Assembly (NCBI GenBank): GCA_000565255.1
Contig: ASRH01000002.1
Coordinates: forward strand, 124,001 to 188,000
DNA: 64,000 nt
Direction: 5' to 3'
DNA from: Candidatus Aramenus sulfurataquae
GTDB taxonomy: Archaea > Thermoproteota > Thermoprotei_A > Sulfolobales > Sulfolobaceae
The position numbers were made by a program, and so were the translations under genes. The notes under the pieces were generated by a model that was not told the DNA's origin, searched no databases, and saw nothing but the letters and a program-made list of their open reading frames with translations. This document shows positions 1 to 64,000 of the stretch, one piece after another (the first letter of the stretch is position 1; the number at the start of each line of letters is the position of its first letter).

Positions 1-443
1 GTTAAGGGCCTCTTGACGAATGACTTTATCTTCTCCAATCCTACGTCTCTCACTAGAACCCACACTATGTGCTCCGCAGTTGCCTTCCCTGAGTACTCAA
101 CTTTTGCCTCCTTGAGCCTCTTGTCTACTTCTTTCCTCAAGTCCCTGTTCTCGTGGTACTTGTTTGAGGCAAGTCTGTGGCTCTGAAGGCACACGCTACA
201 TGGTGTAACCATCTTCTGTAACCCCATCTTCTCCACGTTGGATAAGTTCCTCAAGTTGAGGGCAGTGTGGGTTACCTCATCCCTTTCGTCCAGGAAGCCC
301 CCACCACAGCAGTTCCAGTCCTCCACCTCCACCAGTTCTATCCCCAACACCTCTGCTACTTTTTTGGTCGCTATGTCCACGTCCTTTGAGAGGCCGTGGG
401 TAGCACACCCTGGGTAATAGGCTATCTTGACGTTGTTTGTCAT
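1..443 (-). CDS. sdhC: Succinate dehydrogenase subunit C, CCG-domain type (partial)
   Basis: The reading frame opens at ATG 443 and stays open to the left edge, so only the first 147 codons are visible. It shows one cysteine-rich CCG domain as found in heterodisulfide reductase HdrB and in the SdhC/SdhE subunit of non-classical archaeal succinate dehydrogenases: C13 in YYPGC, C45-C46 in NCCGG, and C82/C85 in TPCSVC. Such domains bind a non-cubane or 4Fe-4S cluster and replace the usual membrane cytochrome anchor. Only 1 bp separates its start from the sdhB stop (GTGAGATG context), so it is translated as part of the sdhA-B-C operon. The C-terminal half, and probably a fourth subunit, lie outside the window. 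Confidence 0.85.
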
Positions 444-444
444 C

Positions 445-1389
445 TCACTCACCCATCAACTTCTTGACCTGCTCAATGTTCTTAACCTTCTCTTCCTTAA
501 TAAGCGCGTACTTTAGCTTTCCGTTCTGGAACGCGTAGATGAGGTCGATCAGGGAGCCTAGGACGCCGTAGGTCTTCAAGTAGACCGAGGCCTCCTGAAT
601 CTTCCCAGTCTCCCTTATTGACTCCTCTATTGCCTCGATGTGCCTCTCACCAGTTTCGGCAACGGGCGTCCTTTCCTTCAAGAACTTTGTGTGGGCCCTC
701 GTCTTCTTTATTGTCGTCACTGGTTCTACATCCCTTGGGCAGACGTTAAAGCACATGTAACAGTACGTGCACCTCCACGCGCTGTCCACTAGGATCTTGA
801 GCCTCTCCTCGTATATTGTGTCCCTGGGATCTGCCAGGAACCTGTAGCCCTTTGCATGTGCAGCGGGGCCTAGGAACTGTGGGTCGATCTTTACTGCAGG
901 ACACGCGGAGACGCATAATCCACACCAAATACACTGCTCGAACTTCCATAGCTCCCTCTGGTCTTCAGGCTTTAGCCTGTGCTCCGCCTTCCCTTCTAGT
1001 ACCTCCTTTGATGGGTAGAGCCTCGGCTTCACCTTGAACATCCTGGAGTAGAAGTCCTCCATGTCCACTATGAGGTCCTTTTCCCTCTCGAAGAAGTCCA
1101 TGGGCTCTACTGTTATTACGTTGGAGCCATATTTCTTCACCATGTCCAATGCCAAGGTCTTGCAGGCTAGCCTCGGTTCGCCGTTTATCTTCATTGCGCA
1201 GCTACCGCACACGGCCATGTGGCAGGACGCTCTGTAAGCCAGGGTTGGGTCCTGCTCGGTCTTTATCCGCCTAAGCACTTCGGTCATCTGTGTAAATCTG
1301 TCTACCTTCAGTTTGTACTCCTGCCACCATTCTCCCTTCTCTTGGTTGAACCTCTTTACCCTTACAACGATCTCCTGCTCGTTCTCCAT
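445..1389 (-). CDS. sdhB: Succinate dehydrogenase iron-sulfur subunit B
   Basis: This 314-residue protein carries electrons from the flavoprotein to the quinone side of complex II at the cytoplasmic membrane. The N-terminal plant-ferredoxin domain has C56, C61, C64 and C76 for a 2Fe-2S cluster. The C-terminal ferredoxin domain has C153/C156/C159/C163 (CxxCxxCxxxCP) and C207/C210/C213/C217, also CxxCxxCxxxCP. In classical SdhB the last motif lacks the second cysteine and holds a 3Fe-4S centre. Here all four cysteines are present, which is the pattern known for Sulfolobus-type enzymes and suggests a second 4Fe-4S cluster. It starts at ATG 1389, 1 bp after the sdhA stop. Confidence 0.95.
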
Positions 1390-1390
1390 T

Positions 1391-3088
1391 TCAGTACACC
1401 CTCGCCTCTGGCTGGAACCTGGTTATCTTAACTGGCTTGTAATCTATTTCCACTGTGCTCCCCTTTAAGTAGGCAACCGTGTGCTTTAGCCAGTTCTTGT
1501 CGTCTCTCTCTGGGTAGTCGGTTCTGTAGTGGGCACCCCTAGATTCCTTTCTGTTCAAGGCCGCTGTGGCTATCACTATAGCCAAGTCTAGCATGTTCCT
1601 CAGCTCTAAAGCGTTGAAGAACTCGGTGTTGTAGGTCTTGCTCTTGTCCATCACGTACATCCTCTTTGCCTCCTCCCTCAGCTTCAGCACGTCTGAGATA
1701 GCGGTCTTCAGACCGTTTTCGTCCCTGAATATCCCCACGTTGTCCCACATGGTCTTCCTTAGGTTGTTTAGGATAACGCCAAAGTGTTCTCCGCTCTCGC
1801 TCTTGACGAAGGAGTAGGCATCGTCCACCACCTTCTCCGCCTCCTTGTCTACGCTAGCCGAGGACTCGGTTGCCTCCTTCAAGAAAGAGGCCACTGTTCT
1901 CCCAGTCTCCCTGCCAAAGACCAAGGTTTCGAGTAGGGAGTTAGACCCCAGTCTATTGGCCCCGTGTACGGACACGCAAGCGGCCTCTCCAGCGGCAAAG
2001 AGCCCTATTACGTCCCGGTTTGTCCCAGTTATGTCAACGTCAATCCCTCCCATGTAGTAGTGCTGTGCAGGCCTCACAGGGATGGGCTCCTTTGTGGCGT
2101 CCACCCCAGCGAAGTTCATAGCAGCCTCGTATGCGAGGGCCAGCCTCTCCTTGATGTACTCCTCGCCTAGGTGCGTTAAGTCCAGACCAACGTACCCTCC
2201 AGGGAACCCTCTCCCCTCCCTTATCTCAGTTACTATTGCCCTAGACGCTATGTCCCTTGGGGCCAAGTCCAACTTCTTTGGCGCGTACCTGGCCATGAAC
2301 CTCTCCCCCTTCACGTTCTTGAGTATGCCTCCCTCTCCCCTCGCGGCCTCGCTTATGAGGATATCTGAGGGGTAAAGGGCGGTGGGGTGGAACTGGACGA
2401 ATTCCGGGTCCTTTATTGCTGCCCCTGCCCTCAACGCCATAGCGTAGCCGTCCCCGGTGTTTATGTAAGCATTCGTGGTGTGTTGATAGAGCATCCCCAT
2501 GCCCCCAGTAGCCATTACTACTGCCCTCGCCTTGAAGAAGGCGGGGTTCATTGACTTCATCTCCATTGCGACTAGTCCTACTACCTTCCTTTCGTCTTTT
2601 ATCAAGTCCAGGGCGAACCACTCGTTGTAGAAGTCTATTTCAAGCCCCGACACCCTCTGGAAGAGGGCGTGAAGCAAGGCCATTCCAGTCTTGTCACCTA
2701 CGAACCTAGTTCTAGGATAGGTTTGCCCGCCAAAGTACCTAACTGCAACCCTTCCGTCTGGTTGCCTGTTGAATAGCGTTCCCCAGCTCTCCATTATCTT
2801 GACTATCTCCCCAGACTTATTGGATAATAGCTCTGCAGCGTCTTGGTCCACTAGGTAGTCTCCGCCCTTGACCGTGTCATATGTCATGTAGTCGGGGTTG
2901 TCGTTTGGGTCAGAGTTCCCCGGGATGTAGGCGGCTATTCCTCCCTCAGCTGAGGACGAGTGCGACCTAGTTGGGAAGACTTTAGAGATTACTGCTACCT
3001 TGAAGCCAGAGGACGCGATCTCGTGGGCTGCCATTAGTCCTGCAAGTCCGCCTCCCACGACCACTGCGTCGTAAGAAAGTTTGTCCAT
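1391..3088 (-). CDS. sdhA: Succinate dehydrogenase flavoprotein subunit A
   Basis: The catalytic subunit oxidises succinate to fumarate with covalently bound FAD. Visible are the dinucleotide-binding GGGLAG near residues 12-17, the flavinylation histidine in [10 protein letters not shown] (about H43), the substrate loop HPTALYP and the active-site arginine region SEAARGEGG. The length, 565 residues from ATG 3088, is normal for the family. Upstream in-frame ATG 3094 and TTG 3097 are possible. ATG 3088 is preferred because it gives the usual M-x-K-L-S-Y-D-A beginning and lies about 25 bp from a TATA box centred near 3113, as in leaderless transcripts. It is the first gene of the sdh operon. Confidence 0.95.
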
Positions 3089-3104
3089 ATGCATCAAGTC
3101 AGTT

Positions 3105-3119
3105 TAAAAAATATAAACT
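3105..3119 (-). promoter_or_regulatory. TATA box of the sdh operon
   Basis: On the minus strand the sequence TTTATATTTTTTAAA lies about 25 bp upstream of sdhA ATG 3088. That is the spacing expected for an archaeal TATA box driving a leaderless mRNA. It directly abuts the stop of the upstream HAD gene. Confidence 0.55.
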
Positions 3120-3911
3120 TTAGTCAGAAATTTCTGAGAGATTGTCTACAACGAACTTGGGCTTTACGTCGCTCCTCTCAACGTCCTCCTTCTTGGCTAT
3201 CCCTGTAAGGACTAGGATTGTGTCGGCCCCAATGGAGTTCCCCATCCTTATGTCGGTCTCTAACTGGTCGCCAATGACCACCACCTTCCTCAAGTCCCTT
3301 ATTCCTGAGATCTCCATGGCCACGTCTATGATCCATCTGTTGGGCTTCCCGGCTACGAAGTCTGGGCTCCTGTTTAACGCGTAGATGATTGCACTGGCTA
3401 GGGCGCCAGCCCCAAGCTTTAAGCCGTCCTTCGAAGGCCATAGTCTGTCCATGTTAGTTACCACGAACTTTGACCCCCTGGCTATGCACCTCATGCCTGC
3501 TGAGAGCTTGTCGTAAGTGCTCAGCCTATCAAGTCCCAGCACTACCGCGTCTGGAGTGTTCTCCTCTACCTCGGTTATGTACATTACCTTAAAGCCGAAG
3601 TTCCTCATCTCCTCTACTAGTCCCTCCTCCCCGATTACGAAGACGGATTTCACGTTCATGTGTCTCTTCATGTAGATTGCGGCAGCTAGTCCACTGGTGA
3701 TTATGTTGTTGGGAGTCACCTTTAGGCCCAAGTAGTTGAGCTGTCTTGCCAGGATAACTCTGCTGAAACCGGAGTTGTTTGTGACAAATACGACCTTCTT
3801 CCTCTCCTCCATTAGTCTCCTAATGACGGTGAGGTTTTCCCAGATGGGCTCCCCTTCCCTTACAATGACCCCATCTACGTCGCTTATGATCAAATCATAG
3901 TCCCTTAACAA
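3120..3911 (-). CDS. HAD-superfamily IIA phosphatase (NagD / p-nitrophenylphosphatase type)
   Basis: This 263-residue haloacid-dehalogenase hydrolase has motif I DVDGV (nucleophile D11, acid D13), motif II in VTNNSG, and the late acidic motif [11 protein letters not shown] that holds Mg2+. The order and the VTNNS signature fit subclass IIA phosphatases acting on small phosphorylated metabolites. The substrate cannot be read from sequence. The start is TTG 3911. It overlaps the stop of the upstream small gene by 17 bp, so the two are probably co-transcribed. No better start exists before the catalytic motif. Confidence 0.85.
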
Positions 3912-4188
3912 CTCTCCTCAACTCCTCGAGCTTCTCCTTTACTTTGGCGCTTAATTGGGTTTCGTTGAACACGAAGCCGTAGAGACCCCAGGGACTGTAA
4001 AGAGCGTCATAACAGTCCCACCTCCCTGGAAAGGGAGGCATGACCTTGAAGTAAGTGACCTTACCCTTATACAGGAAGAGGAGGTACTCTTCCTCCCCTT
4101 CTCCCTTAAGCACAAAGAGGTCGCAGTCGTCTAAGCTATTGTGTATGACCTTCTTTACGCCTACCTCCTCAGCCTTTAGCTCTACCAA
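3895..4188 (-). CDS. Conserved hypothetical protein, 97 aa
   Basis: I do not recognise this protein. It is acidic, mixed alpha/beta and soluble, with a central aromatic stretch ([18 protein letters not shown]) and a charged C-terminal helix. It has no signal peptide, membrane segment or metal motif. The start is TTG 4188. A TATA-like ATTTAAT on the minus strand near 4213 lies about 25 bp upstream, supporting a leaderless start there. It overlaps the HAD phosphatase gene by 17 bp, so both probably form one transcript. A restricted Sulfolobales family is an inference. Confidence 0.6.
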
Positions 4189-4217
4189 ATTTAAACCCCC
4201 ACATTTGTCATTAAATC
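4189..4217. promoter_or_regulatory. Compact divergent promoter with interleaved TATA boxes
   Basis: Only 29 bp separate the minus-strand TTG start at 4188 from the plus-strand GTG start at 4218. TTTAAA at 4190-4195 sits about 25 bp before the plus start, and the minus-strand ATTTAAT near 4210-4216 sits about 25 bp before the minus start. Each TATA box therefore lies against the other gene's start codon, so the two pre-initiation complexes should exclude each other. Confidence 0.5.
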
Positions 4218-5804
4218 GTGGATTCAGAAAAAGTTACCAGAAAGTTCTACTCAAAGATGATAAGGTTACCCAGCAACGAAGTCCTAGTTGGGGTAAACGG
4301 GGTAGAGTGGGCGTTGGTTGTGGCAAGGGGAATAGAGGTAGGCATGGACTTTGCCCTGTCCTTTTTCGCTTACCTCTTCGCCCTCTTGTTGGTTTTCAGG
4401 CTTAAGTGGCGTACAGTTGCAGCTCTTTCCACCATATTCTCCTTCATCTACTTGATATTCTCGTTCTTCCCTGCATATTTCCTTTACTCTTTTGGAACTT
4501 TCCTCCCCCTAATTGACTACCCCCTCCTCGTTGATTACAAGGAAACAAAGGCAATAATCCTCTCGACGTCGGCTACTCTTTTCCCTTTGTTAGTAGCCCT
4601 TACCAGGAACTGGGTATTCTACACTTACGTAATCGCTGTTGCCTTGCTGACCAGCTTTTACATTTACACAATTAACAGGAAGGGACTTAAGGTCATAGGC
4701 ATCTCGTCCATGAACGTCGTAAGGCCCTTCATAAGGGCGATTAACTACAAGAGGGAGGCAGAGGTAGAGAACTTCCTCGAGAAGATCTCCATCCCCTACT
4801 ACGTCCACGTATACGTCCTGAAGGTTGACGGACAAAAACTCGTCGTGCCGGAAGTCCACTACGGGTTGTACGGCACTGTGGGCAGCTCCTACTTCCCGTA
4901 CGACCTAGAGGAAAAGGTAAACGACTCTACGGCCTTCCATGGGCCAGGCAGCCACGACATCGACGTTCCGTCTAGGAAGTACTCCCTAGAGCTTATATCC
5001 AAGGTGTCCAAAGCTTTAGACGATATGGAGGAGAACGAGTTTTACGGCATAATGTTCAACGACTTTGGGAGCTTTAGGTTGACCACCCTGTCCTTTGACA
5101 AGTCCTCCCTGACCTTTGTGGAAAGGCCAGGAAAGGGCATAGACGACCTCCCCACTTCCCTCTGGAAGGACATGATCGCTAGCAACAACTTCTTGGTTGA
5201 CTGCCACAACGAGTCGCTTGTGGAGGATTTCTCCAAGGAAGAGATATCCCAGCTTAAGAGCTTCGTCAGGAGGAGGAGAGAGGGAAGGAGGAGGCCCCTC
5301 CTGTTTGCCTACTCAGAGGGATCGTTAGACAATGAGTGCGAGGGACTTTGCTCGAGGAAGGTCAAGGTGTTTGTCTTTGGTGACGGGGAGAAGAAGGTGG
5401 CTATAGTATACGTGTACGGCAACAACGCGTCAAGAGAGCTGAAGGAGCAAGTATACGGGAAGCTTGCTGGACTAGTGGACAGGGCTATCCTAGTGACCCC
5501 AGATGACCACTCGTGCACTGGGACTAGTTTGGGCAATCTCTACACTCCTTCCCAGCCTTGCCCTTCACTCGCGGATCTTTCGTACAAGCTAACGCTTGAC
5601 GCACTCAGCAAGATAAGGGAAGTTGACTCATCACAGAAGGTGATAAAGGTGAAGACAAAAGTTATAGGTAAAATAATATCGACAATGGTAGAGGGATTGG
5701 AAAAAGTGGGCAACTATACCTTGAGGACCTTCTGGATACCCATAGCGTCCTCTTACGTCCTCCTCTTCCTCTTTTCCTCACTTTACGCTTTGCTCAAACT
5801 GTGA
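4218..5804 (+). CDS. DUF2070-family membrane protein (predicted membrane-associated hydrolase)
   Basis: The 528-residue protein has an N-terminal membrane domain (hydrophobic helices roughly 40-65, 70-95, 110-135 and 140-160), a long soluble domain, and a C-terminal helix around 505-525. The soluble domain carries VDCHN (near residue 335) and DDHSCTG (near 435). I associate these with the archaeal DUF2070 family, which has been proposed to be related to neutral ceramidases. The actual reaction is unknown. The GTG 4218 start sits about 25 bp after TTTAAA at 4190. Its 3' end overlaps the convergent geranylgeranyl reductase gene by 27 bp. Confidence 0.7.
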
Positions 5805-7124
5805 GAGCGTGTTTTCTACTCTGGCCTTCCATATGGGGAGTTCCTTGGGGCTCCTCGGATACTCCTTGTAGAGGGACTTCATTTCCTTCATGTACTCTGC
5901 CACAGTCTTGAGCTTAAAGAGCAGGGAGGGCTTGCCTAGGGCGGAGATGACCCTCATGGCCTTGTCAACAACTGAGAGCTGTAGGTCTCCCTTAAGGCTG
6001 GTCTCCAGCAAGTCCTCTTCCCTTATTACCCTCTTCTTCATGCCGTAGTTTATCTCGTCGTCAGAAAGCCTCTGGAGGAACCTTCTGAACAACTCTAGGC
6101 TAGCCTGCTTTGCCCCGTACCTCTCGTTGTAGCATACGTTGGTCTCCCATAGGGACTCTGCTGAGAAGTCGCCTACCTCGAAGGCGTTGAGTACGGCCTT
6201 AGCTGCGCAGAATCCAGATATCATGGCTGAGCCCTTTCCTCCTCCGTGTACTGGATTTGCGGTAAAGGCAGAATCTCCTACAACTATTATGCCGTTCCAG
6301 ACGAGGGTTGATATAGGTCTCCTAGTGGGGACAAGTGCCCCTCCCTTTACCACTATCCGCTCGAGGTCTGGGGCGTAGTCTTTCAAGTACTTCTGGTAAT
6401 AAGTGTATATACTGGGGTAACCCATTCCACCCTGGATTCCAAGACCTACGTTGACCTTGTTCTTACCCTTGGGGAAGTACCACCAGTAACCTCCAGGGGA
6501 TGCCTTCTGGTTTATGAATATCCTCAAATACCCTGGGTCCTCGATATCGCCCTTCGTTATTCCCACCTCCCTGTAGGCTATGTCAGAGTCCCTGTCGTCA
6601 AGTAACTCAGTTACGGGGAGCTCTTGCGGCAACTTGCTCCTGAAGCTCATAGAGTACCCAGTTGCCTCTATCACGACTTTGGCCCTAACCTCAGTCTGCT
6701 GTTCCTTTCTCCTGTCGAAGATAACCGCACCCCTTACGAAGCCGTCCTCAAATATGGGCTTCATTGCGGTTGTCTGGTCCATGACTTCTACGCCCCTGTC
6801 TTGGGCTTCCCTAAGTAGTCTCTGAGTGTAGGCAGGGGAGTTTATCTCGAATCCCTCGCCATCAACTTTCCACACGGTCTCATTGTCGGGGCTGTAGATC
6901 TTGATCCCCTGGATCTTTTGCTCGAGCTGTTCTCCCTCAGGGTAGGGCATGCCTAAGTTGTCGAAGTGCTCCTTGCTCACAGCGTCTCCGCAAGGCTTGT
7001 CCCCTATCCTGTTCCAAGGTTTGCTGTCTATGAGGAGGACTTTTAGTCCCTTCTTTGCGAGGTGCCACGCAGAAGTAGCACCTGCGAAACCTCCTCCAAT
7101 AATTAACACGTCGTAGTTGTTCAA
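5778..7124 (-). CDS. Geranylgeranyl reductase, archaeal membrane-lipid type
   Basis: This FAD- and reductant-dependent enzyme saturates the double bonds of geranylgeranyl chains in archaeal ether lipids. Visible are the Rossmann motif IIGGGFAGA at the N-terminus, the family motif GDKPCGDAV, the substrate-cavity motif [12 protein letters not shown], and [15 protein letters not shown] near the flavin. It closely follows the Sulfolobus enzyme of known structure along its whole length, as far as I can recall that sequence. The longer frame begins at TTG 7154. TTG 7124 is preferred because GAGAGG lies about 9 nt ahead of it and the resulting N-terminus ([12 protein letters not shown]) matches family length. 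That gives 448 aa. Confidence 0.9.
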
Positions 7125-7164
7125 GATATTTCGCCTCTCTTTTTTGACTTTCAATATTAAAAAA

Positions 7165-7545
7165 TTACTTACATAAGTCCTTGAGCATATTTGCCTTTAT
7201 TGAGTTGGACAAGAGGTCTAGCATCTTCCTCAACGCGTACTTGTTCTCTTCACCGCAGACCGTTATGATTCCCTTAATGTCCTTCTCCTCTTGGACCTTC
7301 TTGAGCATCTTGTCGAAGTCATTGGTCTTCCAGACGTAGATCTCAAGCCCGAGGTCTATGTTGTCCAATATTGCCTCCCTTGCTGACGCCAAGAAGTTCC
7401 AGTACTCCACGTCTTCCAAGACGTGTACTATGACCTTTCTACCCTTTAAAGCTCTCACTTCCCTTAACAACAGCCTGAAGAGGTCTGTATTCTCTTCGAG
7501 TTTCGCGGAAAATATAGCTACAACTGGTCTGTAATCGGATTCCAT
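7165..7545 (-). CDS. Hypothetical alpha/beta protein, 126 aa
   Basis: I do not recognise this family. The sequence alternates hydrophobic strands ([29 protein letters not shown]) with charged helices, as in a small Rossmann- or flavodoxin-like fold. There are no membrane segments and no obvious catalytic motif. It starts at ATG 7545 and ends 40 bp before the preferred start of the geranylgeranyl reductase on the same strand. It may be co-transcribed with that gene and with the phosphoesterase upstream. Confidence 0.6.
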
Positions 7546-7576
7546 AAAGGGGTAAAACCCAACGAGTTAAAAACGT

Positions 7577-8113
7577 TTAGCTAAGCGTTCTTATGTAGTG
7601 ATTGGAGTCGGTTATGACCAAGTAGCCCCTGACCTCCGGCGGGAACTCCCTGGTTATTCCTCCCGTGTAGATGACCCTGGCCAACTTGTCTATTTCCAGT
7701 CTCTTCTGCTGGCCAACAACTATCCAATCCCACGGTCCTGCCTTCAAGTCCTTCCTCAATTGGTCTACCTCTCCCTGGTGTCCGTGCATTATGTAGTACT
7801 TAACCGAGGAGACGTCGGCCACGTACATGGTGGTGCCTATTATCTCCTCCCTGTACCTTGGTTCAGCCATAATGCACTTGATGGCGTGGGGGTCCATATC
7901 CCCCTGGATGTAGACTATCTGTGCCCACGGCGCTATGCTCCTAATCACGTAAAGAACGTCTATTACCCTTGGGCACTCGTAGTCCCAGTAGCACTGAGTG
8001 GTGTCGCCGTTGAGGACTATTACCTCAGGCTCCTCCTTCTTCACTATCGACGAAAGCGTGCTCTCTATGTGAGGCTCGGGGAACCTTATGTTGCTCATGA
8101 CCAGTAATTTCAT
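7577..8113 (-). CDS. Metallophosphoesterase-like protein with altered first metal motif
   Basis: The 178-residue protein follows the calcineurin-like phosphoesterase order: LNGDTTQ (motif II), QGDMDPH in place of GNHE (motif III), and MHGHQGE (motif IV). The usual first motif DxH is replaced by SNIRFPEPH, so one metal site may be weakened. Its length resembles YfcE/MJ0936-type phosphodiesterases. Substrate unknown. Its ATG overlaps the stop of the upstream asparaginase gene by one base (TGATG), a clear sign of translational coupling. Confidence 0.75.
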
Positions 8114-8925
8114 CAGATTTCACCTTCAAACAAGAGAATCTTTTCTCCTCCGGGGTATTTAATTCCTCTAGGCATCCCCTTAGTGTTGAAGAATGCGGCG
8201 GCGTGACCCCTCTTGTCTATGGCTATCATGCCCAAATTGCCCTTCCCAAAGAGCTCCGTCACCTTGTTGACCACGCTCCTCACGCTGTCCTCTACGGCGA
8301 ACCCCATGGACACTAATATGTCTACTTCCTTTGCCGGCAGAACCCTCAGTATGATTTCCCCTATTCCCGTGGAGGACACTGCTACGTTGTTTGTCGCGTA
8401 GTAGCCCGCCCCGGGGATGGGGGAGTCGCCTATCCTGCCGGGTAACTTCCCGTTTATTCCGCCAGTGCTCGTGCCAGCCACTAGGTTCCCGTCCTTGTCC
8501 AGCGCCACTGCCCCCACCGTGTCCCCGTCGTGGAGGCTTTTTCCAATTGCCAACGCTTCCTCCACTTTTTCCGTCATGAGCACGTGCCTACCGTCTAACA
8601 TGACCTTTAAGGCCTCCCTTATGGGGTTCTTCACCTTCACTGAGGCCACTGCCCCCACCCTCATGGCGTTGCCGTGCATTATTCCTGCGTCCATCTCGAC
8701 CTCGCCTAACGCGTTCTTGTAGCTACCCTTGCCGGCGTCAAAGTAACCCGAGTCCTCCATGTACGCTATGCTTTCCACCACAGCCTCAATTGCGCTCCCC
8801 TTAGAAAAGAAATCGTAGCCGTACTCTAGGGCCCTCTTTATTTCCCTTAGGACGACGTCTTGTTCCCTTTCCTCCCAGCTCCCAGCGCCCCCATGGACTA
8901 AGAGAACTGGCTGATTGTACTTCAC
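8113..8925 (-). CDS. Plant-type (Ntn) asparaginase / isoaspartyl aminopeptidase
   Basis: This 270-residue Ntn-hydrolase is made as a precursor and cleaved so that a threonine becomes the nucleophile. The predicted cleavage is in [12 protein letters not shown] (about T137). The following [20 protein letters not shown] and STTGxGE-like STGIGE motifs form the substrate pocket. The N-terminal LVHGGAG is typical. Members hydrolyse L-asparagine and beta-aspartyl dipeptides in protein turnover. The start is GTG 8925. It shares a TGATG junction with the phosphoesterase gene. Confidence 0.9.
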
Positions 8926-8981
8926 GCGTTATATTACCATTAGATATTTTTATTTTTGTTAACTATTAACCAACGACCAAG

Positions 8982-9482
8982 ATGAAGCAGTGGCAAACTA
9001 CGTTAATCGCCATCCTACTCGTGTTATTGCCAGTTATCCCGGCCTTCGTCCGTTCCTTCTACGGCTTTGTAGGAGGTTCTGTAGTAGGCTTTGTCATAGC
9101 CCTCTACCTATTCCTACAGTACAAGCCTTGGGAAAGCATTAGTAACGCTGTGGTGTCCACGTTCTTCACGGGGATATTCGCCTTTGGCCTAGGCATGGCG
9201 GTGTTCCTAGAACTCCCAACGAAGCCAAAGGACTACGCCTTAGTGACGTTGGCTTTTTCAATACCGTTCTTTATTAGCCTAGCGTTCCTGTTAAGGCCAT
9301 TGATCGGCAACTTCTTGAGGGTCGACTTGATCAAGTTCGGCAATGGCTACGTGGCTTTGCTGCTCGTGGTGATAGTGGGAGCAATAATAGGGAGGTTCTT
9401 CCACAACTTCTACGAGCTTATAATCTTGTATTCCGGGTTTATTGCGCTAGGAATAATAGCTTATTTGTACTTTAAAGAGTGA
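8982..9482 (+). CDS. Small polytopic membrane protein, 166 aa
   Basis: The function is not recognised. The protein is almost wholly hydrophobic with about five transmembrane segments (approximately residues 6-22, 28-46, 58-78, 87-106 and 122-164). It has no cytoplasmic domain and no transporter signature I can name. A T-rich TATA-like element lies near 8945-8957, about 27 bp ahead of ATG 8982. The gene is followed after 7 bp by the flavoprotein gene and then the Lrp regulator, so the three probably form one transcript. Confidence 0.65.
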
Positions 9483-9489
9483 TATTTTT

Positions 9490-10479
9490 ATGCAGATTGC
9501 AGTAGTAGGAGGAGGGCCAGCTGGGATATCGCTAGCTTACTTCCTGAGGGGCTCCAAGCACGAGGTCACAGTATATGAGGGCCTCTCAACCTTTGGCGTT
9601 AAGCCCTGCGCGTGGGGGGTTCTCTCAGACATAGACAAGGTAATAGACGTCCCAAAGGAGAGCGTCATAAGCGAGATCAAGGGATTTAGGGTATACCTAG
9701 ACAATAAGTTGCTGTACGAAGTAGAGAAGAAGTCAAAGCTCGGCTACATTGTTGACAAGCCCTTATTCCTTAAACTCTTGGCGGAGAAGGTCTACGTAAG
9801 GTTGAACGCCAAGGTTGTAACTAAGGACGGGAAGGCGTTTGTCAATGGAGAAGAGCTAAAGGCAGACAAGGTAATATATGCCAATGGACACTACTCCCTG
9901 CCTAAGGAGTACACGATACCTGCGATACAGTACATAACCGACTATAACATCGACCCAGAGATAGTGGAGATGTACTTCTACTCAGACCTCTTGGGCTACG
10001 GTTGGGTCTTCCCAGAGAGGGGTGGAGCTAAGATAGGCATAGGAGGTTACGCAGACGTCAACTTCTTGAAGGAGAGACTAAAGACCATACTCAAGGGAAG
10101 GGTAAAGGGCTTCCAAGGGGCTAGAGTCAACGATTACGGCGTGGTTGAGGAGAGGCTTAACGGTAACTACGTGGGGGAGGCATTAGGCACGGTGTACGCG
10201 GTTACGGGCGAGGGGATAAGGCCTTCCATAATCTCCTCCAAGATAATGGCTAAGTCCATCCTTGAGGGTAAGGACTTTAGGAGGGAGTTCACGTCCAGTC
10301 AGCTCTATTCTAGTTTGAAGGTACACGCTAGGGTAATAGCCCACGCCAAGAAGACAAACTCAGTCAAGGGACTTGAAAGGGTATTACTGAAGGCGGACCC
10401 CGAGTTGGTAATAAAGTTCGCCATGGGCGAGTTCAGTAAAATAGATCTGCTTAAATTATTCGGGAGGATGATATTTTAA
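9490..10479 (+). CDS. FAD-dependent oxidoreductase, geranylgeranyl-reductase-like paralogue
   Basis: The 329-residue flavoprotein has the Rossmann motif [11 protein letters not shown] at its N-terminus. It has GGR-like signatures in altered form: KPCAWGV where the lipid reductase has KPCGDA, and YGWVFPER where that enzyme has WWYFPKG. It is about 120 residues shorter than the lipid reductase at 5.8 kb because the C-terminal region is reduced. A role in isoprenoid or quinone side-chain modification is plausible but inferred. It overlaps the Lrp gene start by one base (TAATG). Confidence 0.75.
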
Positions 10480-10937
10480 TGAACGATTTTTACTACCTCG
10501 ACGACGTTGACAAGAAAATCCTAAACATACTCCAACAGGACTCTAGAATATCATACTCTAAACTAGCTAAGATGCTCAACCTAAGCGAATCAACAATCCA
10601 CATGAGGGTTAGGAGGCTAAGAGAGTCAGGGGTTATAAGGGCCTTCACGATAGACGTCAACTTGGAGAAGGTGGGTTTAAACGTTCTTGCCTTCGTCCTC
10701 ATAAAGGCTGACCCAAAGAGTTACGAAGGGGTGCTTAGGGAGATAGGAAACATGAAGGAGGTCTACGAGATATACGATGTGACTGGGGAGTACTACGCTT
10801 TGCTCAAGGTCAGGGTGAGCGCAAAAGAAGAGTTGGCAAAGGTATTGGACAGGATAGGCAACATGCCCGGCGTGACCTCAACTTACACTATGTTCGTGTT
10901 GAGGACTATCAAGGAAAAAAAGATGTTAGAGGAGTGA
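10479..10937 (+). CDS. Lrp/AsnC-family transcriptional regulator
   Basis: The 152-residue protein has an N-terminal winged HTH (about residues 8-55: [31 protein letters not shown]) followed by a RAM ligand-binding domain (about 65-140). This is the normal single-domain Lrp/AsnC size. ATG 10479 overlaps the flavoprotein stop (TAATG), so it is co-translated with a metabolic gene. It may sense the amino acid or metabolite linked to that operon. The target is not visible. Confidence 0.88.
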
Positions 10938-10983
10938 TCAGGGCGAGAGCTCTACATCACTTCTCAGACGGTTTGCTTTTTCC

Positions 10984-11868
10984 TCATTTCCTCGCGCATT
11001 TTATGATATGGTCCACAATGTGCTTTGCGGGGTTAATTGACGTGGCGGTCATGAACCCCTTCCAAAGGGGAGCGCCGTTGACTTCTAGTATCTTGTAGCC
11101 CCCCTCTAAGTCCTCCACTATATCTATGCCAGAGTACTCCAGACCGAGGATCTCGTTGACCTTCACGCTCAGCTCCACTATCTCCTTTGGAGGTACCATC
11201 ACTTGGGTTATTGCGCCCTGGGCCACATTTGTCTTCCAGTTGTTGGGAGAAATTCTGTAAACTGCTCCCAGTACTTCTCCCCCCACTACGAAGGCCCTAA
11301 TGTCCCTCCCTGGCTTCTTTACGTACTTCTGGATGTAAACTGGCTGGTTTATGGCCAAGATTGACTTTGCGACCCTAAAGACAATGTCGGGATCGCTGGC
11401 TTTTACCGATCCCAAGCCTAGGCTCCCCACCACTGGCTTTATCACCACTTCTCCCCACTTTTCCGCCAGTCTCATTGCCTCAATAGGGTCCTCAACCAAC
11501 GCAGTCTCCGGTACCGGTATGTTGTTCTTCTTTAACACCATTAAACTCCTGAACTTGTCCCTCGCCAGCAGCATGGAAGAGGGTCTATTGACAATGTATA
11601 CCCCGGAGGCTCTCATCTCCTCGAGGACGTCTATTCTCTTCATTAGCTGCTCGGTAGTGACTATAAAGCCCAGGTTTCTCAATATCCCTCCGTCAAAGCT
11701 AACCTCTCTCCCTGCGTAGGTGAAGGTTATCTCATCCTTCTCTATTATACCGCTCAATTTTGAAGGCCTAACGTAGTAGGCCACATGGCCCCTGTTCTTT
11801 ATCTCTAGCAGCAGCTGTTTAGAAGCCTCTGTGACCTTCTGGGACTCGTGAATGACCGCAATCCTTAT
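10984..11868 (-). CDS. RimK-type ATP-grasp ligase with apparent ATA start
   Basis: ATP-grasp ligases of the RimK/LysX/MptN group add amino acids, often glutamate, to a carboxylate. Visible are the ATP-binding [31 protein letters not shown], and the Mg-binding [17 protein letters not shown]. The first canonical start is GTG 11784. The frame upstream, however, still encodes the conserved first strand and helix (RIAVIHESQ then [14 protein letters not shown]) back to an in-frame stop at 11875. No ATG, GTG or TTG is available there, but ATA 11866-11868 is preceded by GGTGA with a 6-nt spacer. The coordinates use that ATA (294 aa). The exact substrate is undetermined. Confidence 0.75.
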
Positions 11869-11894
11869 GACTTTTCACCAAGATTTAACGCAAC

Positions 11895-12743
11895 CTAAAA
11901 CATTTTATTCTTTATTCCCGCCTCTGAGAGGAGACCGTACGCCAAAAAGTCCGGCAGAGTGTAGAGTGTGTCCTTCAGCTCAGGGGACACCGGAAGAGAG
12001 TCGAGGATCTTTAAGTACTCCGTCTTGTGCTCCTCCACCTTAAGGGATACGTAGGGGTCAACTTTGCCCTGTGTGAGCTCGAAGAGCTGCCTCGCGCTCC
12101 CCACTAAGTTTTCCTTGTCCAAAGTGACGCAGTCTACGTAGTCGTCCACCAACTGGTATATGATACCCAAGTGCTTCCCTAGGTCTATTAGTTTATCCAC
12201 AAGGTCTTCCCTCTTGGAGGAAAACGACGCCAACATTGTCGGGAGCTTAAAGAGGCTAGCAGTCTTGAGCTCTATGGTCTTAATATACTCCGACTTATCT
12301 CCGTACAGGTCCTTTAATGCCCCTAAGGACGTGTCCTTCCAGAGCTCTATACTTATGTTGAGGGCCTTGCTACCATATCGGGAGATGATATTGAGGGCAG
12401 TGGGTATTAAGTAGTTGGAGACGAAGATCACCTTCCTGTTCGTGTAAATGGCCCATGCTGCCTTCTTTCCCCTTCTGGTTTCGTCGTAGTCCACTATGTC
12501 GTCTAGCGCAAGTGAGGCGGAGTGGAGGATCTCCGTCGCCAATGCCCCAGGGTATGCGTCCTCCTCCCTCCCTCCGAGTGCGTTGTTAAAGAGGAGCATC
12601 ATTGTTCCTCTAAACCTCTTGCCGTCGTTCAGTATGTACTTGCTCACCTCTAGCGTCTCCCAGTCCCTTATGTCGGCCAGGAAGCTCCTGATTATCTCGT
12701 CAATGGTCTGCTTGCTCTTCGCCCAGAACTCTAGGACGTCCAC
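11895..12743 (-). CDS. Hexaprenyl diphosphate synthase (trans-isoprenyl diphosphate synthase)
   Basis: This prenyltransferase condenses isopentenyl diphosphate onto an allylic primer. The first aspartate-rich motif is [15 protein letters not shown] and the second is QLVDDYVD. Small or bulky residues around the first motif set chain length. The N-terminal pattern ([21 protein letters not shown]) and overall length of 282 aa match my memory of the Sulfolobus solfataricus hexaprenyl diphosphate synthase that makes the caldariellaquinone side chain, rather than geranylgeranyl diphosphate synthase. The start is GTG 12743. It lies 14 bp downstream of the preceding gene. Confidence 0.88.
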
Positions 12744-12757
12744 AGCAATCCCTTCAC

Positions 12758-13531
12758 TTATTTGTTTAACTTTATTATATAAGATATTATTGTTAAGTAG
12801 ATTGGTGCCATTAGGGGGTCGACGTCAAGGAGAACTTCCTTGACCTTCGTTGAATTCTTCCTTAGCTGAAAAGAAATTCTTCTCATTATCAAGGCGTCTA
12901 TCCCAGTAAATATCACGTTTGAATTATAAAAGTTTGTATCGTAATAGGTTTTAACGTTTTTACCTATGTTTTCCTCCACCAACGACTTAGCAGGCATTAA
13001 CACGGGGGAGAGGATTACGTCAAGTTCGGGGTCTATCTCCATAGCTTTCTTTTCCGCCCATTCCTTGAGGTCAGAGAAATCCATCTCCCCTATCAACCTC
13101 CTCGCCCTGGCCGAGGTTGAGGAACTGAGGGTAGACTTGAGGATGGAAAGGGACAAGTTGACCTCGCAGAGCTCCTCCTTTAGCTGTTGCACTCTTACGC
13201 CTCCCTTTCCCTCCACGTTACCACAGGTGAAGAGGTCTGCGTTGATCCCTAGGGACCACAAGTTGTCTAAGGTCTCTTTTACCTCGCTCTGGTCGTTGGC
13301 GAAAACGAGGACGTCCTTTTCGTCCGCGTAGGCGTCCTCGAGGAAGAGCATCTCGTGGAGTGGGACTACTTTTACCACTTTTCCCTCGAGCTCTATCTTC
13401 GCCCTCTCGTACGTAAAGGCAGGTAGTTCCATTCCCCTTCCGTAAGCTACTAGGGCGTAGTTACCTAGAGGTAAGTCCTTGGGCTTGAGCTTTAAAATCA
13501 AACTAGAGCTGTCTTTAGGGAATTGCAACAC
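12758..13531 (-). CDS. Hypothetical protein, possibly SIS-like fold
   Basis: I do not recognise this protein with confidence. It is soluble, about 257 residues. The order of segments (a glycine-rich [22 protein letters not shown], then an EMLF helix, a DVLVFAND strand and a [13 protein letters not shown] helix) resembles one half of a SIS sugar-isomerase fold, but this is inference only. The gene overlaps the 3' end of mtnP. GTG 13531 is chosen over GTG 13537 because GGAG sits 5 nt ahead of it, while the earlier GTG overlaps that ribosome-binding site. It sits between mtnP and HexPS in one operon. Confidence 0.5.
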
Positions 13532-14301
13532 GAACACTCCTCTGGTTTATCTGGTAACCTTTTTATTACCTCGTATAAAAGTTTCCTAGCCTTCTCAGTG
13601 TTCTCAGCCATTACCTTGGTCACCTCTTCGGCAGTGACAGGGATGTCCGCAAAGACGTCGTAGTCAGTTACCATGGCTATGGTGGCGTAGCACATCTGCA
13701 GTTCGCAGGCAAGGTTGACTTCCGGCACTAGTGTCATGCCTATTACGTCAGCCTTGAAGACCTCCTTCCACACCTTGCTCTCAGCCCTAGTGGAGAACCT
13801 AGGTCCCTCTATGCATATGTATGTGCCAGAGGGGTGAGTGTTTATGCCCAGGTCCCTCGCCGCCCCTATTATTACTTTCCTCAAGCTGTTGCAGAAGGGG
13901 TCAGCCATGGAGACGTGAGCTACAACGGGGCCGTCGAAGAAAGTGTACTGCCTTCCCTTTGTCATGTCTATAAACTGGTCGGGCACCACGAAGTCTCCTG
14001 GCTTGTAGTCCATCCTTAAGCTACCTACAGCGGAAACAGATATCACCCATTTTGCCCCTAGCTCGTGGAGGGCCCACAAGTTCGCCCTGTAGTTTATCTT
14101 GTGCGGGGGTATTCTGTGTCTTCTGCCGTGTCTAGGAAGGAAGGCTACCTTCTTCCCCTCCACTGTGCCTATGGTTATGAGGTCGCTGGTGTCGCCGTAC
14201 GGCGTGTACACTTTTATTTCCTTGGAGTCAGAAAAAATCTTAGGATCGTAAATCCCGGAACCGCCAATGATAGCCACGTCCACCTTTTCGTAACTAAGCA
14301 T
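13498..14301 (-). CDS. mtnP: S-methyl-5'-thioadenosine phosphorylase (MTAP II type)
   Basis: The enzyme cleaves methylthioadenosine, a by-product of polyamine synthesis, to adenine and methylthioribose-1-phosphate. Visible are the phosphate loop [31 protein letters not shown], the substrate region [10 protein letters not shown] and [12 protein letters not shown], and a C-terminal CSCC motif (C256, C258, C259). The CxC tail is a known disulfide-forming feature of the hyperstable Sulfolobus MTAP II. The 267 aa is normal for the family. ATG 14301 lies 25 bp from TATA-like CTTTAATAC (14321-14330). The divergent neighbour is a purine phosphoribosyltransferase. Confidence 0.95.
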
Positions 14302-14384
14302 AGGGAAAAGTTGTAAATCTAGTATTAAAGTCTAAACCAAAAATTTGATTAATGTTTATTTTCAGATATTTTGGGTAATATAAC
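14302..14384. promoter_or_regulatory. Divergent promoter region between mtnP and phosphoribosyltransferase
   Basis: This 83-bp AT-rich gap holds a minus-strand TATA box CTTTAATAC at 14321-14330, 25 bp from the mtnP ATG. On the plus strand TTTATTTT near 14355-14362 lies about 26 bp from TTG 14385. Both genes thus appear leaderless and share one regulatory region. Confidence 0.5.
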
Positions 14385-15005
14385 TTGCCAAAGATCCCCG
14401 TGAAGGTTGTAAAATGGGAGGACGTAGCCCAGTGGTCAACTGACCTAGCCGAGAAGATAAGGGACAAATACTCTCCTGACGTCATAATAGCGGTGGCGAG
14501 GGGTGGTCTAGTTCCATCGAGGCTGGTGGCGGACGTCCTCGGTATAACAGATGTCCTTTCCATAAAGGTAGAGCACTGGGTAGTGACTGCATCTCACACA
14601 CCCGAGGCAAAGATCAAGTACCCCTTTAAGGTTGACTTGAGCGGTAAGAGGGTGATAATCATAGACGACATAACGGACACGGGGGACAGCCTAATCCTGG
14701 CAGAAAAGTACGTGAGGGAGAACTTCAACCCGCTTGACATCAAGACCGCTACAATGCAGCACATTAAGCCCTCCTCTAAGTACGTCCCAGATTTCTACGC
14801 CTTCGAGGTAACTGACTGGGCGTGGTTTATGTACCCCTGGAACTACTGGGAGGACGAGATAAACCTTGTCAGGAAGATCTTGGCAGAGAAGGGGAAGATG
14901 GAGCTGTCCCAGTTAGAGAAGGAGTTCAGGGAGAGCTACGGAATAGAGCCGCCAATCCCCTTGAGCAAAATATTGGATGAAATGAGGAGGAGAAAAATCA
15001 TCTAG
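14385..15005 (+). CDS. Purine phosphoribosyltransferase (probable adenine phosphoribosyltransferase)
   Basis: The 206-residue type I PRTase shows the PRPP-binding loop [13 protein letters not shown] and an ARGG pyrophosphate loop ([10 protein letters not shown]). Its C-terminal extension contains a small helical domain ([20 protein letters not shown]). Sulfolobus has an unconventional adenine phosphoribosyltransferase next to and divergent from MTAP II. The same arrangement here suggests this protein recycles the adenine released by MTAP. A 6-oxopurine PRTase is the main alternative. The start is TTG 14385. The last 4 bp overlap the convergent prf1 stop. Confidence 0.75.
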
Positions 15006-16109
15006 TCTACCTTGAACCTCAGCTTTCCAACCGCCCCTCCGAACGTCTTTTTTATCCACTCCGCCTCTGGTAACTCGTCTCCTACCACGTACACCTTAGC
15101 GCCGTACTTTTCAGCCTCTTGGATAACCTTCTGCAGTTCTGGGTTTTCTTCGTCGTAAACGATTAGGCTGTCAACGGCTCCCATCTCTAGCGCCTTCTTT
15201 ATGTAGTCGAGGCCGTAGACTATGAGGCCGTCGTCCTTTGCCAAGTGGTACTTAAGTTCGTCCATCAGGCTCTGAACTTCTACGTACTTTTGGGACTTCA
15301 GCACGTCCTTCATTCTCATTACCATCTCCCTCAGTCCTGCCTCTCCCTGGTCTCCGAGGTCGACTAGGGGTTCGAGCACAAGTTTCTTAAGCCTATAGTC
15401 TATGTAGTCGCCGTCGAAGAAGTCCTTTTTGGCGTAGCCCGGACCTCCCAGCAGGATCCCCTTAAGCTTGCCCTCTTCAAGGAGGGGGAGAAAGTGCTGG
15501 TTCACCTTCTCCCCTACTTCTTTGAGGAAGTTGTGGTACATCTCCTCGACGATCCTGTCTATTCTTCGTTGAGACTGACCTCCCATCATATGCTTGCCTG
15601 GAACGAATCCCTCGAACTCCTCTAAGACGAGTATCCTAGAGCCCCTTAGGATACCTATGGTCGCTTGGTCCCTCTCTACTATTATGAGCCCGTAGACCTC
15701 GTTCTCCTCAGTCATGTCCTCTAGGAACTCCGTGTGGAAGTACTTGTCCGTCCTGTAGAAGTACACGGTCACCTTTTCTGGAGGAGAGAAGACGTAGCAC
15801 TTATACTCCTCCGTGTCGAAGTTCTCACCGCAGAAGAGGACTAGACCGTTGTCTGGTACCTTTGAGAAACTCATTAGTCTGTCTATTGCTCCAGATATTG
15901 CAGCCTCAACTGCGTCCCTAGTCCTCTTTAGCTTGATGTTTTGGGCTATAGACGCTTCTTGTCTCAACATGTTCACTACGTCTGAGACCGGCCTACCAGG
16001 AGGTACATAGAGCGAGAGAAGAACTGTAGCGGGTGCAGACCACTTCTTGAGTTCCCTTAACAGGGTCTTTAACTCCTGCTTACTTAGGACGTACTTGTCA
16101 AAGACTCAT
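15002..16109 (-). CDS. prf1: Peptide chain release factor aRF1, apparent +1 frameshift at codon 4
   Basis: Archaeal RF1 reads all three stop codons and releases the peptide. Domain 1 has QNIKLKRTR (the NIKS motif, here NIKL), domain 2 has [12 protein letters not shown] with the catalytic GGQ, and domain 3 is complete to the C-terminus. The first ordinary in-frame start is GTG 15976. About 40 conserved codons upstream are clearly coding ([14 protein letters not shown], then [14 protein letters not shown]) and have no ATG, GTG or TTG. ATG 16109 opens M-S-L and hits TGA at once. A +1 shift at CTTTGAC joins it to the main frame as MSLDKYVLSK, giving 368 aa, the normal length. A TATA-like TTTTTAAG (16141-16150) lies 35 bp upstream. 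Confidence 0.85.
16097..16103 (-). promoter_or_regulatory. prfB-like +1 frameshift heptamer CTTTGAC
   Basis: On the minus strand, ATG AGT CTT TGA C runs from 16109. Slippage of the Leu tRNA from CTT to TTT followed by decoding of GAC restores the aRF1 frame. The heptamer is identical to the shift site of bacterial prfB. The sequence is directly visible. Its function in an archaeon is inference, and a single inserted T would create the same pattern. Confidence 0.5.
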
Positions 16110-16140
16110 CCCTGATCAAAAAGAAATTAGTTAGTATCAA

Positions 16141-16150
16141 CTTAAAAAGT
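16141..16150 (-). promoter_or_regulatory. Probable TATA box of prf1
   Basis: Minus-strand ACTTTTTAAG is centred about 35 bp upstream of ATG 16109. It predicts transcription starting near 16119 and a leader of roughly 10 nt (TGATCAGGG) before that ATG. This placement makes 16109 the first AUG of the message. Confidence 0.4.
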
Positions 16151-16210
16151 TGGTGAGGAGTACGAAATGGATAGAAAAAGTTTTTAGGTCTTGAAGAAGT
16201 TTTTTAAATT

Positions 16211-16295
16211 GCGGGGATGCCCGAGCTAGGCCAAAGGGGGTGGACTGAGGCTCCACTGGCGTAGGCCTGCGTGGGTTCAAGTCCCACTCCCCGCA
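16211..16295 (+). tRNA. tRNA-Leu (anticodon GAG)
   Basis: The 85-nt class II tRNA folds fully. The acceptor stem is GCGGGGA with TCCCCGC. A long D-arm follows. The anticodon stem GTGGA/TCCAC has loop CTGAGGC and anticodon GAG at 16247-16249. A variable arm and the T arm GTGGG-TTCAAGT-CCCAC complete it. The discriminator base is A, as for leucine. No intron is seen and CCA is not encoded. It reads CTC and CTT codons. The downstream DNA to about 17.76 kb contains mobile-element debris, consistent with a tRNA gene acting as an integration neighbourhood. Confidence 0.95.
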
Positions 16296-16358
16296 CTTTG
16301 AGGTCCTCTTTTCCAGATCATATTTCTTGGGGGAACTTTTTCCCAACAGAGCACGTTA

Positions 16359-16610
16359 ATGCTAGGGTTTATTCTCGAGACCTTAAGCAATGAAAGGTAC
16401 GAGAAGCTCTTGTCCTTGGAGAATATGAGGACAAACCTTGTTAAGGCATTAAGAGAGTTTAGCCTACTGCAAACTATTTTGGTTCTGCTTTTTTCCCTTG
16501 TCACCGCTAATGGAGTAACTCTCAACGGAGTAACGTCCAAGACCCCAGTTGAAGCCTTGCAGGACGAGGAGGGGGTCAGGACTGTTAAGGGGTTTCCTTT
16601 TCCTTGTTAG
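16359..16610 (+). pseudogene. Uncertain ORF, possibly C-terminal tail of an IS605-type TnpB remnant
   Basis: An 83-codon frame ends with NGVTLNGVTSKTPVEALQ followed by VRTVKGFPFPC. This resembles the extreme C-terminal tails I associate with Sulfolobales OrfB/TnpB proteins, although I cannot verify that here. The first half (NERYEKLLSLENM) is unrelated to a TnpB zinc finger, so if the tail is genuine the gene is a patchwork. The stop lies inside a hairpin (16584-16620) that looks like an IS200/IS605 end. It may be noncoding. Confidence 0.3.
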
Positions 16611-16620
16611 AACCCCTAAC
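16584..16620. repeat. Inverted repeat / hairpin, possible IS end or bidirectional terminator
   Basis: Arms GTTAAGGGGTT (16584-16594) and AACCCCTAAC (16611-16620) pair over 10 bp with one bulged A and a 16-nt loop. The loop holds the stop of the 16359 ORF. The right arm ends 3 bp before the stop of the convergent membrane-protein gene. Subterminal hairpins just after tnpB are characteristic of IS200/IS605 ends. Termination of two convergent genes is the alternative. Confidence 0.45.
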
Positions 16621-16623
16621 ACA

Positions 16624-17181
16624 CTAGACCTCCCTGTACAGAACATATGACAATATCACAGCGTAAGGTATTGCGAGTATGTCGACAACAGGGAAGAATG
16701 ACAGAACTGAGGCTATGTAGACCACGAGAAAGGACAGAGGGTCCTTCTGAAGGGAGTTGCTAAGCCAGTCTAGGGCCTCCCCAACGCCCCTCAGTCTTGA
16801 CCTATACACGAAAGGGTAAGAGAGAAACAAAAAGGACATGGATAAGGCGTCGAACAGCAGAGATAAGGGCAAGAAAGAAAAGACTAACAGGAAAACCCCA
16901 AGCACCACACCTAGGGCTATTACTGAGCCAAGCCTCGAGTTTACGTCGCTTATCTCGTCGCTTAACCTAGGGGATATCATATATCCCGAGAACGCCATCC
17001 CCGCCTCAAGGGAGAACGCTATCCCCTCTATGAGGTACACCATTGCTTTGGTGAGTGGGGAAGGGAAGAAACGCAAAAGCACTAGTTCCAGGAGGAAGGC
17101 CACCACCGAGATTATTATCACGGGCAGTATAATTGGTAGGTGGGAGACCAGCTCCTTGAAGGCGTATTCTACCCTCGACAA
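16624..17181 (-). CDS. Hypothetical polytopic membrane protein
   Basis: The function is not recognised. It has about five hydrophobic segments (near residues 17-36, 48-68, 85-106, 108-125 and 150-182) and short charged loops, and resembles small archaeal DUF-type membrane proteins of 180-190 aa. Two TTG starts exist, at 17187 and 17181. TTG 17181 is preferred because GAGG lies 7 nt ahead of it, whereas the earlier TTG is immediately next to that site. It follows the truncated dCTP deaminase gene by about 10 bp and may once have been its operon partner. Confidence 0.55.
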   Translation of the reverse strand: MSRVEYAFKELVSHLPIILPVIIISVVAFLLELVLLRFFPSPLTKAMVYLIEGIAFSLEAGMAFSGYMISPRLSDEISDVNSRLGSVIALGVVLGVFLLVFSFLPLSLLFDALSMSFLFLSYPFVYRSRLRGVGEALDWLSNSLQKDPLSFLVVYIASVLSFFPVVDILAIPYAVILSYVLYREV

Positions 17182-17191
17182 ACTCAACCCT

Positions 17192-17539
17192 CTACATTAT
17201 CTTTCCTCCTTGATGCTTACCCGAATAAAGCATTTTCGTTGGTTCGTCAAGCCTAAAGAAGACTAGGTGCACTACCCTAGTCCCCTTCCTCAACTTTGCC
17301 TTGTAGAAGGGAGTTAACGCAATAGTTATCTTTCCCTTGTAGCCTGCGTCCACTACCGTGGGTGGGGAAACGAACCCATTCCTGGCGAAGGTACTCCTCA
17401 GCGTCATTACCCCGGCTACTTCTGCTGGCATCTTCACCTCTTCGCACGACTCGAACAGTTGACTTCCTCCCTGCAAAGCGAGAGTTCCGGGCACTGAGAC
17501 TCTTTGGTACCTCATTTGCTCAGCAGTCGAGAGGAGCAA
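17192..17539 (-). pseudogene. dcd: dCTP deaminase / dUTPase family, N-terminally truncated
   Basis: The 115-codon frame matches the C-terminal two thirds of archaeal dCTP deaminase/dUTPase: LFESCEEV, the phosphate/nucleotide motif LRSTFARNGF, PPTVVDAGYKGKI (the catalytic-loop region), and the C-terminal KMLYSGKHQGG. Full-length Sulfolobales homologues are about 160-175 aa, so roughly 50-60 N-terminal residues, including the first dUTPase-fold motif, are missing. The loss coincides with a tnpB remnant placed directly upstream on the same strand, so the 5' part was probably replaced by a transposition or deletion event. A possible internal start is ATG 17515. It is probably non-functional, though the fold core remains. 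Confidence 0.6.
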
Positions 17540-17757
17540 GATCTCATCCCATAAAGGTTCATAACGCGATGGCGTCGCGGTTTGCCCTCATAACCACATG
17601 AAACACATCTAAATTGCCTATGAGAGTATTCCTTCATTTCACTCTTGCAATGAGGACAACGAGTAGAAGTGTAAAACGCTGGAACTTTAACGACATTTAG
17701 TCCGTGCTTTGTCGCTTGCCATTTAATCCAAATACTGGACACAGCGATATTGTATAT
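17512..17757 (-). pseudogene. tnpB: IS605-family TnpB (OrfB) C-terminal remnant
   Basis: The fragment encodes the C-terminal zinc finger of an RNA-guided transposon nuclease (TSTRCPHCKSEM, then FRCVSCGYE, CxxC-CxxC) and the last RuvC segment ending in VMNLYG. The run between the zinc finger and VMNLYG is shifted. Reading one base later gives ANRDAIA, the normal final RuvC aspartate block, so one extra G and one missing G bracket it. The N-terminal 300 or so residues are absent: an in-frame stop occurs just upstream of 17757. It is therefore a decayed fragment, fused against a truncated dcd gene. Confidence 0.8.
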
Positions 17758-17818
17758 GGTGGATTACGGCTATTAAAGATCTTCAACGGTTATTTTATTT
17801 CACACCATAAATTAACGC

Positions 17819-18742
17819 GTGAAGAGGAATACCATTGCTAACGCAGTGGAGTTATTCGAGAGGTACAAGAGAACTAAGGAGCCGGAGCTCTTGGACTCAG
17901 CAATATCCATACTCGAGGAAGTCGAGAAGAAGGACAGCGGGTCCCTTAACCTCTTAGGGCTTTGCTACCTGGAGAAAGGAGACGTCAGGAAGGCCATTGA
18001 AGTCTTTAACGAGGCCTACAAGAGGGCCAAGGACGAGGAGAGTAGGGGGGTTATATTGCTGAACAAGGCAATGGCCCTCATGAAGCTGAGGGAGTACCAA
18101 GGGGCGTATGACGCCCTAAAGGAGGCCATCTCCTTGAGGACTTCGGTAAAGGGAGAGGCGAAGAGGTTGCTGGCAAAGGTATGCTTAGCCAGGGGAGGGA
18201 AGTACGTGGAGGAGGCAAAGGACATACTGGAGAGCTTCGAGATACCAAACGAGGACTTAGCTGTAGCGTACATACTCTTGGCGAGGAGGGGCAGGAAGGA
18301 ATACGGAAAGAAGGCAATAGAGGTATCGAAGTTCCTGAAGGACGACCGCCTGCTGGCAGAGGCCCTCCTCTCTTCTGGGGAAGAGAAGGACGTTGAAGAA
18401 GCATTAGAGCTCTTCAGAAGGGTGAGGGACGTCAGAGGAGAGGCAAGGGCCCTCCTCGTTCTCTCTAAGTACAAGCCAGAGTTAGTATACGAGGCGGCGT
18501 CGAAGCTAGAAGAAATAGAAGACGAGAGCCAGGAACACCTACAGTTGTTGTACGAGGTGTATAAGAGAACTGGGCTAGTGGAGCTCTTGAAGAGGGCCAT
18601 AACCATTGCTGAAAAGCTGAAGGACTCGCTCTTCCTGGCTAGGGCATACGTAGAGCTATCAAAGGTCGAGAACGAGGTGGAGAACTTGAGGTTGGCAGTG
18701 AAGTACTACGAGGAATACGTCAGGAGGGCTGAGGGGAAGTGA
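17819..18742 (+). CDS. TPR-repeat protein, 307 aa
   Basis: The protein is built almost entirely of antiparallel helical pairs of the tetratricopeptide type. GLCYLEKGDVRKAIEVFNEAY and AMALMKLREYQGAYDALKEAI are clear TPR units, with weaker copies to the C-terminus. Such proteins are scaffolds, and no enzymatic domain is present. The start is GTG 17819, with the T-rich TATA-like element 17791-17800 about 26 bp upstream. Its stop overlaps the start of the M28-like gene (GTGA), so both are translated together and may act together. Confidence 0.8.
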   Translation: MKRNTIANAVELFERYKRTKEPELLDSAISILEEVEKKDSGSLNLLGLCYLEKGDVRKAIEVFNEAYKRAKDEESRGVILLNKAMALMKLREYQGAYDALKEAISLRTSVKGEAKRLLAKVCLARGGKYVEEAKDILESFEIPNEDLAVAYILLARRGRKEYGKKAIEVSKFLKDDRLLAEALLSSGEEKDVEEALELFRRVRDVRGEARALLVLSKYKPELVYEAASKLEEIEDESQEHLQLLYEVYKRTGLVELLKRAITIAEKLKDSLFLARAYVELSKVENEVENLRLAVKYYEEYVRRAEGK

Positions 18743-19782
18743 GGTTAGCCAGGGAGCTAATGGGTTTGGGAGAGGCAATACACGGGGGAGATGTGGAGAG
18801 GAAGATACTCGAAAGGCTTAGCAAGGTATTTACGGACGCAAAGAAGGTGGAGGTAAAGACCAAGTTCTGGGAAATTAGAAGGGAAGAGGTCTACTTGAAC
18901 GGGGAGAGGGTAAGGGGAGCCCTAATGCCCTACACCTCTGGCTGCGTCAAGGGCAAGGTAGGCAAGGAAATAAAGGTAGTCCGGATACCGTCCCATCCCT
19001 TTGAGCTATCTCAGCCAGAGGGTTACGAGGGGCTTGTAATAGTGGACAGCAATCTTAGGAGGATTTCCCTACTAAAGCCTAGTCCAGTAGCATTTTTCGT
19101 GGACAGGGAAGTAGAGGGCTACGTGGAGCTCTGTGGGGAGGCGGAGCTTAGGGAAACGACGTCCTACAACCTAGAGACGACGTTAAAGGAGGGGGAGGAC
19201 TACATCGTTGTGGGAGCACACGTAGACCATTGGCTCACTGGCTTCCACGACAACCTCTTCTCCGTGGAGCTTGCCCTTTCCCTTAGGCCTAGGCTGAGGA
19301 ACCACGGTTTTAAGCTCGTCTTCTTCTCGTCGGAGGAGGGGCCTAAGTGCTGTACTGGTTCGCTTCAGCACCCAAAGGAGGACACTTTTGCCATGATTTC
19401 GTTGGACGCCCTATTCCCTGACAGGGTCGTCTTCTCCTCAACCCCAGACCTCTGGGAGCTCTCGTCGTTCTTCAAGGTCAAGAGGGTGGAGATGCCAACG
19501 CCCTTTTCTGACCACTTCCCTTATGTAATGGAAGGACATCCTGCAATGGTCTTGTACAACGACGATTTAATTCCGCTTTACCACTCTGACGCCGACTTGC
19601 CAGTCGAGGGAGACGAGGAGTACTTCCTAAAGCTAAAGGCGTCATTGGAGAGGGCCATAGAGTTCCTGGACTCAAGGGACAGGGAATATCTCGACAGGAA
19701 GTTCTTCCTCTACTCTGGGCTTAAGGAGAGGAAAGGGGCAATAGTGCCCAAGGGGTTGACTTCAGTCTTTAAAAGGGCGTGA
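18739..19782 (+). CDS. M28-family zinc peptidase-like protein
   Basis: The 347-residue protein carries the ordered metal ligands of M28 aminopeptidases: GAHVDHW (His and Asp), GFHDNLFS (bridging Asp), FFSSEEGPK (catalytic Glu-Glu), MISLDAL (Asp), and a late His in LYHSDADLP. No signal peptide is present, so it acts in the cytoplasm. The first 150 residues form a non-standard N-terminal domain. The GTG 18739 start overlaps the TPR gene stop by 4 nt. Peptide substrate and partner are unknown. Confidence 0.75.
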   Translation: MRLARELMGLGEAIHGGDVERKILERLSKVFTDAKKVEVKTKFWEIRREEVYLNGERVRGALMPYTSGCVKGKVGKEIKVVRIPSHPFELSQPEGYEGLVIVDSNLRRISLLKPSPVAFFVDREVEGYVELCGEAELRETTSYNLETTLKEGEDYIVVGAHVDHWLTGFHDNLFSVELALSLRPRLRNHGFKLVFFSSEEGPKCCTGSLQHPKEDTFAMISLDALFPDRVVFSSTPDLWELSSFFKVKRVEMPTPFSDHFPYVMEGHPAMVLYNDDLIPLYHSDADLPVEGDEEYFLKLKASLERAIEFLDSRDREYLDRKFFLYSGLKERKGAIVPKGLTSVFKRA

Positions 19783-19827
19783 AGAGAGGGACATGGAAAA
19801 AACTAAAGGGGCGAGGAGGAAGCAGGA

Positions 19828-20229
19828 GTGATAGAGTTCGTGGTCTCCAGGGAAATAGACGACCCTGAAAAAGTGTGGAAGGTAGCTAGCGACGTCTACT
19901 CAATACCCGAGTTCTGGAAAGGAGTCTCGAAGCTCGAAGTGAGGAGAGTAGGCGACCACTACGAAGGGAAGGTGAGGTTTGCCTTCCCCTCTACCTCTGA
20001 GGTGAGGATAACAGTAAACGACAGTAACAAGGTGCTGAGGATAGAGTTCTTGAGGGGAATAATTGTCGGGTTTAACGAGGTGAGGGTGACCGAAAGGGAA
20101 ATAATATCCCATTGGAAGGTCAAGACTTCGTCTTTGATTAGGTTCTTGGATAAGAGGAACTACCAGCACTTCAAACTTGGCGCGGAACACGCTCTAGAGA
20201 GGATAGCGAAAAGGGCCAAGGAAAGTTAA
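19828..20229 (+). CDS. SRPBCC (START-like) superfamily protein, 133 aa
   Basis: The length and pattern fit a single helix-grip SRPBCC domain: an N-terminal strand [17 protein letters not shown], the helix SIPEFWKGV, a series of amphipathic beta strands and a long C-terminal helix [17 protein letters not shown]. These proteins bind hydrophobic ligands or act as cyclase/dehydrase-like enzymes. No catalytic residues can be assigned. The start is GTG 19828, preceded by a GGAGG-rich stretch. It may be the last gene of the TPR/M28 group. Confidence 0.65.
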
Positions 20230-20261
20230 GAGTTTTAACGTCTTGCGGAGATCTAATATCT

Positions 20262-22640
20262 ATGTCTGACTACGAAAAGGAGTCCATTGAAGAAGTACTC
20301 AGAGAGCTGGATACGTCGCCAGAGGGCCTCAGCGAAGAGGAGGCAAAGAAGAGGCTGGAGAAGTACGGCTTTAACGAGGTCAAGGAGAAAAAGGTAAATC
20401 CCGTCGTTAAGTTCTTGAAGAAGTTCTGGGCCCCAGTGCCGTGGATGCTCGAGGTAACTATAGTGTTGACCTACGTCTTGGGGAAGTACTTAGACATGTA
20501 CATAATAGCCTTCCTCTTGGTATTCAACTCGGTGGTTTCCTTTGTCCAAGAGCATAGGGCAGAGAACGCAGTGGAGTTGCTGAGGCAAAAGCTCAGCGTT
20601 CAAGCCAAGGTATTGAGGAATGGTAAGTGGAAGCTTATCCCAGCAAAGTTCCTAGTGCCAGGGGACGTAGTACACATAAGGCTTGGCGACATAGTGCCAG
20701 CTGACGTCAAGATATTGGAGGGCGAGGTCTCCGTAGATCAGTCTGCCCTCACGGGGGAGTCCCTTCCCGTGGCTAAGGACAAGGGAGACGTGGCCTACTC
20801 TGGGTCGATAGTGAGAAGGGGAGAGGCAAATGGCGTAGTTATAGCTACTGGGGCTAAGACCTACTTCGGCAAGACAACTGAGCTAGTGGAAAAGGCCAGG
20901 GCAGAGTCTCACTTGGAGAAGCTAATACTCAATATAGTAAAGTACCTAATTGCCATAGACGTGGCCTTGGTACTGGCGTTAACAGCGTACTCCCTCATCT
21001 CAGGGGTAAGTTTGTCTGACGTTTTACCTTTTTCCCTAATAGTGTTAATAGCCTCCGTTCCAGTAGCCCTCCCCGCGACCTTTACCATAGCGATGGCCCT
21101 TGGAGCCTTGGAGATGTCAAAGAAGGGGATTCTAGTCACTAGGCTTACCGCCTCTGAGGATGCCGCTTCCATGGACGTGCTTAACTTGGACAAAACTGGC
21201 ACGATAACTGAGAACAGGCTTAGGGTTGGAGACCCAGTCCCCTGGGAGGGCTTTGATAAGGACGACGTGGTCAAGTACGCCTATATGGCCTCCGATGAGG
21301 CTAGCCAGGACCCAATAGACAACGCCGTAATATCGTGCTTGAGGGAGAACAACGTGAAGGTTGAGAGTTACGAAAGGGTAGACTTTAAGCCCTTTGACCC
21401 TTCCACCAAGAGGACTGAGGCAGTAGTGGAAATAGAGGGGAAAAAGATTAGGGTGACTAAGGGGGCACCCCAGGTAATAGCCCAACTGGCGAACGTAAAG
21501 GACGAGAGGTACTTCAAGGTCTTGGAGGACTTGGCTTCCAGGGGGTTTAGGACGATCTCAGTGGCAGTAGGGGAGGAAGGGGGAGAGCTGAAGCTCGTTG
21601 GAATCCTTCCGCTCTACGACAGGCCGAGGAAGGACAGTAAGCAGTTCATAGAGGAGATCAAGGGCTTAGGCGTGAAGCCCAAGATGATCACAGGGGACAA
21701 CAAGCTCATAGCAAGGGAAATAGCGAAGGAGGTAGGGATAGGGGAAAGTATATGTGACATAAGGGAAATAAAGACATTGAGAGAGGAGGAACAGGTCAAA
21801 AAGATAGAAGAGTGCGACGTCTTTGCAGAGGTGTACCCAGAGGACAAGTACCTAATAGTCAAGAGCCTTCAGAAGGCAGGCCATATAGTAGGCATGACAG
21901 GGGACGGGGTAAACGACGCTCCTGCGCTAAAGCAGGCTGAAGTAGGGATAGCAGTGTACAACGCTACTGACGTGGCTAAGGCCTCTGCTAGTATGGTGTT
22001 GACCCACGAGGGGCTCACCGACATAGTGGAGGCTATCAAGTCCGGGAGGAAAATTTACCAAAGGATGCTGACTTACACCTTGAATAAAATCATCAAGACC
22101 CTCCAAGTTGTCTTGTTCCTCACCCTGTCCTTCTTCGTAGTTAGGTTCTTCGTCACAACGCCCTTTGACGTCATACTCTTGCTCTTCTTGAACGACTTCG
22201 TCACCATGTCCATTGCTACAGACAACGTTAGGTACTCCAAGTACCCGGAGAGGTGGGACGTCAGGAAACTCATTTCCGCGTCCCTCATTTTGGCGTTCCT
22301 GGTGGTGATCGAGTCCTTCTTTACGCTGTGGGTAGCGTTGGTACAAGGCATCCATGTGGACGAGATCCACACGTTTGTGTTCGACCTGCTAGTCTTCAGC
22401 GGGCAACTCACTGTCTACGTGGTGAGGGAGAGGAGGAGCATGTGGTCTTCTAAGCCAAGCAACTTCCTAATGTTGTCTAGCATCGCAGACATTATCTTTA
22501 CCGTCCTTATCTCTTGGCTGGGCATTTTGGTCACTCCACTGCCTTTGCTCTACGTGTTAGAGGTATTGGGAATCTCGTTTGCTTTTGCAGCGGGAATAGA
22601 CCTAGTGAAAAACGTATCGTTCAGAACGGTGGGAATATGA
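20262..22640 (+). CDS. P-type H+-ATPase (plasma-membrane P3A type)
   Basis: The 792-residue pump has the dephosphorylation motif LTGES (164-167), the phosphorylated aspartate in [10 protein letters not shown] (D310), the nucleotide-binding KGAPQ, and the hinge [14 protein letters not shown] (545-556). About ten transmembrane helices are visible, four before and six after the catalytic domains. The membrane aspartate in [11 protein letters not shown] aligns with the proton-carrying region of fungal and plant H+-ATPases. In an acidophile it probably exports protons to protect the cytoplasm. ATG 20262 has a TATA-like TTTTAA about 27 bp upstream. It is monocistronic. Confidence 0.92.
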
Positions 22641-22686
22641 AGTAACCTTTTAAGTATGGTTTCACACCCCCATCTCAACAAAGCTT

Positions 22687-23919
22687 ATGAGACCCTATCT
22701 CCTGCTCGTTTCCTTGGCGCTACTTGCCTTAGGGATCGCGTTCTCTCTTTTTTCGATACAAACCTCCCCCTTTTCCGTTGTTGGCTACGGTAACTCGAGC
22801 GTAGCTACGCCACCGTCTGGATGGGAGTATCAGTACTGGGCAGGTCTGAGCAAGGGGTATCCTAACTCGACTGTTATTACGAGCAAAGGCGTAACGCAGT
22901 TCCAAGGGGTCCACCCGCTCAAGCTAAACGACACAGAACTGTACATCTATGTGGTGAGAGGATACGTGCAGCCGCTCGCCTACTTGTCTGTGCCATCTAT
23001 CTTCCTGATCTTTCTGGGGACCGCCTTGGGTTTCAGGGGTACCATACTGCTGATCCAAGAAAGGGAGCTTGGAGAGCTCTCCAGGGGCAATGCAGTGAGC
23101 AGTTCAATTTACAAGTACGCGTTAAAGAGGTTCTCAAGTTTAGTCATTTCCTTGATCGTAGTGGTTGCAGTTGTTGCGCTCTTGGAGACCGTCAAAGAGT
23201 TCACTCCCTTTAGCGAACTCCTTAGCCTCTTAACGTTTAACATGGGCCTTAGCAAACAAGGCCTTAGCGTCGACTCCTTGATCCTCACCTCCCTTTCCTA
23301 CTCGAGTTTTCTTACCGGAATATCCTTCTCCCCAACGGTTTACATTTCCTCCTTCTTGGTAATGTACGCCATTAGAAAGAAGGGGTTCGCAATGAGTTTG
23401 ATACAAAAGTGGAAGTACATCGGTAATGCCTTAGCCTCGTGGGTCATAGGCATAGCTCTGCTTTACACATTCCACTATTACTTCCCCGTCTTCCCAGTGG
23501 GCTCGCCCAATGGCTACCTATTATCGTATCTAGTTTTACCAGCTGTGTCTCTCTTCTTCCCGTACATAGGCATCTTCGCCAACAGGGTTGTGTACACTGT
23601 CCTCTCAACCCCTCCCCTGGTCACTAAGGCCAAGGGCTTAAGTGAGGACATAGTGATGTACCGCCACGTCCTCGGAAACCTCATGGTAGCCACGCTCTCC
23701 TCCATATCCTCTGCCCTAGTCGAGATGTTGGTGGCTGAGTTCCTTATAGAGGCCATATTCTCGTGGCCAGGGCTAGGTTACCTGTTGGGGAGAAGCGTCG
23801 ACGCCGGAGACATTAGGGTGGTGGAAGGAGTCCTGTTAATCTACTCCACAATAGTTTTGGTCTCCAACTTCCTCGCAGACCTAGTTTACGGGATAGCCGA
23901 TCCCAGGGTGAGAAGATAA
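22687..23919 (+). CDS. Opp/Dpp-type ABC transporter permease (DppB-like)
   Basis: This 410-residue inner-membrane permease has an N-terminal helix, a periplasmic (pseudo-periplasmic) loop at about 25-95 and five further helices. The EAA loop region near the C-terminus (FLIEAIFSWPGLGYLLGRSV) and the closing FLADLVYGIADPRVR are hallmarks of the DppB/OppB family. It is the first gene of a four-gene ABC operon. ATG 23919 of the next gene overlaps its stop (TAATG). No substrate-binding protein is encoded next to it. Confidence 0.85.
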   Translation: MRPYLLLVSLALLALGIAFSLFSIQTSPFSVVGYGNSSVATPPSGWEYQYWAGLSKGYPNSTVITSKGVTQFQGVHPLKLNDTELYIYVVRGYVQPLAYLSVPSIFLIFLGTALGFRGTILLIQERELGELSRGNAVSSSIYKYALKRFSSLVISLIVVVAVVALLETVKEFTPFSELLSLLTFNMGLSKQGLSVDSLILTSLSYSSFLTGISFSPTVYISSFLVMYAIRKKGFAMSLIQKWKYIGNALASWVIGIALLYTFHYYFPVFPVGSPNGYLLSYLVLPAVSLFFPYIGIFANRVVYTVLSTPPLVTKAKGLSEDIVMYRHVLGNLMVATLSSISSALVEMLVAEFLIEAIFSWPGLGYLLGRSVDAGDIRVVEGVLLIYSTIVLVSNFLADLVYGIADPRVRR

Positions 23920-24683
23920 TGAAGCTCAGCCTAGTAGCTTTCTTGGCTGTGGTAGCGTTGTCCCTTTTCTTGTCCTTCTACAACTTACCCTATGGCCCAC
24001 CTCTTACTCCCCCAAGTCCTCAGTTCCCCCTAGGCACTTACGTCAACGGAAAGAATATGATAAACGTAAACGCAGTTGCCGTGCTGAACACTCTAATCTT
24101 CGGAGGGATGGTTGGGGTAATAGAGGTTTCTGCTGCGTTGGCCTACGGTTTTGTCTCTGCTACTAGTGGGAGGAGAAGGACGGTAATGGTGAGGTTCTTG
24201 GACGCATTTAACTCCATTCCAAGACTGCCCTTCCTCTTCGCTCTGGCGTTATTTTACGGCTCTCCCGAGGGCGCTTTCCTTAGGTCCAACTTCTTCTTGA
24301 CTGCCCTAATAGTAGCGTTGACTGGCTGGTTCAACTACGCTAGGCAAGTAAGCGAGAAGTTGTACTTCTCCTATTCCCCGCTTTTGACGAAAATACCCGG
24401 AGGAGTGTCCCTCTACCTCCTTATATTCCAATACCTTCCCACGCTCAAGGGAATGGGCGTCAAGTTCTTCCTCCCGGCAGTAATCGACGGTATATCCACC
24501 TACACTGCCATGGGAGTTATTGCAGGAGTAGGAGACCCGAACTTCCCCACTCTCACTACCCTGTTAAACGCCTCTAGGCTTTTCACTTACTGGTGGCTTT
24601 TCTTGGTACCGGCGCTCTTTAGGGCAATCGTGATAGTACTTCTCTACGTTATCTCTGACGAGGTGAGCAAAAGGTATGCTTGA
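23919..24683 (+). CDS. Opp/Dpp-type ABC transporter permease (DppC-like)
   Basis: This second permease of the operon has 254 residues and about six helices. It starts with a signal-anchor helix (residues 5-22) and a short outer loop. The DppC-like EAA region is weakly preserved around FNYARQVSEKLYFSYSPLLTKIPGG. It is shorter than typical DppC (about 280-300 aa). It overlaps the downstream ATPase-like gene by 8 bp. Co-translation with the DppB-like gene implies a heterodimeric membrane channel. Confidence 0.78.
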   Translation: MKLSLVAFLAVVALSLFLSFYNLPYGPPLTPPSPQFPLGTYVNGKNMINVNAVAVLNTLIFGGMVGVIEVSAALAYGFVSATSGRRRTVMVRFLDAFNSIPRLPFLFALALFYGSPEGAFLRSNFFLTALIVALTGWFNYARQVSEKLYFSYSPLLTKIPGGVSLYLLIFQYLPTLKGMGVKFFLPAVIDGISTYTAMGVIAGVGDPNFPTLTTLLNASRLFTYWWLFLVPALFRAIVIVLLYVISDEVSKRYA

Positions 24684-25530
24684 GTATTCCTGCGTTACCA
24701 CTGATAGGTTGAGGTGTTTCAGCCTAAAGCTCTCCAAGGGAGCTAGGGTCGGGGTCCTGGGCCAAAGGGACAGCGGCAAGGAAGACGTAATAAACGTGGC
24801 GTTGGGTTTAAAGAAGGCGGTCTCCGGGGACGTGTTTCTGGACGGACAGAGCGTCTTATCCTTAAGCGAAGTCGAAATGAATGAGGTGAGGTGGGCGAGG
24901 ATTTCTGCGGTCTTCTACGATCCATATGCCATGTTTAACCCAATATACGACGTGGCCTCACACTTTGCTGAGATAGTAGTCTCCCATGGGCTCGGCGACT
25001 ACCACGTGGCAGTGGAGTTGGCAAAGGAGTTCTTACGCATTCTAGGAGGAAAAGAGGAACTCCTCTATAAGTATCCCTCGGATCTCACGCCCTTAGAGGC
25101 GAAGAAAGTGTCGATAGCCATGGCCTCCTTTTTGGAACCAGACTACATACTTCTCGACGACATAGAGTACAAGCTAAACGACAACGGCAGGGCATCGATA
25201 CTGAACGCCTTGATAAACTTGATGGGGACTATTAGCTCTGGTTTCCTTATCTTAGACAATGACCCTGCTGTTTTGTCTAGGCTGTCCAATTACTTCCTAG
25301 TCGTGTACAGGGGGGAGGTAGTAGAGGAGGGGGAAGAAGTCGTGTTTCAGCCCTACCACCCTTATACCATGGATCTGCTGAGCGGTAACTTGGGGGAGAG
25401 GAACTTGGACGGGAAGGGGTGCAGGTACAGCGAGAACTGCAAGTTCTCTAGCTTCAAGTGCAAAGAGAGGGAACCTAAGTTCACCTCAGTTGGGAAGAGC
25501 AACGTAAAGTGTTTCATGTACCCGTGGTGA
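24676..25530 (+). CDS. DppD-like ABC ATPase with degenerate catalytic motifs
   Basis: The position and C-terminal Cys-rich tail (GCRYSENCKF, later KCFMYPW) identify an oligopeptide-type ABC ATPase, but the key motifs are altered. Walker A reads GQRDSGKED, so the Ser/Thr after the lysine is Glu. The signature LSGGQ is replaced by LTPLEAKK. Walker B is YILLDDIEY with Asp in place of the catalytic Glu. The switch His is missing (LDNDPAV). Binding of nucleotide may persist, but hydrolysis looks unlikely. There are no frameshifts, so the gene is maintained. Overlap with the permease gene shows it belongs to the operon. Confidence 0.8.
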   Translation: MLEYSCVTTDRLRCFSLKLSKGARVGVLGQRDSGKEDVINVALGLKKAVSGDVFLDGQSVLSLSEVEMNEVRWARISAVFYDPYAMFNPIYDVASHFAEIVVSHGLGDYHVAVELAKEFLRILGGKEELLYKYPSDLTPLEAKKVSIAMASFLEPDYILLDDIEYKLNDNGRASILNALINLMGTISSGFLILDNDPAVLSRLSNYFLVVYRGEVVEEGEEVVFQPYHPYTMDLLSGNLGERNLDGKGCRYSENCKFSSFKCKEREPKFTSVGKSNVKCFMYPW

Positions 25531-25532
25531 CC

Positions 25533-26345
25533 ATGATAGTCGTAGAGAACTTGAGTTCAAAGAAACTCCACGACGTGTCCATGGTAATTGAGGGAATAAC
25601 TTGTGTATTGGGTGACTGGGATAAGGACAAGGAACAGCTCGTCAGTGCCCTCTTGGGGAAGACGAAATTTGAAGGCAAGGTATTTAAGTACCCCGAGGGT
25701 ACGTTGAGGAGAGAACAAGTAAGGGTCATACCAAGGGAAATGGAAAGGATAAACGTAAAGGCGAGCCAGTTCCTCAAGTACTTGGCAAGGAAGTACGGGG
25801 GAAACTGCGAGGCGATAATGAGCTTCCTGCAGATAGAGGACAAAAAGATGACCGAGATGGGAGACCTAGAGCTGTTTAAGGTCTACTTGGCGCAAGCGTT
25901 CATGGGAAAAGTAAGCTTAATAATCTCAGAGGATTTCCTAGAGCTCTTTGAGGAGCAGGCTAAGGTTAAAGCAATCAAATACCTTGTCAAGACGGCCAAC
26001 CTTGTCAAGTCCTCGCTCTTGCTCTTCACAAGTTCCGCGGAGTACTTGGACTTCTGCAATAGGACTTACGTTATCTACGGAGGTAGGGTGCTGGAGGAGG
26101 GTAAAAGGGAACTCTTCCACCCCTATGCCGTCACTTTGAGGAACTCCGCAATATCCTTAGGCAAGCCGATGGAGAGGCTGGAGGTCATAGAGATAGGCAA
26201 GCCAAGTGAGAGGGGATGTCCATTTCACGAGTACTGCTACGCAACTAAGAACAACAAAGAGCTCTTTAAGAAATGCTTAATGCATATGCCCCCCATGTTC
26301 GCCAAGGATGGGAATAAGGTAGCGTGCTGGCTCTACGAAGGCTAA
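25533..26345 (+). CDS. DppF-like ABC ATPase homologue lacking Walker A
   Basis: This is the fourth operon gene. Its C-terminus keeps the OppD/F-type cysteine block (GCPFHEYCY, KKCLMHMPP, ACWLYEG) and the preceding VIYGGRVLEEG, which show its origin. Walker A is gone (GDWDKDKEQ), no ABC signature is visible, Walker B is SLIISEDF without the Asp-Glu pair, and there is no switch His. The protein is therefore very probably not an ATPase. ATG 25533 is preferred to GTG 25509 because it follows the upstream stop directly. That gives 270 aa. Both NBD-like subunits being degenerate suggests a non-canonical role or an ATPase supplied elsewhere. Confidence 0.7.
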   Translation: MIVVENLSSKKLHDVSMVIEGITCVLGDWDKDKEQLVSALLGKTKFEGKVFKYPEGTLRREQVRVIPREMERINVKASQFLKYLARKYGGNCEAIMSFLQIEDKKMTEMGDLELFKVYLAQAFMGKVSLIISEDFLELFEEQAKVKAIKYLVKTANLVKSSLLLFTSSAEYLDFCNRTYVIYGGRVLEEGKRELFHPYAVTLRNSAISLGKPMERLEVIEIGKPSERGCPFHEYCYATKNNKELFKKCLMHMPPMFAKDGNKVACWLYEG

Positions 26346-26385
26346 CACGAGGGCTAACAATTATAAACCGACTGCATTCAGGATT

Positions 26386-26712
26386 ATGAAGGTAGTCGTT
26401 CAAGTTTCAGATTACAATTCGTTAACCAAGGCAATTAGGCCAGTCAATAACTTGAGGAACTAGATGCCAGAAGCCCAAATTGAGGTGGTTTTTCACCAGG
26501 ACGCGATAAAGGGCTTGACAAAGGACAGCGAGTACAAGGACGCGATACGAGAGCTCCTCAGCAAGGGAATAGGTGTAATGGCGTGCAGGAACAGTATGAA
26601 CGCCTTTAGTCTAAAGGAGGAGGATCTACTGGGAAACGTCAAGGTGGTTAAATCTGGAGTAGCTGAGATAGTGAGGAAGCAAGCCGAGGGATGGATCTAC
26701 CTAAGGTTATAA
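26386..26712 (+). pseudogene. DsrE-like protein gene interrupted by an in-frame amber codon
   Basis: A continuous coding frame from ATG 26386 gives MKVVVQVSDYNSLTKAI and then PVNNLRN, then TAG (26461-26463), then at once ATG (26464) and a frame of 82 residues continuing PEAQIEVVFHQDAIKGL to the end. Together they make one small DsrE/DsrF-fold domain of about 108 aa, a family that handles sulfur carriers. A TATA box (TTATAAAC, 26361-26368) lies about 22 bp upstream of the first ATG. A Glu codon mutated to TAG is the simplest explanation. Readthrough or TAG-ATG reinitiation is the alternative. The 3' end overlaps the helicase gene by 22 bp. Confidence 0.6.
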
Positions 26713-28697
26713 AAAAGCCCTCACCTAATAATCTTGAGTTGAACGACTTCCAGCAGAAGTTCTTGGAGGCTTATAACTCAAACCCCATGAAGAACTACCT
26801 GCTTTCTGCACCTACGGGCTCCGGCAAGACCTATCTCGCCAAGTACGTCCTAGAGAATAGGGAGAGGATAGCGGTATACGTCTCCCCATTGAAGGCGCTA
26901 GCCAAGGAGGTGTACGAGGAGGTAAAGGAAAAGAGGAAGGCGAAGTACGTGGACTCGGAAGTCTACGAGGACGACCTGGGCAAGTTCAACGCAGACGTCC
27001 TCCTCTCTACTTATGAGAAGTTTGACAGCGCCATTAGGCACCAGTACAAGTGGCTGAAGGAAGTCAGCGTAGTGCTCATAGACGAAGTCCACAACGTGGA
27101 AAGTGATAGGGGCATGGCCATAGAGAACATAGTCCTCTGGGCCAAGAACAACGACGTCCCCTTGATTTCCCTAAGCGCGACCTTGCCCAACCTCGAGGAG
27201 TATAGGAAGTGGTTAAACGCCGAAGTCATCTCCCAGGATAAGAGGGCTGTCCCTCTCCACGAGTGCGTTGCCTACCCCTTTGTGTTGAGGTGCTACGATA
27301 ACGACTTCAACCTACCGCTGAACTCCTTCGCTCACGTCAGGAACGCAAAGCTACAAGTTCTCCTCTCTGTAATGGAGTACATCAAGAACCTGGGTAAAAA
27401 CGCCCTCATATTCGTTAGGAGTAGGAAGTCCACGGAGGCATTGAGGGACACCTTGCTCAAGTTCGGCTTCAAGGTCGAGAGGTACCACAGCGGTTTACCC
27501 CCAGAGGAGAAGAAAAGGATCATAGATGCCTTAAAGAACGGGGACGTCAACTTCTTGGTCACTACGACGGCGTTGGGTCAAGGCGTGAACTTGCCTGTTT
27601 TCGCTACGGTCTTTTACGACATCTACTTGCCCAGCACCGGCGAGAAGGGAGAGTTCAAGGGCTGGAGGGAGCTAGACCTAATGGAGTTCAAGCAGATAGC
27701 AGGCAGGGCAGGGAGGCCAAAATACGATAAGGAGGGTATGGCCATAATCGTGGCCAGTTCCATTAGGGAGGCTGATGAGATGAGGAGTAAGTTCTTCTCC
27801 AACTCTTACCAGACCAAGTTGACATCCTATAAGGTGGAGAACTTGTCCATAGGCGTAATCTCTTGGGCAGAGGGGATTGAAGAGAAGGAGTTCTCAGAGC
27901 TAATTAAGGGTTCTTTGAAGTTCAAGGGAATAAGGGAAGAGGAAGTGGCACAAGTTTTGGAAAGGGTAACTAACCTAAACTTGGTGAAGAGAGACAGTGG
28001 GCTATACTTGACCTCCCTCGGGAGGGCGGTGTCGTGGAGCTACATAGACGTCGACTCCCTAGCCTCTTTCCCGATCTCCCAGGAGTCCTTCGACGTGCTT
28101 GACGCAGTAGCAAACTCCAGCGCAGTGGTGCAGAGCTTGAGGGGATGCAAGGAGGGGAAGGAGCTGCTGAGGAGGTGGATTCAGGGGGAGTCCATTTCTG
28201 ACCTCTGCAGGGGGCTCTCCGCTAAGGACATTAACGAGGTAATAGACAACGCCAGGTGGATTTCCTTCGCCCTTTACAGGGTATTGAAGGCCTTGGGCAA
28301 GGACTACGAGAAGGCATACAAGGTCTACGTGCAGATGAAGTACGGTGTGCCCATGGAGGTGGTTAAGCTGGCCCAGTTGGGGCTGGACAGGGAGACAGCC
28401 TTGAAGTTAAAGGACGTTGCAAAGGACGACCTAGACCTTTGCGTCAAGGCAGGACTGCCTCAGATTAAGCAAGTACTGAAGGAGAGGGGCTACACTGCAG
28501 AGGGACTGTGCAGGAAGTACTACTCCACCTATCCTGAAGTGTTCGACATGATGAGGGCCCTCGAAAAGTTCTACGGGAAGGAATTCGAGTTTAAGGAGCT
28601 CGCTAGCAGGTATGGAAAGGACGTTTTCTATGAGCTCGTTAAAAAGGGCTACATAGCTAAAGCAGGCAGTGGGAAATACGTGGTCAACTTCCCCTAG
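26691..28697 (+). CDS. Ski2-like superfamily 2 helicase
   Basis: The 668-residue helicase shows motif I APTGSGKT, Ia SPLKALA, II DEVHN, III SLSATLP, IV IFVRSRKS, V TTTALGQGVNLP and VI QIAGRAGRP. These are followed by a winged-helix and helical C-terminal region. Motifs place it in the Ski2/Hel308 group. It lacks the terminal HhH of Hel308 and is distinct from the Hel308 gene at 35.6 kb. Archaeal Ski2-like helicases act on branched DNA or structured RNA. Which applies here is open. ATG 26691 overlaps the preceding DsrE-like gene. Confidence 0.88.
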   Translation: MDLPKVIKKPSPNNLELNDFQQKFLEAYNSNPMKNYLLSAPTGSGKTYLAKYVLENRERIAVYVSPLKALAKEVYEEVKEKRKAKYVDSEVYEDDLGKFNADVLLSTYEKFDSAIRHQYKWLKEVSVVLIDEVHNVESDRGMAIENIVLWAKNNDVPLISLSATLPNLEEYRKWLNAEVISQDKRAVPLHECVAYPFVLRCYDNDFNLPLNSFAHVRNAKLQVLLSVMEYIKNLGKNALIFVRSRKSTEALRDTLLKFGFKVERYHSGLPPEEKKRIIDALKNGDVNFLVTTTALGQGVNLPVFATVFYDIYLPSTGEKGEFKGWRELDLMEFKQIAGRAGRPKYDKEGMAIIVASSIREADEMRSKFFSNSYQTKLTSYKVENLSIGVISWAEGIEEKEFSELIKGSLKFKGIREEEVAQVLERVTNLNLVKRDSGLYLTSLGRAVSWSYIDVDSLASFPISQESFDVLDAVANSSAVVQSLRGCKEGKELLRRWIQGESISDLCRGLSAKDINEVIDNARWISFALYRVLKALGKDYEKAYKVYVQMKYGVPMEVVKLAQLGLDRETALKLKDVAKDDLDLCVKAGLPQIKQVLKERGYTAEGLCRKYYSTYPEVFDMMRALEKFYGKEFEFKELASRYGKDVFYELVKKGYIAKAGSGKYVVNFP

Positions 28698-28758
28698 TTG
28701 CGAGTTGCAGATAAACGCTAATATAAGCCCATTTATTCGTTTTTACCGTTAACGAGAA

Positions 28759-29139
28759 CTATGCCTTCATTTTCTCCGCTAGCTTCCTCATAAACTCCTC
28801 CTCGTTAACTACGTACCTCTCATGTATGCCTTCCCCTATTAGCACGTCCTTCCAGTACGCCTCTACCTTGAACACGAGCCTTTTACCTTCCACCTTCACT
28901 AAGGTAGATCTAACCTTTACCTCACTATTTATTGGCGCTGGGTGTAAGTGCCTTACGTCCACGTGTATGCCCACGGTGGTCTCGCCCTCCTTAATAAACT
29001 TCTTAGCTAAGTTAAAGGAAACGTCCTCCATGTATGCTATCATCATAGGCGTTGATAATACATCCACTGCCCCTGACGAGATCCTGCTTGCGGCGTGTTC
29101 CGGCTTTACCGTGAATGTTTTCTCCAGGGATTCTGTCAT
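28759..29139 (-). CDS. Hotdog-fold thioesterase, FlK-like
   Basis: The 126-residue single hotdog domain resembles fluoroacetyl-CoA thioesterase-type proteins. The expected catalytic triad is visible as Thr in VLSTPMM, Glu in YMEDVS and His in GIHVDVRHLHP. Such enzymes hydrolyse acyl-CoA esters. The physiological acyl group is unknown. It starts at ATG 29139 and its first codons lie opposite the long upstream frame of the divergent ABC ATPase. A TATA-like CTTAAAAG lies about 25 bp upstream on its strand. Confidence 0.8.
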   Translation of the reverse strand: MTESLEKTFTVKPEHAASRISSGAVDVLSTPMMIAYMEDVSFNLAKKFIKEGETTVGIHVDVRHLHPAPINSEVKVRSTLVKVEGKRLVFKVEAYWKDVLIGEGIHERYVVNEEEFMRKLAEKMKA

Positions 29140-29197
29140 ACTATTAATTTAGGAAAAGCTTTTAAGAAATTAATCCAGGAGTCACTAGGGAATACAG

Positions 29198-29979
29198 ATG
29201 GAAGAATCCTAGAAGGAATTAACCTGTCTTACACCTATCCCAATGGCTATGAGGTCTTCAAGGACATCAACGTCTTCACCGGCGATGGCGAACTTGTGGC
29301 AATTGTGGGCCCTTCTGGTATAGGTAAATCCACCCTTCTTAGGATTCTTGGTGGGTTCATAAAGCCTACCTCTGGGGAAGTAAGGCTCATGGGCAAAAAG
29401 GTCACGTCTCCCACCCCAAAGATCGCCTTGATTCACCAGTCTATAGCTACTTTTCCCTGGTTAACTGCCCTAGATAACGTGAAGCTGGGGTTGAAGTACA
29501 AGAAACTGAGCAAGGAAGAGGAGGACAAAATAGCGAGGAAAATGTTAGAAGTAGTTGGATTACAAGGGTTCGAGAACTTCTATCCAAAGCAGATGAGCGG
29601 CGGGATGAGGCAGAGGGTGGCCATAGCTAGGGCATTGGCAGCAGATCCCCTTGTCCTCCTTATGGACGAGCCCTTCTCCCACCTAGACGAGCTAACTGCA
29701 GAGGGGTTGAGACAAGAGGTGTATAACATGATCTTCAATGAGGAGACCTCCTTGAGGTCAGCGGTACTCGTCTCCCATAACCTCACAGAGGTATTGGAAC
29801 TCTCGGACAGGATATTCGTGCTCAACAATAGGCCAGCGAGCGTGGTAGGAGAAATAAAGGTGGAGATGGAGAGGCCTAGGAATCCGAAGTCAAAAGAGTT
29901 TCAACAATACTTGGACGAGCTCTACAAGCTACTTACTCCCATACCTAAGAAGATAAAGGAGGATGGAAAAAACGATTGA
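29198..29979 (+). CDS. NitT/TauT-type ABC transporter ATPase, 5' end out of frame
   Basis: This ATPase energises the fused permease that follows. Walker A GPSGIGKST, Q-loop LIHQS, signature MSGGMRQRVA, Walker B VLLMDEPF and switch His SHNLTE are all intact. The main frame is open from upstream GTG 29095, but that lies inside the divergent thioesterase. The family N-terminus should begin just before ILEGINLSYTYPNG. ATG 29198 sits exactly there, preceded by TAGGG, but is one base out of frame (ATG GAA GAA TCC TAG). Either one base is missing, a non-standard start is used, or the ribosome shifts. The gene overlaps the permease by 17 bp. Confidence 0.8.
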
Positions 29980-31597
29980 CTTATTCCTCGATATATTGGC
30001 AACTTTGGCTACCTTAGGTAGAGTCTTCATTACTATTGTGTTGTCGGTAGTTACGGGTTGGCTTTTAGCTTACGGTGCAATAAAGAACAAGATCTTTGAG
30101 AACATCTATATTTCCTTAGCAGAAGTGTTCGAGTCAGTTCCGGTAATCTCATTCTTCCCAGTGGTCTTAATATTCTTTGTTTACGAGATCGGCGGAGGGC
30201 TGGGGGTTGAGCTTGCAGTAATCTTCTTAGTGTTCACAGCAGCAGTTTGGAACATTTGGATGGGGATTTACCAAGCGTTTAAGACTGTGCCAGAACACTT
30301 GGTTGAGACTGTGGAGAACTATAAGCTAGGTTTCCTAGGAAAGATGTCAAAGCTCTATATTCCCTTTTCAGTCCCTAGGATAGCTGCCAACTTGATCCCA
30401 AGTTTTGCCGACGCCCTGTTTTACATAACCGTTAGCGAGGTCTTCACCGTTGGCGTCCGCACCTACCAAGTGTTCGGTATAGGGACCTTAATCTCTAATT
30501 ACGTAGCTGAGGGAGACTACGGCGATGCCTTAGTGGCGCTAGGAATCTTCGCAGTGTTCACCACTACGGTAACGCTTTTACTTAGGGAGTTTGCTTCATA
30601 TTCCGTCGACAGATACGGCCTAGACACGGAGGACACGCACTTAGCCCTCAAGAGGGGGAGGTTTAGGGTAAGGTACTCCTCCAGGCTCAGCAGCGCAAAG
30701 GCCCCCTTGGTAAAACTGGCCAAGTACGTCAATAGGCCAATATCTAGGAGGCCTAGGGATGCGATCGAGGATGAGGAGAAAAGGAGGAGCTTCCCTTGGG
30801 GAAAACTCGGAGCAGGCATTGGAATCCTCCTTTTGTTTGCAATGGCCTATTCAGCGTTTCTAGTTGTGAGAAACGTAACCCCCTCCACTTGGGCTTACCT
30901 ATTCTCGACCCTTCCGCAAGACTTAGTGGAGATAGGAGTGGACTACTTGAGGGTGGCTGTCATATCGTTGGCGTCTCTGGTTATCGCTATATTTGCTGGT
31001 TACTGGCTGGCCAGAAGTCACTTGGCTGAGAGGATAGTAATACCTATAATCCAGAGCATATCAGCCTTTCCTGCCCCAGCCTATTTTCCGTTACTTTACG
31101 GGGCAACATATCCCGCAGTCTTTAACCTGCTCCACGGCTATACTAACGAGTTCTACGTTCTGCTGCTGGGCTTCATCTCTACGTTTTACTACGTCTTCTA
31201 CAGCTATTGGCTAGGGGTAAGGAACATGCCTCACGAGTACTGGGAGCTGATGGACAACTTGAAGCTGTCCTTCTGGCAAAGGATGACCAAAGTAGTCATA
31301 CCCTCTGCTTTTCCCTATATAATCGCTGGGCTCTCTAGCACTGTCAACAGTGCGTGGGGAGGGCTGGCAATTGGGGAGTACTGGCCAGACATATATAACA
31401 ACTATAACCTTGAAGTGAGGACAGGACTCATGAAGGAGTTGGCTATAGCTGACGCCAACGGACAACTGGCCCTTGTGGGCTGGCTCTCCCTAATATTTGC
31501 CATAATCGTCGTTGCCTATTCTATCTTGTTCACCAGGAGGCTAATGGACCTAGCTAGGAAGAAGTACGTAGCGGAAGAAGGAATCTACTCGGCTTAA
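29963..31597 (+). CDS. NitT/TauT-type ABC permease, two fused permease domains
   Basis: The 544-residue protein contains two homologous permease halves of about 220 residues, joined by a charged cytoplasmic linker (about 215-280). EAA-like loops are seen around NYKLGFLGKMSKLYIPFSVPR in the first half and NLKLSFWQRMTKVVIPSAFPY in the second. A single chain can therefore form the whole channel with one ATPase. No substrate-binding protein is adjacent. Family relatives import nitrate, sulfonates or similar ions, but the cargo here is unknown. ATG 29963 overlaps the ATPase gene. Confidence 0.85.
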   Translation: MEKTIDLFLDILATLATLGRVFITIVLSVVTGWLLAYGAIKNKIFENIYISLAEVFESVPVISFFPVVLIFFVYEIGGGLGVELAVIFLVFTAAVWNIWMGIYQAFKTVPEHLVETVENYKLGFLGKMSKLYIPFSVPRIAANLIPSFADALFYITVSEVFTVGVRTYQVFGIGTLISNYVAEGDYGDALVALGIFAVFTTTVTLLLREFASYSVDRYGLDTEDTHLALKRGRFRVRYSSRLSSAKAPLVKLAKYVNRPISRRPRDAIEDEEKRRSFPWGKLGAGIGILLLFAMAYSAFLVVRNVTPSTWAYLFSTLPQDLVEIGVDYLRVAVISLASLVIAIFAGYWLARSHLAERIVIPIIQSISAFPAPAYFPLLYGATYPAVFNLLHGYTNEFYVLLLGFISTFYYVFYSYWLGVRNMPHEYWELMDNLKLSFWQRMTKVVIPSAFPYIIAGLSSTVNSAWGGLAIGEYWPDIYNNYNLEVRTGLMKELAIADANGQLALVGWLSLIFAIIVVAYSILFTRRLMDLARKKYVAEEGIYSA

Positions 31598-31764
31598 TTT
31601 TCGCAAAAAATTTAGTTTCTCTTTTCCTTATCCAGTTGAATGATGTGGAATCCGGGAACTGAACAGTGAGGAGAAACACGAACACTGATTTTTTGATTTT
31701 CCTGTCTAAAAATTGTTAGATAAAAACTTTTTAAACTGTTAAAGTTGTATATATATGAGACGTT
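31598..31764 (+). promoter_or_regulatory. Intergenic region with promoter of the accC-accB operon
   Basis: This 167-bp AT-rich spacer has no plausible gene. CTTTTTAAACT at 31728-31738 is a TATA candidate about 26 bp before a start site near 31757, leaving a leader of about 8 nt. An alternating TATATATAT tract (31748-31756) follows. T-rich runs at 31690-31700 could end transcription of the ABC permease. Confidence 0.45.
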
Positions 31765-33297
31765 ATGCCTCCATTTAATAGAGTTTTAGTTGCTAATAGG
31801 GGAGAAATAGCAGTAAGGGTAATGAAGGCCATTAAGGAAATGGGGATGACAGCTATAGCTGTGTACTCAGAGGCTGACAAGTACGCAGTTCACGTTAAGT
31901 ACGCCGACGAAGCCTACTACATAGGAAAGGCACCTGCACTGGACAGCTACTTGAACATACAACACATCATTGACGCTGCAGAGAAGGCACATGCTGATGC
32001 AGTGCATCCAGGCTACGGTTTCCTCTCCGAGAACGAGGAGTTCGCGGAGGCAGTGGAGAAGGCCGGGATGACGTTTATCGGGCCGTCTGCAGAGGTTATG
32101 AGAAAGATCAAGGATAAGCTGGATGGGAAGAGGGTAGCTAAGATGGCTGGCGTTCCCATTGCTCCTGGCTCCGATGGACCAGTGAGCTCCATTGATGAAG
32201 CATTGAAGCTAGCCGAGAAGATAGGTTACCCCATAATGGTGAAGGCTGCCTCCGGAGGTGGAGGCGTAGGTATAACCAAGGTTGACACTCCAGACCAGCT
32301 GATAGAGGTGTGGGAGAGGAACAAGAGGTTGGCGTCGCAAGCGTTCGGAAAGTCTGATCTATATATAGAGAAGTACGCTGTAAACCCAAGGCACATAGAG
32401 TTTCAGCTAATTGGCGACAAGTACGGCAATTACGCAGTCGCGTGGGAAAGGGAGTGTACTATCCAGAGGAGGAATCAGAAGATGGTCGAGGAGGCGCCTT
32501 CTCCCGCGCTTAAGATGGAAGAAAGGGAGTTGATGTTCGAGCCAATAATGAAGTTCGGGAAGATAATTAACTATTTCACTTTAGGTACCTTTGAGACGGC
32601 CTTCTCCGACGCCACCAGGGAGTTCTACTTCTTGGAACTCAACAAGAGGCTCCAAGTGGAGCACCCTGTCACAGAGATGATATTTAGGTTAGATCTAGTT
32701 AAATTGCAGATTAGGCTCGCAGCTGGCGAGCCCTTACCCTTCACTCAAGAGGAGCTTAACAAGAGAGTTAGAGGGGCAGCCATAGAGTTTAGGATAAACT
32801 CTGAGGACCCTCTAAACGATTTCTCAGGTAGCTCTGGATTCATCACTTACTACAAGGAACCCACTGGACCAGGAGTGAGGGTTGACAGCGGAGTTACAAC
32901 TGGCAGCTACGTACCTCCGTTCTACGACTCCTTAATCTCTAAGTTAATAGTCTACGGTGAGAACAGGGCTTATGCTATCCAGGCAGGACTTAGGGCCCTA
33001 AACGACTACAAGATAGGAGGAGTGAAGACCACTATAGAGCTCTACAAGTGGATTTCGCAAGATCCCGACTTCCAGGAGGGCAAGTTCTCCACTTCCTACA
33101 TAGCGCAGAAAAGGGAGGCCTTCTTGAAGTATTTGAAGCAGCAGGAAGAGATGAGGGTAGCGTTAGCTGCTGAGCTACAGGCAAGGGGACTGATGAGGTC
33201 TTCCTCCACTGTCCAGACCTCTTCCAATAAGACCAGCAATTCGGCGTGGAAGACATATGGTATTATGTCCCAAGCTTCTCCTAGGGTGATGTGGTAA
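31765..33297 (+). CDS. accC: Acetyl-/propionyl-CoA carboxylase, biotin carboxylase subunit
   Basis: This subunit carboxylates biotin with ATP and bicarbonate. It is the first step of the bifunctional acetyl-CoA/propionyl-CoA carboxylase, which fixes CO2 in the 3-hydroxypropionate/4-hydroxybutyrate cycle of Sulfolobales. It shows the N-terminal VLVANRGEIAVRV, HPGYGFLSEN, the ATP-grasp glycine loop KAASGGGGVGI, ERECTIQRRNQK and ELNKRLQVEHPVTE. At 510 aa it is of normal length, with a short variable tail. ATG 31765 is the first codon after the promoter. The stop overlaps the accB start (TAATG). Confidence 0.95.
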   Translation: MPPFNRVLVANRGEIAVRVMKAIKEMGMTAIAVYSEADKYAVHVKYADEAYYIGKAPALDSYLNIQHIIDAAEKAHADAVHPGYGFLSENEEFAEAVEKAGMTFIGPSAEVMRKIKDKLDGKRVAKMAGVPIAPGSDGPVSSIDEALKLAEKIGYPIMVKAASGGGGVGITKVDTPDQLIEVWERNKRLASQAFGKSDLYIEKYAVNPRHIEFQLIGDKYGNYAVAWERECTIQRRNQKMVEEAPSPALKMEERELMFEPIMKFGKIINYFTLGTFETAFSDATREFYFLELNKRLQVEHPVTEMIFRLDLVKLQIRLAAGEPLPFTQEELNKRVRGAAIEFRINSEDPLNDFSGSSGFITYYKEPTGPGVRVDSGVTTGSYVPPFYDSLISKLIVYGENRAYAIQAGLRALNDYKIGGVKTTIELYKWISQDPDFQEGKFSTSYIAQKREAFLKYLKQQEEMRVALAAELQARGLMRSSSTVQTSSNKTSNSAWKTYGIMSQASPRVMW

Positions 33298-33800
33298 TGA
33301 AGCTGTATAGGGCTTACCTAGATACAGGAGACACATACTTACTTGCCGTAGACTCAAAGGGAGACAAGAGAGTTGTAAAGACAGATACAAATGAGTTTAC
33401 AATAGAGTACCTAGGAAAGGGAACGAGGGAGAACGAGTACTTGTTTAAGGTCAACGGGACAATCCACAGGGTTTACGTGGAAAGTGGCTACGTTCTAGTT
33501 GACGACGCGAGCGTTCTAAGGCTAGAGAGGCTAACGGAGTTGCCCACAAAAGAGGGCGAGTCGATAGAGGAGCTGATCAAGGGCAAAGAAGGCGAGGTCA
33601 TATCTCCGTTACAAGGCAGGGTAGTCATGATAAGGATCAAGGAAGGCGACGCAGTGAACAAGGGACAGCCGCTACTTTCCATTGAGGCGATGAAGTCCGA
33701 GACCATCATTTCAGCCCCAGTGGCGGGGATAGTGGAGAAAATCCTAGTAAAGCAAGGACAAGGAGTCAAGAAGGGAGACGTGCTCCTGATAATTAAGTGA
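33297..33800 (+). CDS. accB: Biotin carboxyl carrier protein
   Basis: The 167-residue protein ends in a biotinyl domain with the biotinylation motif EAMKSE (K133, 35 residues from the C-terminus, the usual distance). The N-terminal 80 residues form the linker and docking region typical of separate archaeal BCCPs. ATG 33297 overlaps the accC stop by one base and is preferred to GTG 33291. It shuttles carboxybiotin between AccC and PccB. The gene order accC-accB-pccB in one block supports a single carboxylase complex. Confidence 0.95.
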   Translation: MKLYRAYLDTGDTYLLAVDSKGDKRVVKTDTNEFTIEYLGKGTRENEYLFKVNGTIHRVYVESGYVLVDDASVLRLERLTELPTKEGESIEELIKGKEGEVISPLQGRVVMIRIKEGDAVNKGQPLLSIEAMKSETIISAPVAGIVEKILVKQGQGVKKGDVLLIIK

Positions 33801-33836
33801 AAGTCAATTAGATTTTTCCTAATGTTTAAGTAGTAA

Positions 33837-33874
33837 AAGTATATATTCCCCGTATGGAATGTAAAGGGTGAGGT
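33837..33874 (+). promoter_or_regulatory. pccB promoter and ribosome-binding site
   Basis: A TATA-like AAGTATATATTCC (about 33837-33848) is followed by GGTGAGGT (33867-33874), an exceptionally good archaeal Shine-Dalgarno sequence 4 nt before ATG 33879. pccB can therefore be transcribed on its own with a leader, unlike the mostly leaderless genes nearby. Confidence 0.5.
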
Positions 33875-33878
33875 AAAA

Positions 33879-35453
33879 ATGGCAGTCTCGTCTGAGAAAA
33901 GCGGTCTTGACAAGCTGGTGGAACAGTTAAGGGAACTTAAGGCAAAGGCATACCAAGGTGGAGGAGAAGAGAGGATCAAGGCGCAACACCAGAAAGGGAA
34001 GCTGACAGCTAGGGAGAGGTTAGCCCTGCTTTTCGATGAGGGGTCTTTTAACGAAGTTATGACCTTCGCCACTACTAAGGCAACGGAATTCGGCCTTGAC
34101 AAGAACAGGGTTTACGGAGACGGAGTGGTGACGGGCTGGGGAAAAGTAGAAGGAAGAACTGTGTTCGCCTACGCTCAAGATTTTACGTCTATAGGAGGTA
34201 CGCTTGGAGAGACGCACGCAGCGAAGATAGGCAAGGTTTACGAACTAGCGTTAAAGGTAGGGGCTCCAGTGGTCGGCATTAACGACTCTGGAGGCGCCAG
34301 GATCCAGGAGGGAGCTGTGGCGCTTGAGGGCTACGGTCTTGTGTTCAAGTACAACGTGTGGGCCTCTGGCGTCATACCGCAGATAACCATCATGGCCGGT
34401 CCAGCTGCAGGAGGCGCTGTGTACTCTCCTGCGCTTACTGACTTCATAATCATGATCAAGGGAGACGCGTACTACATGTTCGTGACTGGGCCAGAGATAA
34501 CTAAGGTGGTCCTAGGAGAGGAAGTGACGTTCCAGGACCTGGGAGGAGCAGTTGTTCACGCTACTAAGTCCGGCGTCGTGCACTTCCTCGCAGAAAGCGA
34601 GCAGGAGGCATTACAGATAACGAAGAGGCTCCTATCATACTTGCCCTCCAATAACATGGAGGAGCCTCCATACATGGACACGGGAGACCCAGCCGACAGG
34701 GACGTCAGTGGCATAGAACAAGTAATGCCAACGGACTCAGCCAAACCCTTTGACATGAAGGAGATCATCTACAGGATAGTAGACAACGGCGAGTTCCTGG
34801 AAGTGCATAAGCACTGGGCCCAGAACATAGTTGTGGGCTTTGCAAGGATAGCAGGGAACGTCGTAGGTATTGTAGCCAACAACTCCAACGTGCTCGGAGG
34901 GTCTATTGACGTGGATGCCGCAGACAAGGCTGCGAGGTTCATTAGGTTCTGCGATGCCTTCAACATACCTCTAATTAGCATCGTGGACACTCCCGGCTAC
35001 GTCCCTGGAACGGAACAGGAGTACAAGGGGATAATAAGGCACGGGGCAAAGATGTTGTACGCCTTTGCAGAGGCAACAGTGCCAAAGGTCACGGTGATAG
35101 TGAGGAAGTCCTACGGTGGAGCCCACATAGCTATGAGCATCAAGAGCCTGGGAGCGGACCTAGTGTACGCGTGGCCTACAGCAGAAATCGCCGTGACGGG
35201 ACCAGAGGGAGCAGTTAGGATCTTGTACAGGAGGGAGATCCAGAACTCCTCAAACCCAGACGAGTTCATAAAGCAGAAAATCGAGGAGTACAAGAGGCTG
35301 TTTGCTAACCCCTACTGGGCGGCAGAGAAGGGAATAATAGACGACGTGATTGAGCCAAAGGACACAAGGAGAGTAATAGTAAACGCGTTAAGCATGCTGA
35401 AGAACAAGAGGGAGTACAGACCGCCGAAGAAGCACGGAAACATCCCACTTTAA
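33879..35453 (+). CDS. pccB: Acetyl-/propionyl-CoA carboxylase, carboxyltransferase subunit
   Basis: This 524-residue subunit transfers CO2 from carboxybiotin to acetyl-CoA or propionyl-CoA. N- and C-terminal crotonase-like halves are visible: GINDSGGARIQEG and AGPAAGGAVYSPA in the first, and SIVDTPGYVPGTEQE and RKSYGGAHIAM in the second. These glycine loops form the two oxyanion holes. It is of normal length and has its own promoter and strong ribosome-binding site 78 bp after accB. Together with AccB and AccC it catalyses both carboxylations of the 3HP/4HB carbon fixation cycle. Confidence 0.95.
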   Translation: MAVSSEKSGLDKLVEQLRELKAKAYQGGGEERIKAQHQKGKLTARERLALLFDEGSFNEVMTFATTKATEFGLDKNRVYGDGVVTGWGKVEGRTVFAYAQDFTSIGGTLGETHAAKIGKVYELALKVGAPVVGINDSGGARIQEGAVALEGYGLVFKYNVWASGVIPQITIMAGPAAGGAVYSPALTDFIIMIKGDAYYMFVTGPEITKVVLGEEVTFQDLGGAVVHATKSGVVHFLAESEQEALQITKRLLSYLPSNNMEEPPYMDTGDPADRDVSGIEQVMPTDSAKPFDMKEIIYRIVDNGEFLEVHKHWAQNIVVGFARIAGNVVGIVANNSNVLGGSIDVDAADKAARFIRFCDAFNIPLISIVDTPGYVPGTEQEYKGIIRHGAKMLYAFAEATVPKVTVIVRKSYGGAHIAMSIKSLGADLVYAWPTAEIAVTGPEGAVRILYRREIQNSSNPDEFIKQKIEEYKRLFANPYWAAEKGIIDDVIEPKDTRRVIVNALSMLKNKREYRPPKKHGNIPL

Positions 35454-35454
35454 G

Positions 35455-35607
35455 CTACATAATGACCAGTTTTTTACCCCTTATTTCGCTCTTTACTCCT
35501 AGGGCAAGCAAAACCTTCCTTAACTTCTCCAATGTCTCCTGATCTCCTTCAAACTCCCTTTTTCCGTTAGCGTACTCCAGCAATAATTCTTGCAGCCTCC
35601 TTTGCAA
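35455..35607 (-). CDS. Small ORF overlapping the hel308 3' end, 50 aa
   Basis: On the minus strand a frame in +1 phase to hel308 begins in its last codons and continues about 110 bp past its stop to TAG 35455. The tail reads [20 protein letters not shown] then [15 protein letters not shown]. It looks like a genuine amphipathic helix followed by a strand, not a shadow of hel308. GGTGA occurs 5 nt ahead of TTG 35607; GTG 35616 is the other candidate. It ends 1 bp from the pccB stop. I do not recognise the family. Coupled translation with hel308 is likely if it is real. Confidence 0.45.
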
Positions 35608-37684
35608 CCTTCTCACCAAGTTTCTGTCCCAACAACCCCTTTACTTTCTCCACGTTCATTATCACGTCTTCCGGTCTCTTTATGCCGTTGCTGTAAAGGA
35701 GCCTAGCTCTCTTCCTACCTACCCCTGGTATCTGCACTAAGGGTATTAGCTCCTCCTTGATCCCGTCCTTCACTCTCTTGTTTAAGGTCAGTAAATTGTC
35801 GTAGTGATCTTCCCTGCCTATGACCTTGGCTATGTGGTAACCACTGTAGCTTAACCAGTCCATGGTCTCTACTAAGTTCCTCAAGTCCCCAGAGCCTATT
35901 TGGTAGCGTTGAAGTATGACGTCCTCGTCCACTTCGTCAATCCAATCGTTCATTATTAAGGCTACCTTGGCTGCTGACAAGAAATTGTAGAACTCGTCGT
36001 AGTCCTCGGGCTCGTCTACGAATAGGGGGCAGTATACCTCGTCCAATAACCTATCCTCCTCGCTCTTTGACACTCCCAAGGAGGGGCCATCTGGAGTGTA
36101 AGCTAAGAGGTGAAGGTAAGCTAAGCTACAACCGACTTCCGACCCGCTCAAGTAGTCCCTCACCACTTTAGCGGTGAATGGGTTGACGTAGAGGTCAGAA
36201 ACCCTCCTGCCAAAGGTAGTCAGCCTTAGCCTTTCCTCTCCCTCTACGAATCCGTTCTCATTGAGCCACTCGATGCCAGACTGGAAGTAGTTCCTCGCTA
36301 TTTCCTTGTCCAAGAGCGTCTGGTTTACGAAGTCCATTAGCTCTTCTTCGCTTAAGGTCCCCTCGCTAGCCAGTAGTCCAAGTACGAACTTGTAGAAGGA
36401 GGACTCGTTACCCAACTTCGACTCAATGGGCTCTGGATCTGAAAGTATGTACTTCTTCATCACCCTTTCTACGTTTTTCCTGTCCCTCACCACTATGAGC
36501 GACTCGCCGTACTCGTCGAACCCTGGCCTCCCAGCCCTCCCGCTCATCTGCTTGTACTCCATCACTGATAACTCCTCTTGGTAGCCTATTAGCCTCCTGT
36601 TAAAGCGGTAGATGTCCCCCACTATGACGGCCCTAGCGGGTAAGTTTACTCCAGCGGCAAGGGTCGGGGTGGCGACAATGACCTTCAGCTTCCTCTCCCT
36701 AAACGAAGCCTCTATCACGTCCCTCAGTCCCTTGGACAGCCCAGCGTGGTGGAACGCAACTCCCCTCAGCGCTAGTTCGCTCAGAAGTTCCCTCTCACCT
36801 TCTCCACCGTCCTCTACCTCCTTGAACTTCTTCGAGACCTCCAGCAGCTCCTTATCGTTAAGGTCTACTTCCTCCATTGCAACTGCGAGCTTCTTAGCAG
36901 TGGTCTCCGCAGTCTTCCTAGAGTTCCTGAACACCAATACTTGTCCTCCGTTCTTAACTACGTGGAGGGTATAGGAAGTTATGGCGTCGCTTCCCCTCAA
37001 AGTGAGCACGGTGTTATCCTGGAAGATAACCGTGCACCCCTTCTTGTCCTCCAAGATTACCCCCTCCTTCAAGGGGACTGGTCTCCAGTTGGTCGCTATG
37101 GGTTCGGCGTTGAGCCATGACGCTATTTCCTTGTAGTTGCTTACCGTAGCGCTTAGAGCCAGTAGGTTCCTCTTTTTTGCCCTAACTGCGACACTCTCCA
37201 CAACCGGCCCCCTCTCGGAGTCGTTAAGGTAGTGCAGTTCGTCTAGGACGTAATAGGTTACCTCCTTTAACCAACTGGGCCTATGCCTCCAAAGAGAGTC
37301 CAACTTTTCGTAGGTGGTAACGACTATGTCGTAGTCCCTTAACCACTCGTCGTCTGTGTCATAGTCTCCAGAGGACATCCCCACCTTCAAGTTTAACCTC
37401 TCCCAGTCCTTAAGCGTCGCAAACTTCTCCGAGGTAAGGGCTCTCAGGGGAGTCACGTACACAGCCTTTCCTCCCTCGTCCAAGATTCTGCTTATCATCC
37501 CCAGCTCAGCTATCAACGTCTTTCCGGAGCCCGTAGGAGTCGTCACGAGGAGCCTCCTTCCCTCTAAGAGCCCCTTCTTAACTGCCTCTGACTGGACGGG
37601 GTTTAGCTTAGTTATTCCCCTGGACTTAATTACCTCGATTACCCTCTGGTCTACGTTGAGCTGGTCAACGGGCAGAAACTCCAC
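35567..37684 (-). CDS. hel308: ATP-dependent DNA helicase Hel308
   Basis: This 705-residue superfamily 2 helicase unwinds lagging strands at stalled replication forks. Motif I TPTGSGKT, Ia [44 protein letters not shown] and [14 protein letters not shown] are followed by the winged helix, ratchet and a C-terminal helix-hairpin-helix ([19 protein letters not shown]). The domain order and length are those of Hel308/Hjm. The start is GTG 37684. The 3' end overlaps a small ORF in another frame. Confidence 0.95.
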
Positions 37685-37789
37685 AAATGCTTTTTAGTTA
37701 GCCCAATTAAAAAGCGAAATTTCCTAGCAAGAGATACTGAACTTCTGTTGACTTAACCTACCAGGCTTACGGGCAGCTAGGTTTGAAAG

Positions 37790-37826
37790 TACGGTAACAC
37801 TTTCTACAAAAAGTTTATCTACCGTA
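37790..37826 (+). promoter_or_regulatory. Inverted repeat around the TATA box of the RHH-phosphate permease operon
   Basis: TACGGTA (37790-37796) and TACCGTA (37820-37826) are a perfect 7-bp inverted repeat. They flank AAGTTTATC (centre about 37816), the probable TATA box of the gene starting at 37852. A repressor dimer or tetramer bound to both arms would block this promoter. The ribbon-helix-helix protein encoded next is the obvious candidate. A second weaker repeat, AACCTA/TAGGTT, lies at 37756-37783. Confidence 0.45.
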
Positions 37827-37851
37827 GGGATGCATATACTATGATAGGCAT

Positions 37852-38055
37852 ATGGACGCCGTAAAGAAGTTGCCCGGCGGTATTATTGAACTGGACATAA
37901 CTCAAACTGTGACAATATCCTTCAAGTTGGAGGAAGAGCTTTTGGAAAAAATAGATAGCCTAGTGAAAGAGTTGGGTTACCAAAATAGGAGCGATCTTAT
38001 TAGGGACGCAATCTACGAGTACATAAGATACCTAGACTCAAAAGGTACAAGGTAA
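37852..38055 (+). CDS. Ribbon-helix-helix (CopG-type) transcriptional regulator, 67 aa
   Basis: The small protein shows the RHH pattern: strand TVTISFKLEEEL, helix LEKIDSLVKELGY, then NRSDLIRDAIYEYIRYL. The N-terminal 18 residues are an extra arm. RHH proteins bind inverted repeats as dimers or higher oligomers. Its stop (TAA) is immediately followed by the ATG of the phosphate permease, so it is translated with a transporter and probably regulates it or itself through the repeat upstream. Confidence 0.85.
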   Translation: MDAVKKLPGGIIELDITQTVTISFKLEEELLEKIDSLVKELGYQNRSDLIRDAIYEYIRYLDSKGTR

Positions 38056-39012
38056 ATGTTCATTACCCTCCTTATATTCATCGTAGGACTAATCTCTTCC
38101 TTCATTGTCGGTGGTAACAACTCCGCAACGGCTCTAGGTATACTGGTTTCCACTAACGCGCTGAAGAGGAAATACTCCTACCTAATCAGCGCCGCGAGCA
38201 TCTTCTTGGGTACCGCCGTTGGTAGCTATACTATGGCGTCCTCAATTTACGGCGAGATTGGAGGGCCTGAGCTGTTGGGGGAGATAACAGTCTTCTCAGC
38301 TCTCTTTGCGTCAGTAGTGGCCTTTTACTACTTAAACAAGGCTGGGATCCCCTCTTCCCTAAGCCAAATGATATACCCTTCTCTAGCAGTCATCGTACTG
38401 GTATCTAGGGATCTGACCTTCAACTGGTTCAAGTTCTGGTTTACCGTTGTCTCATGGGCCTTCTCTCCCCTCCTTGCCATAGCGTTTTCCCTGGCCATGT
38501 ACTTTGCCCTAAGCAGGATAGTGAGAAAGGAGAAGAGCCTACTGAGGGAGATGAGGATATACAAGTTTCTCATAATCTCCTCAGCTGTATTCACCTCCTT
38601 TGTGACGGGGGCAAACGCCATAGGCATTATAGTCTCTGCAGGGTTAGTTGCTTTTCCATACTACGTGGTGGCTCCCCTTTACGCCCTTGCTGCAGCTCTG
38701 GGCATATACTTCAGCTCCAAAAAGGCATCTATAGTTGTTGGCTTCAGGGTGACAAAGCTAGGCTACGTGAGCGCTACCTCAGCCCTGCTTGGAAGCGACG
38801 TTATATCTGAGGTGTTCACAGTCCTCGGCATACCCATCTCCATAACTCAGACTACCATGGGAGGGATAATAGGCCTTAGCTTCAGGAGCTTTGGCTACGA
38901 CGTGAGAAGGCAATTAAAACAGGTGGTTAAGGGATGGGGAACTTCCCCTTTTATAGCTATCATAGCTTCATTAGCCGCCTTTGGGGTCATAAAAAGTATA
39001 CTAGGCCTTTAG
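38056..39012 (+). CDS. PiT-family inorganic phosphate transporter
   Basis: The 318-residue membrane protein has the two PiT signatures as duplicated halves: GGNNSATALGILVSTNALK near the N-terminus and FVTGANAIGII in the middle. It has about nine to ten helices. Members move phosphate with protons or sodium. It directly follows the RHH regulator and faces a convergent PhoU/DUF47-like gene that overlaps its last 12 bp. Together they form a phosphate-handling module. Confidence 0.88.
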   Translation: MFITLLIFIVGLISSFIVGGNNSATALGILVSTNALKRKYSYLISAASIFLGTAVGSYTMASSIYGEIGGPELLGEITVFSALFASVVAFYYLNKAGIPSSLSQMIYPSLAVIVLVSRDLTFNWFKFWFTVVSWAFSPLLAIAFSLAMYFALSRIVRKEKSLLREMRIYKFLIISSAVFTSFVTGANAIGIIVSAGLVAFPYYVVAPLYALAAALGIYFSSKKASIVVGFRVTKLGYVSATSALLGSDVISEVFTVLGIPISITQTTMGGIIGLSFRSFGYDVRRQLKQVVKGWGTSPFIAIIASLAAFGVIKSILGL

Positions 39013-39660
39013 CGTTGCATATAACGTTTCTATAGACAAGGAGCTCTCCTCCATGCTGTCCAGGATGTCGTCGAGGAATATTATCACGTCCTTCATTTGT
39101 AGGATGCTGATTATGTCGCTGTCCTTCTCTATTTCGTATAATCTCTGTATCAATGAGTCCTTTATGTCGTCCCCGTTCCTCTCCAGTAGCTGTATCTCCT
39201 TCCCTATTTTTACTGCCTCTCCTACGTCCTTCTGGAGCAACGAGATCATGGTGACGAGCTTCTCAGACGCATCGTTTATCGTGGAGAGGTAGATCATTAT
39301 GTTGCTCTGGAGTGCAGTGCAAAGCTTCTCGTCAGGCCTCCTGGACGATATAGCTCTCCCGGAGTCCTTTATTGCCTTCATGGTCTCGTAAAGGGACTGG
39401 GTCAACATCATCATGGACTCCTTGAAATCCGGCAGAAAAGCCTCCCCGTAAATCATGGAGACCACCTCTTCCCTAATGAGGCCTATCCTCTCGTAGATCC
39501 CCTTGATCTTAACCATTTCAGCTAGGGCATCGTTGTAGTTCCTGCGGAATACGTTCTCGTATAGTGAGGTCAGTCTGTTGGTGCCCTCTCTTATGTTCTC
39601 CGCTATCTGTAGTACCTTGGAGAACAGTATTTGTTCTTTATTTAAGGTTAGTTTGATCAC
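39001..39660 (-). CDS. PhoU / DUF47-like protein
   Basis: The all-helical protein of 219 residues fits the PhoU-like family that commonly partners PiT transporters. Helices include LQIAENIREGTNRLTSLYEN and KEIQLLERNGDDIKDSLIQR, with acidic metal-binding positions in ERNGDD and a terminal FLDDILDSMEE. GTG 39660 is chosen over GTG 39678 because the minus-strand TATA-like TTAATAATG (centre about 39685) lies 25 bp upstream, giving a leaderless start. It probably modulates the neighbouring permease. Confidence 0.75.
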   Translation of the reverse strand: MIKLTLNKEQILFSKVLQIAENIREGTNRLTSLYENVFRRNYNDALAEMVKIKGIYERIGLIREEVVSMIYGEAFLPDFKESMMMLTQSLYETMKAIKDSGRAISSRRPDEKLCTALQSNIMIYLSTINDASEKLVTMISLLQKDVGEAVKIGKEIQLLERNGDDIKDSLIQRLYEIEKDSDIISILQMKDVIIFLDDILDSMEESSLSIETLYATLKA

Positions 39661-39692
39661 AAGAAAGCTATCGTTCACGCATTATTAAAAGC

Positions 39693-40808
39693 TCATTGCC
39701 TGTCATCTATTGGGACGTACTTTCTGCCTATCTCGCCAACGTAGATAGCCTTTGGCCTAATTAGCCTGTTGTTCCTGAGGTATTCCATAACGTGGGCCGT
39801 CCATCCCACGACCCTAGCCGAGGCAAATATTGTGGGGAACATATCGGCGTCAAAGCCTAAGGAGTAGAACACCAATCCAGAGTAGAAGTCAACGTTTGGG
39901 TAAATCCCCTTGCTCCCTAGGTACTTTACACCAACCTCCTCGACCTTCTGGGCCACTTCGTACAAGTTGTAGATCCCCTTTTCCTTGGTGATACCTTCAG
40001 CGTATCCCTTTAGTATCTTTGCCCTCGGGTCGTAAGTCTTGTAGATCCTGTGGCCAAAGCCCATCAGCCTCTCGCCCTTTGTTAGCTTGCTGAGGACGTA
40101 CTCCTCAGCCTTCTCCTTGTCGCCTATCTCCATGAATTGTTTCAGTGCCTCGCTGTTTGCACCGCCGTGTAGAGGGCCCTTGAGCGCCGAGATTCCAGCT
40201 ACAACAGACGAGTATATGTCAGACAAGGTGGAGGCAACAACGAGGCACGCGAAGGTGGAGGCGTTCATCTCGTGATCCATGTGTAGGATGAGTGCGGCGT
40301 TCATAGCCTTGCTCTCTAGATCGCTAGGCCTCTTTCCGTTTACCATGTAGTAGAAGTTTTCGGCGTGTGAGAGAGACTCGTCAGGATGGACGATGTCTTC
40401 TCCTCGCCTTAATCTCAAGAAATAGGCTATGATAGTTGGTATCTTTGAGGTTATAGATATAGACTTCTCCATAATACTCGAGTTATCTGTGTCCTCCACG
40501 CCTAACATGCTTACCGCAGTCCTGAGGACGTCCATGGGGTTGCTGTCCTTTTTTATCTCCATGAGGTACTTCGTCACAGAGGGAGGCAGCTCCCTCTTGG
40601 AGGCGAGCTTCTCCCTTATTTCGCTTAGCTCCTCCCTGTTAGGAAGCTTTCCGTACCATATTAAGTAGGCGGTCTCCTCGAAGTTAGAGAACTCTGCCAA
40701 GTCGAAAATGGAGTAACCCCTGTAGTAAAGCCTCCCCAGTTCACCGTCTATGTAGGTAATGCTGGTCTCCTTTACTGCTATATCCTCAAGTCCCTTTCTT
40801 AACTCCAA
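39693..40808 (-). CDS. gltA: Citrate synthase
   Basis: This 371-residue enzyme condenses oxaloacetate and acetyl-CoA to citrate. The catalytic residues are visible: His in LKGPLHGGANSE, His in MGFGHRIYKTYDPRA, and Asp in YPNVDFYSG. The LHMDHEMNAST block binds oxaloacetate. The size and dimeric archaeal/type II features match Sulfolobus citrate synthase. The TTG 40808 start overlaps the 3' end of the DUF763 gene by 23 bp. Methylcitrate synthase activity is possible but not distinguishable. Confidence 0.92.
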   Translation of the reverse strand: MELRKGLEDIAVKETSITYIDGELGRLYYRGYSIFDLAEFSNFEETAYLIWYGKLPNREELSEIREKLASKRELPPSVTKYLMEIKKDSNPMDVLRTAVSMLGVEDTDNSSIMEKSISITSKIPTIIAYFLRLRRGEDIVHPDESLSHAENFYYMVNGKRPSDLESKAMNAALILHMDHEMNASTFACLVVASTLSDIYSSVVAGISALKGPLHGGANSEALKQFMEIGDKEKAEEYVLSKLTKGERLMGFGHRIYKTYDPRAKILKGYAEGITKEKGIYNLYEVAQKVEEVGVKYLGSKGIYPNVDFYSGLVFYSLGFDADMFPTIFASARVVGWTAHVMEYLRNNRLIRPKAIYVGEIGRKYVPIDDRQ

Positions 40809-41934
40809 GCTTAATTTCCCTTATTTTATTTAGAGATAGGTTTTTATCTTTTTTATCAAGTTTCGCCCTGCTGACGAAGTCTTCCAGCGTAGTTATGACC
40901 TCCTCTGCAACCTTTACGTTGACCGGGTAAGGGATTCCGTCCTTTCCGCCCACAGCAAAAGCGTACTTAAAGGGATCGTATGGGGTGGTAACTGGGTCTT
41001 TATAGGAAGGAGGTTCCCTGTAAATTAAGTCGGCTATCAAATAGAGGGCCCTAGCGGTCGAGGGGCCCACTCCCTGTAGCAGGGCTTCCTCTAGGTTGCT
41101 TGGTTGTTGGCTGTATACTTTTTCGAGCACTTGTCTAACCCTTTTCACGTCGACGGGTTTCATGTATATTAACTTCGCCTCCCTAGAGATTGCAGCCACT
41201 GTACCTCCCTTTGTCCACGCGTCAAGGGTTGTCTGCCCCTTCAACGCGGAGAACGCTTTTAGGTAGTCCTCTACTATGCGCCTTGGGTTATCCCTAAGGA
41301 GGTCAAGCACGAGCTTCCTAGTTCTCTCCTTTTCTTTCTCAACAACGTTTACTGCTATTCCCTTTGTGCCAGAGATTGCCTCGTGTGGCGAGGAGGTGAA
41401 GTTCTCCGTTTTCTTCCAGTGGTACCTCCTGGCAAACCTAGTTTCCAAGTTCATGCCCTGCTGGATCACAATCCAGTAACCCCTCTCGGTCACGGCAACG
41501 GAGTGATGATAGAGCTGGTGACCGTCCTGGATCAAGGTCGTGTCCACTTTGGCTACAAGCCTACTTACCCTGGTTATCTCCTCTGGGTCTATATTGTATA
41601 CTTTAGACAAGGCTACTGCTTCCTCGGGCACTTTAAGGGCGTTGCTCCCCTTACCTCCCAGCACTGCAAAACCGTCTTCCCTGGGGTTCACTACATCCTT
41701 TAGGATGCCCATAGTTACAGTCGTAGAGCCAGAGGAGTCCCAGTCCATTGCGATGGCGTTGTTAAATCCCTGGAACCAGAGCGGGTTTGAAAGTCTCTCT
41801 AATACTTTCTCTGGACCCCACTCCACTACCATAACGTCTATTATTGCCTTTGCCAACCTCCTCATTATTGGCACTAGCCACTCCGGCACCTTGCCAGTGT
41901 GTAGAGGTAAGTCCGCTATGCCCTCAATTTCCAT
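40786..41934 (-). CDS. DUF763-domain protein
   Basis: The 382-residue protein has the conserved N-terminus of the DUF763 family: GIADLPLHTGKVPEWL, then a helix, WFQGFNNAIAMDWDSSGSTTV and DGHQLYHHSVAV. These are highly conserved polar blocks suggesting a catalytic or nucleic-acid function, still unassigned. The C-terminal region has EALLQGVGPSTARALYLIAD, a helix-hairpin-helix-like segment consistent with DNA contact. ATG 41934 is divergent from a phosphoesterase, with only 32 bp between them. Confidence 0.8.
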   Translation of the reverse strand: MEIEGIADLPLHTGKVPEWLVPIMRRLAKAIIDVMVVEWGPEKVLERLSNPLWFQGFNNAIAMDWDSSGSTTVTMGILKDVVNPREDGFAVLGGKGSNALKVPEEAVALSKVYNIDPEEITRVSRLVAKVDTTLIQDGHQLYHHSVAVTERGYWIVIQQGMNLETRFARRYHWKKTENFTSSPHEAISGTKGIAVNVVEKEKERTRKLVLDLLRDNPRRIVEDYLKAFSALKGQTTLDAWTKGGTVAAISREAKLIYMKPVDVKRVRQVLEKVYSQQPSNLEEALLQGVGPSTARALYLIADLIYREPPSYKDPVTTPYDPFKYAFAVGGKDGIPYPVNVKVAEEVITTLEDFVSRAKLDKKDKNLSLNKIREIKLGVKKGT

Positions 41935-41966
41935 AGATATTAATCCCGATGTAATACTATTAAACT

Positions 41967-42641
41967 ATGCTAATTGGCGCAATATCTGACATTCATTCCC
42001 CAAAGTACCTTAACGACTTCTTCGTCGCATTAAGGTACCTCCCAAAAGTGGATTTAGTCCTTCTAGCGGGGGACTTAACGGAAAGGGGAAACTATCTACA
42101 CTTCGACCCAGTGTACAATGCATTGAAAAAGTTCAAAGTAGTGGCAACCTTTGGGAACGAGGACTTCGTAGAGTACAGGGAGAAGTTTAGGGAAAAGTAC
42201 CCAGAAGTGATATGGCTAGAGGACCAGAAGGTGGAGCTTGGAGGGATCTCAGTGGTTGGAAGCGAGGGGGTAATCGAGAAGCCCACATTTTATCAAAGGC
42301 TTAAGGGCTTAGATGAGTCCTTCTACATGAAGAGAAAGGAAAAGATTGAGGAGTTGTTGTGTTCTTCTAGCGGTTTTAAGATCCTCCTCACGCACTACGC
42401 TACCACCTTCGCTACTGTCTACGGAGAGAAAAAGTTCGCCTACCCTGGTCTTGGCTATAACTTGTTGGAAGAGGTTAAGTGCCTCCCCAACATCTCCGTT
42501 CACGGCCACGCTCACTACGCCAAGGTTACCTACGCTGTGGTCAGAGGAGTAAAGGTTTACAACGTGGCTTTACCTGCTAACAGGAAATTTACGGTAATAA
42601 GGATTGACGAAACAGAAGTAGACGGAGAGGAAAAAACCTAA
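41967..42641 (+). CDS. Metallophosphoesterase, 224 aa
   Basis: All calcineurin-like metal motifs are present: AISDIHSP (I), LAGDLTERG (II), FGNED replacing GNHE (III), LTHYA (IV) and HGHAHYA (V). It thus appears to be an active binuclear metallophosphoesterase, unlike the altered one at 7.6 kb. The substrate is unknown. It starts at ATG 41967. The 32-bp gap to the divergent DUF763 gene holds TATA-like elements for both directions (GATATTAATC for this gene; TTTAATAG on the other strand). Confidence 0.82.
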   Translation: MLIGAISDIHSPKYLNDFFVALRYLPKVDLVLLAGDLTERGNYLHFDPVYNALKKFKVVATFGNEDFVEYREKFREKYPEVIWLEDQKVELGGISVVGSEGVIEKPTFYQRLKGLDESFYMKRKEKIEELLCSSSGFKILLTHYATTFATVYGEKKFAYPGLGYNLLEEVKCLPNISVHGHAHYAKVTYAVVRGVKVYNVALPANRKFTVIRIDETEVDGEEKT

Positions 42642-42661
42642 AACAAAATAAATTGAAAAAA

Positions 42662-43309
42662 TCAGACTCTTTGATCTTGAGGAAGTTCCTCGTACTTCTT
42701 AAACACTAGGTACCACGCCTTAGCGTTAGGCATCTTCATCCTAAACTGTGCCTCATCTAGGGTAGTAGGTGCTCCTAATACTACTTCCTTGCCTGGCTCC
42801 CAGTCTGCTGGCGTGGCCACCTTAGCCTTGTAGGCTACCATGACTGCCTTAGTTATCCTTATCATCTCTTCAATCTTCCTACCAGCCTCAATTGGGTACT
42901 GCGCCATGAACCTTATTGTTCCCGTGGGGTCTACTATGAACACTCCCCTCACAGTTACTCCGGAACTCTCGTCCACCAAGTCAAGTAGCCTCGCCAGCTT
43001 CTTATCAGGATCTGCAATTACGGGGAACTTTATCCTTTCGCCATACCTCTGTTCAATGTCGTTGAGCCAGGCTATGTGGGAGTAGACGCTATCTACGCTA
43101 AGCCCCATTAGCTGAACTCCCATCTTGTCGAACTCGTCGTAGACCTTGTTGAAGCCTACGAACTCAGTCGTACATACTGGCGTAAAGTCAGCGGGGTGTG
43201 AAAATAGGAACAGCCACCTTCCTTTTCCAAATATGTCCTTGTAGAAGTCAATGGGTCCCTTAGTGGTGAGAACTTGTACGTCTGGGAACTTCTGGTATAC
43301 CTTCACCAT
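42662..43309 (-). CDS. Peroxiredoxin, 1-Cys Prx6 type
   Basis: This 215-residue thiol peroxidase reduces hydrogen peroxide and organic peroxides. The peroxidatic Cys46 lies in HPADFTPVCTTEF. No other cysteine is present, so no resolving thiol is available within the chain. The long C-terminal arm (PADWEPGKEVVL, AQFRMKMPNAKAWY) is that of archaeal Prx6-type decamers. It begins at ATG 43309. The upstream 132 bp contain AT-rich TATA candidates (TTTTAAATC near 43349) and no gene. Confidence 0.93.
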   Translation of the reverse strand: MVKVYQKFPDVQVLTTKGPIDFYKDIFGKGRWLFLFSHPADFTPVCTTEFVGFNKVYDEFDKMGVQLMGLSVDSVYSHIAWLNDIEQRYGERIKFPVIADPDKKLARLLDLVDESSGVTVRGVFIVDPTGTIRFMAQYPIEAGRKIEEMIRITKAVMVAYKAKVATPADWEPGKEVVLGAPTTLDEAQFRMKMPNAKAWYLVFKKYEELPQDQRV

Positions 43310-43441
43310 TTAGACTCACTACTAATTAATAGTTAAATTAGATTTAAAACGTTTCCACCTTAATACGGTTGGGTAAAGTATTTTAAGTTTGTCGAGAAAT
43401 AAGTAATTTTATAGGAACTAAATGTACTCGCTCTAGAGGGC

Positions 43442-44398
43442 TCACTTGTACTCCGTGAATCCCTCTTCTTTTATTACGTTGCTTACCACGTTTGACACCC
43501 AGTTAAGTGCTGGGGTTACCCAGCCCAGCCTCCTGAGCACTCTGTAGATTAGGGGCAACTTAAGCCCAGCCCCTGCAGCTAACGGGTGGCCTCCTCCCCC
43601 AAGCCTTGTGGCGAACTTCCTCACCTCGTAGCGGTTGCTCCTGAAGGATATTGCCTTGCCGTTGGCCGAGGCAAACACCGCTGCTCCAGTCCTGGTCATT
43701 ATGTACTGTCCAGCGTAGCTTATATCAGGGGCACCTTTCCACCTTATTGCCACTGCCACCTTTTTTCCGTCCACTTCTATAACCTTGAAGTGCTTCTTTA
43801 GCCTCTGGTACCCTCTCAACTCCTCGTCGATCTTGTCCTCCAAGATCTTCTGAAACTCGTCGTTCCAGAGGACGCCATTGTAGAAGGTCTGTATTAGCTT
43901 CTCCTTCCACGAGAAGTCTCTGTTTCCTTCTACTACCCTCCTAAGCTTCTCCCCCATAGGGTCGTCGTGCAACCAGATGTCAACTGAGCAGTCCGCTGAG
44001 GCCAACTTGGCCGAGAAATCGTCGTTTGGATTCATGTACTTGTGTACTACCCCTGCCCCGCAAGTGGAGGTGTCGTGGTAGACCTCTACCCCAATTTCCT
44101 TTAGCTTGCTCTTCCATTCCTCCTTCCACACGTGGTGGTCAAACCACTGTACTTTAGCCCCTTCTCCTACTAGCCTCTTCAAGCTCTCCACTATAGACGG
44201 GAAGGTGGAGGCGTTTATCCCTAGGTCTGCAATCATTACGTTGCTTACTCCCCTTAGCTCTAGCTTCGCCAAAAGGTTGTGCAACTTGGTGGGTTCCGTG
44301 AACCAGACCTTCTTTGGTAAGGAGTTCACGGCCCTCGAGTACACCGCTGCAGAGGCAGTGCCGTCAAAGTCGTTGTGAACGATTGCGTAAAAGTCCAT
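43442..44398 (-). CDS. DHH-family phosphoesterase
   Basis: The 318-residue protein has the DHH order: VHNDFDGTASA (motif I), MIADLGIN (II), WFDHHVW (III, the DHH), and a C-terminal DHHA1 domain with GGGGHPLAAGA. Relatives hydrolyse short oligonucleotides (NrnA-like) or cyclic dinucleotides. The absence of extra sensor domains favours an oligonucleotide role, which is inference. ATG 44398 is 17 bp downstream of the isochorismatase-like gene, in a same-strand cluster of hydrolases. Confidence 0.85.
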   Translation of the reverse strand: MDFYAIVHNDFDGTASAAVYSRAVNSLPKKVWFTEPTKLHNLLAKLELRGVSNVMIADLGINASTFPSIVESLKRLVGEGAKVQWFDHHVWKEEWKSKLKEIGVEVYHDTSTCGAGVVHKYMNPNDDFSAKLASADCSVDIWLHDDPMGEKLRRVVEGNRDFSWKEKLIQTFYNGVLWNDEFQKILEDKIDEELRGYQRLKKHFKVIEVDGKKVAVAIRWKGAPDISYAGQYIMTRTGAAVFASANGKAISFRSNRYEVRKFATRLGGGGHPLAAGAGLKLPLIYRVLRRLGWVTPALNWVSNVVSNVIKEEGFTEYK

Positions 44399-44415
44399 TT
44401 TAGTTAAAAGTCGCT

Positions 44416-45015
44416 CTAATTGCTATTAAACTTTATTCCTGAAGATGAGGTTACCTTGCCCTTGTAGAGGAAGGTGACCTGCCTTAAGGTAGCGTAGTAG
44501 TCAAAGGCGTCCAAAGCGGATATTCCGTCCTTCGGCATTACCACGTTGTACCATCTTAGGGCAGCGCTACCTGCAGTGTGTAGGACGCAGATGTTCGCCA
44601 CCGTCCCTACTACCACCACGTTCTGTACGTTCTTTACCCTGAGTACGTAGTCCAATGGGGTCTCGAAGAACGCGTCATACCTGTATTTCTTAATCAGGAA
44701 GTCGTCCTTTTCTGGCTTGAGCTCGTCGACTATCTCCGCCCCCCAAGTACCTGCTAACGCGTGTTCTCCCCATATCTTGAACTCTGGGTCGTCCTTCATG
44801 TGCCAGTCTTGGGTGTAGACCGCGAGGGCCGAGGACTCCCTAGCTTTTCTGAGCAGTTCCCTTATCGCCGGGATAGTCTTTTCAGCTTCTGGGACGTAAA
44901 GCTTCCCCTCCTTCCTCACGAAGTCATTTTGCATGTCGACTACCAGTAGGGCTGTCTTCCTGGGGTCTAGTACTACTTCCTTCTCCTCGGGTATGGGTGG
45001 AACTCTTACCTCCAT
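44416..45015 (-). CDS. Isochorismatase-family hydrolase (nicotinamidase-like)
   Basis: The catalytic triad of the cysteine hydrolase fold is visible: Asp in LLVVDMQNDFV, Lys in IKKYRYDAFFETPL and Cys in ANICVLHTAGSA. Metal-binding residues around QDWHMKDDPEF suggest nicotinamidase or a related amidase. ATG 45015 is preferred to the upstream start at 45033 because the TATA-like GATAAAAAC (centre about 45042) is 26 bp away. That gives 199 aa, typical for the family. Confidence 0.82.
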   Translation of the reverse strand: MEVRVPPIPEEKEVVLDPRKTALLVVDMQNDFVRKEGKLYVPEAEKTIPAIRELLRKARESSALAVYTQDWHMKDDPEFKIWGEHALAGTWGAEIVDELKPEKDDFLIKKYRYDAFFETPLDYVLRVKNVQNVVVVGTVANICVLHTAGSAALRWYNVVMPKDGISALDAFDYYATLRQVTFLYKGKVTSSSGIKFNSN

Positions 45016-45039
45016 AAGAAGTAATACGAACACGTGTTT

Positions 45040-45621
45040 TTATCTCTTTAATTCCTTGGACAGCTTGTCGGCCACCCTTAGCACTTCCGGGTAGCCACGC
45101 ATGGAGAGGTCTAGGGCGTCCTGCAGGTCCGTCTTGTTGCCTGGGCTGTAGTAGTACTTGCCAGCCTTTACGCCTACTTTTTCCCCGTTGACCACTACGT
45201 ACTGGACCCCTCCCTCCTCCACCACGTCCCCAACTAACTTCGACTTTGCGACCCCCATTGTGTGGGCCTCGAGGAGGACGCCAATAACAGTAGCTATCCC
45301 GCTTTTCCTTGGGTGGGCTATGCCGTGGCCGTCCATTAAAATGAGGTCACAGGAGAGCCCCTCGAGCGCCTTCAGCATTATCGGCGCCTCGCGCATGAAG
45401 AGGTAGCCTGGAATATAAGGGAAGTCCACTTTTCCCTTTACGACATTGTGCTGGTAGCTATTACCGTCGAACCTCACCGCCACAGCGATCCCTTCCTCTC
45501 CCTTATAAGCTACGTCAACCCCGCAAATTGACCTGGCGTTTTCCAGCCCAAAGTGCTCTATTACCACGTTTTTTGCTATCAACTGTTGGAGGAGCCTTAA
45601 GAAGTTCAAAACGTAGTCCAC
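45040..45621 (-). CDS. nfi: Endonuclease V
   Basis: The enzyme nicks DNA near deaminated adenine (hypoxanthine), which matters at high growth temperature. It shows the metal aspartate in CGVDVAYKG, the wedge motif [13 protein letters not shown] and the second aspartate block [14 protein letters not shown]. It is 193 aa, slightly shorter than bacterial Nfi. The start is GTG 45621. It overlaps the tyrosine phosphatase gene by 16 bp. Confidence 0.92.
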
Positions 45622-46073
45622 TTTCTCTCACTCAGCCTAAGTAGGAACTGGAACTGCTGTAGGGACTGGACCGCGTTGGGGCGGTAACGCCTCACCGCTT
45701 CAACTGCCTCTTGGGCGTCGAGTCCGAGCTTTAAGATCAAGTAAGCTGAGATAACCGTGCCCGTTCTCCCAATACCTCCAACGCAGTGGACTAGGTTACC
45801 CCCTCCCTTGCTTAGCCATCTGTATATCTCCTCCATCTGTTCTTCAGTGGGTGGGTAGTTGTCTGGTATTGGCACGTGGAGGTACTCAAAGCCCATCTCC
45901 TTTAGCAGGGAGAAGTAGTAGTCTGCGCTACCCCACACTTCCTCAATCTCCCACTCCTCTGGTAGGACAAGAACCCTCCTAACTCCTTGGGACTTCCACT
46001 CCTTTAACTCGTCTAAAGCGTAAGGTATATGAGATCCGCCAATCTCGTTTTTTATCACCCAGTACATCCTCAT
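45606..46073 (-). CDS. Dual-specificity-like protein tyrosine phosphatase
   Basis: The 155-residue protein carries the cysteine phosphatase P-loop [10 protein letters not shown] (HCx5R with the following Thr) and an upstream general-acid region around IPDNYPP. The size and sequence resemble the compact Sulfolobus PTP that acts on phospho-tyrosine and -serine. ATG 46073 is followed by another ATG 46067; either may be used, as GAGG lies nearby. The 3' end overlaps endonuclease V. Confidence 0.88.
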
Positions 46074-46134
46074 CCCTCAGCAGATCCGCTGTTCTTCATC
46101 TACCTTTATTTACTCTCATGAGGACTTTAAGCTT

Positions 46135-46917
46135 ATGCAGAGGCTATCAACTGGTATACCAGAATTCGACAAGCTTATCGAGGGAGGCATCCCACAAGGG
46201 TTCTTCGTGGCCCTCACGGGGGAGCCCGGTACTGGGAAGACGATCTTCGCAGAGAGCTTTATAAACGAGGGGCTAAAGGAGGGAGACCCCTGCATATACG
46301 TCACTACGGAGGAGAGCAGGGATTCTATAATTGCTCAAGCAAAGCAGTTCAACTGGAACTTCGAGGACTACTTGGAAAAGAGGCTCATCATTATAGACGC
46401 TCTAATGAAAGAGAAGGAAGACCCTTGGTCCCTGGTCGAGCTGACGCCAGAGGAGCTGGTGAACAAAGTAGTTGAGGCAAAGCAGAAGCTCAGAACTTCT
46501 AGGCCAGCCAGGCTAGTAATAGACTCGTTAAGCGCTCTATTCCTGGATAAGCCAGCCATGGCGAGGAAGATAAGTTATTACTTGAAGAGGGTGCTCTACA
46601 AGTGGAAGTTCACGGTCCTTGCTACGTCCCAGTACGCTATAACCACTTCGGAGGCCTTTGGTTTTGGAGTTGAACACGTGGCAGACGGTATAGTAAGGTT
46701 TAGGAGATCTCTTAAGGACGGCAGGCTCAGGAGGTTTATAGTCATAGAGAAGATGAGACAGACCAACCACGACAAGTACGTGTGGGAAATAGACATAGTC
46801 CCGGGGAAGGGCATAGTGCTCCTAGGGAGGCTAAACGAGAGGGTTGAGGACTACGCGCTCCCGGAAAAAGTAAAGGAGAAAATAAAGAAGAGCAGGGAAA
46901 AACAGGAAAACTTATAG
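46135..46917 (+). CDS. KaiC-like / RecA-superfamily ATPase
   Basis: The 260-residue single-domain KaiC/RadA-paralogue has Walker A GEPGTGKT, Walker [11 protein letters not shown], and TSQYA as the sensor. It starts directly with [17 protein letters not shown], typical of the archaeal KaiC group. The C-terminal lysine-rich helix replaces any DNA-binding domain. Such paralogues affect recombination or signalling, but the role is unknown. It begins at ATG 46135, and its last 6 bp overlap leuD convergently. Confidence 0.85.
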
Positions 46918-47391
46918 GCTCTTTATGTAGTTCATTATGCCGCCTTTCTTCAGGATCTCAAGGGCCATTCCTGTTATTCCCTTACCCTTGTACACCTTTC
47001 CGTTTACCTCTATTTCCCCTGTCTCCACGTTAACCTTCACGTAGTCTCCCTCTTTTATTAGCTCCTTGGCGTTTGGCAGGACTACCACTGGCAGACCGTT
47101 GTTTATGCAGTTCCTGTAAAATATCCTGGCGAAGCTCTCTGCAATTATAGCCTTTACTCCAGCCGCCTTGAGGGCTATCGCCGCTTGCTCCCTCGAGGAT
47201 CCCATGCCAAATACCTTCCCTGCCACTATGATGACGCCCTTAGACGCCTTCTTGTAGAACTCTGGGTCAATGGGCTCCATGGCGTGCTGCGCTAGGTACT
47301 GGGGGTCAGTGTACTTGAGATGGCGCGCTGGGATGATTATGTCTGTGTCTATTTTGTCTCCAAATTTCATTACTGGACCTTCCACTATCAT
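46912..47391 (-). CDS. leuD: 3-isopropylmalate dehydratase / homoaconitase small subunit
   Basis: The 159-residue swivel domain has [18 protein letters not shown] and the substrate loop [15 protein letters not shown], as in archaeal LeuD. With LeuC it isomerises 2-isopropylmalate in leucine synthesis. The homoaconitase of lysine synthesis by the aminoadipate route has the same architecture and cannot be excluded. ATG 47391 overlaps the leuC stop (ATGA), so the two subunits are co-translated. Confidence 0.9.
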
Positions 47392-48632
47392 TCTAGATCC
47401 CTCGGGTCAGTTATCTTTCCAGTTGCCGCGGTTGCAGCTGCTACCGCAGGACCCGCTAGGTATACCTTTGAGTCCACGCTCCCCATCCTTCCCTTGAAGT
47501 TTCTCGAGCTCGTCGAAACTATGGTCTCTCCGGGTCCGGCAACTCCGAAGTGACCTCCCAAGCAAGGGCCACAAGTTCCATAGGTCACGATACATCCAGC
47601 GTTTACTAAGGTCTCCACATAGCCCAACTCCATTGCCTGCTTGAACATCTTATAAGAGGCTGGTATGGCAATGCATCTAGTCTTCACGGTCCTACCTTTC
47701 AGTATTTTAGCTGCGACCTCAAAGTCGCTTATTCTCCCGTTAGTGCAGGAGCCTATGTATACTTGGTCCACCTCTATTCCTTCTGCCTCCCTAGCAGTCC
47801 TCACGTTGTCTACGCTGTGAGGTGCAGCTACCAGAGGCTCCATCTTGTCTAGCTCTATGGTATAAGCGTCCACGTACTTGGCCCCCTGGTCCGGCTTGAC
47901 CACTGGAGGTTCGTAGCCCCTCATTGTCTTTATGTAGTTTACGGTCTCCTCGTCCGGCACAAACATTAACGCGTCAGCGTTCATCTCTATGCCCATGTTG
48001 GACACTGTAGCCCTGTAGTCCATTGGGAAAGCCCTCGGCTTCTCGACCTCTACCTCTATGGACATGCCGTTAAAGTAGTCAGCTTTGAACTCACCCAATA
48101 TCTTCAGTGCCACGTCCTTTCCGTTTATCCACTTCGCCGGCTCTCCCTTTAAGACGACCTTGAAAGGCTCTGGGACCATCAGCCACGTCCTCCCGGTTAT
48201 TACTGCAGCAGCTATGTCGCTTGCCCCCATGCCTTGGGCAAAGGCGCCTACCGCACCGGAGGTAGTCGTGTGGCTGTCAGCTGCAACTATTACCTGCCCA
48301 GGGTTTGCGTAGTTCTCTATGAGCACCTCGTGCAGGATGCCGAAGTTTATGTCGTGGAAATTGGGCAGTCCCATCTTCCTGACGAACTTCCTTATGTAAC
48401 CCTGGATCTCAGCGCTCCTCTGGTCAGGGGGAGGGGCCAGGTGGTCAAAGGCTATTACGACCTTGGACTTATCGAACACCTTTTCTAGGCCTGCTTTTTC
48501 CATTACCTCTATTACATGGTACCCCGTTAAATCGTGGAATCCCACTATGTCTACTTTTATCTCAGCTACGTCTCCTGGGGAGACGGTCCTCCCTGCAGCC
48601 CTAGATAGGATTTTCTCGGTTAATGTTTGCAT
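47388..48632 (-). CDS. leuC: 3-isopropylmalate dehydratase / homoaconitase large subunit
   Basis: This 414-residue aconitase-family subunit keeps the three cluster cysteines in GSCTNGR and TCGPCLGG, and the histidine/aspartate motifs FHDLTGYH and [12 protein letters not shown]. The cluster is a 4Fe-4S that directly binds substrate. The short archaeal form (about 415 aa) is normal. Leucine synthesis is the likelier role, with lysine synthesis second. ATG 48632 lies 35 bp downstream of the zinc-ribbon gene. Confidence 0.9.
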
Positions 48633-48667
48633 AAGAGAAGAAAAAGGTACGTGAATAAATAAATCTT

Positions 48668-48850
48668 TTATTTAAGAACGGTTCTCTCTTCGAACTTATT
48701 CCCTCCCCCTGATTCTATTATGCCTTTACCTATCTCGTAAGAGATGAAGACGTGTCCGCACTCCGGGCAGACCTTAGTCACTCTCTTACCTTCCTTTATG
48801 AGCTTCTCCTCGACTACTTTTTTACAGACAGGGCAATATCTCCGGGCCAC
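48668..48850 (-). CDS. Zinc-ribbon protein, 60 aa
   Basis: The small protein has one zinc ribbon: CPVCKK (first pair) and CPECGHV (second pair), then a charged tail. Similar small archaeal ribbons are often related to transcription elongation or ribosomal factors. No more precise identity can be read. GTG 48850 is preceded by TATA-like ATTAATAG on its strand about 25 bp upstream (near 48872). It is followed by leuC-leuD on the same strand. Confidence 0.7.
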
Positions 48851-48953
48851 GTCAAACTCATTGTATCAAAACTATTAATAAGGGAGACTGCACAGTAATT
48901 AATACATGTTAACTATAAAAAATTGAGGAAAGTTGTTAAGAGGCCCTAGGATA

Positions 48954-48968
48954 ATCTATATATTTAGG
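48954..48968 (+). promoter_or_regulatory. TATA box of the double-HTH regulator
   Basis: TCTATATATTTAG (centre about 48961) is 27 bp upstream of ATG 48988, the expected distance for a leaderless start. This is the best-formed TATA box in the window. Confidence 0.6.
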
Positions 48969-48987
48969 TCTACAGATACTGTTAATT

Positions 48988-49758
48988 ATGGACGAAATAA
49001 ACAGGAAGATTTTACTAATGCTATTAAGGGACTACAGCACGTCCCAGAGGAAGATCGCCAAGGATCTGAACTTGTCCCCTCCCGCCGTTAACTACAGAAT
49101 TGATAGGCTCATCTCCGAGGGAATTATAAAGAAGGTATCCCTTTACGTTAACCCTAACTTTTACGGCAAGTACCACGGCTACGTGTCCTTCAGCAACTTG
49201 AACTCTTGGGAAGGGGAGTACGTCTTAAAAGTCACCTGCTTGGAGAAGCTGACGGTTTACGAAATAGAGGGCAGTTCGCCCCAACAGCTCGATGACACCA
49301 TATCCAAAATGAAAGAAAAACTAGGAGAGCCCGGGATGGTCTACGTGCCCACCCAGTTCCCCTACAAGCCCTCCACTTTTGACGTGAAGCTGGTCTCAAT
49401 GCTGAGGGAGAATCCCACCATTGATAGCCTAGAGTTGGCGGAGAGAATGAAGGTGTCGTCTAAGACAGTGAGAAGGCATTTAAGGTACTTGCAGAGCAAG
49501 GGACTTCTCAGGCTAGTTCCCATAGTTGACGTGGCTAAGGCGGGGATAGTGATGTTTGGGATATTCACCAAGAGTGTTGAGGTCGCCAGGAAAGTGCTTT
49601 CCCCAGTAATATTCTGGGAGATAAGCGACGACAAGGCTGGGGTCTTCGTGAGCGTCGCTAAGGACTTTGAGGAGACCAAGCTTTACGTTGACAAGGTAAG
49701 GAAGTTCGACCCAGACGCCGACGTCATGATAGGTTATAGTTACGAGATCTCAGAGTAA
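48988..49758 (+). CDS. Lrp/AsnC-related transcriptional regulator with two HTH domains
   Basis: The first winged HTH covers about residues 1-50 (NRKILLMLLRDYSTSQRKIA, LSPPAVNYRIDRL) and a second lies at about 128-178 (DVKLVSMLRENP, MKVSSKTVRRHLRYL). Between and after them are short alpha/beta segments of RAM-like type. The 256 aa is much longer than ordinary Lrp, and the layout suggests two fused or duplicated modules. It is the gene next to an iron/cobalamin-type ABC importer on the same strand, 38 bp before that start codon, so it may regulate it. Confidence 0.78.
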   Translation: MDEINRKILLMLLRDYSTSQRKIAKDLNLSPPAVNYRIDRLISEGIIKKVSLYVNPNFYGKYHGYVSFSNLNSWEGEYVLKVTCLEKLTVYEIEGSSPQQLDDTISKMKEKLGEPGMVYVPTQFPYKPSTFDVKLVSMLRENPTIDSLELAERMKVSSKTVRRHLRYLQSKGLLRLVPIVDVAKAGIVMFGIFTKSVEVARKVLSPVIFWEISDDKAGVFVSVAKDFEETKLYVDKVRKFDPDADVMIGYSYEISE

Positions 49759-49774
49759 AGAGTTAACTTTTTAA

Positions 49775-49793
49775 TTTGGATAGCCTATCCAAA
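49775..49793 (+). promoter_or_regulatory. Perfect 19-bp palindrome, DtxR/IdeR-like operator
   Basis: TTTGGATAGCCTATCCAAA is a perfect 9-bp inverted repeat around one central base. It agrees at 15 of 19 positions with the classical DtxR/IdeR iron-box consensus TTAGGTTAGCCTAACCTAA. It lies between the TATA-like CTTTTTAAT (about 49767-49775) and the leaderless ATG 49797, the position where a repressor blocks transcription. Confidence 0.7.
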
Positions 49794-49796
49794 CTT

Positions 49797-50762
49797 ATGA
49801 ATTACCGAGTAGTTGCCGTAGCTGTAGTCATCATAGTAATGTTCGCTGTTGTTGGAGTCTACGACTTCTATAAGCTGCACTCTTCCACAACTTCCACTAA
49901 GGCAATAAGGATAGTCTCCCTTTCTCCTAGCGATACGCAAGTTCTAGTCTCCCTTGGTTTAGGGAAGGACATAGTAGGCTTGGACTATTACTCTTACTCT
50001 CTCCTCCAAGAGCTCAATGAAACCTCCTATCTGCCCAAGAACGTCACCGTCTTCCCGCAGATATACCCAGTTAACGTGTCTGGGGTTGTTGCGTTAAGCC
50101 CAACTGCAGTGATTGGCGAAGAGGGTCTCTTAGGTAGTTACGTGCAGAAGATGGAGGAAGCTGGGCTAAACGTAATAACAACCAACGCGGACTTCGTTTC
50201 GAACTTTTACCAGATAGAGAACGTCATAGTGAGTCTAGGCAAGGACTTTAACGCTACGCAGGAGGCACAGAACCTGGTGTCTTGGATGAACCAGGAGATA
50301 GCCAACTTTACTGCACCGGGTAACGTTACGGTAGCGTATTTACTTTGGATATGCCCGAACGAAGACTTCTACACCGTTGGGGGGAACGTTTTCATAAACA
50401 ACGTGATATCCCTAGCTGGAGGAATAAACGCGTTTGCGGGGCAGTCAGGCTATCCGCTAATGGACCCTTCTCAGCTACTCCTGGCTAACCCACAAGTAAT
50501 AGTAGTCCAGGAGGTGTACAACTTAAGCTATACTGAGTATCTCATATCACACATCCCCGGGGTGCAGAACTTAACTGCGTACAAAGAGGGGAGGATCTAC
50601 GTGATCTCAGACAACTTGCCCGCTAGCCTCCTCAATGAGCCTGGGCCCTTGTCCGTGTACGCAGTGGAGATGATGAAAGAGATCCTCCAAGGAAAGGCCC
50701 CCAGCTTCATAAGCACGGAGTGGGTTAAGGAGAACATAAATCCCTCGATGCCGGTGTTCTAA
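49797..50762 (+). CDS. ABC transporter substrate-binding lipoprotein-type protein (FecB/BtuF family)
   Basis: The mature domain binds ferric siderophore, heme or cobalamin outside the cell. An N-terminal hydrophobic segment (about residues 5-23) serves as signal or anchor, followed by a Ser/Thr-rich linker. Family features are IVSLSPSDTQVLVSLGLGKDIVG and the central LDYYSY, and later WICPNEDFYTVGGNVFINNVI and GRIYVIS. ATG 49797 is chosen over TTG 49776 because the latter lies in the operator and the TATA distance is 27 bp. It forms an operon with the permease (next ATG follows the TAA directly). Confidence 0.85.
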   Translation: MNYRVVAVAVVIIVMFAVVGVYDFYKLHSSTTSTKAIRIVSLSPSDTQVLVSLGLGKDIVGLDYYSYSLLQELNETSYLPKNVTVFPQIYPVNVSGVVALSPTAVIGEEGLLGSYVQKMEEAGLNVITTNADFVSNFYQIENVIVSLGKDFNATQEAQNLVSWMNQEIANFTAPGNVTVAYLLWICPNEDFYTVGGNVFINNVISLAGGINAFAGQSGYPLMDPSQLLLANPQVIVVQEVYNLSYTEYLISHIPGVQNLTAYKEGRIYVISDNLPASLLNEPGPLSVYAVEMMKEILQGKAPSFISTEWVKENINPSMPVF

Positions 50763-51755
50763 ATGGCGAAAGCGAAGGCATTTTTTCTCTCTTTCCTATT
50801 CTCTTTCCTAGCCCTCTCTTTCCTCTTGGCCACGCTCTTCGGCTCAGTTTACATCCCTCTAGGAGAGCTCTTTGCTCCCCAAGGCGTGTACAAGGAGATC
50901 CTACTCGACATAAGGTTACCTACGGTAGTTTCAGCTGCGTTAATAGGGGCGTCCATTGCTGTATCAGGGGCAGTCCTACAGCTACTTCTGAGGAACCCTA
51001 TCGTAGACCCATACATTACTGGCACGGCCTCAGGGGGAGCTTTCGGCGCAGTGCTTGCGTATTTCCTCTTGGCGTTTGGCCTCCCCTTTAGCTGGGTAAT
51101 CTACTTCTCCCCGCTGGTGGCCTTCGTTTTCGCACTGTTCTCAACGCTCGTGACCATAGCCATTGGGAGGAGAGGGGGCGTGTACGGGATAGTGGTTGGA
51201 GGAGTAGTTGTGTCCTACCTCTTCTCCTCTCTCATAACAATAATGCTCGTCCTCATAGAGTTGCGCTTCCCACAAGTCCCACCCCTGACGTTTTGGCTAC
51301 TGGGAGACGTCCAAGTGGTGGGTTGGGAGTTCGTAGTAACGCTAGCGCTCCTCGTTTCCATCTTGCTCTCAGTTGGCATTGCCCAAGCTAGGAAGATAGA
51401 CCTAGTTTCAATAAGCGACGAGATGTCCTATGCCCGTGGCGTTAACCCTTCAAGGTTTAGGGTCTTCTGGGTAGTCATGATCAGCCTTGTTACTGCCTTC
51501 ATAGTTTCGCAAGTAGGGATTGTGGGCTTCGTGGGCATTGTGGTTCCCCACATTATAAGGAAGTTCGCAGGTGGTAGTGCAACGACCCTAGTGCCCTTTT
51601 CCGCCCTATTAGGGGCATCCACCTTACTCCTGAGCAACGTGGTAGCAGACGGAGCCCTAGGGGTTAAGATACCCATAACCCCAATAACTGCCATTCTTGC
51701 TTTTCCCGTAATAGTGTGCGCCTTGGTGAGGGGAGTTGCTAATCAAGGGGCTTAA
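50763..51755 (+). CDS. FecCD-family ABC transporter permease
   Basis: The 330-residue permease has about nine to ten helices. Its family signatures are RLPTVVSAALIGASIAVSGA, LLRNPIVDPYITGTASGGAF and VGIVVPHIIRKFAGG. It moves iron-siderophore, heme or vitamin B12 as a homodimer. The start follows the upstream stop with no gap. It overlaps the ATPase gene by 20 bp. Confidence 0.9.
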   Translation: MAKAKAFFLSFLFSFLALSFLLATLFGSVYIPLGELFAPQGVYKEILLDIRLPTVVSAALIGASIAVSGAVLQLLLRNPIVDPYITGTASGGAFGAVLAYFLLAFGLPFSWVIYFSPLVAFVFALFSTLVTIAIGRRGGVYGIVVGGVVVSYLFSSLITIMLVLIELRFPQVPPLTFWLLGDVQVVGWEFVVTLALLVSILLSVGIAQARKIDLVSISDEMSYARGVNPSRFRVFWVVMISLVTAFIVSQVGIVGFVGIVVPHIIRKFAGGSATTLVPFSALLGASTLLLSNVVADGALGVKIPITPITAILAFPVIVCALVRGVANQGA

Positions 51756-52392
51756 GGTAAAGCTCTCAAATAAGTTAGTGCTAGACAACGTAACAGTTGA
51801 GCTAAAGGACGGGGTGAACTTGATCCTTGGCCCAAACGGGTCGGGTAAGACTACTTTGCTAAGGGCAATAATAGGCATGGTAAAGTCCATGGGAGGAGAG
51901 CTAAAAGTGGAGGGAGAGAAGTCTTACGTCCCTGCAGAGTTCTTCAACGCACAAATGAAGGTGATAGACGTCCTCCTCTCTGGGGGAGAGGGAAGGCTGG
52001 TGGAATACTTAAGTTACGTTGACTACTTGAACCTCAGGGACTTCCTCGATAGGGACTTCTCGACCCTAAGCACTGGGGAGAAGAAGTTGACGTTAATAGC
52101 CAAGGCGTTAGCTGAGGGCGACCTCGTTATCATGGACGAGCCCACTTCTGGCCTCGACTTGAGGAACTCGGCAAAGGTCGTAAAAGTGCTTAGGGAGGTT
52201 AAAAAGACCTTCATAGTAGCCACTCACGACTTAAACTTCCTTAGAATAGCCTCTTGGGCGATCCTAATGAAGGAAGGCAGAGTGCTGTTCCAGGGGAGTC
52301 CGAGAGACGTGGACGAGACAATGCTAACCGAGCTGTACAGTACTCCAGTAAGGAAGGTGGAAGTGGACGGGAATATCTACTTTCTGGCTTGA
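51736..52392 (+). CDS. FepC/BtuD-type ABC transporter ATPase
   Basis: This 218-residue ATPase energises the FecCD-like permease. Walker A is GPNGSGKTT, the signature LSTGEKKLTLIA, Walker B LVIMDEPTSG and the switch region ATHDLN, all intact. It is shorter than typical FepC (about 250-270) because loops are trimmed. The start is TTG 51736, inside the permease gene. Its 3' end stops 3 bp before the convergent HEPN-like gene. Confidence 0.88.
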   Translation: MLIKGLKVKLSNKLVLDNVTVELKDGVNLILGPNGSGKTTLLRAIIGMVKSMGGELKVEGEKSYVPAEFFNAQMKVIDVLLSGGEGRLVEYLSYVDYLNLRDFLDRDFSTLSTGEKKLTLIAKALAEGDLVIMDEPTSGLDLRNSAKVVKVLREVKKTFIVATHDLNFLRIASWAILMKEGRVLFQGSPRDVDETMLTELYSTPVRKVEVDGNIYFLA

Positions 52393-52395
52393 AGC

Positions 52396-53091
52396 TTAGC
52401 CTTCTCGGAGCCTCTGAAACAGCAACCAGGACGCGTGAGACGCAGACTTCACCGTCTCCAAGGTAGGGAAAAGCCTCCACTCTACCTCACCGTGGGCAAG
52501 CAAGTTCCTCACGTTTATCGACAGCCTAAAGGCGAGGCTAGTCCTCCTGTCCATGAACCTCTCAGCCCACGCCAGCAGGGAACCTTGGGAGTAGGGGAAC
52601 GTCTCGTTGTTTACCTTTACCTTGTACTTGCTCCACCCTTTTCTGAGGATGTAAAGCTTTAACCTCCTATAGTCAATGTCCTTTACCTTCACCGCCTTAC
52701 CCTTGTACTTGATGACCACCACGTCTCCTAGCCACTCAGAGTAAAGCGATCTAAGGGACATCTCCATGACTAGGTAAGCTTCCAGGGTAGCCACTTCGTT
52801 TAGTCCTCCTATTTCCAAGAGCTTTAAGGCGTACGACTGTACCTTCACTACCTTTTCCGGCAAGTCCCAGTGCAGTTCTCCCTCGCCTAGCACTGCGTAA
52901 GGCACGTTAGCAAGGAAGACGTCTAACGCGTCCCTTTTCCTCTCCACCTTAATAACTTGATCCCTTATCCTCACCTTCCCCTTCTCGTACTCTAAGTTGG
53001 AGAGAGCCTCCTCCAGTATTTCGTCGTCCCCTGACTTACGGTACTGAAAGAAGTCCCTGACTTCCTTAACGATCCTTTTCCTCAAGTCCAC
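52396..53091 (-). CDS. Hypothetical protein with C-terminal HEPN-type RNLLAH motif
   Basis: The 231-residue protein is predominantly helical and not otherwise recognised. Near the C-terminus R195-N-L-L-A-H200 matches the Rx4-6H motif with a polar residue after Arg that marks active HEPN ribonucleases. The segment before it ([19 protein letters not shown]) fits the HEPN helix. No MNT nucleotidyltransferase partner is encoded next to it. An RNase or toxin role is inference. GTG 53091 is the start. It is convergent with the ABC operon and divergent from the racemase-like gene. Confidence 0.5.
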
Positions 53092-53128
53092 ACCTAAGGT
53101 TTAATTTGACGCAATTTATCTTTTCCCC

Positions 53129-53806
53129 ATGCCTGGAGGAAGGGGAAGGATAGGCGTAATATTGCCCGCAAACAACGCTGGCATGGAGTACGACCTATGG
53201 AAGATGGCCCCAGAGGGAGTAACCATTCACGTAACTAGGATGAGGCCTACCAAAGGGTGCGAACCATCAGACCTTGATGAGTTCGAAAGGGAACTCAGGG
53301 AGGCATACCACCTTTTAGAGGAGGTTTCTGACGTGGTAATATACGGCAGGACTTACGGTACCCACAAACACGCTCACTTAATAAGGAAGGCAATAGGCAA
53401 CGTGGTAATCCCAGAGGAAGAGGTGGTGAAGCTTCTTAAGAAGTTGGGCGCCAAAAAGGTCTGGGTAGGCACGCCTTACGTTAAGGAGAGGACTTTGGAG
53501 GAGGTATCGTGGATAAGGGAGAACGGCTTCGAAGTGACCGGATACGACGGGCTAGGGAAGGTAAAGGGAGTGGACATATCCAACACCCCTGTTTTTACTA
53601 TCTACAGGCTAGTGAAGAGGAACTTACAAGAAGTGCTTAAGGCAGACGCAGTCTACATAGCGTGTACTGCCTTGTCCGCGTATGAGGCGGTAAAGCACTT
53701 AAGGGAAGACCTCAAGATGCCCGTGGTTTCGGAGAACGCGGCTGCTATGTGGGGAGCGCTTAACGCCATAAAGGTAAATTTCAAGGTCCCTGGGGTTGAG
53801 GAGTGA
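53129..53806 (+). CDS. Asp/Glu/hydantoin racemase superfamily protein (maleate isomerase / AMDase-like)
   Basis: The 225-residue protein has the two-domain fold pattern of this family, with [19 protein letters not shown] at the N-terminus and the second catalytic cysteine in [11 protein letters not shown]. The first catalytic position, where racemases and maleate isomerase have Cys, is occupied in [11 protein letters not shown] by Arg and Thr/Gly. Arylmalonate-decarboxylase-like members likewise keep only the second cysteine. The gene lies upstream of a transporter and HyuA/HyuB, so a hydantoin-, malonate- or maleate-type substrate is possible. Confidence 0.75.
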
Positions 53807-53843
53807 CAACTTTTATAATGTAAAATTAGCTATCAATAGGGGA

Positions 53844-54236
53844 ATGAAAAAGAGTTACGTAATCCTAGGCTTTGCCCTTATGGCGTTGTCAATCTTTGCC
53901 GTAATTTACGTGTACACGGGCATAAAGCCTATAACCAACGTGTTAAACCCTAACGAGACTTTCAACTTTAAGGTAGACCAGCCTTCTGTAGTACTTTTTC
54001 GCGATGTAGCCCCTGTTAACTTTTCCTTCCACAACTTAACAGTGATAAGGGAGGGGAACGACATCGTAGTGCAAGGTTACAACGGTAGCATCGTGGTAAT
54101 CAACAATACTACCCACCCCGTAACACTGAAGTACACAGTAATCGCGGAGAACGTCAGCTTTGGGCTGGACTTCGCGCTTTTGATAATAATCTTTGTGATA
54201 GGGGCTGGGCTAGTAGTGATTGGGGCAAAGAGGTGA
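53844..54236 (+). CDS. Small secreted/membrane protein with two transmembrane segments
   Basis: The function is not recognised. The 130-residue protein begins with KKSYVILG and a hydrophobic helix (residues 4-25), has an extracellular beta-rich region with several N-x-S/T sites (NETFN, NFSFHNLT, NGSIVVINNTT), and ends with a second helix (about 103-127) and a KR tail. It may be anchored at both ends. ATG 53844 is chosen over GTG 53796 because TATA-like TTTTATAATG is about 27 bp upstream and GGGGA precedes the codon. Confidence 0.6.
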   Translation: MKKSYVILGFALMALSIFAVIYVYTGIKPITNVLNPNETFNFKVDQPSVVLFRDVAPVNFSFHNLTVIREGNDIVVQGYNGSIVVINNTTHPVTLKYTVIAENVSFGLDFALLIIIFVIGAGLVVIGAKR

Positions 54237-54288
54237 ACTGTAGTTATAGTAATGAAGGCTTTTAAACAATTTAAGTTAACATAAGCCC

Positions 54289-55581
54289 ATGGGTTACTTC
54301 GATACCATACCAACTAAGGACAAGGCCAGGGCTTTTCTAGTTTCCTCCTCTGGCTTTCTGTTAGACGGTTACGACTTGTCTGTAATCTCCTTTGCTGAGC
54401 CGTTCATCCAGAAGGAAATGTCTTTAAGCTCAGCACAGCTGGGGCTCGTTGTGTCTTCGTCCCTTATTGGAATGATAATTGGCTCCCTTCTCTTGGGAAG
54501 GCTCTCCGACAGGGTAGGCAGGAAGAAGCTAATGGGCATCGACTTGTTTTTCTTCCTCGTGTTTGCCCTTACTTCGGCGTTGTCCCAAAACTTCTACGAG
54601 CTCTTCTCTTCTAGGCTACTCCTTGGCGTGGGGATCGGAGGGGACTATCCCATAAGCAGTACCTTGCTGTCGGAGGTCTCCCCCTCAAGGAGCAGAGGAC
54701 AGTACCTAGTTGGCGCAGTGGCCATGTACTGGGTTGGGGCGTTACTTGCCAACGTTGCCAACTTGCTCTTCCTCCCAGCTGGCCCCTACTTCTGGAGGTA
54801 CGTTTTCCTCTTGGGTTCAATAATCTCAGTCCCAATAGTTATAGCTAGGATAAAGCTACTCGAGTCTCCAAGGTGGCTAGTATACGCGGGGAAGGTAAAG
54901 GCTGAGGTACCCAAGGAGCTGGAGTCAAAGGGAGCGCACGGCTTCTTGGACATCTTTAAGGGGACTCTGTTAATAGTGACCGTAGTTACCTCTGCCGTGT
55001 GGTTCCTCTTCGACGTGGCTGCCTATGGTATAGGGCTCTACTATCCATACATACTGAAGGAGTTCGCTTTCCCTTCCTACTACAGCGTCATATACGGCAC
55101 TATCTTGATCTCCTTGGCGTCTCTAGCAGGTTACCTCGTAGCTGTGGCAGTAATAGATCGCTGGTTAGGAAGAAGGGGGGTACTGCTAGTGGGACTGGGC
55201 TCCATGGCCTTCATGCTGTACTTGGGCGCATTTACTAAGATAGTCGGACCAGTACTGGTTCCCTACTTTATGACGTTTGTGGCGTTGGAGCAGTGGGCAG
55301 GGGCGGTGACGCTCTTCTATCCCACTGAGCTCTTCCCCACGTCAGTGAGGTCAACTGGGCAGGGGTTTGCGACTGCAGTGAGTAGGGTTGGGGCAGTGCT
55401 CGGGGTGTACTATTTCCCTCAGATGACCAAGGAACTCGGCTTCTCCACCTCCCTCGAGGTCTTCGCTACTACTAGTCTGGTCGCGTTCTTAGTGTCGTTA
55501 TGGTTCGTCAAGGAGACTAGGAAGATGCAGTTGGAGGAGACCTCTGTCGGGGTAAGGGAACCCCTCAGAAAGGCTACATAA
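54289..55581 (+). CDS. MFS transporter (metabolite:H+ symporter type)
   Basis: The 430-residue protein has twelve predicted helices. The loop 2-3 motif [14 protein letters not shown] and the entry motif [13 protein letters not shown] are typical of the acid:H+/sugar porter group of the major facilitator superfamily. The helix 5 region [18 protein letters not shown] matches organic acid and phosphate symporters. Position before HyuA/HyuB suggests it imports their substrate. ATG 54289 follows an AT-rich promoter (TTTAAACAATTTAAG). Confidence 0.85.
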
Positions 55582-55611
55582 GCTTAATGGGCACAATGTC
55601 GTTTTTTACTT

Positions 55612-57555
55612 GTGAGGCTTGCCGTAGACATAGGCGGGACATTTACAGACCTAGTCTACGTTGACGAAGACGGCAACGTGAGTTTTTACAAGCTCTCTAG
55701 CACGCCAAAGGCCCCTGAGGAAGGTCTCCTCCAAGGGATAAAGGAAATGGGTGTGAGGTTCAAGGAAGTAGTACACGCTACCACCGTAGCCACAAATGCC
55801 CTTCTAGGGCAACTCAACTTGGAATTGCCCCCAGTTGCCTTGATGACTACAAAGGGCTTCAAGGACGTAATAGAAATAGGCAGGCAAAATAGGCCAGAGC
55901 TCTACAACCCGTATTTCGAGAGACCGAAACCACTTGTCCCAAGGGAGCTGAGGTTAGAGGTGGAGGAAAGGGTAAACGCAGAGGGTAGGATACTAGTCCC
56001 CCTAAACGAAAAGGAGGCTGAGGAACTAGTAAAGGAAGCGTCAAGGGTTGCTGTAGCCTTAGCTATATCCTTCCTTCATTCCTACGCTAACCCGGAAAAC
56101 GAGGTCAAGGCCAAGAAAATAGCCGAGAAGTACTTTAGGCACGTTAGCGTCTCGAGCGAAGTGGCCCCCGAGCCCAGGGAGTACGAGAGGACGTCAACGA
56201 CAGTGGTCAACGCAGCTTTAATGCCCATAGTGTCGAGGTATTTAAACGCGTTGGAGGGAGTAATGGCTAAGTACAACGCTAAGCTCTACGTCATGGCGAG
56301 CTCTGGCGGGCTAGTGGACTCTAGCGAGGCCTCAAAGAGGCCAATACAGATCATAGAGTCAGGCCCCGCCGCGGGGCTAGTGGGAGTTCAAGCTTTCTCC
56401 AGGGAGTTGGGAATTGGCAACGCTATAAGCTTCGACATGGGGGGCACTACTGCCAAGGCTGGGACAGTGATAAATGGCGAGGTCAACGTTACTACTGAGT
56501 ACGAAGTCGGAGGGAGAACTCACTACGGCAGGATAGTTAAGGGCTCTGGCTACCCAGTTAGGTTCCCCTTCGTGGATCTGGTGGAGGTCTCGGCTGGCGG
56601 CGGTACTATCATATGGAGGGACGAGGCAGGGGCTTTAAGGGTAGGTCCAACGAGCGCCGGCGCAGATCCAGGCCCAATGAGCTACGGTAAGGGAGGAAAG
56701 AGCCCCACCTTGACTGACGCAAACTTAGTACTAGGAAGGATAGGGGAGAGGTTGCTCTCGGGGCAGATGACCTTGAGAAAGGATCTGGCCCTAAGGGGGC
56801 TCTCAGCCCTAGGAGACCCAGAGGAGGTTGCTTTGAACGCCTTAAGGCTTGCGGTCCTAGAGATGGCCAGGGCGATAAGGCTGGTAACAGTTGAAAGGGG
56901 AATTGACCCATCTACCATGACGCTCTTCGCCTTTGGTGGCGCAGGGCCGCAGTTCGCGCTAGAAATAGCTGAGGAGCTGGGGATAAGGCAAGTATTAGTC
57001 CCACCCCAGCCTGGCCTTTTCAGCGCAATGGGCATGCTCTTTGCCGACGAGAAGTTCGAAATTCGGAAGTCCTTTCCAAATGATCTGGAAAGGGACTTCC
57101 AAGAGCTAGAGAGGGAACTGGTAAAGAGACTTGGGGAGGTGGACTACTTCCTGAGGTACGCTGACGTGAGGTACGAGGGACAGGGGTGGGAGCTCACCGT
57201 TCAAGTCAACGACGTGAATAAGCTAAGGGAGGAGTTCGAGAAGAAACACGAGGTTACTTATGGGTTTAAACTCGATAGGCCCATCGAGGTGGTAACCATA
57301 AGGGTGTTTGCGGTGAGGAGAACGAAGAGGCCAAGGATGCCAGATCCCCCCATTAACTCTAAACCTTCAGTGAGCAGCCGTAAGGTTATGTTTGACTCGT
57401 GGCAAGAGGTTCCGGTTTACGTAAGGGAGACCCTGCCCATGGGCTTTGAAATTGAGGGGCCTGCAGTAATTGAGGAGTACAGCTCAACTACTATCCTGAA
57501 GCCAGGGTGGAGGGCTAGGGTAGAGAAGATGGGGGCTATGAGGTGTTGGAGATGA
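55612..57555 (+). CDS. hyuA: Hydantoinase/oxoprolinase-type subunit A (HyuA family)
   Basis: The 647-residue ATP-binding subunit has the actin-like phosphate motif [12 protein letters not shown] at the N-terminus and [12 protein letters not shown] in the middle. It also has [10 protein letters not shown] and [10 protein letters not shown], and the C-terminal [11 protein letters not shown]. Family members phosphorylate or open cyclic amides or acetone-like substrates with ATP. The substrate here cannot be read. GTG 55612 is 30 bp after the MFS gene. It overlaps hyuB by 4 nt (ATGA). Confidence 0.9.
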
Positions 57556-59096
57556 GATGGGAGCTGGTTCACAGGGCCTCAGTGTACATAGCTGAGGAAA
57601 TGGGAGCTTCGCTAAAGAGGTCAGCGTTCTCCCCAAACATTAGGGAGAGGATGGACCACAGCTGCGCAATAGTAGACGAGGAGGGTAGGATAGTCGCGCA
57701 AGCGGAGCACATACCGGTGCATTTAGGCTCGTTTAAGGTGGGGGTACAGAACGTCCTTTCCTATCTGCAGAGGGAGGGTGTGGAATTAGAGGACGGGGAC
57801 ATGGTGGTTTTTAACGACCCTTACATCTCTGGGACCCACTTAAACGACGTGGGCCTCCTGGCTCCCATCTTTTACCAGGGGAAGTTAGTAGGGTATGTGG
57901 TTAACAAGGCCCACCACGTCGACGTCGGCGGACCCATGCCAGGTAGCCTCAATCCCTTCGCCAGGACAATCTACGAGGAGGGCGTCGTTATCCCACCAAC
58001 CAAGCTGGTAAAGAGAGGGGAGGTTAACAGGGAAGTAATCTCGTTCGTTAGGGAGAACTTCAAGGTCCCAGACTTCTCGATTGGTGACCTAAACGCTCAG
58101 ATAGCGTCTAACAAGGTCGGGATAGCCAGGGTTAGGGAACTCTTCTCGAAATACGAAAACGTGAAGGAAAGCTGGGAGGCCTCGATAAGCTACGGCAGGG
58201 AGATGGCGTTGTCGAGGATAAGGGAATGGAGGAAGGGGAGGTTTGAAGCTGAGGACGTCCTAGAGTGGGGCCAAGGCTTCCTGAGGGTGAGGCTTAGCCT
58301 AGAGGTGAGGGAGGACGGAGTGGTAGCGGACTTCACTGGTACAGACAAGCAAGTGGAGGGACCATTAAACGCTGTCCTTGGCGTCACTTACTCCGCAGTT
58401 TCCTTTGCAGTTAGGTCAATGATAGGAGAGGTCCCCACGAACGATGGCTTCTACTCTGTCATAAAGGTGGTGGCGGAGGACGGTAGTCTCCTAAACCCGA
58501 AGAAGCCTTCTGCAGTGGGAGGGGGAAACGTCGAGACCTCCCAGAGGGTAGCCGACGTTACTTTCCTAGCCCTATCAAAGGCGCTCCCAGGGAAAGTGCC
58601 CGCAGCCAGTTCCGGTACCATGATGAACGTCATGCTCGGCGGAATGTGGAAAGGGAGGTTCTGGTCGTACTACGAGACAATAGGAGGTGGTAGTGGGGCT
58701 AGGCCTTTTAAGGACGGAGTCTCAGCTGTGCAGAACAACATGACAAACACGTTAAACACTCCAATAGAAGTTGCAGAGAAGTACTACCCACTGCTCTTCA
58801 CCTCCTATGGTATAAGGGAAGGAAGTGGAGGTAAGGGAAAATACAGGGGAGGGGACGGAATAGTGAGGAGCTTCAAGGTATTAGAGAGGGCAACCATGTC
58901 CTTGATTGCTGACAGATTTGTTAAGGGACCTTGGGGCCTAGAAGGAGGAGAACTAGGAAAGCAAGGAAGGGCTGTCGTAAAGAGGAAGGATAAGGTAGAA
59001 GAGATGCCAAGCAAGTTCACGGTAACCTTGGAACCAGGGGACGAGGTAGTCTTGGAATCGCCAGGAGGAGGCGGGTTCGGTAAGCCTTGTTCCTAA
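57552..59096 (+). CDS. hyuB: Hydantoinase/oxoprolinase-type subunit B (HyuB family)
   Basis: The 514-residue partner of HyuA has the metal-binding or substrate blocks [35 protein letters not shown] and [15 protein letters not shown], and the glycine-rich [12 protein letters not shown], all typical of HyuB. ATG 57552 overlaps the hyuA stop as ATGA and is preferred to GTG 57543. The C-terminus [10 protein letters not shown] is normal. Together with HyuA it forms an ATP-dependent cyclic-imide or oxoproline hydrolase, or a carboxylase-like enzyme. Confidence 0.9.
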
Positions 59097-59167
59097 GCGG
59101 GAACTACAAGTGAAACTGAGTGTTCCACGTTGTATCCTTAAATATCTGGAACACGTTATTTTCGCAT

Positions 59168-60778
59168 ATGGTAACAAAACTAAAAGTAACATCAGCCCTC
59201 CTTTTAGCCTTGTTTGGGCTATCGCTAGTAGGAGTAATGGCTCAGGGGTTTTCCCACCAAGTATCGTACACAATTTACTATTCAAGATATGATTCAATAT
59301 ACAGGACTTTTTCCATGTCAGGGCCAATAAAGGGTCCAGGAATGACGCAGAACCACACCATGCAGAACTACACCGTCTACATGGTCTCATCTGAGAACTT
59401 CAGCTCAACCGACTACCAAGGTAACGTCATAAAGATGGAAGAGAACTTCACTACTTACGTTTTAGATCAAGGGAGCCTCAAGCAAGTGACGCTGAACTAC
59501 ACGGTAGAGGTCAAGGACGGGATGTTCATAACGGTGTCATCTTCTCCCCAGCTTATTAGAGTACTAGTGTACTCCGACGGTAGAACCCAAGAGGCCTGGG
59601 CTGGCTTTCTGTCCACTGCAAGTACAGTCCAGGGATACACCTACATTAACGACACCGGTACAGTGATCCTGCAGTATGCCAACGGCACGTCCATTTACAA
59701 CGTAACCGTCAAGGTCTCATACAACAGCATCGTGAAAGGCTCCGAGACTGTAGACCTAGTTCAGATGAACGTAGCCAATGTTCACACTCACGTTAAGACG
59801 TCAGTTGTAGTCACTAACGTACCGAGGAAGTACGAGTTCTACAACTTCTTGACCGAGATAAACGGCACAAACGTGAGCTCCCTAGGTAAGTACAACGTAA
59901 CCCTGGCCAGGTTTAACGGCACGCTTTTGCCTGCGATAGTTTGGAATACCTCAGCTCATTTTGAAACGAGTAGTCTCGTTAACTTCAATGGGCGGAACTT
60001 CGGGATTTCCAACTCCGGAAACGTGAACAACTTTATGATAGCGTTCTATGGCGTTAACGGTACGCTAGTTGCCGCAGTGAGGGAGGACAACTTCTTCTCC
60101 CAGAAGGAGGTGAACAACGGACTGTCGAACTCCTTCGGTGGCATGAAGGGTGTAAGCGATATCGCCTACTCCTCCATAATGATAATAAAGGTCAACGGTA
60201 ACGTGGCTGAGAGGCCCTTGAGCGTTGGAGTAGTTAACGTAAATGGGAACAAAGTAGTTGTAGTTATGACAGACCACCACAACGTGGAAACTACTGCCAA
60301 CGTGAGCTTCACTCACGAAGTGTTCGTAAACACGCCTGGAGTTCTCGTAAAGGTATACGTAAACTCCACTGGAGCTTTCGTAGTAGTCTTCAAAAACAAC
60401 GAGACCGGCGTAGTGAAGCAAGTTAAGCCCATCAACGTGACCAATACGACCGTGTCCTATGAAGGTACCAATTACGTGGCACAGAAGGTCGAAGTAAACG
60501 CTACTGGTTACGTGTTGTTTAACGTTACTCCGATAATGAAGACGTCACACATCATCGTAGTAGAGGTAGAGAACGGTAATCTTGTTGCCTTAAATAGTAG
60601 CAACTACTTTATCGTAAACAATACAGTCGAGGTATTCACAGACCCTGTTCAGACGTACTACGTACTGTACTCTCCTCAGTCTTCCTCCACGTCAGCTACA
60701 ACTACCATGTACGCAATGATAGGAATCATAGTGGTAATTATAGCGGTCCTAGCTGTAGTCTTAATGAGAAGAAAGTGA
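59168..60778 (+). CDS. Secreted, N-glycan-rich surface protein with C-terminal membrane anchor
   Basis: The 536-residue protein has a signal peptide (TSALLLALFGLSLVGVMAQG), a long beta-strand-rich extracellular region, and a C-terminal hydrophobic helix followed by RRK. More than twenty N-x-S/T sequons are scattered through it (NHTMQNYT, NGTNVS, NVTNTT and others), consistent with heavy N-glycosylation of Sulfolobales surface proteins. No enzymatic motif is seen. An S-layer-associated role is inference. ATG 59168 lies about 27 bp from TTAAATATC and is preferred to upstream ATG 59120. Confidence 0.75.
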   Translation: MVTKLKVTSALLLALFGLSLVGVMAQGFSHQVSYTIYYSRYDSIYRTFSMSGPIKGPGMTQNHTMQNYTVYMVSSENFSSTDYQGNVIKMEENFTTYVLDQGSLKQVTLNYTVEVKDGMFITVSSSPQLIRVLVYSDGRTQEAWAGFLSTASTVQGYTYINDTGTVILQYANGTSIYNVTVKVSYNSIVKGSETVDLVQMNVANVHTHVKTSVVVTNVPRKYEFYNFLTEINGTNVSSLGKYNVTLARFNGTLLPAIVWNTSAHFETSSLVNFNGRNFGISNSGNVNNFMIAFYGVNGTLVAAVREDNFFSQKEVNNGLSNSFGGMKGVSDIAYSSIMIIKVNGNVAERPLSVGVVNVNGNKVVVVMTDHHNVETTANVSFTHEVFVNTPGVLVKVYVNSTGAFVVVFKNNETGVVKQVKPINVTNTTVSYEGTNYVAQKVEVNATGYVLFNVTPIMKTSHIIVVEVENGNLVALNSSNYFIVNNTVEVFTDPVQTYYVLYSPQSSSTSATTTMYAMIGIIVVIIAVLAVVLMRRK

Positions 60779-60786
60779 AATCTTTT

Positions 60787-62490
60787 TTACCTCTTCATGA
60801 AGTTCTCGTATATCTTAAGCTGTTCTTGCGTCACAGAGGGCTTTACCCTGGAGAGCACTTTCATAAAGTCGTCTATTGTGACCCTTGTCCTGAGGATTCC
60901 GGTCTCGACGGACTCCCTTAGTAGATCTCTCCTCACCTCCTCCACCACAAGCTTTAGATCAGAGGGAGTGTAGAACTGGGTTACCCTAGCTAGTTCCATT
61001 AGCGTCTCGTCGTCAACTTCCAGGCCCTTGATCAGTACTTTGAGCACCTTAAACCTTCCCTCCTCGTTAGGAGGAGGGACGTAGATAACCCTGTCGAATC
61101 TCCCTGGTCTCAGGATGGCAGGGTCTAGGTCCCAAGGCCTATTTGTAGCTCCAACTACTATGATGTCGCTGAAGTCCCTGAGTCCGTCCATCTCGGTGAG
61201 GAGTTGCGTAAGCGCGTTCCTCCACTCGTTAAAGCTCCTGGCCCTAGCTATCATGTCCACTTCGTCGATGAAAACTATAGCAGGAGCGTTGTCCTTAGCT
61301 ACGTTGAACTTTTCTGAGATTATTTCCGGCGCCTTAAGTGGCCCTGCTGAGGACACTTCTTCCCCGGAGATTACTATGAAAGACGCGTTCACCTCGTTTG
61401 CCAAGGCCTTCGCTATGCTTGTCTTTCCAGTGCCTGGGGGACCGTAAAGAAGAACGCCCTTCACTGGCCTTATACCTAGCCTCTCGGCGAACTCCCTGTT
61501 CTTCAAGGGTAGCTCTATGGACTCCCTTATTACCTTCTTCACCTCCTCAAGGTCCCCTAGGTCGTCCCACCTCACGTTCGGGACGCCGTAGTAGTCGACC
61601 TTGATCTTTGTCCTCGAGTACTTCCTGGCTATGGTCTCGAACTTCACCAAGGTAGATATCGACACTGAGGGCTTGTAAACCTCGAGGTATTTGAGAAAGT
61701 CCTCCGTTTTGGGGGAACTAATTTCTGAGAGGACTCTCTCTGCCACCAGCTTTATGTCTGCAGGGGAGTACCTGTTGCTCTTCTTAGCTAGCAGGGGGTA
61801 GTCTATTCCTTCAAGCTTGACGTATCCCCTCCATATCTCTTCCCTTTCCTTTTCGTCTGGCAGAGGGACGAACAGCACTTCGTCGAACCTGCCTGGCCTC
61901 AGGAAGGCCTCGTCGATTTCCTGCGGTATGTTGGTTGCGCCTATGACCAAGAGCTTCAGCGACTTGTCGTGGAACTCCTGCAATTTGGTGAGTAATATGT
62001 TCACCAGCCTATGGGTTACCTCGTGTATCTCCCCTTCCCTGCTCATGGCGAACCCATCTAGCTCGTCTATGAAGAGCACTGCTGGCGCGTTGTTTTCGAC
62101 CTCGCTGAGGAAGGAGTGGAGCAAGTACTCGCTCTCTCCATACCACTTGCTTAACACATCGTTGGCCTTGAGCTCAAAAAAGTTCCACCCCATCTTGTTT
62201 GCTAAGGCCTTGGCTATCATGGTCTTCCCAGTTCCGGGGGGACCAAATAGGATGACCCCGTAAGTCCTCCCCTTGTTCACTTCCTCTGCTATCTTCTCTA
62301 GCCTCTCCTTTACCTCTCTTCTGTCAAAAACGTCATCCCACCTCACAGCGGGGATGTAAGCTGTCTTCCTCACCTTCTTCCTAGAGTAGACATTTGCCCT
62401 TATCATCATAAGGTAAAAGATTAGGGGTACAATGAAGAAGAGTACGTAAACTACGTCAGTGGCTATATTTATAATTTCCGAGAAGTTCAC
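60787..62490 (-). CDS. Membrane-anchored double AAA ATPase
   Basis: One N-terminal membrane helix (about residues 10-30) replaces the N-domain of CDC48. It is followed by two AAA domains. D1 has Walker A FGPPGTGKT, Walker B FIDELDG, pore loop KWYGESE and RPGRFDE. D2 has YGPPGTGKT, FIDEVDM and RPGRFDR, but its pore loop is SSAGPLKAPE without the aromatic VGESE. This fits the membrane-bound AAA proteins known from Sulfolobus. A role in membrane-protein quality control is plausible. GTG 62490 is preferred to TTG 62505 because the minus-strand TATA ATTTTTAAAT is 26 bp away. Confidence 0.85.
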   Translation of the reverse strand: MNFSEIINIATDVVYVLFFIVPLIFYLMMIRANVYSRKKVRKTAYIPAVRWDDVFDRREVKERLEKIAEEVNKGRTYGVILFGPPGTGKTMIAKALANKMGWNFFELKANDVLSKWYGESEYLLHSFLSEVENNAPAVLFIDELDGFAMSREGEIHEVTHRLVNILLTKLQEFHDKSLKLLVIGATNIPQEIDEAFLRPGRFDEVLFVPLPDEKEREEIWRGYVKLEGIDYPLLAKKSNRYSPADIKLVAERVLSEISSPKTEDFLKYLEVYKPSVSISTLVKFETIARKYSRTKIKVDYYGVPNVRWDDLGDLEEVKKVIRESIELPLKNREFAERLGIRPVKGVLLYGPPGTGKTSIAKALANEVNASFIVISGEEVSSAGPLKAPEIISEKFNVAKDNAPAIVFIDEVDMIARARSFNEWRNALTQLLTEMDGLRDFSDIIVVGATNRPWDLDPAILRPGRFDRVIYVPPPNEEGRFKVLKVLIKGLEVDDETLMELARVTQFYTPSDLKLVVEEVRRDLLRESVETGILRTRVTIDDFMKVLSRVKPSVTQEQLKIYENFMKR

Positions 62491-62519
62491 AAGAAAACAT
62501 AGCAAAGAAAATTTAAAAA

Positions 62520-64000
62520 TTACGTGTAAGGAGGTATGACCTCTCCTTCAGTGGGATCCTTGCTGTAGTCGATGTACACGTTCTTTACCTTTACGTACTC
62601 CTCTACGCCGTACTTGGAGTTCTCTCCCGCCTGTCCTGATAGCCTGAATCCTGTGTGGTACCCTTGTGTTGCCTCTGGACCTGGCATGTTGATGTAGAGC
62701 TCCCCGAACTTAATCTCTCTGGCAGCCTTCATGGCCAACGACACGTCCCTTGTGAACAAGTATGAGGCCAGCCCGTAGTCTGAGTCGTTCGCTAGCCTTA
62801 TGACTTCGTCGAAGTCGTCAGAGACCTTCATTGCCCCGATAACGGGGCCGAAAATCTCCTCCCTGAAGATCTCCATGTCCTGCGTCACGTTGGTGAGTAT
62901 TGTGGGCATGTAGAAGAACCCCTTGGAGTACCTGTCTGGGAGCTCTGGCTTTTTGCCTCCATATAGTATCTGTGCCCCCCGTGTCACAGCCCTCTCTACG
63001 AAGCCTGATACCTTGTTCCATTGCTGGCTGTTTATTAATGGCCCCATGTCGCTGGACCTAGGTTCACCTATCTTCAGTTGCTTCGTCTTCTCTATGAAGA
63101 GCTTTAGGAACTTGTCGTACACGTCCTCGTGGACGTAGAGCCTCTCCGCAGCTATGCAGGACTGCCCGGCGTTCCAGTACTTGGCCCACATTAGCACCTT
63201 GGCGGCTAGCTCAAGGTCTGCGTCCTTCCAGACTATGAACGGTGCCTTTCCTCCCAGTTCTAGGATCAACTTCGCCATTATGGAAGAGGCGGACTTCATT
63301 ACTTGCATTCCTGTCTTAGACTCGCCAGTTAAGGTTATTACTGCCACCTTCTTGTGGGAGGTCAAGTAGTCCCCTATAACGCTTCCCTTACCAGTGATTA
63401 GGTTAACTGTGCCAGACGGGAAGCCGGCTTGCCTTACCTTTTCCACTATCCAACCGGCTACAAATGGGGTGTCCGATGACGGCTTGAGCACAACAGTGTT
63501 TCCAGTTATTAAAGCTGGGCCTATTTTCCTCGCAATCATTGCAGCCGGAAAGTTCCAGGGGGTTATGGCCAAAACTACGCCGTAGGGAACCTTGTACTGG
63601 AAGATTACTCTCTCGGGCTTTGTTCCCTCAACTACGTCTCCCGTTATCTTCCTGGCGAACTCGGCGTAATACTGGAGTTGGTCTATTACCCCGTCCACCT
63701 CTTGCACTGCCTCTCTTCTCGGTTTCCCTACTTCGTCCATTAGGAGTTCTTCCAGCTCCTTCCTGCTCTCCCTTATGAGGTCTATTAGCTTGTACAAGTA
63801 CTTGCTCCTCTCCACTGAAGTTAACTTCTCCCACTTCTTTTGTGCCTCGTATGCGGCATCTATCGCCCTGTCCGCATCTTCTCTGGACGCTGAGGCGAAC
63901 TTACCGTAGAGCTCTCCAGTGCTCGGATTGTATTTATTGAGATACTCGTCGGAGGAGGGCTTTACCCACTCTCCGTTTATAAAAAGGTTTTGAACTCTAT
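62520..64000 (-). CDS. NAD(P)-dependent aldehyde dehydrogenase (5' end outside window)
   Basis: The frame is open from the right edge (AGA at 63998) through the N-terminus VQNLFINGEWVKPSSDEYLN and continues to TAA at 62520, giving at least 493 residues. The catalytic Glu is in LELGGKAPF and the Cys in AGQSCIAAERLY. The NAD(P) motif is WNFPAAMIARKIGPAL. The start codon lies just beyond 64000. The group includes succinate-semialdehyde and related dehydrogenases. In an organism using the 3HP/4HB cycle a semialdehyde substrate is reasonable, but not provable from sequence. Confidence 0.9.
   Translation of the reverse strand, partial: RVQNLFINGEWVKPSSDEYLNKYNPSTGELYGKFASASREDADRAIDAAYEAQKKWEKLTSVERSKYLYKLIDLIRESRKELEELLMDEVGKPRREAVQEVDGVIDQLQYYAEFARKITGDVVEGTKPERVIFQYKVPYGVVLAITPWNFPAAMIARKIGPALITGNTVVLKPSSDTPFVAGWIVEKVRQAGFPSGTVNLITGKGSVIGDYLTSHKKVAVITLTGESKTGMQVMKSASSIMAKLILELGGKAPFIVWKDADLELAAKVLMWAKYWNAGQSCIAAERLYVHEDVYDKFLKLFIEKTKQLKIGEPRSSDMGPLINSQQWNKVSGFVERAVTRGAQILYGGKKPELPDRYSKGFFYMPTILTNVTQDMEIFREEIFGPVIGAMKVSDDFDEVIRLANDSDYGLASYLFTRDVSLAMKAAREIKFGELYINMPGPEATQGYHTGFRLSGQAGENSKYGVEEYVKVKNVYIDYSKDPTEGEVIPPYT

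Follow-up and report, generated by a model that had tools for sequence, protein, structure and literature searches.

A ligase frame with no canonical start codon ahead of its conserved N terminus

At which codon does translation of an ATP-grasp ligase begin when its reading frame offers no canonical start ahead of the conserved N terminus? This question is raised by a minus-strand gene in the window, the 64,000-nucleotide stretch of Candidatus Aramenus sulfurataquae contig ASRH01000002.1 that we analyzed, for which the original prediction placed initiation at an ATA codon. Our analysis makes it very likely that translation of this MptN/RimK-like ligase would start at that AUA (positions 11868 to 11866), which appears to be an inherited isoleucine-codon start driven by a Shine-Dalgarno (SD) element. 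The position of the codon, the lack of a canonical start, the conserved SD with its spacing, and the conserved frame from the AUA onward were all read directly from sequence.

The start region on the minus strand reads CTT GGTGA AAAGTC ATA AGG ATT GCG GTC ATT CAC GAG, and the leader before the ATA is CTTGGTGAAAAGTC. The ligase frame is bounded upstream by a TGA at 11877 to 11875, and no canonical start follows in that frame until GTG at 11784 to 11782, 28 codons past the ATA. As originally stated, no ATG, GTG, or TTG occurs in frame between this TGA, whose last base is the position (11875) that had been cited for the stop, and the GTG. We also confirmed the placement of GGTGA (11879 to 11875), a putative SD that shares bases with the in-frame TGA and is separated from the ATA by a spacer of exactly 6 nt (AAAGTC). 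Further upstream, a TATA-like block (AATAAAAT, 11909 to 11902) lies approximately 35 to 41 nt 5' of the start and probably represents the promoter. The upstream gene on the same strand (12743 to 11895) encodes a hexaprenyl diphosphate synthase (NF040936, 471.8 bits, cutoff 400), whose coding sequence stops 29 nt short of the ligase start in the window's genus and leaves the ATA free of overlap; the start is not covered by any long upstream frame.

Read from the ATA to its stop, the ligase gene (11868 to 10984) encodes 294 amino acids. The product matched TIGR00768 (198.5 bits, above the cutoff of 143.4) and PF08443 (106.2, above the cutoff of 21) in profile searches, and its best NCBIfam match was MptN, NF040720, over nearly its full length (E = 5e-69). 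The first two matches place it among RimK-type ATP-grasp ligases. Since its score against NF040720 (232.6 bits) is below the curated equivalog cutoff of 350, we call it MptN-like only; it has the RimK ATP-grasp fold in common with MptN, the tetrahydromethanopterin:alpha-L-glutamate ligase. RimK structures were the closest fold matches of the predicted ligase structure (mean pLDDT of 90.9), in which residues 2 to 7 form strand 1 and residues 14 to 25 form helix 1. Both elements are encoded upstream of GTG 11784, as had been proposed from the sequence, so a protein starting at that GTG would lose them.

Relative to the same-genus genome, the region upstream of GTG 11784 contains seven differences at third codon positions and three at first or second positions. 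This substitution pattern, together with the family-wide alignment, indicates that the ligase frame is coding upstream of the GTG. In a coding scan of the window's genome (G000) against genome G001, divergence was too low and many shadow open reading frames (ORFs) passed, with only the ligase and the archaeal release factor gene aRF1 looking genuine.

Conservation of the isoleucine codon across Sulfolobaceae and beyond

The ligase gene was present in all 31 Sulfolobaceae genomes, a set whose named members are Metallosphaera yellowstonensis, Metallosphaera javensis, and the Sulfolobales archaea HS-7 and Acd1. We take genome G015 of this set to be Sulfolobus acidocaldarius DSM 639, and the genus labels Sulfodiicoccus-like and Saccharolobus-like are likewise presumed names. 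Aligning the starts of homologues, we found the window's ATA at the exact column of the orthologues' initiator codon (ATG, GTG, or TTG). This column contained ATT or ATA in 21 of the 31 genomes, which represent seven genera: ATA in both genomes of the window's genus and ATT in 19 genomes of six other genera. GGTGA or GGTGG was located exactly 6 nt 5' of the codon in 21/21. These findings support the proposed ATA start, which had been drawn from a single sequence, through the same SD and spacing ahead of ATT in six other genera. Of the 21 genomes, 19 use ATT as the start codon, while the other four invariant isoleucine columns of the protein use mixed codons. The AUU at 11862 had been offered as an alternative start; it is unlikely to serve as one, being 12 nt from the SD and varying among ATT, TTA, CTT, and ATA in relatives.

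An in-frame GTG was observed seven codons upstream in 3 of the 21 ATT/ATA genomes and not in their relatives. Among the remaining Sulfolobaceae, six Metallosphaera genomes have TTG one codon upstream of the start column, and in two genomes of the Sulfodiicoccus-like genus the column itself is TTG. Acd1 has ATG there (ATG CGG ATC GCC GTA ATA versus ATA AGG ATT GCG GTC ATT in the window), and HS-7 has ATA, preceded three to four codons upstream by in-frame GTGs. On a ligase tree inferred with the first residues left out, start type requires three changes, with the window's genus placed as sister to Metallosphaera. Nineteen of the 21 cases represent one codon by descent, leaving few independent events within the family.

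We also examined another 60 Thermoproteota orthologues, in which ATG, GTG, or TTG occupied the start column in 45 and the position one codon upstream in 11. The column contained ACG in the other four, three of which lack a near canonical start and one of which also has a GTG three codons upstream. Within Thermoproteales, an arrangement of GGTGA or GGTGG, 6 nt, and then ATA was seen in four Caldivirga-like genomes and in two that are Thermocladium-like, at the codon where Vulcanisaeta-like relatives have ATG; one of the Caldivirga-like genomes has an additional ATG four codons further in. These alignments indicate that an isoleucine start of the ligase occurs with an identical layout in two distant lineages.

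Ribosome pairing and alternative readings of the ligase start

The 3' tail of the organism's own 16S rRNA, ...GGATCACCTCA, is fully complementary to GGTGA, and ordinary SD genes on the 254-kb contig show a spacing peak of 6 to 7 nt. We scanned 217 nonoverlapping ORFs of at least 150 codons on this contig for a layout of GGTGR or GAGGT, 5 to 7 nt, and an isoleucine, ACG, or CTG codon. The ligase was the sole gene among them with such an SD-spaced codon before its first canonical start, which makes a chance arrangement unlikely. Leaders of the ligase gene across the family have in common the A/T-rich TATA-like block, always placed approximately 35 to 41 nt upstream, and GGTG at -11, with the remainder variable; this pattern suggests that the ligase mRNA has a very short, SD-bearing leader.

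Given initiation at AUA or AUU, it is quite possible, if somewhat short of probable, that the codon is simply tolerated, with a strong SD at the best spacing rendering its identity nearly neutral and without regulation. Third-base mutations among AUH codons keep the trait, and both the canonical TTG starts of Metallosphaera and the Sulfodiicoccus-like genus and the ACG codons of the four other Thermoproteota genomes are as expected of a permissive position. However, ATG is one base away and no overlapping gene constrains the site, yet ATT has persisted over six genera, and Caldivirga and Thermocladium moved to ATA separately.

A second alternative, which we consider very unlikely, is that ribosomes start in the neighboring frame, at the GUG inside GGUGA (11878 to 11876) or at UUG (11881 to 11879), and then shift +1 into the ligase frame. 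A GTG is present at -10 in 21 of 21 genomes, and its frame reaches a stop within two to four codons in all genera except that of the window; the aRF1 gene, 4 kb away, carries a conserved, probable +1 site. As this GTG is always 10 nt upstream by being part of GGTGA, its position alone is compatible with a frameshift, but the SD itself accounts for the GTG at -10. The codons that precede the stop vary among genera, the frame stays open for 19 codons in the window's genus with no early stop, and a conserved slippery codon with a stop in a preshift frame, such as the NUU_stop motif of aRF1, was not found for the ligase in the 21 genomes. Moreover, a +1 shift leaves unexplained why ATT or ATA always occurs at 6 nt, in the column of the orthologues' ATG.

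The chance that the upstream region is untranslated and that the protein begins at GTG 11784 or another downstream canonical codon is slimmer still. This GTG is the first canonical codon in the ligase frame, but it is missing in the same-genus orthologue, so the start there that would have countered the original prediction did not hold. The first canonical codon of relatives varies in position (+4, +18, or +20) or is absent within 32 codons, whereas the residues encoded upstream of GTG 11784 are conserved as protein and form strand 1 and helix 1. Finally, the window's genome is a draft of 46 contigs, but loss of a normal ATG through sequencing or assembly error has a virtually negligible probability and is ruled out as the cause by relatives, as the second genome of the genus also reads ATA and complete genomes in other genera read ATT; the refuting condition set with the original prediction, ATG in homologues together with ATG in reads here, did not occur.

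Other genes with probable isoleucine-codon starts

Our scan for other isoleucine starts covered approximately 1 Mb from two genomes, with 254 kb taken from the window's genome and about 781 kb from G015. FEN1 was located in 29 family genomes, and its predicted start is an isoleucine codon in every one of them (ATA in 25, ATC in 3, and ATT in 1), including the S. acidocaldarius-like genome (G015:C1:617953). This codon occupies the Met column of MGVDL, 5 to 6 nt after an SD, and the N terminus expected from it is (M)GVDLGEIVEDVK. The AUA usually overlaps the UAG stop of the upstream frame (AUAG), and a one-base change would yield the common AUGA. Chain A of S. solfataricus FEN1 (PDB 2izo; 346 residues) is without the first residues (IGVDLA) encoded from the isoleucine start in the corresponding genome, perhaps as a consequence of start calling. 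If start calling is restricted to AUG, GUG, and UUG, proteins with isoleucine starts would be truncated.

Of 25 family genomes, 24 have ATT, ATA, or ATC as the predicted start of a small-domain methyltransferase (G015:C1:12305, minus strand); in 22 of them, this codon follows GGTGA by 7 nt. The start lies inside the C-terminal coding sequence of the upstream gene. Because the FEN1 and methyltransferase starts overlap an upstream gene, their codon choice is limited by the overlap. The ligase, without such an overlap, is the clean case among these genes. A type 2 isopentenyl diphosphate isomerase (IDI-2; G015:C1:68396) has ATT at 6 nt from GGTGA in Sulfolobus, ATT in one g9 genome, ATT plus an in-frame GTG three codons upstream in others, and ATG in Metallosphaera and Saccharolobus-like genomes. 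Altogether, the comparisons indicate that a small group of SD-driven AUU, AUA, and AUC starts is retained in Sulfolobaceae and that the isoleucine-start trait is family-wide and common to at least two further genes, which extends beyond the single-sequence view of the original prediction.

Two further frames in G015 were observed on the plus strand. An ABC ATPase frame (G015:C1:806397) contains no canonical start for 50 codons and may start at an ATA or ATT just past the TGA of the upstream gene by coupling. A frame that resembles EPSP synthase by eye (G015:C1:152451) contains none for 52 codons; an ACG or ATC start, or a frameshift, is possible. We set aside the other frame extensions in the scans, which for the most part resembled broken genes, untranslated regions, or antisense shadows.

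A model for SD-driven initiation at isoleucine codons

We propose that GGUGA pairs with the 16S tail (...GGAUCACCUCA) and thereby positions the 30S subunit so that the isoleucine codon, lying 6 nt downstream, would occupy the P site. There, initiator Met-tRNA would start on AUA via a third-position mismatch, with methionine presumably still being inserted. The weak codon may be kept because expression is held low or is made sensitive to start-codon stringency, as set by aIF1, by analogy with AUU under IF3 in bacteria. A regulatory role of isoleucine-codon starts is therefore something that we infer from this parallel.

An archaeal initiation review describes AUG, GUG, and UUG starts (PMC7531240), and AUU was a very rare finding in a genome-wide study of start-codon switches (PMC5622118). 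Bacterial AUU, AUC, and AUA starts are known and are discriminated against by IF3 (PMC4611024), and repression of AUU by IF3 is credited to La Teana 1993 as cited in PMC1976387. aIF1 of S. solfataricus has been reported to discriminate against noncanonical starts, as cited in PMC6237735 and PMC8211752. We counted this discrimination against the AUA start; combined with that by IF3 in bacteria, it also makes stringency-based control of isoleucine starts plausible by analogy. Our literature search on AUU or near-cognate starts in archaea or Sulfolobus found no report on point.

In Escherichia coli, infC (which encodes IF3) and pcnB have AUU start codons. The archaeal genes resemble these two in having an AUH start behind a good SD that is conserved among relatives and in the discrimination by an initiation factor against start codons of this kind. 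They differ in using an archaeal ribosome with aIF1, aIF1A, and aIF2 in place of IF3 and in comprising several unrelated genes of one archaeal family (the ligase, FEN1, and the methyltransferase), identified here by sequence comparison. Unlike infC, none of the archaeal isoleucine-start genes that we found encodes an initiation factor.

A broader proposal, which we regard as rather unlikely, is that Sulfolobaceae, along with Caldivirga and Thermocladium for the ligase, keep a defined set of genes with AUU, AUA, or AUC starts as a regulon whose expression would be set by initiation stringency through the level of aIF1. If so, changed start-codon fidelity would retune FEN1, the ligase, the methyltransferase, and others together. 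Conserved AUH starts would provide natural, genetically tractable messages for probing start-codon selection by aIF1, aIF1A, and aIF2; we found no report of natural AUH substrates of the eukaryote-like archaeal initiation machinery in the literature searched.

A likely programmed +1 frameshift in aRF1

The aRF1 gene (16109 to 15002; TIGR03676, 439.9 bits, cutoff 234.7) lies 4 kb from the ligase on the same strand. Its own frame contains no canonical start for 43 codons, and the preceding frame reads ATG AGT CTT TGA C, with ATG at 16109 to 16107, CTT at 16103 to 16101, and TGA at 16100 to 16098. ATG AGT CTT followed by a stop is kept in all 30 family genomes read out (TGA in 28 and TAG in 2), and a +1 shift at this site enters aRF1. 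In other families, NTT_TAG recurs before aRF1 (ATG AGT ATT TAG C, ATG AGT GTT TAG C, GTG GGC ATA ATT TAG C, and others), and some genomes have a plain in-frame ATG, one of them reading ATG GTT AGC.

The +1 shift motif of bacterial RF2 (prfB) is CUU UGA C, and archaeal factors have been described as lacking such autoregulation (PMC3521657). In the sections consulted, a review of archaeal recoding from 2021 (PMC8211752) names one reported -1 case and does not mention aRF1. As in bacterial RF2, the aRF1 site combines an early in-frame stop after a slippery NUU codon with a release factor gene in the +1 frame. In contrast, aRF1 is of the archaeal/eukaryal type and unrelated in sequence to RF2, its site uses UAG besides UGA, and the evidence for it is comparative. 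These comparisons suggest that aRF1 likely carries an RF2-like programmed +1 frameshift.

We also observed that in most family genomes, approximately 3 to 4 kb separates the ligase from aRF1 and the two genes are oriented alike (11868 and 16109 in the window). The genera with ligase TTG starts, Metallosphaera and the Sulfodiicoccus-like genus, show no such linkage, possibly by coincidence.
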